Shown: positions 1 through 33,278 of the stretch, piece by piece
Layout of the letters: every line of letters begins with the position of its first letter
Numbering within the stretch: the first letter of the stretch is position 1
Assembly: GCA_016763645.1 (NCBI GenBank)
Contig: JAESTK010000107.1
Coordinates: forward strand, 1 to 33,278
DNA: 33,278 nucleotides
Direction of reading: 5' to 3'
Source of the DNA: Flavobacteriales bacterium
Lineage (GTDB): Bacteria > Bacteroidota > Bacteroidia > Flavobacteriales_G > NORP312
Program-made: the position numbers and the translations under genes
Notes under the pieces: generated by a model
Database searches by the model: none
The model's input: only the letters and a program-made list of their open reading frames with translations
Told to the model about the DNA's origin: nothing

Positions 1-118
1 CTATCAAACTCAAAAAGATAAAAAACACTAATCAGTAAATTTATACTGAATACAATTGAAATTGAAAGTAATAAATGGGATTTGGCTTTTAAGAATGAAT
101 AAATTAAAAACAAAATAC

Positions 119-192
119 AACGTTTTGGCTCAGTGCAAACTTGAAAGTTTATCGCTTTCTACTGCCCTACTTGCCATATACTAAACGTTAGC
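119..192. repeat. Imperfect inverted repeat in gene-free DNA
   Basis: AACGTTTTGGC at 119-129 pairs imperfectly with GCCATATACTAAACGTT at 173-189. The GCCA and AACGTT blocks of each arm are complementary, with extra bases in the right arm and about 43 bases between the arms. The right arm continues as GTTAGC. The shape recalls recombination sites or dispersed non-coding repeats of Bacteroidota, but the ends do not fit the integron attC core (GTTRRRY) exactly. Function is unknown. Confidence 0.35.
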
Positions 193-227
193 AAATATTC
201 GAAAAAGACTGCAACTTAAGGGTTCCG

Positions 228-252
228 TTTTTTAAGATGAAATCTTAAAAAA
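228..252. repeat. Perfect 11-bp AT-rich hairpin
   Basis: TTTTTTAAGAT (228-238), a GAA loop (239-241) and ATCTTAAAAAA (242-252) form a perfect stem of 11 bp, seen directly. It lies about 40 bp upstream of the -33 element of the rplU promoter. The stem has almost no GC and no U tract follows it, so it is a poor intrinsic terminator. It could be an operator or a structure at the end of a gene outside the window. The rest of 1-293 shows nothing I can call. Confidence 0.5.
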
Positions 253-293
253 TGCCAATAAAACTGCATGGGTTAATATTTCCCAACAACCCC

Positions 294-324
294 TTTGGTA
301 GTCCCAGTTAATTACCTACTTTTG
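294..324 (+). promoter_or_regulatory. Consensus Bacteroidota promoter for rplU-rpmA
   Basis: TTTG at 294-297 is followed after exactly 19 bases by TACTTTTG at 317-324. This is a full match to the Bacteroidota primary sigma consensus (TTTG, about 19 bp, TAnnTTTG). Transcription would start near 328-330 and leave a leader of about 40 nt, too short for a large structured L21 leader. It is the best promoter match in the window. Confidence 0.8.
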
Positions 325-366
325 CAGCCCTTAATTTTAATTATTAACCAATAACAATTAACTGTT

Positions 367-903
367 ATGTACGCAATCGTAGAGATAGCAGGGCAACAAT
401 TCAAAGTTGAAAAAGACCAACAGGTTTACGTTCATCGTTTGGAAGCAAAAGAAGGCTCAAAAGTTGAGTTTGACAATGTGCTTTTAATCGATAATGGAGG
501 TAAAATCGCTGTAGGCGCCCCAGCTATAGTAGGTGCAAAAGTTACTGCAAAAGTACTTCAACACCTTAAAGGCGACAAAGTAATCGTCTTTAAAAAGAAA
601 AGAAGAAAAGGCTACAAAGTAAAGAACGGACACCGTGAATACTTAAGTCATATTCAAATCGAGAAAATCGAGGAGAAAGGTGCTAAAGCTTCGGCAAGCT
701 CAACAACCGCTAAAGCAGGAGTGAAAACTGAGGCTAAACCAGCAGCAAAAGCTCCTGCAAAGCCAAAAGCTGAGCCGAAGAAAGCAGCAACACCAAAAGC
801 AGATGCTTCGACAAGCTCAGCAACCGCAAAGCCTAAGGCAGAGCCAAAAGCTAAAGCGGCACCGAAAAATGAAACTAAAAAAGAAGATAAGTCTGATAAA
901 TAA
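367..903 (+). CDS. rplU: 50S ribosomal protein L21 with Lys/Ala/Pro-rich C-terminal tail
   Basis: This is a structural protein of the large ribosomal subunit that binds 23S rRNA. Residues 1 to about 103 are an ordinary L21 domain: it begins MYAIVEIAGQQFKVEKDQ and contains the basic block KKKRRKGYKVKNGHR that ends the conserved fold. L21 is usually just over 100 residues, so residues 104-178 are an extra tail made almost only of Ala, Lys, Pro, Glu, Ser and Thr, surely disordered. The tail contains two near-copies of a 23-base sequence (see the repeat entries) and two copies of AKPKAEPK, so it seems to have grown by repeat insertion or duplication. A consensus promoter lies upstream and rpmA follows 28 bp downstream, the usual L21-L27 operon. 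Identity is certain; the role of the tail is unknown. Confidence 0.97.
   Translation: MYAIVEIAGQQFKVEKDQQVYVHRLEAKEGSKVEFDNVLLIDNGGKIAVGAPAIVGAKVTAKVLQHLKGDKVIVFKKKRRKGYKVKNGHREYLSHIQIEKIEEKGAKASASSTTAKAGVKTEAKPAAKAPAKPKAEPKKAATPKADASTSSATAKPKAEPKAKAAPKNETKKEDKSDK
688..710. repeat. REP-like repeat, copy 1, inside the rplU tail
   Basis: This 23-base unit starts GCTTCGGCAAGCTC and ends CAACCGC. It differs from the copy at 805-827 at only two positions. Its core GCTT-4 nt-AAGC is a small palindrome. The wording resembles the CTTCGACAAGCTCAG type of dispersed repeat often met between genes in Bacteroidota; that resemblance is from memory and unchecked. Confidence 0.5.
805..827. repeat. REP-like repeat, copy 2, inside the rplU tail
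   Basis: The unit starts GCTTCGACAAGCTCAG and ends CAACCGC, matching 21 of 23 bases of the copy at 688-710, 117 bp away. It is read in the same codon phase as copy 1 and gives Ala/Ser/Thr residues in both. Because the flanks of the two copies are only loosely similar, insertion of a dispersed element is as likely as simple tandem duplication. Confidence 0.5.
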
Positions 904-931
904 TCAGATGTAATTATAAAATCGTAAAACC

Positions 932-1192
932 ATGGCACATAAGAAAGGAGCAGGTAGTTCGAAAAACGGTAGAGAGTCAGAAAGTAAACGTCTAGGGGTT
1001 AAAATCTTTGGAGGTCAACTGGCTATCGCAGGAAATATTATTGTTCGCCAAAGAGGAACAAGACATAACCCAGGTGCAAACGTAGGTCTTGGGAAAGACC
1101 ATACACTTTTTGCATTAACTGATGGGATTGTTACATTTAAGAAAAAAAGAGACAACAAGTCTTTTGTATCGGTAGAGCCTTTATCTGAATAA
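932..1192 (+). CDS. rpmA: 50S ribosomal protein L27
   Basis: L27 is a large-subunit protein whose flexible N-terminus reaches the peptidyl transferase centre. The 86-residue product has the family length and hallmarks: [20 protein letters not shown] at the N-terminus with no Firmicutes-type cleavable extension, then the IVRQRGT and HPG-like NPGANVG segments, and a C-terminal beta region with GIVTFKKK. It lies 28 bp after rplU and is followed by a strong terminator, so the two genes form a closed bicistronic operon. Identification is secure. Confidence 0.97.
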
Positions 1193-1216
1193 GGGAATTA
1201 CCTTTTAATGAATTTT

Positions 1217-1257
1217 AAAATCCTTCCCGCAATTAGCGTGGAAGGATTTTTTATTTT
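1217..1257 (+). terminator. Intrinsic terminator after rpmA
   Basis: AAAATCCTTCC (1217-1227) and GGAAGGATTTT (1240-1250) form a perfect 11-bp stem with a 12-nt loop, followed by a T-rich run to about 1257. It sits 24 bp after the rpmA stop. Its T tract runs into the TATTTTCG box proposed as the serS promoter. Confidence 0.88.
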
Positions 1258-1259
1258 CG
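1252..1259 (+). promoter_or_regulatory. Probable -7 box for serS
   Basis: TATTTTCG matches TAnnTTTG except for one T to C change and lies 22 bp before the serS ATG. It overlaps the T tail of the rpmA terminator. No convincing -33 element is visible 19 bp upstream because the terminator hairpin occupies that position. Confidence 0.4.
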
Positions 1260-1281
1260 CATACCTCATAAAGAATAAAAC

Positions 1282-2553
1282 ATGCTGCAAGTATCAGTTG
1301 TAAGAGAAAACATAGAAGAAACAATTAAACGCCTTGAGATTCGTAATCTACCAGGAAAAGATTTGGTTGCTCAGATTATCGAATTAGACGATAAACGTAA
1401 AAAAACGCAGCAAGAACTTGATGCTCATCTAGCAGAAGCAAATTCTATTTCTAAACAAATAGGCGGCTTATTTAAGGAAGGGAAAATTGAGGAAGCCAAT
1501 GCGTTAAAGGCTAAAACTTCAGAACTAAAAGAACTAAACCATCAAGGCACAGAAGCTCTGCACGCTACACAAGAAGAATTGAAGCAGTTGCTTTATACAA
1601 TTCCGAATACCCCAGAACTAAGTGTTCCGAAAGGAAACACAGAAGAAGATAACGAAATTATTTTCGAGCAAGGCGAACTTCCTTCGATGGATAACGATGC
1701 TAAGCCGCATTGGGAAATAACCGAAAAATACGATATTGTCGATTTCGAATTAGGTGTTAAAATTGCTGGAGCTGGATTTCCAGTTTACAAAGGCAAAGGC
1801 GCTAGATTGCAACGAGCTTTGGTAAACTTTTTTTTAGATAACGCTACAGCTGCGGGTTATCGAGAAATACAACCACCATTATTAATAAACGAAGCAAGTG
1901 GCTACGGAACAGGCCAACTGCCCGACAAGGAAGGGCAGATGTACCATACTGCTGTCGATGATCTTTATCTAATTCCCACGGCAGAAGTTCCGATTACAAA
2001 TATGTACCGCGATATAATTTTAAAGAAAGCAGATTTCCCTGTTAAAAACTGTGCTTACACCCAATGTTTTAGAAGAGAAGCTGGTTCTTATGGGAGCGAT
2101 GTTCGTGGTTTAAATAGATTACACCAATTCGACAAAGTAGAAATTGTTCAACTTTCACACCCCGATAAATCGTACGAATTGTTGGACGAAATGGTTGATT
2201 ATATCAAAACATTGTTGACAAAACTGGAATTGCCATTCCGTATTTTAAAACTTTGTGGAGGTGATTTAGGTTTCACCGCGGCACTAACTTACGATTTCGA
2301 AGTATATTCTGCTGCACAGAAAAAATGGTTAGAAGTTAGCTCGGTCTCTTGTTTCGAAACGTATCAAGCAAACCGATTGAAACTTCGTTATAAAGACAAA
2401 AATGGAAAAATGCAATTGGCACATACACTAAACGGAAGCGCATTAGCGTTCCCTAGAATTATTGCCGCATTATTAGAAAATAATCAATCAGAAAAAGGCG
2501 TTAAGTTACCTAAAGCTTTGGCTGAATACACCGGTTTTGAATACATAAATTAA
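1282..2553 (+). CDS. serS: Serine--tRNA ligase
   Basis: This class II aminoacyl-tRNA synthetase charges tRNA-Ser, and tRNA-Sec where present, with serine in the cytoplasm. The 423-residue product has the normal length. Residues 1 to about 110 are the N-terminal antiparallel coiled-coil arm that grips the long variable arm of tRNA-Ser; they are rich in Lys, Glu and Ala heptads. The catalytic core follows, with motif 2 (FRREAGSYGSDVRGLNRLHQ) and motif 3 with its arginine (LNGSALAFPRIIAALLENNQ). The ATG lies 29 bp after the rpmA terminator stem. The next gene starts one base after the stop, so serS probably heads the operon running to mgtE. Confidence 0.97.
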   Translation: MLQVSVVRENIEETIKRLEIRNLPGKDLVAQIIELDDKRKKTQQELDAHLAEANSISKQIGGLFKEGKIEEANALKAKTSELKELNHQGTEALHATQEELKQLLYTIPNTPELSVPKGNTEEDNEIIFEQGELPSMDNDAKPHWEITEKYDIVDFELGVKIAGAGFPVYKGKGARLQRALVNFFLDNATAAGYREIQPPLLINEASGYGTGQLPDKEGQMYHTAVDDLYLIPTAEVPITNMYRDIILKKADFPVKNCAYTQCFRREAGSYGSDVRGLNRLHQFDKVEIVQLSHPDKSYELLDEMVDYIKTLLTKLELPFRILKLCGGDLGFTAALTYDFEVYSAAQKKWLEVSSVSCFETYQANRLKLRYKDKNGKMQLAHTLNGSALAFPRIIAALLENNQSEKGVKLPKALAEYTGFEYIN

Positions 2554-2554
2554 G

Positions 2555-3103
2555 ATGAAGAAATTACTTACAATTGCCCTTATTGCTGCCACAATCATTT
2601 TTACTTCTTGTGGTAATCCTGAAGTTGAAGAAATGGTCGCTATAATTGATAGTTCGTACGTTGCCGTACAAAAGGCAGAAGCGAAACTACTCGCCATCGA
2701 TACGGCCGAAATTGGAAAAATGATGCGATTTAACAACAAATCGTTAGCCTACATTCAAGACAATTTTAAGGATACTGCAACTAAAGAACAAGGTATTTTC
2801 ATGTCCGATATTGTTGCCGTGAAACGGTCGTTTAGCAAATTAAACAAACAACGTGAATCGCTTATTGATGATATGATTTACGCAAAGTCGCAATTAAACG
2901 ACTTGAAAAAAGATGTTGAAAACGGCTTTACGACTAAACAAAATTTTGACGAATACTTCTCTATCGAAAAACAAGCCATCGATCTGTTTATCAGCACGGT
3001 GGAAAGTAGTATGATTTGGAATAACTCGAACACGAATCGCTTCGAAAAAATGAAGCCTCAAATTGAGGAATTTATCGAAAAAATAAACAAATCTGATTCA
3101 TAA
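2555..3103 (+). CDS. Small predicted lipoprotein of unknown function
   Basis: This 182-residue protein begins with a lipoprotein signal: a short basic start, a hydrophobic core and a lipobox ending FTSC, with Cys19 as the likely lipidated residue. The mature part is mostly helical and charged, with Lys/Asp/Glu-rich stretches around residues 60-180, and has no catalytic motif I recognise. It follows serS by one base and precedes a TPR protein with a signal peptide by 13 bp, so the two envelope proteins are probably co-expressed and may act together. I cannot name a family. The lipoprotein call is supported by sequence; the function is unknown. Confidence 0.8.
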   Translation: MKKLLTIALIAATIIFTSCGNPEVEEMVAIIDSSYVAVQKAEAKLLAIDTAEIGKMMRFNNKSLAYIQDNFKDTATKEQGIFMSDIVAVKRSFSKLNKQRESLIDDMIYAKSQLNDLKKDVENGFTTKQNFDEYFSIEKQAIDLFISTVESSMIWNNSNTNRFEKMKPQIEEFIEKINKSDS

Positions 3104-3116
3104 GCGTTAAATCTGT

Positions 3117-4952
3117 GTGAAGCATTTCGCAATCATATCACTACTCGTTTTTCTTGGGCTTTCAAGCTCGCTAATTGCCCAAAATACTGACCAAAAACTT
3201 GCAACACATTACTACCAAAATGGGCAGTACGAACAAGCTATTTTATATTTTGAAAAGCTTTATAAGCAAAATCCAAACGATTACTATTATACCTATTACT
3301 ACAAATCTCTAGTAAATCTAGAAAGGTATTCTGAAGCCGAAAAATTGGCCAGAAAACAAATCAAAAAAGTAAAAGGAAACGTAAAGTATTATGTCGATTT
3401 AGGATATATGTATCATAAAACTGACCAGGCAGAAAAAGGCAAAAAACTGTATGAAAAAGCGATAAAAGATGTCCCTTCAAAAAAACAATCGGTAATGCAA
3501 CTCGCTAAAGCATTCTCTGTAATTGGCGAAAACGAATATGCATTACGAACTTATTTACGAGGGAAAAAAATAGTGAAAAATGGCAATTTCAATATTCAAA
3601 TTGCGGAACTATATGGCACAATGGGGCGTCAATCAGAAATGATTAGCGAATATCTCGATTTACTAGAAATTGATGATATGTACATCCAACAAGTGCAAAA
3701 TGCGTTAGCTAGAACCATTGATTTTAAAGAAGCAACTCCAGAAACTCAACAATTGAAAGGGGAGCTTCTAAAGCGGGTTCAAAAGAATCCAAACAATCGA
3801 ATTTATGCCGAATTATTAATTTGGATTTACATTCAACAAAAAGACTATAAAATGGCAATGGTACAAACCAAGGCATTGGACAAACGATTTAAAGAGAAGG
3901 GGGCAAGGGTTGTTTCTTTAGCTCAAATCTGCAAAAAGAATAAGGAATACGACCTCGCTATTGCTGCCTACGAATATGTGCTCGCCAAGGGGAGAAAAAC
4001 ACCGTATTATTCGATTAGTAAAAAAGCGGTGCTAAACGTGATGAACGAAAAAATAACGTCTACCGCAACCTATACCAAAGAAGATTTAGCCAACCTCGAA
4101 ACCAAATATTACGAAACTCTAGACGATTTAGGAAGAACACAGAAAACAATTGACATTCTTAAAGATTTAGCGGTTCTTCAAGCGTTTTATATCCACAATA
4201 TTGACACAGCTATTTATAACCTAAACCGAGCAATTACCACTCCTGCAATAAAACCTCAAGACAAGGCAGAGTGCAAATTAATTTTGGGGGATTTACTACT
4301 CATTAAAGGCGAAATTTGGGATGCCGCATTACTATACGCACAGGTTGATAAAGATTTTAAATACGACCAATTAGGCGAGCGAGCTAAACTGAAAACAGCC
4401 AAAATTCATTATTTTACCGGAAATTTCAACTTCGCAAAAGGTCAATTAGATGTATTAAAAGGCTCTACATCAAAACTTATCGCGAATGATGCAATGGCCT
4501 TGTCGATTCTTATCACAGATAATTCTACAGTAGACACCTCTACTACCCCTCTTTTAATGTATGCGCGAGCCGATTTAATGAGTTATCAAAACAAAGATTC
4601 GTTGGCTAATCTGGTGTTAGTCTCGCTCAATCAAGAATATCCTGGTCACGCTTTAGCAGATGAAGTATGGTATAAAAAATACGAAATTGCTTATAAAAAT
4701 AGAAAGTTTGACGATTGTGTTACTTATCTCGAATCGATTGCAACCACTTATAGTTATGATGTTTTAGCTGATGACGCTAACATGAAACTTGCACAACTAT
4801 ACGATTACGTGTTCAAAGATTTGGAGAAGGCAAAAGAATACTACGGCAAAATATTATTCGATTACAAGGGCAGCCTTTTTGTTGTTGAAGCAAGGAAACG
4901 TTACCGAGAAATTGAAGCTGAAACACCTACAATAAAAGATGATAATTTATAA
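3117..4952 (+). CDS. Exported tetratricopeptide-repeat protein
   Basis: The 611-residue protein has a signal peptide (MKHFAIISLLVFLG to SLIAQ, cleavage near residue 22). It then consists almost entirely of TPR-like helical pairs, for example YYQNGQYEQAILYFEKLYKQ near residue 33 and KKNKEYDLAIAAYEYVLAKG near residue 285. The start is a GTG at 3117, chosen because the signal peptide begins exactly there and no in-frame ATG fits. Such proteins usually act as scaffolds in the periplasm or at the outer membrane. The gene sits between a lipoprotein and a DUF4286 gene and overlaps the latter by 14 bp, which indicates translational coupling. No enzymatic domain is visible; the partner is unknown. Confidence 0.85.
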   Translation: MKHFAIISLLVFLGLSSSLIAQNTDQKLATHYYQNGQYEQAILYFEKLYKQNPNDYYYTYYYKSLVNLERYSEAEKLARKQIKKVKGNVKYYVDLGYMYHKTDQAEKGKKLYEKAIKDVPSKKQSVMQLAKAFSVIGENEYALRTYLRGKKIVKNGNFNIQIAELYGTMGRQSEMISEYLDLLEIDDMYIQQVQNALARTIDFKEATPETQQLKGELLKRVQKNPNNRIYAELLIWIYIQQKDYKMAMVQTKALDKRFKEKGARVVSLAQICKKNKEYDLAIAAYEYVLAKGRKTPYYSISKKAVLNVMNEKITSTATYTKEDLANLETKYYETLDDLGRTQKTIDILKDLAVLQAFYIHNIDTAIYNLNRAITTPAIKPQDKAECKLILGDLLLIKGEIWDAALLYAQVDKDFKYDQLGERAKLKTAKIHYFTGNFNFAKGQLDVLKGSTSKLIANDAMALSILITDNSTVDTSTTPLLMYARADLMSYQNKDSLANLVLVSLNQEYPGHALADEVWYKKYEIAYKNRKFDDCVTYLESIATTYSYDVLADDANMKLAQLYDYVFKDLEKAKEYYGKILFDYKGSLFVVEARKRYREIEAETPTIKDDNL

Positions 4953-5241
4953 CGTTACCGTAAAAATAGATAATGATATCCATGACGAATGGTTTAAGTG
5001 GATGAGAGAAAAACACATACCTGCTGTGATGGCAACGGGATATTTTTCGGAACAGAAAATGTGCAAGGTTTTGGTTGAAGAAACAGACGGCATCACTTAT
5101 TCAATTCAGTATTCATGCGACAAAATGGATAAGTTGAACAAGTATTACGAAACAGAAGCTCCAAGATTACAGAAAGAACATTTAGCAAAATACGAAAGTA
5201 AATTTGTTGCTTTTAGAACGTTACTTGAAGTTTTAGAATAA
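4939..5241 (+). CDS. DUF4286 family protein
   Basis: This 100-residue protein begins MIIYNVTVKIDNDIHDEWFKW and contains the EKHIPAVMATGYF segment, the pattern I associate with DUF4286, a small ferredoxin-like-fold family of unknown function in Bacteroidota. It has no signal peptide and should be cytoplasmic. The ATG lies inside the end of the TPR gene (14-bp overlap), so its translation is probably coupled. A location near rsmA is common for this family in flavobacteria, which hints at an rRNA or translation link, but that is inference. Confidence 0.85.
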   Translation: MIIYNVTVKIDNDIHDEWFKWMREKHIPAVMATGYFSEQKMCKVLVEETDGITYSIQYSCDKMDKLNKYYETEAPRLQKEHLAKYESKFVAFRTLLEVLE

Positions 5242-5256
5242 TTTTATCAAACGCTG

Positions 5257-5721
5257 ATGACAAAAATATTGAAAGCTAGTTTGATCTCGATTTTAATCTT
5301 GTTAATTGCCGGGTTTGTTTACCCTTTGCGAAATGAGTATTATAAAGTATCGGGAAGCTGTAAAATAGAAAATGGAGATTATTCACACCAGAAAATTATC
5401 TTAAAAAGAGATACTTTGATAATCGCGACTCTAAATGAACAAAAAGCGTTTCAATTCCAATTAGATTATAATACCGAATACACTGTGACATTCACTAAGC
5501 CGAATTACATCACAAAGACAGTTTTGATAAACACCACTAATGTCTCTCCTGCAAGAATTGAGTTTGGCTTCGAACCCTATTTTTTTTCCATAACACTAGA
5601 ACAGCAACCCGACAGTCAACACGTCTATTATAAAGGCCCTGTTGCTGTTGTTGGGTATAGTGCTGAGTTCGAGGAGTTTAATTATAGGACTTTTTACAAG
5701 AAAACTTTTGAAGACAAATAG
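5257..5721 (+). CDS. Small membrane-anchored protein of unknown function
   Basis: The 154-residue product starts MTKILKASLISILILLIAGF, one N-terminal hydrophobic segment (about residues 5-22) that could be an uncleaved anchor or signal peptide. The rest is rich in beta-strand residues; the part from VSGSCKI to TKTVLINT (about residues 31-92) looks like the small beta-sandwich regulatory-like fold found in many Bacteroidota envelope proteins. No catalytic residues stand out. It lies 15 bp after the DUF4286 gene and 21 bp before rsmA, so it is probably part of the same operon. I do not recognise a named family. Confidence 0.72.
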   Translation: MTKILKASLISILILLIAGFVYPLRNEYYKVSGSCKIENGDYSHQKIILKRDTLIIATLNEQKAFQFQLDYNTEYTVTFTKPNYITKTVLINTTNVSPARIEFGFEPYFFSITLEQQPDSQHVYYKGPVAVVGYSAEFEEFNYRTFYKKTFEDK

Positions 5722-5742
5722 CGAAGTATCCGATTTGAATCT

Positions 5743-6522
5743 ATGAAAGTCCGCGCAAAAAAACACCTAGGTCAACATTTTTTAAATGACAATTCCATTG
5801 CCGAGAGAATCGTTAACGGACTAACCTATAGCGGATACAATTCTGTTGTTGAAATTGGGCCTGGAATGGGTGTTTTAACGCAATTTTTAATCGAAAAAGA
5901 CATAGACTTAAATGTGTTTGAAATCGATACCGAATCTGTTGGCTATCTTCATGTAAACTATCCTAAATTAATTGGGAAAGTTTACGAAAAAGATTTTTTG
6001 AAAGTTGATTTTACTGAAGAACCTTCTAACGAAAATTGGAAAGGCGCAATTATCGGAAATTTCCCTTACAATATCTCCTCACAAATACTTTTTAAAGTGC
6101 TCGACAACAGAAACCAAGTGCCAGAAGTAGTTGGCATGTTTCAAAAAGAAGTTGCCGAACGAATCGCTTCACCTCCGGGCAGTAAATCGTACGGTATTAT
6201 TAGTGTTTTACTACAAGCCTATTACGACATCGAATACCTTTTTACGGTTGAACCCGAGTCTTTTAACCCGCCACCAAAAGTACGTTCGGGTGTTATTCGC
6301 TTAACGAGAAACAACGTTGAGAAACTCGATTGCGATGAAGTTTGGTTTAAAAGAGTCGTTAAAGCAACGTTTAACCAACGTAGAAAAACCATACGAAACG
6401 GACTAAAGTCGTTGCCCAATGGCAAGTTCGAAAGCGACCATATTCTACTTACAAAGCGACCCGAACAACTATCTGTGGCTGAATTTATTGAGCTTACAAA
6501 GCTGTATTTAAGCCATGCTTAA
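5743..6522 (+). CDS. rsmA: 16S rRNA dimethyladenosine transferase RsmA (KsgA)
   Basis: The enzyme dimethylates two adjacent adenines in helix 45 of 16S rRNA (A1518 and A1519 in E. coli numbering) using S-adenosylmethionine, a late step in 30S assembly. The 259-residue product shows the family signature at the start (KKHLGQHFLNDNSIAERI), the SAM-binding loop VEIGPGMGVLT (about residues 36-46) and the catalytic NFPY motif (residues 106-109), a common variant of NLPY. The C-terminal part with FNQRRKTIRNGLKSL is the usual helical rRNA-binding domain. It is full length. It lies 41 bp before mgtE, which has its own promoter box. Confidence 0.97.
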   Translation: MKVRAKKHLGQHFLNDNSIAERIVNGLTYSGYNSVVEIGPGMGVLTQFLIEKDIDLNVFEIDTESVGYLHVNYPKLIGKVYEKDFLKVDFTEEPSNENWKGAIIGNFPYNISSQILFKVLDNRNQVPEVVGMFQKEVAERIASPPGSKSYGIISVLLQAYYDIEYLFTVEPESFNPPPKVRSGVIRLTRNNVEKLDCDEVWFKRVVKATFNQRRKTIRNGLKSLPNGKFESDHILLTKRPEQLSVAEFIELTKLYLSHA

Positions 6523-6533
6523 ATTCTAAATCT

Positions 6534-6541
6534 TACCTTTG
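6534..6541 (+). promoter_or_regulatory. Probable -7 box for mgtE, with small leader hairpin
   Basis: TACCTTTG at 6534-6541 matches the TAnnTTTG consensus, but no good -33 element lies at the right distance. The leader of about 20 nt contains CGCTT-AAA-AAGCG (6545-6557), a 5-bp perfect hairpin close to the start codon. The leader is far too short for an M-box magnesium riboswitch. Confidence 0.55.
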
Positions 6542-6563
6542 CACCGCTTAAAAAGCGTGGGAA

Positions 6564-7913
6564 ATGAATTTCGAATTAACCAAAAAGTTTTTAGAGTCGC
6601 TTCGAATAGCGATTGAGAAAAACGATGAAAAATTCGTTTTGGAGCATATTTTTGAGCTCCACCCAGCCGATATTGCCGAAATTTTAGACGAACTTACTCC
6701 CGAAGAGGGTAAACTTCTTTTTCATCAATTTGATGAAGAAAAGGCTGCCGATGTTCTTGTTGAACTTGAAGAAGATGTTCGTGAAAAGTTTCTTGCATCC
6801 CTTTCTTCCAAAGAAATTGCCGAGCAGTTTATCGATAATTTAGAATCTGACGATGCTGCAGATGTAATTGGCGAATTACCCGAAGATGTTAAAGAAGAGG
6901 TAATTTCTCACCTCGAAGATGTTGACCAAGCTAGCGATATTGTTGACCTCCTAAATTACGAAGAAGGCACTGCTGGTGCGCTGATGGGAAAAGAAATGAT
7001 TGCCGTTCAAGAAAATTGGACTATCATGCGTTGCACCAAAGAAATGCGTAAGCAAGCCGAAGAAATCGACTTTGTTTATACCGTTTATGTCGTTACAGAG
7101 AAAAGTAAACTGATTGGCACGCTTTCGTTGAAACGAATGTTGCTTACTCCTGCAAAATCTAAAATTACAGATATATATAACTCTGAAGTTATCTCAATTC
7201 GGGCAACCGCTAAAGATGAGGAAGTTGCACAGATAATGCAAAAATATGACCTAATCGCATTGCCCGTTATTGATGAACTTGGTCGTTTAATTGGTAGAAT
7301 TACGATCGATGATGTTGTTGATGTAATACAAGAAGAGTCAGAAAAAGATTATCAGATGGCCTCCGGTATTTCCGAAGATGTAGAGTCTTCAGATAAAGTA
7401 TGGGTTTTAACTCGTGCGCGTCTGCCTTGGTTGTTAATTGGATTATTGGGCGGGATTTTTGGCGCCCAGGTTATAGCACTCTACGAAACTGATTTAGGCA
7501 TACACCCCGAAATGGCGTTTTTTATTCCTTTAATTGCCGCTATGGGTGGCAATGTTGGAGTACAATCTTCTGCGATTATCGTTCAAGGGTTGGCGAATAA
7601 TTCGCTAGGATTTACCGGAATCACCTCCCGTTTATATAAAGAGTTTTTGGTTGGACTACTTAATGGCCTTATCTGCTCTGCACTAATACTAATGTATAAT
7701 ATGGTGTTTAGCGACTCAATGGAATTAAGTTATACCGTAAGTGCTGCCCTGTTAGTAGTAATTATTTTCGCTGCCTTATTCGGCACATTTATTCCTCTAA
7801 TTTTAGATAAATACAAAATTGACCCCGCTTTAGCTACTGGTCCATTTATTACCACGTTGAATGATATTCTAGGGTTATTTATCTATTTCTATATTGGAAG
7901 TTTGATGTATTAG
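6564..7913 (+). CDS. mgtE: Magnesium transporter MgtE
   Basis: MgtE is a homodimeric Mg2+ channel in the inner membrane gated by its own cytoplasmic Mg2+-sensing domain. The 449-residue length is typical. Order: an acidic N-terminal helical domain (about 1-130, with repeated L/A-D/E motifs such as LHPADIAEILDEL), a tandem CBS pair (about 131-255, DIYNSEVISI and LPVIDELGRLIGRITIDDV), a linker helix, and five membrane segments from about residue 283. The pore motif GGNVGVQSSAI is present. Substrate selectivity for Mg2+ over Co2+ is from the family. It is the last gene of the plus-strand block from serS. Confidence 0.95.
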   Translation: MNFELTKKFLESLRIAIEKNDEKFVLEHIFELHPADIAEILDELTPEEGKLLFHQFDEEKAADVLVELEEDVREKFLASLSSKEIAEQFIDNLESDDAADVIGELPEDVKEEVISHLEDVDQASDIVDLLNYEEGTAGALMGKEMIAVQENWTIMRCTKEMRKQAEEIDFVYTVYVVTEKSKLIGTLSLKRMLLTPAKSKITDIYNSEVISIRATAKDEEVAQIMQKYDLIALPVIDELGRLIGRITIDDVVDVIQEESEKDYQMASGISEDVESSDKVWVLTRARLPWLLIGLLGGIFGAQVIALYETDLGIHPEMAFFIPLIAAMGGNVGVQSSAIIVQGLANNSLGFTGITSRLYKEFLVGLLNGLICSALILMYNMVFSDSMELSYTVSAALLVVIIFAALFGTFIPLILDKYKIDPALATGPFITTLNDILGLFIYFYIGSLMY

Positions 7914-7989
7914 TTAAGCATATAGTTGCATTAGGTCTGTGATTTTTGATGAATTTACTTTATTAAAAATAGCTAAATATCTGTGAAAT

Positions 7990-8871
7990 ATGACATATAT
8001 TATACGTTTTAAGTTTGTTTTCATTCTTTGCTTAGCCGCAACCATAACAAAAGTCAATGGACAACCAAAGTACGATACTATTGCAGTAGCTAATATTGAA
8101 GTTACTATGGGGGGGGTTGTTCAATATTTCGGTGAGCGGTTTACAGGGCAAAGAAGCACGTATGGATTCTTAAGAGGGAGTAGTCTAGTTTGTGATGAAT
8201 CAAGGTATGAACGTGCTGATTGTCGTTGGAATGAAAACAAAAATATTTACAAGAATTCGCTTGGGTTAATCCAAAGGACATTGCCCTATATTAGCATATC
8301 TTATGAAACAGCTAAAGGTGGAGTTCATTCAATAGAAGGTGGTTATTTTAGGTCTGTAAAAGAACGAGATTACCAATGGTATTACATGGAACTAAATCAC
8401 GCTATTTTTAATTACAAATACACAAAACCAATTTTTTTATCAAAGCCAAACTCAAAGTTGAAAAAATCAGTAACTATAGGGGGCGGGTGGCTTAATCAAA
8501 CGAAATATTCTTTCCTAGATTATCATAGGTACGATGATTTATATGGGAGTATCGATAAAAATGTTGACATTAAAGATAAATCCTATTCTACAATTGTACA
8601 AATACCAATAACAACAACACTCCAAATAAAGAGATTTAGATTTAAAGGTGGTATTAGTTTAAATTTAATAGGGTTTGCCTATGGCAAAAACATTACGCAT
8701 TGGGATGAAGGTATGAATAGGGAGATTTTAGAAGACGGAATGTGGATGGGAATCGAGTACTATCACATAGAAGAAACCAAAGAAGTTACCTATTTCAGCG
8801 AACTTACTTATTTCAATGGGTTACCCCTTTTGGGCAACTTCTTTTTTAGTATTGGTTACAGGATTAAATAA
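7990..8871 (+). CDS. Exported protein of unknown function
   Basis: The 293-residue product has a hydrophobic N-terminus (about residues 8-20) and a probable signal peptide ending near VNGQ. The mature part is rich in aromatic residues and alternating strands (RFRFKGGISLNLIGFAYG; YFSELTYFNGLPLLGNFFFSIGYRIK) and suggests a beta-rich envelope or outer-membrane protein. It ends in a lysine, not the terminal Phe or Tyr typical of many porins. I recognise no family. It stands alone between mgtE and a converging minus-strand gene whose stop lies 5 bp away. Upstream bases 7914-7989 hold no clear promoter. Confidence 0.7.
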   Translation: MTYIIRFKFVFILCLAATITKVNGQPKYDTIAVANIEVTMGGVVQYFGERFTGQRSTYGFLRGSSLVCDESRYERADCRWNENKNIYKNSLGLIQRTLPYISISYETAKGGVHSIEGGYFRSVKERDYQWYYMELNHAIFNYKYTKPIFLSKPNSKLKKSVTIGGGWLNQTKYSFLDYHRYDDLYGSIDKNVDIKDKSYSTIVQIPITTTLQIKRFRFKGGISLNLIGFAYGKNITHWDEGMNREILEDGMWMGIEYYHIEETKEVTYFSELTYFNGLPLLGNFFFSIGYRIK

Positions 8872-8876
8872 ACAGA

Positions 8877-10172
8877 TTATACCTCCTTCAATAGTCCACT
8901 TTTACCCTCTTCTATCAACTTACCAATCTTAGTAAATTCATCACTTGATGGCATATTAATTTCTGTGTCTGAACCCAAGTTTTCAATTGCTTTTAGAACA
9001 TAATCGGTTGTTAGTAAATCAGTATCAACAGCCGGTTGATATCGTAAAACCTTGTATTCTTCACTTTTAAGAATAGAAACGACATTAGCCTCGTCCAAGT
9101 TGGTCAGTATAGATTGCAATAGGCGATAGGGTAGTTTAGTTTCTTTTAAAATAGCATCGAAATCGGGAGCGCCTTGTCCTTTCGAAAATCGAGTAATAAT
9201 ATAATGCATCACATATAGCGTCAACTTTTTTCGGTAAGAACTACTTATCTTCTTCGACTCGTCTTCTAACCGATATTGCTCTACATTTTGATGAGCAAAA
9301 GACAGTTCCCCTCCAAACAAAATAATGAGCCAACTGGTTTGCATCCACACTAAAAACATAGGTATAGCGGCAAAACTTCCGTAAATTGCATTATACCCCG
9401 CTACTCCAATTTGAAACGTTACATAGGCCCATTGTGTGAGTTCAAAAACAGTTCCTGCTACAATAGCAGCAAAAATTGCCGATTTCCAACTCACTTTAGT
9501 ATTTGGCATTACCATATAGATAAACCCAAATAGAACCCAGATGATAGCATAAGGCAAAAGTTTTAAGAAAAACCGTGCGCTTCCATGTATGTATTCTATG
9601 TCGAGCGATTGCACCACACTCTCAACCGATGAAGTGAGGAAAACAGTCACGCTACTTGCCACCACAAGCAACAAAGGAGCAACTAACATGATGATTAAAT
9701 ACTCACTGATTTTTCTAATAAAAGGTCGTTCTTTTGTTACTCCCCAAATAGCATTAAACGACTTTTCGATATTCGTCATTACCTTAATTACTGACCAGAA
9801 TAAGACTGCGGTTCCTATCCCTGCTATTAGCCCTCCCTTTGTGTTACTCAACATGTTATGTGCAAAAGCCATAACATTTGTCATTATTTCTTCTTGAGAA
9901 CCAAGTTTTTCTAGCAATAGGGTATTAATTTTTTCTTCCAGCCCAAAGCCTTTCGCAATGCCAAAAATCATTGCTATTACTGGCACAAACGACAAAAGGG
10001 AATAAAACGTTAAAGAAGATGCACGCAACATAATTTTATCATCGTCAAACCCCTTAAAAGCCATCACGACAATCCTTAGTTGTTTAACTAAATACAATTC
10101 CGATTTAGAAAGTTTTTCTACTTCCTTTAGCCATATCTCCTTCTGAAAATAATATTTGATTTTCTGAATCAT
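8877..10172 (-). CDS. YihY/virulence factor BrkB family membrane protein
   Basis: This inner-membrane protein belongs to the YihY/BrkB family (once called RNase BN in error), whose transport role is unclear. The 431-residue product has the family core of about six membrane helices between residues 35 and 290, with the typical segments ASSLTFYSLLSFVPVIAMIFG, FWSVIKVMTNIEKSFNAIW and YGSFAAIPMFLVWMQTSWLI. The last 130 or so residues are soluble and look like the winged-helix-like tail seen in longer members. The start is the ATG at 10172, with a strong promoter box 5 bp upstream. It is divergent from the epimerase gene. Confidence 0.9.
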   Translation of the reverse strand: MIQKIKYYFQKEIWLKEVEKLSKSELYLVKQLRIVVMAFKGFDDDKIMLRASSLTFYSLLSFVPVIAMIFGIAKGFGLEEKINTLLLEKLGSQEEIMTNVMAFAHNMLSNTKGGLIAGIGTAVLFWSVIKVMTNIEKSFNAIWGVTKERPFIRKISEYLIIMLVAPLLLVVASSVTVFLTSSVESVVQSLDIEYIHGSARFFLKLLPYAIIWVLFGFIYMVMPNTKVSWKSAIFAAIVAGTVFELTQWAYVTFQIGVAGYNAIYGSFAAIPMFLVWMQTSWLIILFGGELSFAHQNVEQYRLEDESKKISSSYRKKLTLYVMHYIITRFSKGQGAPDFDAILKETKLPYRLLQSILTNLDEANVVSILKSEEYKVLRYQPAVDTDLLTTDYVLKAIENLGSDTEINMPSSDEFTKIGKLIEEGKSGLLKEV

Positions 10173-10177
10173 TACAA

Positions 10178-10207
10178 CAAATCTAAAACATTTCGTTCTT
10201 TGACAAA
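10178..10207 (-). promoter_or_regulatory. Promoter of the BrkB-family gene, possibly leaderless
   Basis: On the minus strand TTTG (10207-10204) is followed after 18 bases by TAGATTTG (10185-10178). The start codon begins only 5 bp after the box, at 10172, about where transcription should begin, so the mRNA may lack a leader. It overlaps the proposed promoter of the divergent epimerase gene. Confidence 0.65.
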
Positions 10208-10230
10208 AGAACCGATATGGTGTATATTCG
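10199..10230 (+). promoter_or_regulatory. Possible promoter of the epimerase gene
   Basis: TTTG at 10199-10202 and TATATTCG at 10223-10230 are 20 bases apart, close to the consensus with one mismatch in the -7 box. If real, it rules out a start at 10200 and puts the TTG at 10236 only 5 bases after the box. It overlaps the BrkB promoter on the other strand. Confidence 0.4.
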
Positions 10231-10235
10231 CTTTC

Positions 10236-11342
10236 TTGAAAAAAATCAAAAAAATACTAATTGTAGTAGGCACTCGTCCAAACTTTATTAAGGTAACTCA
10301 ATTCAAAAAAATTGTTGAAGAAAATTATGCTCAATTTGATTTAAAAATCGTTCATACGGGCCAACATTACGACCACAAAATGGCCGATGTATTTTTTGAA
10401 CAATTCAATTTATTACCCGACTATTTTCTTAACATCGGCAAGGGAGATCAAACAGAGCAAATTGCTTTTGTAAAGACTAAGCTTGAAGAACTGTTACTCA
10501 ATACTTTTAAGGCAGATTTAGTAATTGTTCCGGGCGATGTTAATTCAACGTTAGCGGCAGCTCAGGTTGCTAATAAAATAGGTATTAAACTTGCTCATTT
10601 AGAAAGTGGTTTACGTTCTTTCGACAACGCAATGCCTGAGGAACGAAATCGTATTTTAACTGATAAATTATCTGATTACTATTTTGTAACCGAACAAAGT
10701 GGAATGAATCACTTAAAAGTAGAAAACCAGAAAGGAGAGGTGTTTTTTGTAGGCAACACAATGATTGATACAATGGTTGCTTTCAAAAATCAAATTCAAG
10801 CCAGTTCTATTCTTCGTTCGCTTAAATTAGAAGAAAACAAATTTGTTTTAATGACCATTCATCGTCCGTCAAATGTTGATTCTAAAGAAGGTCTTCTCAA
10901 ACTCTTAAATTTGCTAAACCACCTTAATGGGAAGCTAAAAATCGTGTTTCCAATTCATCCGCGTACAGAACAACGAATTAAAGATTTTGGATTAGAAAAT
11001 AAATTCAATGAAATTGAATCGTTGACTCGAACCGAGCCTATGAATTATTTCGATTTTCAAAAACTGATCAGTAATTGCAAGTGTGTTTTAACCGATAGTG
11101 GCGGAATTCAAGAAGAAACTACATTCTTAAAAAAACCGTGTTTAACCCTAAGAGAAAATACGGAGCGGCCAAGTACTGTGGAGTTGGGGACAAACACCCT
11201 TGTGCCATTCGATCCCGAAGCTATTAAAAAGGAATTAGACTCTATCCTTAACGGAACATATAAATCAGGCGAAATTCCTCCATTGTGGGATGGAAAGACA
11301 ACCAAAAGAATTCTTAAAATTATCGCAAATTTGCAGCTGTGA
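10236..11342 (+). CDS. wecB: UDP-N-acetylglucosamine 2-epimerase (non-hydrolysing)
   Basis: The enzyme interconverts UDP-GlcNAc and UDP-ManNAc, a precursor for surface polysaccharide. The GT-B fold protein carries the family motifs: GTRPNFIK at the start, HTGQHYD, PGDVNSTLAAA, the MPEERNR motif, IHRPSNVD, PIHPRTEQR, DSGGIQEE and LRENTERPSTVELGTN. I take the TTG at 10236 as start because translation from it gives MKKIKKILIVVGTRPNFIK, as in relatives; the frame also stays open to a TTG at 10200. The next gene overlaps by 4 bp. The symbol wecB is by function; no enterobacterial antigen cluster is present here. Confidence 0.9.
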   Translation: MKKIKKILIVVGTRPNFIKVTQFKKIVEENYAQFDLKIVHTGQHYDHKMADVFFEQFNLLPDYFLNIGKGDQTEQIAFVKTKLEELLLNTFKADLVIVPGDVNSTLAAAQVANKIGIKLAHLESGLRSFDNAMPEERNRILTDKLSDYYFVTEQSGMNHLKVENQKGEVFFVGNTMIDTMVAFKNQIQASSILRSLKLEENKFVLMTIHRPSNVDSKEGLLKLLNLLNHLNGKLKIVFPIHPRTEQRIKDFGLENKFNEIESLTRTEPMNYFDFQKLISNCKCVLTDSGGIQEETTFLKKPCLTLRENTERPSTVELGTNTLVPFDPEAIKKELDSILNGTYKSGEIPPLWDGKTTKRILKIIANLQL

Positions 11343-12529
11343 AGATCCTCTATTATTCTCCTCATCCAGAGCTTAACTATTCCTTTTCTACTGGATATGG
11401 CAACCACATGCGCGGAATGGTAAACGCATTTAAAGAGTTGGGGCATGAAGTAGAGCTTTGCATTATTGGAGGTACCACCAAAGAAATGACTTCTCCCGCA
11501 GCAGCAAAAGTGCCTTTTGGACTAAAAAATCTGCTAAAAAAAATTGTTCCGCATATTATATGGAGTAGCCTAAAAGATAGAGAGATACAAAAGGTAAATT
11601 CTGCTGCATATCATACCCTCGAAGCCAAAGTAAAAACATTCGACCCTGATTTAATATACGAGCGGGCATTTTACCTTATGCCTTCTGGATGTGATATTTC
11701 TGAAAAATATACGATACCGCACATCGTTGAAATTAACTCTCCTTACGAATACGAGCAACTTCTTCTCGAAGGCAAAACTTTACTAACGGGAGTTGCAAGA
11801 AAAGTTGAGAAAAAACTGCTAACTCAACCCGATTTAGTTTGTGCCGTTTCATCTTCCATAAAATCTTATTTTCTAGAGCGGCATCCTGAAATCGATGAGA
11901 AAAAAATAATTGTTACCCCAAATGCCGTGATTGGCTTAGCTGAAAAAAGCACCCTAGCTATACCACTCAAAGAGAAGTTAAACGGCAAAACGGTTGTAGG
12001 CTTTGTTGGTTCAATTTTCGCATACCATGGGGTAGATAAATTAATTGAAGCATTCGCAAAAACAAACCCCCTTGAGAACAATCTTGCATTACTCATTGTA
12101 GGAAACGGTTCGATATTAGGTGAACTCAAACAATTAACCGTAGATTTAAACATAGCCGCATCGGTACAATTTACTGGTCAAATTGAGCATACGCTAGTAA
12201 GTTCTTATATCGATTTAATGGACATTACCGTACTGGCAAATACAGAATGGTATTGCTCTCCCGTCAAATTATTTGATTATGGTTTACAGGGAAAAGCGAT
12301 CGTTGCCATTAATCAACCTGGGGTTACCGATGTTATGACCAACAATCTTGATGGGCTAATTATCAACAATAATGAGGGTGATTTAGTTGATGCCATCAAC
12401 CAATTAGCCTCTGACAAACCGTTAAGAGAATCTTTAGGCACTACTTTTCAGAAGAAAATCCTTTCTCAACATACTTGGAAAGCAACCGCACAAAAAGTTT
12501 TATCAACCCTCGAAGAAAAGTTAAAATAA
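11339..12529 (+). CDS. Glycosyltransferase family 4
   Basis: This 396-residue GT-B glycosyltransferase transfers a sugar from a nucleotide donor to a glycan or lipid acceptor at the cytoplasmic face of the inner membrane. The N-terminal half opens MKILYYSPHPELNYSFSTGYG. The C-terminal Rossmann half has GFVGSIFAYHGVDKLIEAF, LLIVGNGSI, and the donor-site region VKLFDYGLQGKAIVAI, matching Glycos_transf_1 proteins. The start is a GTG overlapping the epimerase stop by 4 bp, so the two are translationally coupled. Together they suggest a surface glycan step; donor and acceptor cannot be read from sequence. Confidence 0.88.
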   Translation: MKILYYSPHPELNYSFSTGYGNHMRGMVNAFKELGHEVELCIIGGTTKEMTSPAAAKVPFGLKNLLKKIVPHIIWSSLKDREIQKVNSAAYHTLEAKVKTFDPDLIYERAFYLMPSGCDISEKYTIPHIVEINSPYEYEQLLLEGKTLLTGVARKVEKKLLTQPDLVCAVSSSIKSYFLERHPEIDEKKIIVTPNAVIGLAEKSTLAIPLKEKLNGKTVVGFVGSIFAYHGVDKLIEAFAKTNPLENNLALLIVGNGSILGELKQLTVDLNIAASVQFTGQIEHTLVSSYIDLMDITVLANTEWYCSPVKLFDYGLQGKAIVAINQPGVTDVMTNNLDGLIINNNEGDLVDAINQLASDKPLRESLGTTFQKKILSQHTWKATAQKVLSTLEEKLK

Positions 12530-12552
12530 CTTTTTGTTTCTCTTAAGCAGAG

Positions 12553-12560
12553 TATCTTTG
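12553..12560 (+). promoter_or_regulatory. -7 box of the ABC-F gene, possibly leaderless
   Basis: TATCTTTG at 12553-12560 matches the consensus and lies 4 bp before the ATG at 12565. A TTTG at 12533-12536 is 16 bases upstream, shorter than the usual 19. Transcription should begin at or very near the A of the start codon. Confidence 0.6.
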
Positions 12561-12564
12561 CAAA

Positions 12565-14511
12565 ATGGTTTCAGTAAATAATGTTTGCGTTCAGTTTTCA
12601 GGTAACGACCTCTTTAAAGGTATTTCTTTTGTTGTTAACGAAAAAGATAGGATTGGTTTAGTCGGGAAAAATGGTGTTGGAAAGTCCACACTAATGAAGA
12701 TTATTGCCGGGCAGCAATCTCCAGAATCGGGAGGAATTACCATTCCTGATGGAAAATCTGTAGGTTATCTTTCGCAAGATATTCACATCAATTCTGATAA
12801 ATCAATTATTGAAGAAACTCTTTCTGTTCTCCAAGATGTTACTGCCATTCAGGAAGAAATAGATTTTATTACAAAAGAATTAGAAACCCGAACAGATTAT
12901 GAGAGCAACGCCTACATCGACCTAATTACCAAACTTACTGACGCTCACGAAACATTAAACAACGCTGGAGGCGATAAGCTAGAGGGCGAAGCAGAGAAAA
13001 TATTGAAAGGGTTGGGCTTTCCTCAATCCGATTTTAGTCGCCCTGTTGGAGAATTCAGTGGTGGTTGGCAAATGCGTGTAGAATTGGCAAAATTACTTCT
13101 TCAAATGCCTTATTTGTTGTTACTCGATGAACCTACTAACCACCTCGATATCGAATCTATTATTTGGCTGGAAGAGTTCTTTCGCTCATATCCTGGAGCA
13201 GTAATGATGGTTTCTCACGATAGAATGTTTTTGGATAACGTGACCAACCGAACCATCGAAATCGTTTTTGGAAAAACGCATGATTACAAAGTTTCTTACT
13301 CCAAATATTTTCAATTACGAGAAGAACGTTTGGAACAACAACGCGCCACATACGACAATCAACAAAAAATGATTGCCTCAAAGGAGAAATTTATTGAAAG
13401 ATTTAAGGCGAAAAATAGTAAGGCAAAACAAGCACAATCGATGCTCAAGCAGCTCGACAAAATTGAACGTATAGAATTTGATGAATTAGATACTTCGACC
13501 ATTCAATTTCACTTTCCTACCGCGCCACGCTCAGGCGATTTGGTAATTGGTGGTGATTCTGTAACAAAAAAATATGGCGATAGCGTTATCCTACAAAACC
13601 TTGATTTTAAGATCATTCGAGGAGACCGCATCGCTTTTGTTGGTCAAAACGGACAAGGAAAATCTACGCTAGTAAAGCTCATTAATAAAGAAGTAGAGTT
13701 TAATGGCGAAATTACAATCGGCCATAATGTAGAAATCGGCTACTACGCTCAAATTCAAGATAAAACTTTAGATGAAAACCGAACCGTGCTCCAAACTATT
13801 GAAGATGTTGCCACTGGAGATTGGTCAAAGAACCATAAAATAAGAGGACTTCTCGGTGCTTTCCTTTTCGGAAAGGAAGACATTGGCAAAAAAGTGAAGG
13901 TACTTTCTGGTGGGGAACGTTCTCGGTTGGCGTTGGCAAAATTGCTGCTTAAACCATACAACTTATTAATTCTAGATGAGCCAACTAATCACTTGGATAT
14001 GGCATCAAAAGAAGTGTTAAAAACAGCACTTAAAAAGTATGATGGTACTTTAATTCTTGTGTCTCACGATAGGGAATTTTTACAAGGATTAACTGATAGA
14101 ACTTTCGAGTTTAAAAACCAAAAAATAAAAGAGCATCTCGGAGAAATTTCTGAATTCTTAAACCACCATGAATTACAGACTTTTCGTCAATTTGAATTAT
14201 CTGGAAAAAAAGATGAGAAAAAGTCAAAAAAGACTGATTCTAATCAAAAAACAGAGTTTTTAGACCAAAAAAGCGCGGAAAAGCGTCTAAAAAGGCTAAA
14301 TTCTGGAATCGCTAAATCAGAAAAAGAAATTTCTCGATTAGAAACAAAAATTGAAGAGTTTGAAGCCTCTTTAAAAGATTCTGCCTCATACCAAGACGTA
14401 ATTAATGATAAAGAGGCTTATAGTTCTTATGAAAACAATAAGAAAGAATTAGAGCAAGAAATGGAACGCTGGGAGAGCTTGTCTACAGAGTTAGATTCAA
14501 TCAAGACCTAA
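12565..14511 (+). CDS. ABC-F family ATPase (Uup/EttA-like translation factor)
   Basis: ABC-F proteins bind the ribosomal E site and relieve stalled or slow translation; they are soluble and lack membrane domains. The 648-residue product has two nucleotide-binding domains: Walker A GKNGVGKST (about 34-42) and GQNGQGKST, signatures FSGGWQMR and LSGGERSR, and Walker B LLLLDEPTNHLD and LLILDEPTNHLD. Between them is the charged helical linker that reaches toward the tRNA (about 235-300). After about residue 545 there is a Lys-rich stretch and a C-terminal coiled coil, as in Uup, which may bind nucleic acid. It stands alone with its own promoter. Antibiotic protection is not implied by these motifs. 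Confidence 0.93.
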   Translation: MVSVNNVCVQFSGNDLFKGISFVVNEKDRIGLVGKNGVGKSTLMKIIAGQQSPESGGITIPDGKSVGYLSQDIHINSDKSIIEETLSVLQDVTAIQEEIDFITKELETRTDYESNAYIDLITKLTDAHETLNNAGGDKLEGEAEKILKGLGFPQSDFSRPVGEFSGGWQMRVELAKLLLQMPYLLLLDEPTNHLDIESIIWLEEFFRSYPGAVMMVSHDRMFLDNVTNRTIEIVFGKTHDYKVSYSKYFQLREERLEQQRATYDNQQKMIASKEKFIERFKAKNSKAKQAQSMLKQLDKIERIEFDELDTSTIQFHFPTAPRSGDLVIGGDSVTKKYGDSVILQNLDFKIIRGDRIAFVGQNGQGKSTLVKLINKEVEFNGEITIGHNVEIGYYAQIQDKTLDENRTVLQTIEDVATGDWSKNHKIRGLLGAFLFGKEDIGKKVKVLSGGERSRLALAKLLLKPYNLLILDEPTNHLDMASKEVLKTALKKYDGTLILVSHDREFLQGLTDRTFEFKNQKIKEHLGEISEFLNHHELQTFRQFELSGKKDEKKSKKTDSNQKTEFLDQKSAEKRLKRLNSGIAKSEKEISRLETKIEEFEASLKDSASYQDVINDKEAYSSYENNKKELEQEMERWESLSTELDSIKT

Positions 14512-14530
14512 AGGGCAAGATTGATCAAAT

Positions 14531-14565
14531 AATTGTTTATTTGTACTATCTAAAGACAATTTTTT
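14531..14565 (+). terminator. Weak possible terminator after the ABC-F gene
   Basis: AATTGT (14531-14536) and ACAATT (14556-14561) can pair across a 19-nt loop and are followed by TTTT. The stem is short and AT-rich, so this is a weak call. Confidence 0.25.
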
Positions 14566-14585
14566 GAAACAGTAAATCCCTAGAC

Positions 14586-15341
14586 ATGCGAAGACATAGT
14601 TTATTAATTACCCTAAGTTTCTTTTTTATTACGAGTATTTATGCTCAAAAAATTACGGTTGATGCCGAAATCATTTTTGGGGATCTACTACTTGAGCGAT
14701 CAAAAGATGTAACAATCGTAAGTGCTTTTAATGTTGAGGATGGTTATATAATTTTTAAAAAGGAACCGATTAAAGGCCCTGGAGGATACCATTATTTCAT
14801 AGAAAAATTCGACAAAGAAATGAATTCTCTTCGAGTTCATGATGTATCAAGACAGTTCGAAGATGAGAAATATATTATTGATGAAATAATCAAAGTAGGA
14901 ACTTCCTACGTGTTGATTACCACCAAAAATGATAAAGAGAGAAAAAAAGAAGAATTATATGCCCAGGTATTAGATTGGGAGTCGGCAAAATTGGGCAAAC
15001 GAAAACTGATTTATTCTCAGACTTATCCTAAAAGAAGAAGGCGTATTGGCTATGATATAGTAACATCTCCCAACGAAAAATATCTAATGTTTACCTTACA
15101 TCCTTTCTATGAAAAAAATGTGCAGGAAAAACTGAATTTTAAAGTTTTCGACAGTGACATAGAAGAGTTATGGAGTTTAAAAGATTTTGAAATAGAGTCT
15201 GAAGATAGAAATTATTCTGTCAGAGAAGTTGTACTTGCCGATAATGGTAACATCCACATATTAGGTAAAAAATATATTGAAAAAGATAAAAAAGCAGGTG
15301 TCGAGGCTAGCTCTTCTTACGATAAAAAAAGGGGACACTGA
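14586..15341 (+). pseudogene. Exported protein of unknown function, N-terminal part of a frameshifted gene
   Basis: The 251-residue reading begins with a clear signal peptide (MRRHSLLITLSFFFITSIYAQ) and continues as a beta-rich, Lys/Glu-rich soluble protein with repeated strand patterns (for example GYDIVTSPNEKYLMFTLHPF) that could form a propeller. It stops at TGA 15339-15341 just after an A7G4 tract (15324-15334). Removing one A from that tract joins this frame directly to the next one (SSYDKKGDTEIQT), giving one protein of about 520 residues. Thus this is the first half of one gene. The cause may be a real mutation, a sequencing error, or slippage at the A tract. I recognise no named family. 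Confidence 0.75.
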
Positions 15342-16149
15342 AATACAAACAATTGACCCGCGGGATAAAATATTTGAGAGCATGTCTCTTACAATTAGTG
15401 AAACAGGAAAGCTCTATTTATCTGGATATTACTGGAAAGAAAGAGGAACAGGAACAGACGGTATTTTCTTATTTACATTAGATAAATCGGGAGTAGTTAA
15501 AGATGAAATATGGGACGATTTTAGTAAAGAATTTATCACAGAAAACTGGTCGGAACGAAGTAAAAACAAGGCGGAGAGAAAAGAGGAAAGAGGCAAAGAT
15601 TTGGGGCTTACCTTGCTTGATTTTAGAAGAATAGTAACCCATGAAGATGGTTCTCTGTCTATTGTTGGGGAACGATATTGGGAAACCACTCATACAACTA
15701 CAGACTCTAAAGGAAACACTCGTACATACACGGTTTACCACTATGGCGATTTAATTATCAGCAGAATATCGAATCAGGGAGAGGTAGTTGGCCATTATCG
15801 TTATGAAAAGCATCACACATATTATGGAGCCTATAATTATTTTGATTTGAACAACGATTTAGCAATTATAACATACAAAAGAAAACTTGACGTAATGGGC
15901 TTAGATTCAGACGAAATGAAAAAGAAGGAAATAAAGGCACTTTCAACCAGTGTATTATCTCTTATTCAAATATCTCCCGAAGGAGAAGAAACTTTAAGTG
16001 GCTTAATGGACTATAGTGACCCTAAATACGAGAGTTACAGAAAATATAAATTAAGACAAGATGTTTTCCTCATGGAAGAAAACGAGGTACTTCTTTTAAC
16101 TTACTACGGGAAAAAAAAGTTTGGTATCGGAAGAATTCGATTTAAGTAA
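15277..16149 (+). pseudogene. C-terminal part of the frameshifted exported protein
   Basis: This frame is +1 relative to the preceding one and overlaps it by 65 bp. Its apparent TTG start at 15277 is probably not used; meaningful sequence starts after the A7 tract at KKGDTEIQTIDPRD. It continues the same style of protein: short beta strands and charged loops (LYLSGYYWKERGTGTDGIFL, GSLSIVGERYW) and ends GKKKFGIGRIRFK. No signal peptide or membrane segment is present in this half, as expected for an internal fragment. Nothing else suggests a separate gene. Confidence 0.75.
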
Positions 16150-16174
16150 ACAACCATTTTTTTACGTAGGTTAC

Positions 16175-18064
16175 CTACTTCTTCCTCTCCTCAATGTGTT
16201 TTAGCGCGACTTCCATGCCGCCATCATTTTTAAGCGTTGCGCGAAGCCAATGCTTGCAATCTTTAAAGTGATCGAACACGTGCATCGGAGGGATTTGGTT
16301 AGGGATAATTTCCATTTTTTTCAGCATTTCGAGTGATTGCCCTTTTGCCCCAGATAAAACAACCAATACATTTTGGCTATATAACTCTTGAATGGCATCC
16401 TCTAAAGCAAATATCCCAGACTGATCAATGAACGGAACGTTTTCCATTCTAATAACTAAAACTTTGATTTCAGGCAATGCATCAACCAATTCTCGAAAAT
16501 GTGAGACAAAACCAAAAAAGAGCGGCCCGTTAAGGTGCTTAAAATAAACTGTATGGTGTAATTCTTCATCAATCGGAGTTTCATCTTTCCACAATGGGTC
16601 AGATTCTCTAATGTCTTCTAGGTTCTCTATCCTGCTTTCCGTAGCAGAGATATCGCCCATACGCTTCATAAAAACGAAAGAGGCAATTACTAACCCCACT
16701 GCTACGGCATAAATTAATTGCCAAAATACTGTTAGCAACAGCACTACTAGCAAAATTATTTTAGCTGATCTACCCATTTTTGGGAAAAATTTTAATCCTT
16801 TATAGTCCATTACATCAATACCTACTGTTATTAAAATTCCTGCAAGCACTGCAGCAGGAATCATCGATGCGATGGGCCCTAAGCCCAGTAACATCACGAA
16901 TAATAGTAGCCCAGTAATTACACCCGATAACCGAGTCTTGCCTCCTGCTTTAATGTTTACAACGGTTCTAATAGTTGCACCTGCTCCAGGTAACCCGCCA
17001 AAAAAGCCTCCAACAATATTCCCAATACCTTGACCAATTAATTCTCTGTTAGGGTTATGGCGTGTTTTTGTCAGGTTGTCCGCTACTACGGATGTTAGTA
17101 GCGAATCGATAGAGCCTAATAACGCTAGAGACAATGCTGATAAAATAAATGGCGCCATAGCGGAGAAACTAAATTCGGTTATTATGCCTAATTGAAAATC
17201 AGGAAATCCACTCGGTACACGACTAATTAATCTCGCATCGATATTGAAAAAGTAAACGCCTGATGTTGTTAGTATAAGTGCGATTAAAGCCCCTGGAATT
17301 CCAATTGGAAATTTCTTGAAGATATATATTATTAAAATTGATAATGATGCCAAAGCAAGGTCAATCCAATTAATCATTGAAAAGGCTTTGCCGTAATACA
17401 TTATTGCGCCTGTAACTCCTTTAGAGTCATTTTTGGCTAATATTTTCGCCTCACTCCTTATGTCCGACAAAGTAACAAACTGCGCTTGAAACAAAGTTTC
17501 CCTGATGTCTTGCAGTACTAATACATTATTATCTGCTTCATTATGCAAAAACTTCTTAAAAATCAACTCTTGTGCCTTTGGCTCAAACGATTCTATGACC
17601 TCTTCATCGTCACCCGAATAATATCCTACAGCAGGTAATACCATCGTTAAAATTATAATCACACCTATTCCTGTCATAAAGCCTGAAATTACTGTATAAG
17701 GAATATACTTAATGTAGGTTCCTAATTTGATAAATCCGAAAAACATCTGGAATACTCCTGCTAAAATAAATACGCCCAAAATTACCGGTAAGGCATCATC
17801 AATTTTCCCATTATAACTTGTCAAAATCCCACCAACAATAAGCATACTTAGTGCTGTCATAGGGGCTGTGGGTCCACTAATTTGTGTTGCTGTTCCTCCA
17901 AAAATCGCTGCAAATAGCGAAATAAAAGCTGCTCCATACAAACCTGCAACCGCTCCAAGTCCAGACTGCTCACCAAAAGCCAACGCTAAAGGTAACGCAA
18001 CAACTCCAGCAGTTAATCCGCCAAAAAGGTCGCCTTTAATATTTGTAAAATCAAAAAATTTCAT
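16175..18064 (-). CDS. SulP family inorganic anion transporter with STAS domain
   Basis: SulP (SLC26-like) proteins move sulfate, bicarbonate or other anions across the inner membrane. The 629-residue product has the transporter core from residue 5 to about 470, with the early motif GGLTAGVVALPLALAFG, QISGPTAPMTAL, and the conserved block NIVGGFFGGLPGAGATIRTV. A cytoplasmic C-terminal STAS domain follows (VLVIRMENVPFIDQSGIFAL, about residues 530-615). An unusual soluble-looking insertion at about 145-205 interrupts the membrane core. Bacteroidota members with this layout are often annotated as sulfate permeases, but the substrate cannot be fixed; bicarbonate is equally possible. It ends 25 bp from the converging frameshifted gene. 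Confidence 0.9.
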   Translation of the reverse strand: MKFFDFTNIKGDLFGGLTAGVVALPLALAFGEQSGLGAVAGLYGAAFISLFAAIFGGTATQISGPTAPMTALSMLIVGGILTSYNGKIDDALPVILGVFILAGVFQMFFGFIKLGTYIKYIPYTVISGFMTGIGVIIILTMVLPAVGYYSGDDEEVIESFEPKAQELIFKKFLHNEADNNVLVLQDIRETLFQAQFVTLSDIRSEAKILAKNDSKGVTGAIMYYGKAFSMINWIDLALASLSILIIYIFKKFPIGIPGALIALILTTSGVYFFNIDARLISRVPSGFPDFQLGIITEFSFSAMAPFILSALSLALLGSIDSLLTSVVADNLTKTRHNPNRELIGQGIGNIVGGFFGGLPGAGATIRTVVNIKAGGKTRLSGVITGLLLFVMLLGLGPIASMIPAAVLAGILITVGIDVMDYKGLKFFPKMGRSAKIILLVVLLLTVFWQLIYAVAVGLVIASFVFMKRMGDISATESRIENLEDIRESDPLWKDETPIDEELHHTVYFKHLNGPLFFGFVSHFRELVDALPEIKVLVIRMENVPFIDQSGIFALEDAIQELYSQNVLVVLSGAKGQSLEMLKKMEIIPNQIPPMHVFDHFKDCKHWLRATLKNDGGMEVALKHIEERKK

Positions 18065-18142
18065 AATTCAGTTCTAATAATACAGAGATAAGTTCTGTAA
18101 GTAATTTAAATTGGTTTTGGGATGGCTTCGTGCCGCAAGAAA

Positions 18143-18475
18143 CTATGAAATATAGTCCGGAGGGGGGGTAAAAACTTCAACAAAAATAGAAGTGTAGTGC
18201 TTAAAAAGGCCTTTTCTTTTTTGGTTGAGCAACAGTTGACTATTTCCCATTTGGTGCGCGTGGGCTATCAATTCCTTTATGTCTTCCTCATTTTCTTTTT
18301 CTTTCTCCTTTTCCTTTCCTTCTTTAGATTCTTCTTCTTGCTCTTCGCTATCGAAAGGGAAGTTCGCCAATTCAATTCCATTTTCGGCTGCGTGCATCGT
18401 TGCAACTGTAGCAATTGAATAACATCCAATTATTACCAAAAGAAAAAATAAGCCGATATTTTGACTAAATCGCAT
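18143..18475 (-). CDS. Small exported acidic/charged protein
   Basis: The 110-residue product starts MRFSQNIGLFFLLVIIGCYS, a hydrophobic N-terminal segment that serves as signal or anchor; a Cys at residue 18 could be lipidated, though the surrounding residues make a weak lipobox. Residues 43-70 are almost only Glu, Lys and Asp, a run of charge that must be exposed and flexible. It ends FTPPPDYIS, a proline motif I have a vague memory of in small Bacteroidota envelope proteins. It lies 78 bp upstream of the SulP gene on the same strand, so co-expression is possible. Function unknown. Confidence 0.6.
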   Translation of the reverse strand: MRFSQNIGLFFLLVIIGCYSIATVATMHAAENGIELANFPFDSEEQEEESKEGKEKEKEKENEEDIKELIAHAHQMGNSQLLLNQKRKGLFKHYTSIFVEVFTPPPDYIS

Positions 18476-18554
18476 AGCTCAAATGTAACTATTACTTCGG
18501 ACCTTTAATAAGATATTCGACAAATGATATTATACCCACTATCAAAATAAAGCA

Positions 18555-18588
18555 CAAAAAATACCGTGCTGATTATCTGCACGGTATT
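18555..18588 (-). terminator. Intrinsic terminator of the Na/Pi cotransporter gene
   Basis: AATACCGTGC (18560-18569) and GCACGGTATT (18579-18588) form a perfect 10-bp stem with a 9-nt loop. Read on the minus strand the stem is followed at once by a T run, the proper polarity to end the gene whose stop is at 18614. Confidence 0.88.
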
Positions 18589-18613
18589 TGATTATAACGT
18601 AATTCCGTTTCGA

Positions 18614-19531
18614 TTAGACTTCTCCAACAACACCTTCGGTAACGTTAATAGTGTGGTCACCTACTTTTTCTATTGAGTTAAAAAGGTCGCTATATATTGT
18701 TGCACTGTCGAAATTATAATCCCCTTTTTCGACACTTATAAAATGTTCTTTTCTAATTTTCTTACGATAGATGTTTAACGCTGTTTCGTGCTCATTTGCT
18801 TTTTCTAATGTGATTTCAGAATCAAAACCTTCAAGGTTGGCGCACATAGTATCGAGTCCTGCCTTTGCCATATCGAACATTTCATGAATATTGTTTCGTT
18901 GTTCCGGAGTAAACCATATTTTGCCTTCATTCTTTCTTTCAATGGCCTTCGACATTTGATAATAAATATCCCCTATTCTTTCCAAATCACCAATAATGCT
19001 AAGCATTCCCCGCACTTTAAGAGATGAGTCTTCACTCATTTCGCCTTGAGAAACTTTTGCCAAATAATCGGCCACATCGGCTTCGATTCTATCTGTTATA
19101 TCCTCATATTTTTTAATTCTAGCTAAAGTTTGACTCACTTTCTTGTTGTCTTGTTCTGTAACTAACCCTTTCACAAATCCGTTCATTTTTCTAACTATAC
19201 TACCGAATTTAGCAACTTCTTTTTGGGCTTCTAGAATCGACATTTCAGGGGTTGCCATCATTCCTGTACTGATATATTCTAGCGAATATTCTTCATCTGC
19301 ATCGCCTTTGGAAGGAACCATTTTAATAACAAGCTTCTCAATAAGACCAGCAAACCAGACAAGTGTAAAGGTGTTGACGATATTAAAAGTAGTGTGAAAA
19401 ACACTAAGGTTTAAGGGCACATTATCAGAGCTAGAATACGGATCTCCAACTCCTAAAACAGTTTCACTTAACCAAATTGTGAACGGTATAAACGCTTTAA
19501 AAGCAACAAGCATCCAAAAAACACCAAACAA
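18614..19531 (-). pseudogene. Na/Pi cotransporter, C-terminal part with PhoU-like domain (frameshifted)
   Basis: This 305-residue frame carries the last membrane segment of the transporter (FGVFWMLVAFKAFIPFTIWL), then a cytoplasmic helical domain from about residue 95 that resembles PhoU, with repeated helices and metal-site-like acidic clusters (SIIGDLERIGDIYYQMSKAI; SIEKVGDHTINVTEGV). The apparent start at 19531 is a TTG that would be an internal Leu in the restored protein. Adding one A at the AAA tract (19561-19563, minus strand GCTAAAGAG) joins it to the upstream frame through HAKRAARAHLIFNLFG, giving about 565 residues, a normal length for a PhoU-tailed NptA-type transporter. In the sequence as given, this half has no proper translation start. 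Confidence 0.85.
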
Positions 19532-20310
19532 ATTAAATATAAGGTGAGCCCTTGCAGCTCTTTAGCATGAACATTACCGATCAATGCGGCTAAATTTGCC
19601 GTAATTGTTGTCCCAATGTTTTCCCCCAAAACCATAGCTGCAGCGACTTCAAATGGAATCCATCCTTCACTGCACATTACTAATGTAAGTGCCATAGCTG
19701 CACTAGAAGATTGAACTATAAGAGTTAAAATAGTACCTATCCCAACAAACATAATAAGAGACATAAAACCAATGTCTGCGTAACTGGATAAAAATGCCAA
19801 TAGCTCTGGGTTATGCTTAATATCGGGTACCGAATCTTTTAAAGCATCTAGCCCCATAAATAAAATGGCAAATCCGATTAAGAATTCCGCCCAAGATCGC
19901 AATTTGTTACTTTTCGAAAACATCATCGGAAAACCAATGGCAATAATCGGTAGCGCATAGTGAATAAGCTTAAACTTACCCATTAGTCCGAAATAAGTAA
20001 CCAACCAGGCTGTTGTAGTCGTCCCGACATTAGCTCCCATAATTACACCTATCGCCTGAACCAAAGACAGCAACCCAGCATTTACAAAACTGACAACCAT
20101 CACAGTTGAAGCAGACGAAGACTGAACTAAGGTAGTTACGAGAAGACCCGTAAGTACACCTCTAAACCTATTTTTTGTCATAGCAGCCAAAATTTGTCGC
20201 AGCCCGTCACCGGCTACCTTTTGAATTCCCTCACTCATGACTTTCATTCCATAAATGAAAAATCCAAGGGCTCCTACCAGTTTTAATATTTCAAATAATC
20301 CAAATTCCAT
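19468..20310 (-). pseudogene. Na/Pi cotransporter, N-terminal membrane part (frameshifted)
   Basis: This 280-residue frame is the start of a sodium-phosphate cotransporter of the NptA/PF02690 type, which imports (or in some relatives exports) phosphate with Na+. The two hallmark QSSSA repeats are present: LVQSSSASTVMVVSFVNAG near residue 63 and LIVQSSSAAMALTLVM near residue 200. After residue 250 (GNVHAK) the reading leaves the family pattern for 30 residues and stops, because one base is missing. It is transcribed away from the porin/phoBR genes from a region with Pho-box repeats, which supports phosphate as the substrate. As written, the PhoU tail would be lost. Confidence 0.85.
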
Positions 20311-20333
20311 TTCGTTCCGTTTTATTTTGGATA

Positions 20334-20341
20334 CAAAAATA
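20334..20341 (-). promoter_or_regulatory. -7 box of the Na/Pi cotransporter gene
   Basis: Minus-strand TATTTTTG (20341-20334) is a full TAnnTTTG match, 23 bp before the ATG at 20310. There is no -33 TTTG at the usual distance; the nearest Pho-like box begins 32 bp further upstream at 20374. A missing -33 is typical of activator-dependent promoters. Confidence 0.6.
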
Positions 20342-20372
20342 TTTCATCGCCATTGCGGGATGCTATTTCCAA

Positions 20373-20420
20373 TGTTAAGAAATTGTTAAGACTTAATTCT
20401 ATGTTAAAAAATCGTTAAGT
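20373..20420. promoter_or_regulatory. Double Pho-box-like array between divergent phosphate genes
   Basis: GTTAA occurs at 20374, 20385, 20403 and 20414: two pairs, each with 11-bp spacing, and 18 bp between pairs. A 7-bp unit repeated every 11 bp is the geometry of PhoB binding sites. The array lies between the Na/Pi cotransporter and porin genes, next to a phoBR-like pair. Overlapping it is a perfect 9-bp inverted repeat, AAGACTTAA (20388-20396) and TTAAGTCTT (20415-20423). Binding by the local response regulator is inferred. Confidence 0.65.
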
Positions 20421-20456
20421 CTTGTTGTTCCAATGAATTTTCATCTCTTTTAGTCG

Positions 20457-20464
20457 AATATTTG
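20457..20464 (+). promoter_or_regulatory. -7 box of the porin gene
   Basis: AATATTTG at 20457-20464 matches TAnnTTTG except for the first base and lies 22 bp before the ATG. No -33 TTTG is present; the nearer Pho-like box ends 37 bp upstream, so activation by the response regulator is plausible. Confidence 0.5.
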
Positions 20465-20486
20465 CATTGTATTAAAACAAAATAAG

Positions 20487-21686
20487 ATGAGAAAAATAGG
20501 ACTAGTAATAGTTATGTTTTCGTTTACTACCGTTGGTTTTTCCCAAACCAACGTTGCTAATAAATTCGGAAAAGGTTTTTATAATGTGATTGCTGAAGAT
20601 TCTTCTTACAGCATGAAATTAGCAGTGCGTTTTCAAACGCTATACCTCGGTGAGTGGGATATCGATGGTGAGGATGGGATTCAAGATGGGACTTCCAATT
20701 TTTTGATAAGAAGAGCCCGTTTAAAATTTGGTGGCTTTATTTACAACCCAAAAGTTGTCTACAAAATAGAATTTGCTTTGTCTAATCGAGATATGTCTGG
20801 AGCTAGTGCGGAAACAAAAAATGCTCCTCGCTATGTCTTAGATGCCGTTGTAAAATGGAATTTCGCAGGTAACTTTGTTTTATGGGCGGGGCAAACCAAA
20901 CTTCCTGGAAACAGAGAGCGGGTTATTTCTTCTGCCAATTTACAATTTGTTGATCGCTCAATGCTAAACAGCAAATTCAACATTGACCGTGATATGGGTG
21001 TTCAGCTAAGACACCATTTCGTTTTAGGCGAATCGTTTACAATTCGAGAAATGGCCTCTTTTGCACAAGGAGATGGAAGAAATATTACGGTTAAAAATAT
21101 TGGGGGATACCAATACACGGGTCGAATTGAAATTTTACCAATGGGTAAATTTGCCAGCAAGGGTGACTATATTGGAGGCGACATGAAAAGGGAAGAAAAA
21201 CCCAAACTATCGATTGCCTTGTCTTACGATTACAATGAAAACGCGGTTCGCCAACATGGCAACCTAAAAAACTTTATGTATAACGACATTGGCTATTACG
21301 AAACTACCGTTAGTACCGTTTTTGCTGATTTGATGTTTAAATGGAATGGAGTTTCGTTAATGGCAGAATATGCCAATAAACAAGCCGTTGACCCTATTGC
21401 GAAAAATTCTGATGGTACCGAAACGGGTGATAATGTTTATGTTGGTCAGGGATTTAATGTTGCCTTAGGCTATTTGCTCAAAAGTAATTGGGAAATTGCT
21501 GGGCGATATACTACCATAATCCCCGAAAGCTTTATCGGTTCAGCGTATTCTCAATATACTTTGGGTGTGTCTAGGTATATTGTTGGGCACAAATTAAAAG
21601 TACAGGGAGATGTGAGTTATAATACTTTTAATAGCTCTAACGATGCTGGTTTAATGACTCGCTTGCAGATTGATGTACATTTTTAA
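20487..21686 (+). CDS. OprO/OprP-like phosphate-selective porin
   Basis: This 399-residue outer-membrane porin lets phosphate or polyphosphate pass into the periplasm. It has a signal peptide (MRKIGLVIVMFSFTTVGFSQ) and many amphipathic beta strands. It contains segments typical of the phosphate-selective porin family (PF07396): FLIRRARLKFGGFIYNPKVVYKIEF, shown here as RRARLKFGGFIYNPK at about residue 71, and LWAGQTKLPGNRERVISSANLQ. It ends IDVHF with the terminal Phe used by the BAM complex. Its place next to phoBR-like genes and Pho-like boxes supports phosphate as the solute. Ion selectivity itself is not proven by sequence. Confidence 0.9.
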   Translation: MRKIGLVIVMFSFTTVGFSQTNVANKFGKGFYNVIAEDSSYSMKLAVRFQTLYLGEWDIDGEDGIQDGTSNFLIRRARLKFGGFIYNPKVVYKIEFALSNRDMSGASAETKNAPRYVLDAVVKWNFAGNFVLWAGQTKLPGNRERVISSANLQFVDRSMLNSKFNIDRDMGVQLRHHFVLGESFTIREMASFAQGDGRNITVKNIGGYQYTGRIEILPMGKFASKGDYIGGDMKREEKPKLSIALSYDYNENAVRQHGNLKNFMYNDIGYYETTVSTVFADLMFKWNGVSLMAEYANKQAVDPIAKNSDGTETGDNVYVGQGFNVALGYLLKSNWEIAGRYTTIIPESFIGSAYSQYTLGVSRYIVGHKLKVQGDVSYNTFNSSNDAGLMTRLQIDVHF

Positions 21687-21714
21687 TTGTCTTTGTTTAA
21701 TTTAGCCATGATTT

Positions 21715-22395
21715 ATGGCAGAAAAAATTCTATTAGTTGATGATGACGCAGATATAACCGAGTTTCTCGGATATAATCTAAAAAAAGAAGGTTATCAAGT
21801 TTTTATCGCCAACAATGGTAAAGACGCTATTAGCATTGCCAAAAAAGAGCTTCCCGATTTAATAGTTTTAGATGTTATGATGCCCATAATGGATGGCGTT
21901 GAAACTTGCTTAGAATTAAAAGAGATTCCTGTTGTACAAAACGCTATTATAGTTTTTCTAACTGCCAGAAATGAAGATTATTCTCAAATTGCAGGACTTG
22001 AAGCTGGTGCTGATGATTACATTTCAAAACCTATAAAACCTCGCGTTTTTGCCGCCAAAGTGAAATCATTATTAAAAAGAAAAGGCAATCAAGTTTCAAC
22101 AACAGTCTCCGAAAGCGAATACGAAGGAGTTAAAATCGACAGAGAAAAATATCTTGTAGAAAAGGACGGAGCAAAACTCACATTTCCTAAAAAAGAATTC
22201 GAATTACTTTCTCTCCTAATGTCTAAACCCAGTAACGTGTTTTCGAGAGACGTCATTTTAAACACCGTTTGGGGAGATGATGTGGTAGTTGGGGACAGAA
22301 CGATTGATGCTCATATTAGAAAGTTAAGAGAAAAGCTAGGTAAGGAATACATCAAGACTATTAAAGGAGTTGGTTATAAATTCGAAAACGAATGA
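21715..22395 (+). CDS. PhoB-like OmpR-family response regulator
   Basis: This 226-residue transcription regulator probably controls the phosphate genes around it. The receiver domain (1-120) has the acidic pair D10/D11, the phosphorylated D53 in LIVLDVMMPIMDG, T83 and K105 (ISKPIKP). Residues about 130-226 are a winged-helix DNA-binding domain ending IRKLREKLGKEYIKTIKGVGY, the OmpR/PhoB signature. The ATG at 21715 follows the porin by 28 bp. The downstream kinase overlaps the stop by 4 bp. The PhoB assignment rests on the neighbours (porin, Na/Pi cotransporter, Pho-like boxes); another OmpR-family role is possible. Confidence 0.88.
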   Translation: MAEKILLVDDDADITEFLGYNLKKEGYQVFIANNGKDAISIAKKELPDLIVLDVMMPIMDGVETCLELKEIPVVQNAIIVFLTARNEDYSQIAGLEAGADDYISKPIKPRVFAAKVKSLLKRKGNQVSTTVSESEYEGVKIDREKYLVEKDGAKLTFPKKEFELLSLLMSKPSNVFSRDVILNTVWGDDVVVGDRTIDAHIRKLREKLGKEYIKTIKGVGYKFENE

Positions 22396-23432
22396 ATACA
22401 GAATCACCACGCGATTTGGCAGGTTACATTGCCTTGGTTTGTTCTATAATTACAGGATTGTTTTTTATTGTCTCATCCATAGTTACTGATTTTCCCTGCC
22501 AATGGCTACCTATAGCAATTACGGTTTTTTGCACCGCAATTGTTACGTTTTTTGTTTCCAAATTTCTAATCGAAAAATTTATCTATAAAAAAATCAAACT
22601 CATTTATAAAACTATACATCATTCAAAACAGCAAAAAGGAGCCAAAACTGTTGTCCCGTCAAAAGATATGCTTAATACCGTTAAAAAAGATGTGGAAGAA
22701 TGGGCGGAAGAAAACGAAAAAGCATTGGAACAACTACAACTTAAAGAAGAATTTAGCCGCGAATTTATCGGCAATGTCTCTCATGAATTAAAAACACCCA
22801 TTTTTAACATTCAAGGCTATGTTCTTACATTGTTAGAAGGAGGGCTAGAAGATGAAAACATTAACCGAAAGTACTTACAACGTGCCGAAAAAAGCATTGA
22901 TAGAATGATACATTTGGTTGAAGACCTAGATACAATTACTCAAATTGAGTCGAAGCAATTGAATCTTAACGCCCAAAGAGAAAATTTGCTCGAAATAGCA
23001 AATGATGTTATTGAATCATTAGAAAGTTTGGCTGTCGAAAAAGGCATTAAAATTAAATACAACACCCTATACGACCAACCTATTTATGTAATGTGTGACA
23101 AGAAAAGAATCACTCAGGTGTTAACCAACCTTGTTGTAAACTCAATTAAATATGGAAAAGAAAAGGGTGTAACCGAGCTTCGATTTTTCGACATGAATGA
23201 CAACATTTTAATCGAAATTTCTGATAATGGTCTAGGTATTAAAGAATCACATTTACCACGCTTGTTTGAGCGTTTTTATCGTGTAGAAGAAAGTCGTTCT
23301 AGAGATAAGGGGGGAACAGGTTTAGGGCTAGCAATTGTGAAACACATTGTCGATGCACACCAACAAACAATCAACGTCCGTAGTACAATAGGTATCGGAT
23401 CTACTTTTTCTTTTACCTTGGCGAAAGGTTAG
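22392..23432 (+). CDS. PhoR-like sensor histidine kinase
   Basis: The 346-residue kinase should phosphorylate the adjacent response regulator. It has two N-terminal membrane helices (about 12-34 and 40-60) with only a few residues between, so there is no periplasmic sensor. A short linker (about 65-118) has no PAS domain I can see. The H box FIGNVSHELKTPIFNIQGY has the phospho-acceptor H131, followed by an N box (LTNLVVNSIKYGKEKG) and G boxes (ISDNGLGIKE, KGGTGLGLAIVKH). The start overlaps the regulator stop by 4 bp. A minimal PhoR of this kind must sense via a partner, such as a PhoU domain. Its end overlaps the converging nucleotidyltransferase gene by 20 bp. Confidence 0.9.
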   Translation: MNTESPRDLAGYIALVCSIITGLFFIVSSIVTDFPCQWLPIAITVFCTAIVTFFVSKFLIEKFIYKKIKLIYKTIHHSKQQKGAKTVVPSKDMLNTVKKDVEEWAEENEKALEQLQLKEEFSREFIGNVSHELKTPIFNIQGYVLTLLEGGLEDENINRKYLQRAEKSIDRMIHLVEDLDTITQIESKQLNLNAQRENLLEIANDVIESLESLAVEKGIKIKYNTLYDQPIYVMCDKKRITQVLTNLVVNSIKYGKEKGVTELRFFDMNDNILIEISDNGLGIKESHLPRLFERFYRVEESRSRDKGGTGLGLAIVKHIVDAHQQTINVRSTIGIGSTFSFTLAKG

Positions 23433-23901
23433 CCTGGGTTCTTAATTCTTTTAAAACCCTAGCGTCTTCTATGTCTTTAGGTCGACTACTTTGTTCTTTT
23501 TCTGAGATTAAGGCATTGAGGTGGAGAACCCTCAGCTTAACACCGTCAAACGGCTCCCAAATTACAGACTGGTTATAACATTCATCGAAATTCTCCTTAG
23601 TAAAAAATTGCATTTCCGACATCACATCTATGTAAATACCACTATCAAGCAGAACTTCTGTGAACCCAGCAAGCAATGGAGCAGTAATAAAAGCCTCAGC
23701 GCCAACAATTCCGATTTTAGTAAGTGCCTCAACAAAATTAACCCTGTTCTCTTGGGTGTCTTTTAACCATAAATCTATATCTCCTGTGGATCTACTATAC
23801 CCATAATAATTAACGGCTAACCCACCAACGAGAATACATTTTACATTTGCATCAAATAGTTGTTGCAAGAAGTGTTGGTTACTTTCTTCTTGAAGATTCA
23901 T
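23413..23901 (-). CDS. Nucleotidyltransferase (pol-beta fold), possible toxin-type partner
   Basis: The 162-residue protein has the pol-beta nucleotidyltransferase pattern: GG at residues 26-27 in ILVGGLAVNYYGYSRSTGDI and the acidic pair D41/D43 in TGDIDLWL. This resembles the AbiEii/MNT-like and DUF6036-type groups, which act on RNA or protein in toxin-antitoxin and related modules. No HEPN partner is encoded; instead a small basic protein gene lies just upstream and overlaps by 23 bp, so the two are one unit. The 3' end overlaps the converging kinase by 20 bp, an untidy join that suggests the module arrived by insertion. Activity as a toxin is inference. Confidence 0.75.
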   Translation of the reverse strand: MNLQEESNQHFLQQLFDANVKCILVGGLAVNYYGYSRSTGDIDLWLKDTQENRVNFVEALTKIGIVGAEAFITAPLLAGFTEVLLDSGIYIDVMSEMQFFTKENFDECYNQSVIWEPFDGVKLRVLHLNALISEKEQSSRPKDIEDARVLKELRTQANLSPR

Positions 23902-24100
23902 CTTTGTCAGAGCTTAATACAATCCCTTTTCCTTGTGGTTTTTTGAGCGGGCCACCCTTCATTTTTATAGCGAACTTGCTAAGTTCGAACATTTTTTCCA
24001 TGCGCTGTTTAGGCGTGAGTTTCAGGTTTTCTCTACACCGTTCAAGTAGAATTTCATCAGCAGTTCTTGCTTTTTTATGAATAATCAATTTTGCCACCAA
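23879..24100 (-). CDS. Small basic protein paired with the nucleotidyltransferase
   Basis: The 73-residue product is helical in its first 50 residues (TADEILLERCRENLKLTPKQRMEKMFELSKFAIKM, given as positions 14-48) and has a flexible Lys/Ser-rich tail. It has no signal peptide or membrane segment. It overlaps the downstream nucleotidyltransferase by 23 bp in a different frame. Size, charge, and pairing with a nucleotidyltransferase fit an antitoxin or a cofactor. I recognise no named family, and the TA interpretation is not proven. No clear promoter is seen in 24101-24259, although this region must contain one for this gene and one for the divergent transglycosylase. Confidence 0.6.
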   Translation of the reverse strand: MVAKLIIHKKARTADEILLERCRENLKLTPKQRMEKMFELSKFAIKMKGGPLKKPQGKGIVLSSDKDESSRRK

Positions 24101-24259
24101 CCAAAGGTACTTATTCTTTTTAAATCCCTTTTTCCTTTCTGTACTACTTCAGCTAAACAACAAAATCATCAATAAACCAGTAAGTTACAAAATAAATTTT
24201 TTACAACCTTTTTTCAAGTTTTGCGTTAAGACATTTGTTATTCTCTCAAAAATCATTGT

Positions 24260-25219
24260 ATGAAACAAATTTATTTCTCGCTATTTCTTGCCTCTCTATC
24301 CATATTTCTTTGTGCGTTTTACCCTATAAATGGTTCTGTAAAAGTTGAAGTAACAAGCTCTGAATCAAATTCTTGTACGGTTATGGTGCAAGAGAATAGC
24401 ATTTATATGGAGCGCTGGGACACACTGGCTCAGCCCATTTTTTGGAGAACTGTGATGAACCTCGAAAAAGATTCTGGTTTAATTAACATAGGAAGCACTC
24501 GTCAAATATTAAAGACGGTTTCGATTAAAAAATGGAACACCCAAACGCCTGAGCAAAAGCAAACATTTAGAGATAGCGTAAAAGGATATTATTGTTTGCC
24601 CGTAGATGAACATATATATATGACTTCAGGAAAAAGTCATTTTTACCATTTCGAAGACGTTCTTCCAACTATTGACAAGGCTATTAAAATATTTGAAGAA
24701 AACGGCACCGACCCTTTTTATGCACAAGCTATTCTGTTAATTGAAAGTCCTGGCAAACCAAAAAAATCACCTGTTGGTGCTTATGGTAGCTTTCAATTGA
24801 TGAAAGGTGTTGCACGTACAATGGGCTTAACAGTAAACAATACGATTGACGAACGTAAAGATTTTGACAAATGTGCTTGGGGTGCTGCAAAATTACTGAG
24901 AACCATTTGCATACCAGAAGCCAACAAAATTTTGGAAGCAAATAATATAAGTTATTCAGAAGATGACCTTTGGTATAAATTATTTGTGCTTCATGTATAT
25001 CACGCAGGGGCTTATAATGTTGGTAAAGCGATAAAATGTATTGATGAAAATGTTAGATGTGGCAATGATATTATTACCGAACTTTGGAAAGTAGAGTGTG
25101 GTAGTTTTAGAAACGCCTCTCAAAATTATAGTCAAGTCGCGTTAGCTTCACTTATCGAATTAGATTCTATTATTTATTCTAATTGCGAAAGTATTGAGCC
25201 GTTGGCATACGTTGAGTAA
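24260..25219 (+). CDS. Lytic transglycosylase with SLT domain
   Basis: The enzyme cleaves peptidoglycan between MurNAc and GlcNAc with formation of 1,6-anhydro-MurNAc. The 319-residue protein has a hydrophobic N-terminus (about residues 4-20). From about residue 145 an SLT (GH23) domain follows: catalytic Glu162 in AILLIESPGKPKKSPVGAYG, then GSFQLMKGVARTMGL, a DERKDFDKCAWGAAKLL segment and the late AYNVG motif (HAGAYNVGKAI). The first half (about 21-140) is not in a family I know. It is a single gene, divergent from the nucleotidyltransferase module, and likely acts in the periplasm. Confidence 0.88.
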   Translation: MKQIYFSLFLASLSIFLCAFYPINGSVKVEVTSSESNSCTVMVQENSIYMERWDTLAQPIFWRTVMNLEKDSGLINIGSTRQILKTVSIKKWNTQTPEQKQTFRDSVKGYYCLPVDEHIYMTSGKSHFYHFEDVLPTIDKAIKIFEENGTDPFYAQAILLIESPGKPKKSPVGAYGSFQLMKGVARTMGLTVNNTIDERKDFDKCAWGAAKLLRTICIPEANKILEANNISYSEDDLWYKLFVLHVYHAGAYNVGKAIKCIDENVRCGNDIITELWKVECGSFRNASQNYSQVALASLIELDSIIYSNCESIEPLAYVE

Positions 25220-25366
25220 TTTCTATACTCGGTTCCTTTCCAGAAAATCACTAGCTTCACTTACAATTTCTTTAACAAGATTTAGATTAATTCTACACAA
25301 GATGGAAATATCGCGACCAATATCTAATCAAAAAAATAAACAACATTAGAGGCTCAGTAAGCAATT

Positions 25367-25858
25367 CTATTTGTAATTTAAATCGAAAAATGTTTGGTAG
25401 CCCTCGATATCGGTTGCTTTGTAAAACTCTGGGTAGTTAGATACCGAAATAGCGAATTTGGTAGTAGAACTTTCTTTAACTGATTTTAAAATATCGGTGT
25501 TTTCATCAAAAGCTTTGTAGTAATCCATACCTTTAAATACGTTATTAAACGTTTTTACAGTTATTAATCTTTCGCCAGAACTGAATACAGTTGAGCTAAT
25601 TTTTAATTTTGCTGATTTAAAATATTTTCTATTAAAGTCAGAAATAGCAATTTTTGCTTTGTTCATGTCCACGCCTTCTTTGGGTAAAATAATGATAAAA
25701 TGGTGTTTTGCATCTGCCTTAAATTTGTACTGAATTTTATCTTCACTTTCTTCTTCTCCTTCAACAGGAGCTCCTTTCGTGATATAGGCTAACGTTCTTT
25801 TTGCGACTTTAGCTTCTGGGGTTCCTGAATGTTGCTTAATTATGTTTTCTAAGGCTTC
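25367..25858 (-). pseudogene. SprE/PorW, C-terminal segment downstream of an in-frame stop
   Basis: After TAA at 25859-25861 the same reading frame stays open for 163 codons and continues the protein (EALENIIKQHSGTPEAKVAKR, then a stretch of Glu, then a domain with KADAKHHFIIILPKEGVD). The C-terminal part (FAISVSNYPEFYKATDIEGY, DLNYK) matches the end of flavobacterial gliding TPR proteins as I know them. An internal ATG at 25672 gives 101 residues but is unlikely to be a separate gene. Frame identity is shown by arithmetic: 27952 and 25672 are in the same phase. The first 163 codons should therefore be the lost tail of the gene upstream. Confidence 0.85.
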
Positions 25859-27952
25859 TTAGTAAGCAGAAACACTCTCTGTTTCACCAATTGACTGCGC
25901 CCTTAAATAATGAAACTTAGACAGCAATTCGCTTCCTTTATATGTAGAATCAGCTTTCTTCGTGTTTTTAATTACCGACATATGGCTTCCTTTTTTATAA
26001 AGGTGATATGTGGTTTCGTAAAACTTAGATGCAGCCGATGCTTGATTTTTTTCTCTATCCATATACTCCGGATCTTCAATCAATTTGGCGTATTGCGAAG
26101 TAGGAAAATCTTGCAATACCTTATTTTTAAATTGATTTGATTTTACGGTATTACCCATTTCGCTGTACAATCTGTACAATTGATAGTAGGCACTTACATG
26201 AAATTTACTAGTGTCGTACCGAGTTACTAAATCTTCAAAGGAAACGATTGCTTGTTTGTTGTCTTTTAGTTTTTCTTTATACACCAAGCCCAAATCGTAT
26301 AACGCGGCAATAATACTGTTGTGCGATTTCTTTAGTTTTTTCTTATCGTTTGGGATATTTTGAAGATAATACCTCGGATTTTTTAAGTCGTTCGAAGTAG
26401 CGTTAGTGTCTTCCACGCCCAAGTCTTCGAGCTCGCCATAGTCATCATCAAAGCCGGAACTTGCGATTGACGATTTATTTTTTCTTCTCCAGTTATCTTC
26501 CAATTTTCTATTACCCCACTTTTTCTTGAATTCAGTTTTTCCATACGCAATAGTTGCAGGATTATAAAAATACCATTCAGTACTACTCCCTTGGTTAATT
26601 TTTACGTTAGTTGGGGCGTTTTGTGCATTTAGTGCATTGGCTTCTTCTTCAGATTTTTTCTGTTCTTCTTCTTCCTTTATTTTACGAATAATATTATCTA
26701 CAATTTTTTGCTGCTCCGCCTTTGGTAAGGTTGATAAACGCTGCAAACTATCTTCTTTACTTACAATCAGTATATCTTTTACCAAGCGAGTAAGACTGTT
26801 TCTTTTTTCTAGAATATCTGGGTATTCTGGTTGTGATTTGTCGACAAAAGTTACTGTACTATCAAAGTACGCTTGGGCTTGTATGTAGTTTTTGTCATCG
26901 AAATAAATATCTGCCAATCGATTAAACGATTTTGCTTTTTGCTCATCGTTCGATATACTTTTTGCGTATGATAATTCGAGGTATTCTATTCCTTTTTGTT
27001 TGTTATTTTCCTTTAGCTCGAGCTCGGCCAATGCGTAATAAATTTGATCGTAAAATTCTTCGTATTTTTCATCTCGTGCCATTTCTTTCAGATTGGTCTT
27101 TATAGGGCCACTATTGCCCCCTTCGTGAGCTAAAGCACTATGGATATTGGCATAAAACCCCATTTCATAGTCTGGGTTAAGTTTTAAAACCGCATCATAG
27201 TAGCGTATCGCATTTTTAGACTGTCCGCTTTTTTGATATACCTGAGCCAAAATAAAGGTAAGTCTAGCTTTATCTTTTCTTTTTTTCGTGTATTCCAACG
27301 CGTTTTTTATTTCCTTAGCGGCAGATTCGTAATTTTCTTGTTTTAAATAAAAATCTGCTTTTACAGCTTTCAACTCCGCTAACTGCTTTTTAGGGAATTC
27401 CTCACTATTACTACACTTATCGAGATATCCTCTCGCCTTGGAAAACTCCTCGGCTTCTATATATGTCCGGGCTAGCCAAAGCATAGCATCGTAGTGAATC
27501 GGATCCTCTTGGTATTCATTAGCAACATAAACGAGCATTTCTTCAGCCTTTTCATAGTCTTTTTTATAAAAACTTGCTTGCCCTATCAAAAAATAGCTGT
27601 CGTCAACCCAAGCACAGTACTCCACTTTTTTAATGTACATAGAATGATTGTTAATTACATTCGAACTTTTTTCAATAGCTCGGTCCATTTGTGGATAAAT
27701 GGATCTAGCATCACTTTCGTCACCATAAATATAAATCGGTAAAATGTTTTCGTAATCCTCTTTATGCGTTTCAACCAATTTTTTTGAGCCTTCTTTAACG
27801 CTTTCTTTTGCATTAAAATAGCCATTATACTTAGCCGTAACATTATGGTAAGTTCTATTTACTGGCGAATTTTTTTCGGTAGAACACCCAAATAAAATCA
27901 ATAGCGAGACTGCTAGTAAATTAATCTTTGTATTTAAAAATTTGTTCTTCAA
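25859..27952 (-). CDS. SprE/PorW-like T9SS and gliding TPR lipoprotein, stopped early
   Basis: SprE (PorW) is an outer-membrane-associated TPR lipoprotein needed for type IX secretion and gliding in flavobacteria. The 697-residue product has a lipobox LLILFGC (Cys23) and the family N-terminus NRTYHNVTAKYNGYFNAKES. TPR pairs follow throughout (for example KARLTFILAQVYQKSGQSKNAI, positions near 232-253), with a charged low-complexity segment around 420-455 and a second TPR block near the end. The reading ends in TAC TAA (25859-25861). With one base changed in that TAA the gene would encode 861 residues, close to the usual length. Either the organism makes a truncated protein or the base is wrong. 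Confidence 0.88.
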   Translation of the reverse strand: MKNKFLNTKINLLAVSLLILFGCSTEKNSPVNRTYHNVTAKYNGYFNAKESVKEGSKKLVETHKEDYENILPIYIYGDESDARSIYPQMDRAIEKSSNVINNHSMYIKKVEYCAWVDDSYFLIGQASFYKKDYEKAEEMLVYVANEYQEDPIHYDAMLWLARTYIEAEEFSKARGYLDKCSNSEEFPKKQLAELKAVKADFYLKQENYESAAKEIKNALEYTKKRKDKARLTFILAQVYQKSGQSKNAIRYYDAVLKLNPDYEMGFYANIHSALAHEGGNSGPIKTNLKEMARDEKYEEFYDQIYYALAELELKENNKQKGIEYLELSYAKSISNDEQKAKSFNRLADIYFDDKNYIQAQAYFDSTVTFVDKSQPEYPDILEKRNSLTRLVKDILIVSKEDSLQRLSTLPKAEQQKIVDNIIRKIKEEEEQKKSEEEANALNAQNAPTNVKINQGSSTEWYFYNPATIAYGKTEFKKKWGNRKLEDNWRRKNKSSIASSGFDDDYGELEDLGVEDTNATSNDLKNPRYYLQNIPNDKKKLKKSHNSIIAALYDLGLVYKEKLKDNKQAIVSFEDLVTRYDTSKFHVSAYYQLYRLYSEMGNTVKSNQFKNKVLQDFPTSQYAKLIEDPEYMDREKNQASAASKFYETTYHLYKKGSHMSVIKNTKKADSTYKGSELLSKFHYLRAQSIGETESVSAY

Positions 27953-28073
27953 ATAATGCTTGTATTTATTGCAATCTACTACAACGAATAACGAACAAAA
28001 TTATTTTAATTTTTAGAAGATACCGTTTGTATCAGCACAACTTTAAGATAATTGTGATATTTGCAGTAAGAAT

Positions 28074-28952
28074 ATGAGCATAGAACAGCTAGGTAAAAAG
28101 AAAAAAATCATCAGAAGCTTACGAAATAAATTTCGTTTAGTTGTGATGAATGACGACACTTTTGAAGTGAAGTTTTCAATGATACTCTCGCCTCTCAATG
28201 TTTATACGTGGGGAGGAATTATCGTTTTGGTTGTTGTTTTTATCACCTCTATTTTGATTGCTTTTACCCCCATTCGAGAAATTATTCCTGGATATGCCGA
28301 TGTACAAACTAAACAAATGGCAGCGTATTCTTTAATGCGAGCCGACTCATTAAAAGAGAAAGCTAGGTTAGAATTACAATATGCTGAAAACATTCGAGCA
28401 ATTCTACAAGGTAAAAATCCCGATAAATTAGATTCTATTACTCCCTCTGGAGAACCCATTTCTATTCAAGAAATTGAAAATATTCCATCCAAACAAGATT
28501 CTCTGCTAAGACAACGAATTGAGTCAGAAGATCAATACAATCTCCATTTTAAAAGTGAAGACGAAGCTGCCTCATCTATCTCTAAAATGTTTTTCTTTAC
28601 TCCTCTCAAAGGGATTATCTCATCAACTTTTAGTTTAACGGAACAGCACTATGGCGTTGACATTATTGCGCCCGAAAACGAAGCCATCAAATCAACATTA
28701 GACGGCACAGTAATTCTTGCTACCTGGACTTCAGAAACAGGTCATATCATCCAAATACAACACGAAAACAATCTTCTTTCGATATATAAACACAACTCCG
28801 TATTGTTTAAAAAAGTGGGAGAGAGAGTAAGAGCAGGGGAAGCGATTGCTATTATTGGGGAGTCTGGCGAATTGACAACAGGGCCACATTTACACCTCGA
28901 ATTGTGGCATAACGGAACCCCTATCGACCCTCAAGAGTATATCATTTTTTAG
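28074..28952 (+). CDS. Membrane-anchored M23 family metallopeptidase
   Basis: M23 peptidases (LytM/NlpD/MepM type) cut peptide cross-links in peptidoglycan with a zinc ion, or serve as activators of amidases. The 292-residue protein has a cytoplasmic start, one membrane helix (about 47-64), a Leu/Glu-rich helix likely to be a coiled coil (about 82-115), and the peptidase domain from about 175. Zinc ligands are present: H192 and D196 in QHYGVD and H274 in GPHLHLELW, with H272 as the catalytic histidine, so it is predicted active. The RNase H gene starts in the last base of its stop. A weak -7 box, GATATTTG (28056-28063), lies 10 bp upstream. Confidence 0.92.
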   Translation: MSIEQLGKKKKIIRSLRNKFRLVVMNDDTFEVKFSMILSPLNVYTWGGIIVLVVVFITSILIAFTPIREIIPGYADVQTKQMAAYSLMRADSLKEKARLELQYAENIRAILQGKNPDKLDSITPSGEPISIQEIENIPSKQDSLLRQRIESEDQYNLHFKSEDEAASSISKMFFFTPLKGIISSTFSLTEQHYGVDIIAPENEAIKSTLDGTVILATWTSETGHIIQIQHENNLLSIYKHNSVLFKKVGERVRAGEAIAIIGESGELTTGPHLHLELWHNGTPIDPQEYIIF

Positions 28953-29425
28953 TGGCTGAGATTACAATTTACACCGATGGCTCCGCTAAAGGAAACCCTG
29001 GACAGGGGGGCTATGGTATTGTTATCATGTCCGGAAAACACCGCAAGGAAGTTTCTGTTGGGTATCGTTTAACTACCAATAACCGAATGGAATTACTTGC
29101 GGTTATCGCTGCTTTAGAAATGATAAAGCAACCCAACAATAATGTAATGATTTTCTCGGATTCTAAATATGTTATCGATTCTGTAGAAAAAAAATGGGTT
29201 TTTGGATGGCAGAAAAAGGGATTTAAAGGCAAAAAAAATGCTGATTTATGGAAACGATTCTTAAAAATATATCCTACCCAAAATGTTAAATTTACATGGG
29301 TAAAAGGGCATGCGGGTAATGTGCTAAACGAACGTGTTGATGCGTTAGCCGTACAGGGAGCAGAGAACGATAAGTTTCTTATTGATGAAGCTTACGAATC
29401 ATTAAACAAAACACCCCTTTTCTAA
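28952..29425 (+). CDS. rnhA: Ribonuclease HI
   Basis: RNase HI cleaves the RNA strand of RNA-DNA hybrids in the cytoplasm, clearing R-loops and Okazaki primers. The 157-residue length is that of the family. The catalytic D-E-D-D set is visible: D9 (IYTDGSAKGNPGQGGYG), E47 (NNRMELLAV), D70 (IFSDSKYVID) and D130 (NERVDALA), with the mobile H120 (VKGHAGN). The start is a GTG that shares one base with the stop of the M23 gene, so the two are coupled. It is a bacterial type-1 enzyme without an N-terminal hybrid-binding domain. Confidence 0.96.
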   Translation: MAEITIYTDGSAKGNPGQGGYGIVIMSGKHRKEVSVGYRLTTNNRMELLAVIAALEMIKQPNNNVMIFSDSKYVIDSVEKKWVFGWQKKGFKGKKNADLWKRFLKIYPTQNVKFTWVKGHAGNVLNERVDALAVQGAENDKFLIDEAYESLNKTPLF

Positions 29426-29440
29426 CTAAACTCAAAAGTT

Positions 29441-29448
29441 TACTTTTG
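29441..29448 (+). promoter_or_regulatory. Probable -7 box for the bestrophin gene
   Basis: TACTTTTG at 29441-29448 matches the consensus, 26 bp before the ATG at 29475. Nineteen bases upstream lies TTTT (29418-29421), a weak -33. The box overlaps a small hairpin, CAAAAG-TTTA-CTTTTG. Confidence 0.5.
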
Positions 29449-29474
29449 GCGACCTTCAAAAGAAGAACAGAACT

Positions 29475-30413
29475 ATGATTGTATATGAATCGAAAGAGTG
29501 GGGAGTACTTTTTAAGACAATTGCAAAAACGTTTAAAGAAAGTTATAACCAACAACAGTTAGCTAAATTTGTTGGTATTGTTGCTGTATATACTACCGTT
29601 ATTACGATATTCAATATGCATTGGCTGAATGGCAAACTCACCATGGACTCCATGTTTTTCTCTATGCTGGGGTTTGTGCTTTCGATGTTTTTAGTTTTTA
29701 GACTGAATAGTGCATACGACCGGTGGTGGGAAGGACGAAAAGCTTGGGGTAAATTAATAAATGACTCTAGAACGTTGGCACTTCATTTAAATACCCACAT
29801 CCCTGCAGGTGATAGAAGGTTACGTAAATTTTTTGTAATTCACATCTCTAATTTTGCTATTGCCTTGAGGTGGCACCTCCGATTCGACACAAATACTGCA
29901 AGAGACAGTTTAATTTTTACCAATGCGAAAACAGCCGAAGAATATGAAAAAGTGAAGCACATACCAAACGCGATTGCATCAAATATGTATGTTAAAGTGA
30001 AAGAGATTGCCGATGCAGGCATGATGAGCGAATTCGATAAAATGCAAATTAGAACGATTTTACAAGGGTCGATTGATGTGCTCGGAGTCTGCGAACGTAT
30101 AAAGAAAACACCGATTCCGTTCTCTCATATTACATTTATAAAAATGTTTATACTTATATACATATTTATTCTTCCGTTTGGTTTGGTTCCAAAATTCGAA
30201 TACTTAACTATCCCAGCAGTAATGGTTATGGCATTTGCCATGATGGGCATTGAAGTTATTTCAGAAGAAATTGAAGACCCTTTTGGAGAAGAAGCCAACA
30301 GCTTGCCCACCGGTGCTATGGCAGATGGGATTCGAGAAAGCGTTTATGAAATCCTCAAAGTAAAATCGAAATACGTTGCCGAGGGGGCCAGTGAAACAGG
30401 AGTGTTGCACTAA
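29475..30413 (+). CDS. Bestrophin-family channel protein
   Basis: Bestrophins are pentameric ion channels; bacterial relatives conduct ions across the inner membrane, some selective for Na+ or K+ rather than chloride. The 312-residue protein has the family hallmark FRLNSAYDRWWEGRKAWGKL (about residues 76-95), followed by the INDSRTLALHLN helix. It has four membrane segments, two in the first 80 residues and two at about 215-250 (FIKMFILIYIFILPFGLVPK). After them comes the conserved acidic loop SEEIEDPFGEEANSLP, equivalent to the DPFG motif of the family. It has its own promoter box and is not obviously linked to rnhA or dxs. Ion selectivity cannot be read. Confidence 0.88.
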   Translation: MIVYESKEWGVLFKTIAKTFKESYNQQQLAKFVGIVAVYTTVITIFNMHWLNGKLTMDSMFFSMLGFVLSMFLVFRLNSAYDRWWEGRKAWGKLINDSRTLALHLNTHIPAGDRRLRKFFVIHISNFAIALRWHLRFDTNTARDSLIFTNAKTAEEYEKVKHIPNAIASNMYVKVKEIADAGMMSEFDKMQIRTILQGSIDVLGVCERIKKTPIPFSHITFIKMFILIYIFILPFGLVPKFEYLTIPAVMVMAFAMMGIEVISEEIEDPFGEEANSLPTGAMADGIRESVYEILKVKSKYVAEGASETGVLH

Positions 30414-30531
30414 AAACATTGCTTTTCATCTTGTCGAATGAACCATTCTATTGAACAACTGTATCAACAGAGTAAACGTACTCATTGTGCAAAACTTGAC
30501 CGAATACCATGAATGACTCCCTTTTGTTTAA

Positions 30532-30539
30532 TATCTTTG
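30532..30539 (+). promoter_or_regulatory. -7 box of dxs
   Basis: TATCTTTG at 30532-30539 matches TAnnTTTG; it lies 22 bp before the dxs ATG. No TTTG at 19 bp upstream. The short leader contains a second ATG (30554) opening a 5-codon out-of-frame reading that ends inside dxs. The rest of 30414-30531 shows nothing clear. Confidence 0.55.
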
Positions 30540-30561
30540 CTTTTCCTAACGGAATGACTCT

Positions 30562-32502
30562 ATGGATATAACAACAGGCGAGCTTCTTCAAAAAATTGAG
30601 TTTCCAAAAGATTTAAGACAGCTTAAGGAAAATCAATTAGCTCAAGTTTGTGATGAGCTTCGCGATTTTATTATCGATGTAGTTTCTCGTAAAGGGGGAC
30701 ATTTTGGAGCGAGCCTTGGCGTTGTTGAGCTTACCGTTGCCCTGCATTACGTTTTTAATACTCCATACGACCAACTCGTTTGGGATGTTGGACACCAAGC
30801 TTATGGGCATAAAATCCTGACTGGAAGACGAGAAATATTTCATACCAACAGAAAATACAAGGGACTAAGCGGATTTCCAAAACGAAAAGAGAGCGAATAC
30901 GATACCATGGGTGTCGGCCACTCTTCAACATCAATTTCGGCTGCATTAGGCATGGCAGTTGCAAGCCAAGTAAAAGGGGAAAAAGATAAACAACACATCG
31001 CAGTTATAGGTGATGGCTCTATGACTGCTGGTTTAGCTTTCGAAGGATTAAATCACGCAGGAGTTGCTGACACTAATTTACTGGTAGTTCTCAACGATAA
31101 CTGCATGTCAATAGACCCTAACGTTGGAGCGTTGAGAGATTATTTAACCGACATCACAACATCTCACACCTACAATAAAGTCAAAGACGAAATTTGGAAT
31201 TTACTCGGAAAATTCAGCAAATTTGGTGCAAGTGCTCAAGAAATTGCATCAAAAGTTGAAGGCGCAGTAAAATCCTCATTGTTACAGCAAAGTAATTTAT
31301 TTGAATCGCTTAATTTTAGGTATTTCGGCCCAGTAGATGGGCATGATGTAGACCACTTAACAAAAGTACTACGAGATTTAAAAGATATTCCAGGACCAAA
31401 AATTTTACACGTTTTAACAAAAAAAGGGAAAGGCTACCAACCTGCCGAAGATGGTTCTGCTACTCAATGGCATGCCCCTGGGTTATTTAACAAAGATACT
31501 GGCGAAATTATTAAAGTGGTTCCTAAAAGTCCTCAACCACCAAAATACCAAGATGTTTTTGGGCATACTATTGTAGAGTTGGCTGAGAAAAATGACAAAA
31601 TAATGGGCGTAACTCCAGCCATGCCCTCTGGTTGCTCACTCAATATTATGATGAAGGCAATGCCCAACAGAGCTTTTGATGTAGGTATTGCGGAACAACA
31701 TGCCGTTACATTTTCAGCTGGTTTGGCTACGCAAGGAATGATTCCCTTTTGTAACATTTACTCATCATTTATGCAGCGGGCTTACGACCAAGTGATTCAT
31801 GATGTTGCTATGCAAAACTTGCACGTTGTATTCTGTTTAGACAGAGGTGGAATTGCTGGTGCCGATGGCCCTACACACCATGGTGCTTATGATTTGGCAT
31901 ATATGCGCTGTATCCCAAATTTAGTAGTTTCAGCTCCGTTAAATGAATCGGAATTAAGAAACTTAATGTACACTGCTCAACTGAAAGAAACAGGAGTCCC
32001 GTTTGTAATTCGCTACCCGAGAGGGCCAGGGGTTATGACAGATTGGAAAACACCGATGAAAAAAATTAAAGTTGGTACAGGTCAGAAAATTAGGAACGGT
32101 GAGGACATTGCAATTCTTACAATCGGGCCAATTGGTAAATACGCAATTTCTGCTTGTGCAACACTTGAGTCTAAAGGCATTGATGCTGCTCATTATGATT
32201 TACGTTTTGTAAAGCCTTTAGATGAGGTAATGCTTCACGAAGTTTTTGGCAAATTCAATAAGGTAATCACGGTTGAAGATGGTTGTGTCGTTGGTGGAGC
32301 AGGAAGTGCTGTTCTTGAATTTATGGCAACTCACGGGTATTCTGCGCAAGTAAAAATACTTGGCATGCCGGATAGAATAGTTGAGCACGGGTCGCAAGAA
32401 GAGCTCTACCGCGAGTGCGAATACGATGATATTGCCATTGTTGAGTACGCACACAAAATGGTTGGCAATAAAGCAGAATCGGGAGCAAAAGCTACTGCAT
32501 AA
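30562..32502 (+). CDS. dxs: 1-deoxy-D-xylulose-5-phosphate synthase
   Basis: This thiamine-diphosphate enzyme makes DXP from pyruvate and glyceraldehyde 3-phosphate, the first step of the MEP isoprenoid pathway, and also feeds thiamine and pyridoxal synthesis. The 646-residue product is full length. The TPP-binding motif GDGSMTAGLAFEGLNHAG starts at about 150 and continues to VVLNDNCMSI; H47 lies in KGGHFGASLG. The transketolase central region carries the catalytic Glu in DVGIAEQHAVTFSAGLA, and a C-terminal domain ends the protein. The presence of dxs shows that isoprenoids are made by the MEP route here. It converges with accC, with a shared terminator region between. Confidence 0.97.
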   Translation: MDITTGELLQKIEFPKDLRQLKENQLAQVCDELRDFIIDVVSRKGGHFGASLGVVELTVALHYVFNTPYDQLVWDVGHQAYGHKILTGRREIFHTNRKYKGLSGFPKRKESEYDTMGVGHSSTSISAALGMAVASQVKGEKDKQHIAVIGDGSMTAGLAFEGLNHAGVADTNLLVVLNDNCMSIDPNVGALRDYLTDITTSHTYNKVKDEIWNLLGKFSKFGASAQEIASKVEGAVKSSLLQQSNLFESLNFRYFGPVDGHDVDHLTKVLRDLKDIPGPKILHVLTKKGKGYQPAEDGSATQWHAPGLFNKDTGEIIKVVPKSPQPPKYQDVFGHTIVELAEKNDKIMGVTPAMPSGCSLNIMMKAMPNRAFDVGIAEQHAVTFSAGLATQGMIPFCNIYSSFMQRAYDQVIHDVAMQNLHVVFCLDRGGIAGADGPTHHGAYDLAYMRCIPNLVVSAPLNESELRNLMYTAQLKETGVPFVIRYPRGPGVMTDWKTPMKKIKVGTGQKIRNGEDIAILTIGPIGKYAISACATLESKGIDAAHYDLRFVKPLDEVMLHEVFGKFNKVITVEDGCVVGGAGSAVLEFMATHGYSAQVKILGMPDRIVEHGSQEELYRECEYDDIAIVEYAHKMVGNKAESGAKATA

Positions 32503-32532
32503 AAAAAGGAATTCAACCTAGTCAAATTCCTT
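32501..32532 (-). terminator. Terminator for accC between convergent genes
   Basis: AAGGAATT (32506-32513) and AATTCCTT (32525-32532) form an 8-bp stem with an 11-nt loop. On the minus strand the stem is followed by seven Ts (complement of 32501-32507), so it mainly serves accC. Its T tract overlaps the dxs stop codon. On the plus strand the tail is only moderately T-rich. Confidence 0.75.
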
Positions 32533-32553
32533 CTTCAATTAAATCGGTTTTAC

Positions 32554-33278
32554 TTACACTTTCTTAATCTCGAAATCATCCATAAATTTAGTAGTGAAAT
32601 CCCCCTCTCTAAATTTAGGGTGTTTCATTAATTGTTGATGGAATGGAATAGTCGTTTTAATTCCTTCGATGATATACTCATCTAAAGCCCTTTCCATTTT
32701 GGTAATGGCTTCTTCACGAGTTTGAGCAACAGTAATAAGTTTAGCAATCATTGAATCGTAATTCGGTGGAATCGTATATCCCGCATAAACATGTGTGTCA
32801 ATTCTAATTCCGTGACCACCAGGAGCATGGTAATTGGTTATTTTACCTGGACATGGTCTGAAATCGTGAAACGGGTCTTCTGCGTTTATTCTACACTGAA
32901 TTGCGTGTAGCTGGGGCTCGTAACTTTCTCCTGTAATTTCAATTCCTGCGGCTAATTTTATTTGCTCTTTTACCAAATCGAAGTTGATTACTTCCTCCGT
33001 AATGGTATGTTCAACTTGAATTCTAGTATTCATTTCCATGAAGTAAAAATCACGGTTTTTATCTACTAAGAATTCAACAGTGCCAACACCTTCGTACTTA
33101 ACAGCTTTTGCGGCTTTTATAGCTGCAGCACCCATTTTCTTCCTCAGTTTTGGAGTCATAAATGGAGATGGCGTTTCTTCTACAAGTTTTTGGTGTCGTC
33201 TTTGAATCGAACAATCTCTTTCACTCAAATGACAAGCGTTACCATACCTATCTCCTGCTATTTGAATTTCGATATGAC
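32554..33278 (-). CDS. accC: Acetyl-CoA carboxylase biotin carboxylase subunit (5' end outside the window)
   Basis: Biotin carboxylase uses ATP and bicarbonate to carboxylate biotin on the carrier protein AccB, the first half-reaction of fatty acid synthesis. Only the last 241 or so codons are here; the frame runs on to the window edge ([13 protein letters not shown], then [17 protein letters not shown]), so the apparent start at 33228 is false. Visible motifs are the ATP-grasp strand [19 protein letters not shown], with the catalytic Glu and Asn-Arg set, and the C-terminal domain [18 protein letters not shown]. Pyruvate carboxylase or propionyl-CoA carboxylase subunits are alternatives, but the short C-terminus with no biotin domain fits a separate AccC. 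Confidence 0.93.

Follow-up and report, generated by a model that had tools for sequence, protein, structure and literature searches.

An In-frame TAA Divides the sprE/porW Gene of a Flavobacteriales Draft Genome and Is Probably a Consensus Error

Overall Organization of the sprE/porW Locus

The window, a stretch of 33,278 nucleotides that constitutes contig 55 of a Flavobacteriales draft genome, carries on its minus strand a sprE/porW gene divided by an in-frame stop codon (Table 1). The minus strand reads GCT TAC TAA GAA GCC at this point, with the TAA at 25861-25859. The gene starts with the TTG at 27952 and runs for 697 codons up to the TAA, after which the same frame remains open for a further 163 codons and ends with a TAG at 25369-25367, giving a total of 861 codons. 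As the TAA occupies codon 698, no full-length SprE with its C-terminal tail in one frame was found in the sequence as written.

The 697-residue part scored 671.5 bits against NF052312 (T9SS PorW/SprE), an NCBIfam equivalog model with a curated cut-off of 250 bits, and matched SprE of Flavobacterium johnsoniae (PDB code 8gl8, chain I) with an E value of 2.3e-71. The 163-codon remainder alone produced no match to any library model and corresponds to the C terminus of SprE, to which it aligned in 34 relatives; alignments with relatives extend through query residue 860 or 861. A lipoprotein signal with a lipobox cysteine is present at the N terminus (LLAVSLLILFGCST), aligning to LGCST of the same-genus copies, and is followed by a TPR scaffold recognized by many Pfam TPR matches. 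The gene thus shares with F. johnsoniae SprE (870 aa) the lipobox, the TPR scaffold, the low-complexity finger region that interrupts this scaffold, the C-terminal tail, and a length of ∼860 residues, and differs from it by the TAA at codon 698, which is found in the present assembly only. No second copy of sprE was found in the genome. In all, this is a SprE/PorW lipoprotein gene of the ordinary kind, present once in the genome and belonging to the type IX secretion system (T9SS). The original prediction, that an in-frame TAA splits an otherwise complete SprE/PorW gene of family-typical length (861 residues) and that the break is confined to a single codon, was borne out in each of these respects.

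Table 1. Positions of the sprE/porW features and of the other broken genes. Positions without a contig are those of the window; G000 is the genome under study.
Feature	Position	Strand	Description
sprE/porW 5' part	25862..27952	-	TTG start, lipobox LFGC, TPR scaffold, 697 codons; NF052312 671 bits; PDB 8gl8_I; same-genus identity 76-79%
In-frame TAA, codon 698	25859..25861	-	Direct reading; sense codon in every aligned relative
sprE 3' part	25367..25858	-	163 codons + TAG; end of last TPR and C-terminal tail; same-genus identity 71-77%, pN/pS 0.16-0.21; tail in 34/34 aligned relatives
Na/Pi cotransporter, PhoU-like C-terminal half	18614..20310	-	Net one-base deletion near 19561-19564; same contig as sprE
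secA	G000 contig 104 (L086) 109-3300		One base lost (net) near position 1570; unbroken in the two same-genus genomes
lptB (TIGR04406)	G000 contig 104 (L087, from 20001) 15859-16586		One-base deletion; ∼0.8 kb from contig end
Conserved 468-aa polytopic membrane protein gene	G000 contig 199 (L090) 1-1375		Two one-base deletions; contig start
Nramp transporter gene	G000 contig 171 (L092) 11262-11595		Two-base shift after residue 51; ends after residue 112

Continuation of the Reading Frame beyond the TAA

A search of 399 kb of this genome for neighboring same-frame open stretches, each of at least 80 codons with a single stop in between, revealed 27 such pairs. Only in the sprE pair is the stop followed by a long coding-like opening without a start codon (62 codons); the four next-best pairs are ordinary gene neighbors. 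The continuation of the sprE frame beyond the TAA is therefore not due to chance.

Separately, a coding-like frame of 130 codons was observed directly after the stop of trpS (G000 contig 131, L082, from 20001; 891-1290), the first 23 codons of which include no ATG, GTG, or TTG.

Within the sprE remainder, a 101-codon ORF begins with the internal GTG at 25672 and could in principle support a pair of distinct genes, or a protein programmed to be made in two parts, the second from its own start. However, the first ATG, GTG, or TTG is found only beyond the 62 start-free codons, the gene is divided at this point in none of the relatives (34 aligned, and the matches listed from 297 genomes), and a fragment of an outer-membrane lipoprotein standing alone would presumably have no export signal, making this the most improbable of the explanations considered. 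The uninterrupted frame, with equal constraint on either side of the stop (see below), would also be expected if the TAA were read through or recoded to give full-length SprE from the sequence as written. Yet most long ORFs in this genome end in TAA (123 of 205), the same-genus orthologues have no need of such a device, and the pattern was seen in no other gene within the 399 kb. No TAA-reading anticodon was present among the tRNA genes called by ARAGORN at Rfam tRNA matches in this incomplete genome, and a readthrough signal was as absent here as the original prediction had stated. Readthrough is consequently regarded as highly improbable.

Conservation of SprE in Relatives

Both same-genus genomes carry an intact sprE orthologue (79 and 76% identity) with the same upstream neighbors, encoding an M23 peptidase, RNase HI, a bestrophin-like protein, and dxs. 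A SprE match was found in 286 of 297 related genomes and, among the matches listed from these 297, no other relative has a premature stop in SprE; the comparison with close relatives that had been proposed as a check on the split gene thus revealed no gene divided at the position of the TAA. Only one other listed match (G261) was flagged with an internal stop; this TAA falls right where the match begins on the N-terminal side, ahead of the likely start, and hence is no premature stop. A truncation shared with relatives was accordingly ruled out. A short SprE match in G224 was likewise rejected as a truncation, as it ends at the end of its contig. A search of a contig database produced only distant SprE homologues (≤39% identity), with no other assembly of the species among them, and a plasmid search produced no match.

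The part of SprE that follows the stop is kept in all 34 aligned relatives, where it comprises 146-176 residues (394 in one Parabacteroides). The residue at the stop column itself varies among them, so that this site is tolerant. Comparison with the two same-genus copies gave pN/pS values of 0.13-0.14 for the whole part before the stop, 0.19-0.20 for the 163 codons immediately preceding it, and 0.16-0.21 after it, values that compare fractions rather than rates because synonymous sites are saturated. The differences by codon position are also much alike on either side of the stop. These substitution patterns indicate purifying selection on the tail within the genus, with no decay. As constraint after the stop is about the same as that before it, the lesion is either very recent or not real.

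Frame Breaks in the Draft Assembly

The source assembly is a draft of 361 contigs (3.3 Mb, 92.1% complete). Because screening by codon usage alone misses frameshifts, frames were checked by comparison with relatives, matching the proteins of two relatives to DNA sampled from this genome and vice versa; the sampled stretches were non-random, having been picked partly for T9SS genes, tRNA genes, and long contigs. This revealed seven frame breaks in six genes of this genome (Table 1) within 80,254 coding bases (71 gene blocks), with the 468-residue membrane protein gene broken twice. In the two relatives the check covered 61,351 and 70,747 bases and turned up no credible break (Fisher's exact test, p = 0.002; 0.006 without the Nramp gene). 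Two breaks flagged in the relatives were dismissed, one being a stop upstream of the start and the other lying in a degenerate second copy.

The secA gene is split into frames of 519 and 633 residues, as compared with 1130-1131 residues in relatives, and no other SecA match was found in the genome. Because bacteria in general cannot do without SecA and LptB, the breaks in secA and lptB are almost surely sequence errors. The Na/Pi cotransporter gene, which has both NaPi and PhoU family matches, is divided between ORFs of 280 and 305 codons, whereas the relative G001 has a single frame of 565 residues. The 468-residue polytopic membrane protein has no NCBIfam match and is presumably the NrfD-like subunit of alternative complex III. 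The Nramp transporter fragment is followed by unrelated sequence, and this lesion may be either a real remnant or a misjoin.

The pattern resembles that of false frame breaks in draft metagenome assemblies in that essential single-copy genes (secA and lptB) are broken here and intact in relatives. It differs in one respect at sprE, where the lesion is a substitution, whereas all of the other lesions are small deletions. Three of the six lesion genes (secA, lptB, and the 468-residue protein gene) are within 1.6 kb of a contig end, and sprE is 7.4 kb inside its contig. There was no sign of a raised rate of substitution errors at the 48 invariant columns of SprE, where this sequence has no deviations as compared with 0-3 in other relatives, a comparison of low power.

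Origin and Consequences of the Premature Stop

Collectively, these data suggest that the TAA at 25859-25861 is a wrong consensus base or assembly error in the draft, with a probability of roughly 0.7. This reading is favored because the 361-contig assembly breaks essential genes that are unbroken in relatives, and because the same-genus copies of sprE are intact, constraint is equal after the stop, and the T9SS is otherwise present. We infer that the TAA base most likely belongs to the class of error demonstrated for this assembly. In that case, the cell itself would have a sense codon at this position and would make the usual SprE of ∼860 residues, the protein that holds the periplasmic extension of the SprA translocon together. 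Gene losses or pseudogenes should not be called from this assembly without recourse to the raw data.

A real nonsense mutation of very recent origin, either fixed in the strain that was sampled or belonging to a strain variant chosen for the consensus, is unlikely but retains a sizeable share, since the sprE lesion is a substitution and the errors elsewhere in the assembly are deletions. The 697-residue protein would end inside the last TPR and would have no C-terminal tail. Most TPRs would be retained, as would the finger region, the lipid anchor, and the binding regions for SprA and SkpA, and the protein may be fully or partly functional. The F. johnsoniae protein, which is essential for type IX secretion and gliding (Lauber et al., PMC10994853), has 13 TPR units, binds SprA through regions near its N terminus, and ends in 113 poorly ordered residues, and removal of F759-P870 (112 residues) has no detectable effect on secretion or gliding (PMC10994853). 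In Porphyromonas gingivalis the C-terminal region of PorW has been reported to bind PorN (PMC8754138) and appears to be dispensable for transport (PMC10994853). The TAA, in a column variable among relatives, maps to approximately residue 724 of F. johnsoniae SprE. The engineered sprE(Δcterm) strain of F. johnsoniae, in which F759-P870 is removed, is thus similar in having a C-terminal truncation of SprE, and it both secretes and glides; however, the stop described here is ∼35 residues earlier and inside the last TPR, such that ∼35 structured residues beyond the tested deletion would also be lost. This further loss argues against a nonsense mutation, as do the retention of a tail of at least 146 residues in every aligned relative, the purifying selection acting on it in the genus, and the false breaks demonstrable in this assembly.

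The original prediction also held that the lifestyle would be greatly changed by a real truncation. This was overstated: F. johnsoniae SprE lacking F759-P870 supports secretion and gliding (PMC10994853), SprA, PorV, GldL, GldM, GldN, and more than 130 cargo tails are present in this genome, and from a deletion of no detectable effect extended by ∼35 residues such a change does not follow. Given the frame breaks in secA and lptB, sequence error is in any case the likelier explanation. It is rather doubtful that the stop is real and fixed and that a working T9SS runs with a SprE lacking part of the last TPR and the tail. If so, nature would have produced an equivalent of the engineered F. johnsoniae truncation, and a slightly more extensive one; any real stop at this position would put to a natural test the extent of SprE required by the T9SS.

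Type IX Secretion System of the Genome

The other T9SS genes, the state of which had been put forward as a further check on the truncation, are intact in this genome for SprA (an open frame of 2474 residues), PorV, GldL, GldM, and GldN, and more than 130 T9SS C-terminal signal domains are above the cut-off. Two cargo domains flagged with internal stops were examined and rejected, one having a normal C-terminal stop and the other lying at a contig start. Two GldN genes are above the family cut-off in each of G000, G001, and G002; those of the present genome (G000) are located on contigs 73 and 299, with the contig 299 copy following gldL and gldM.
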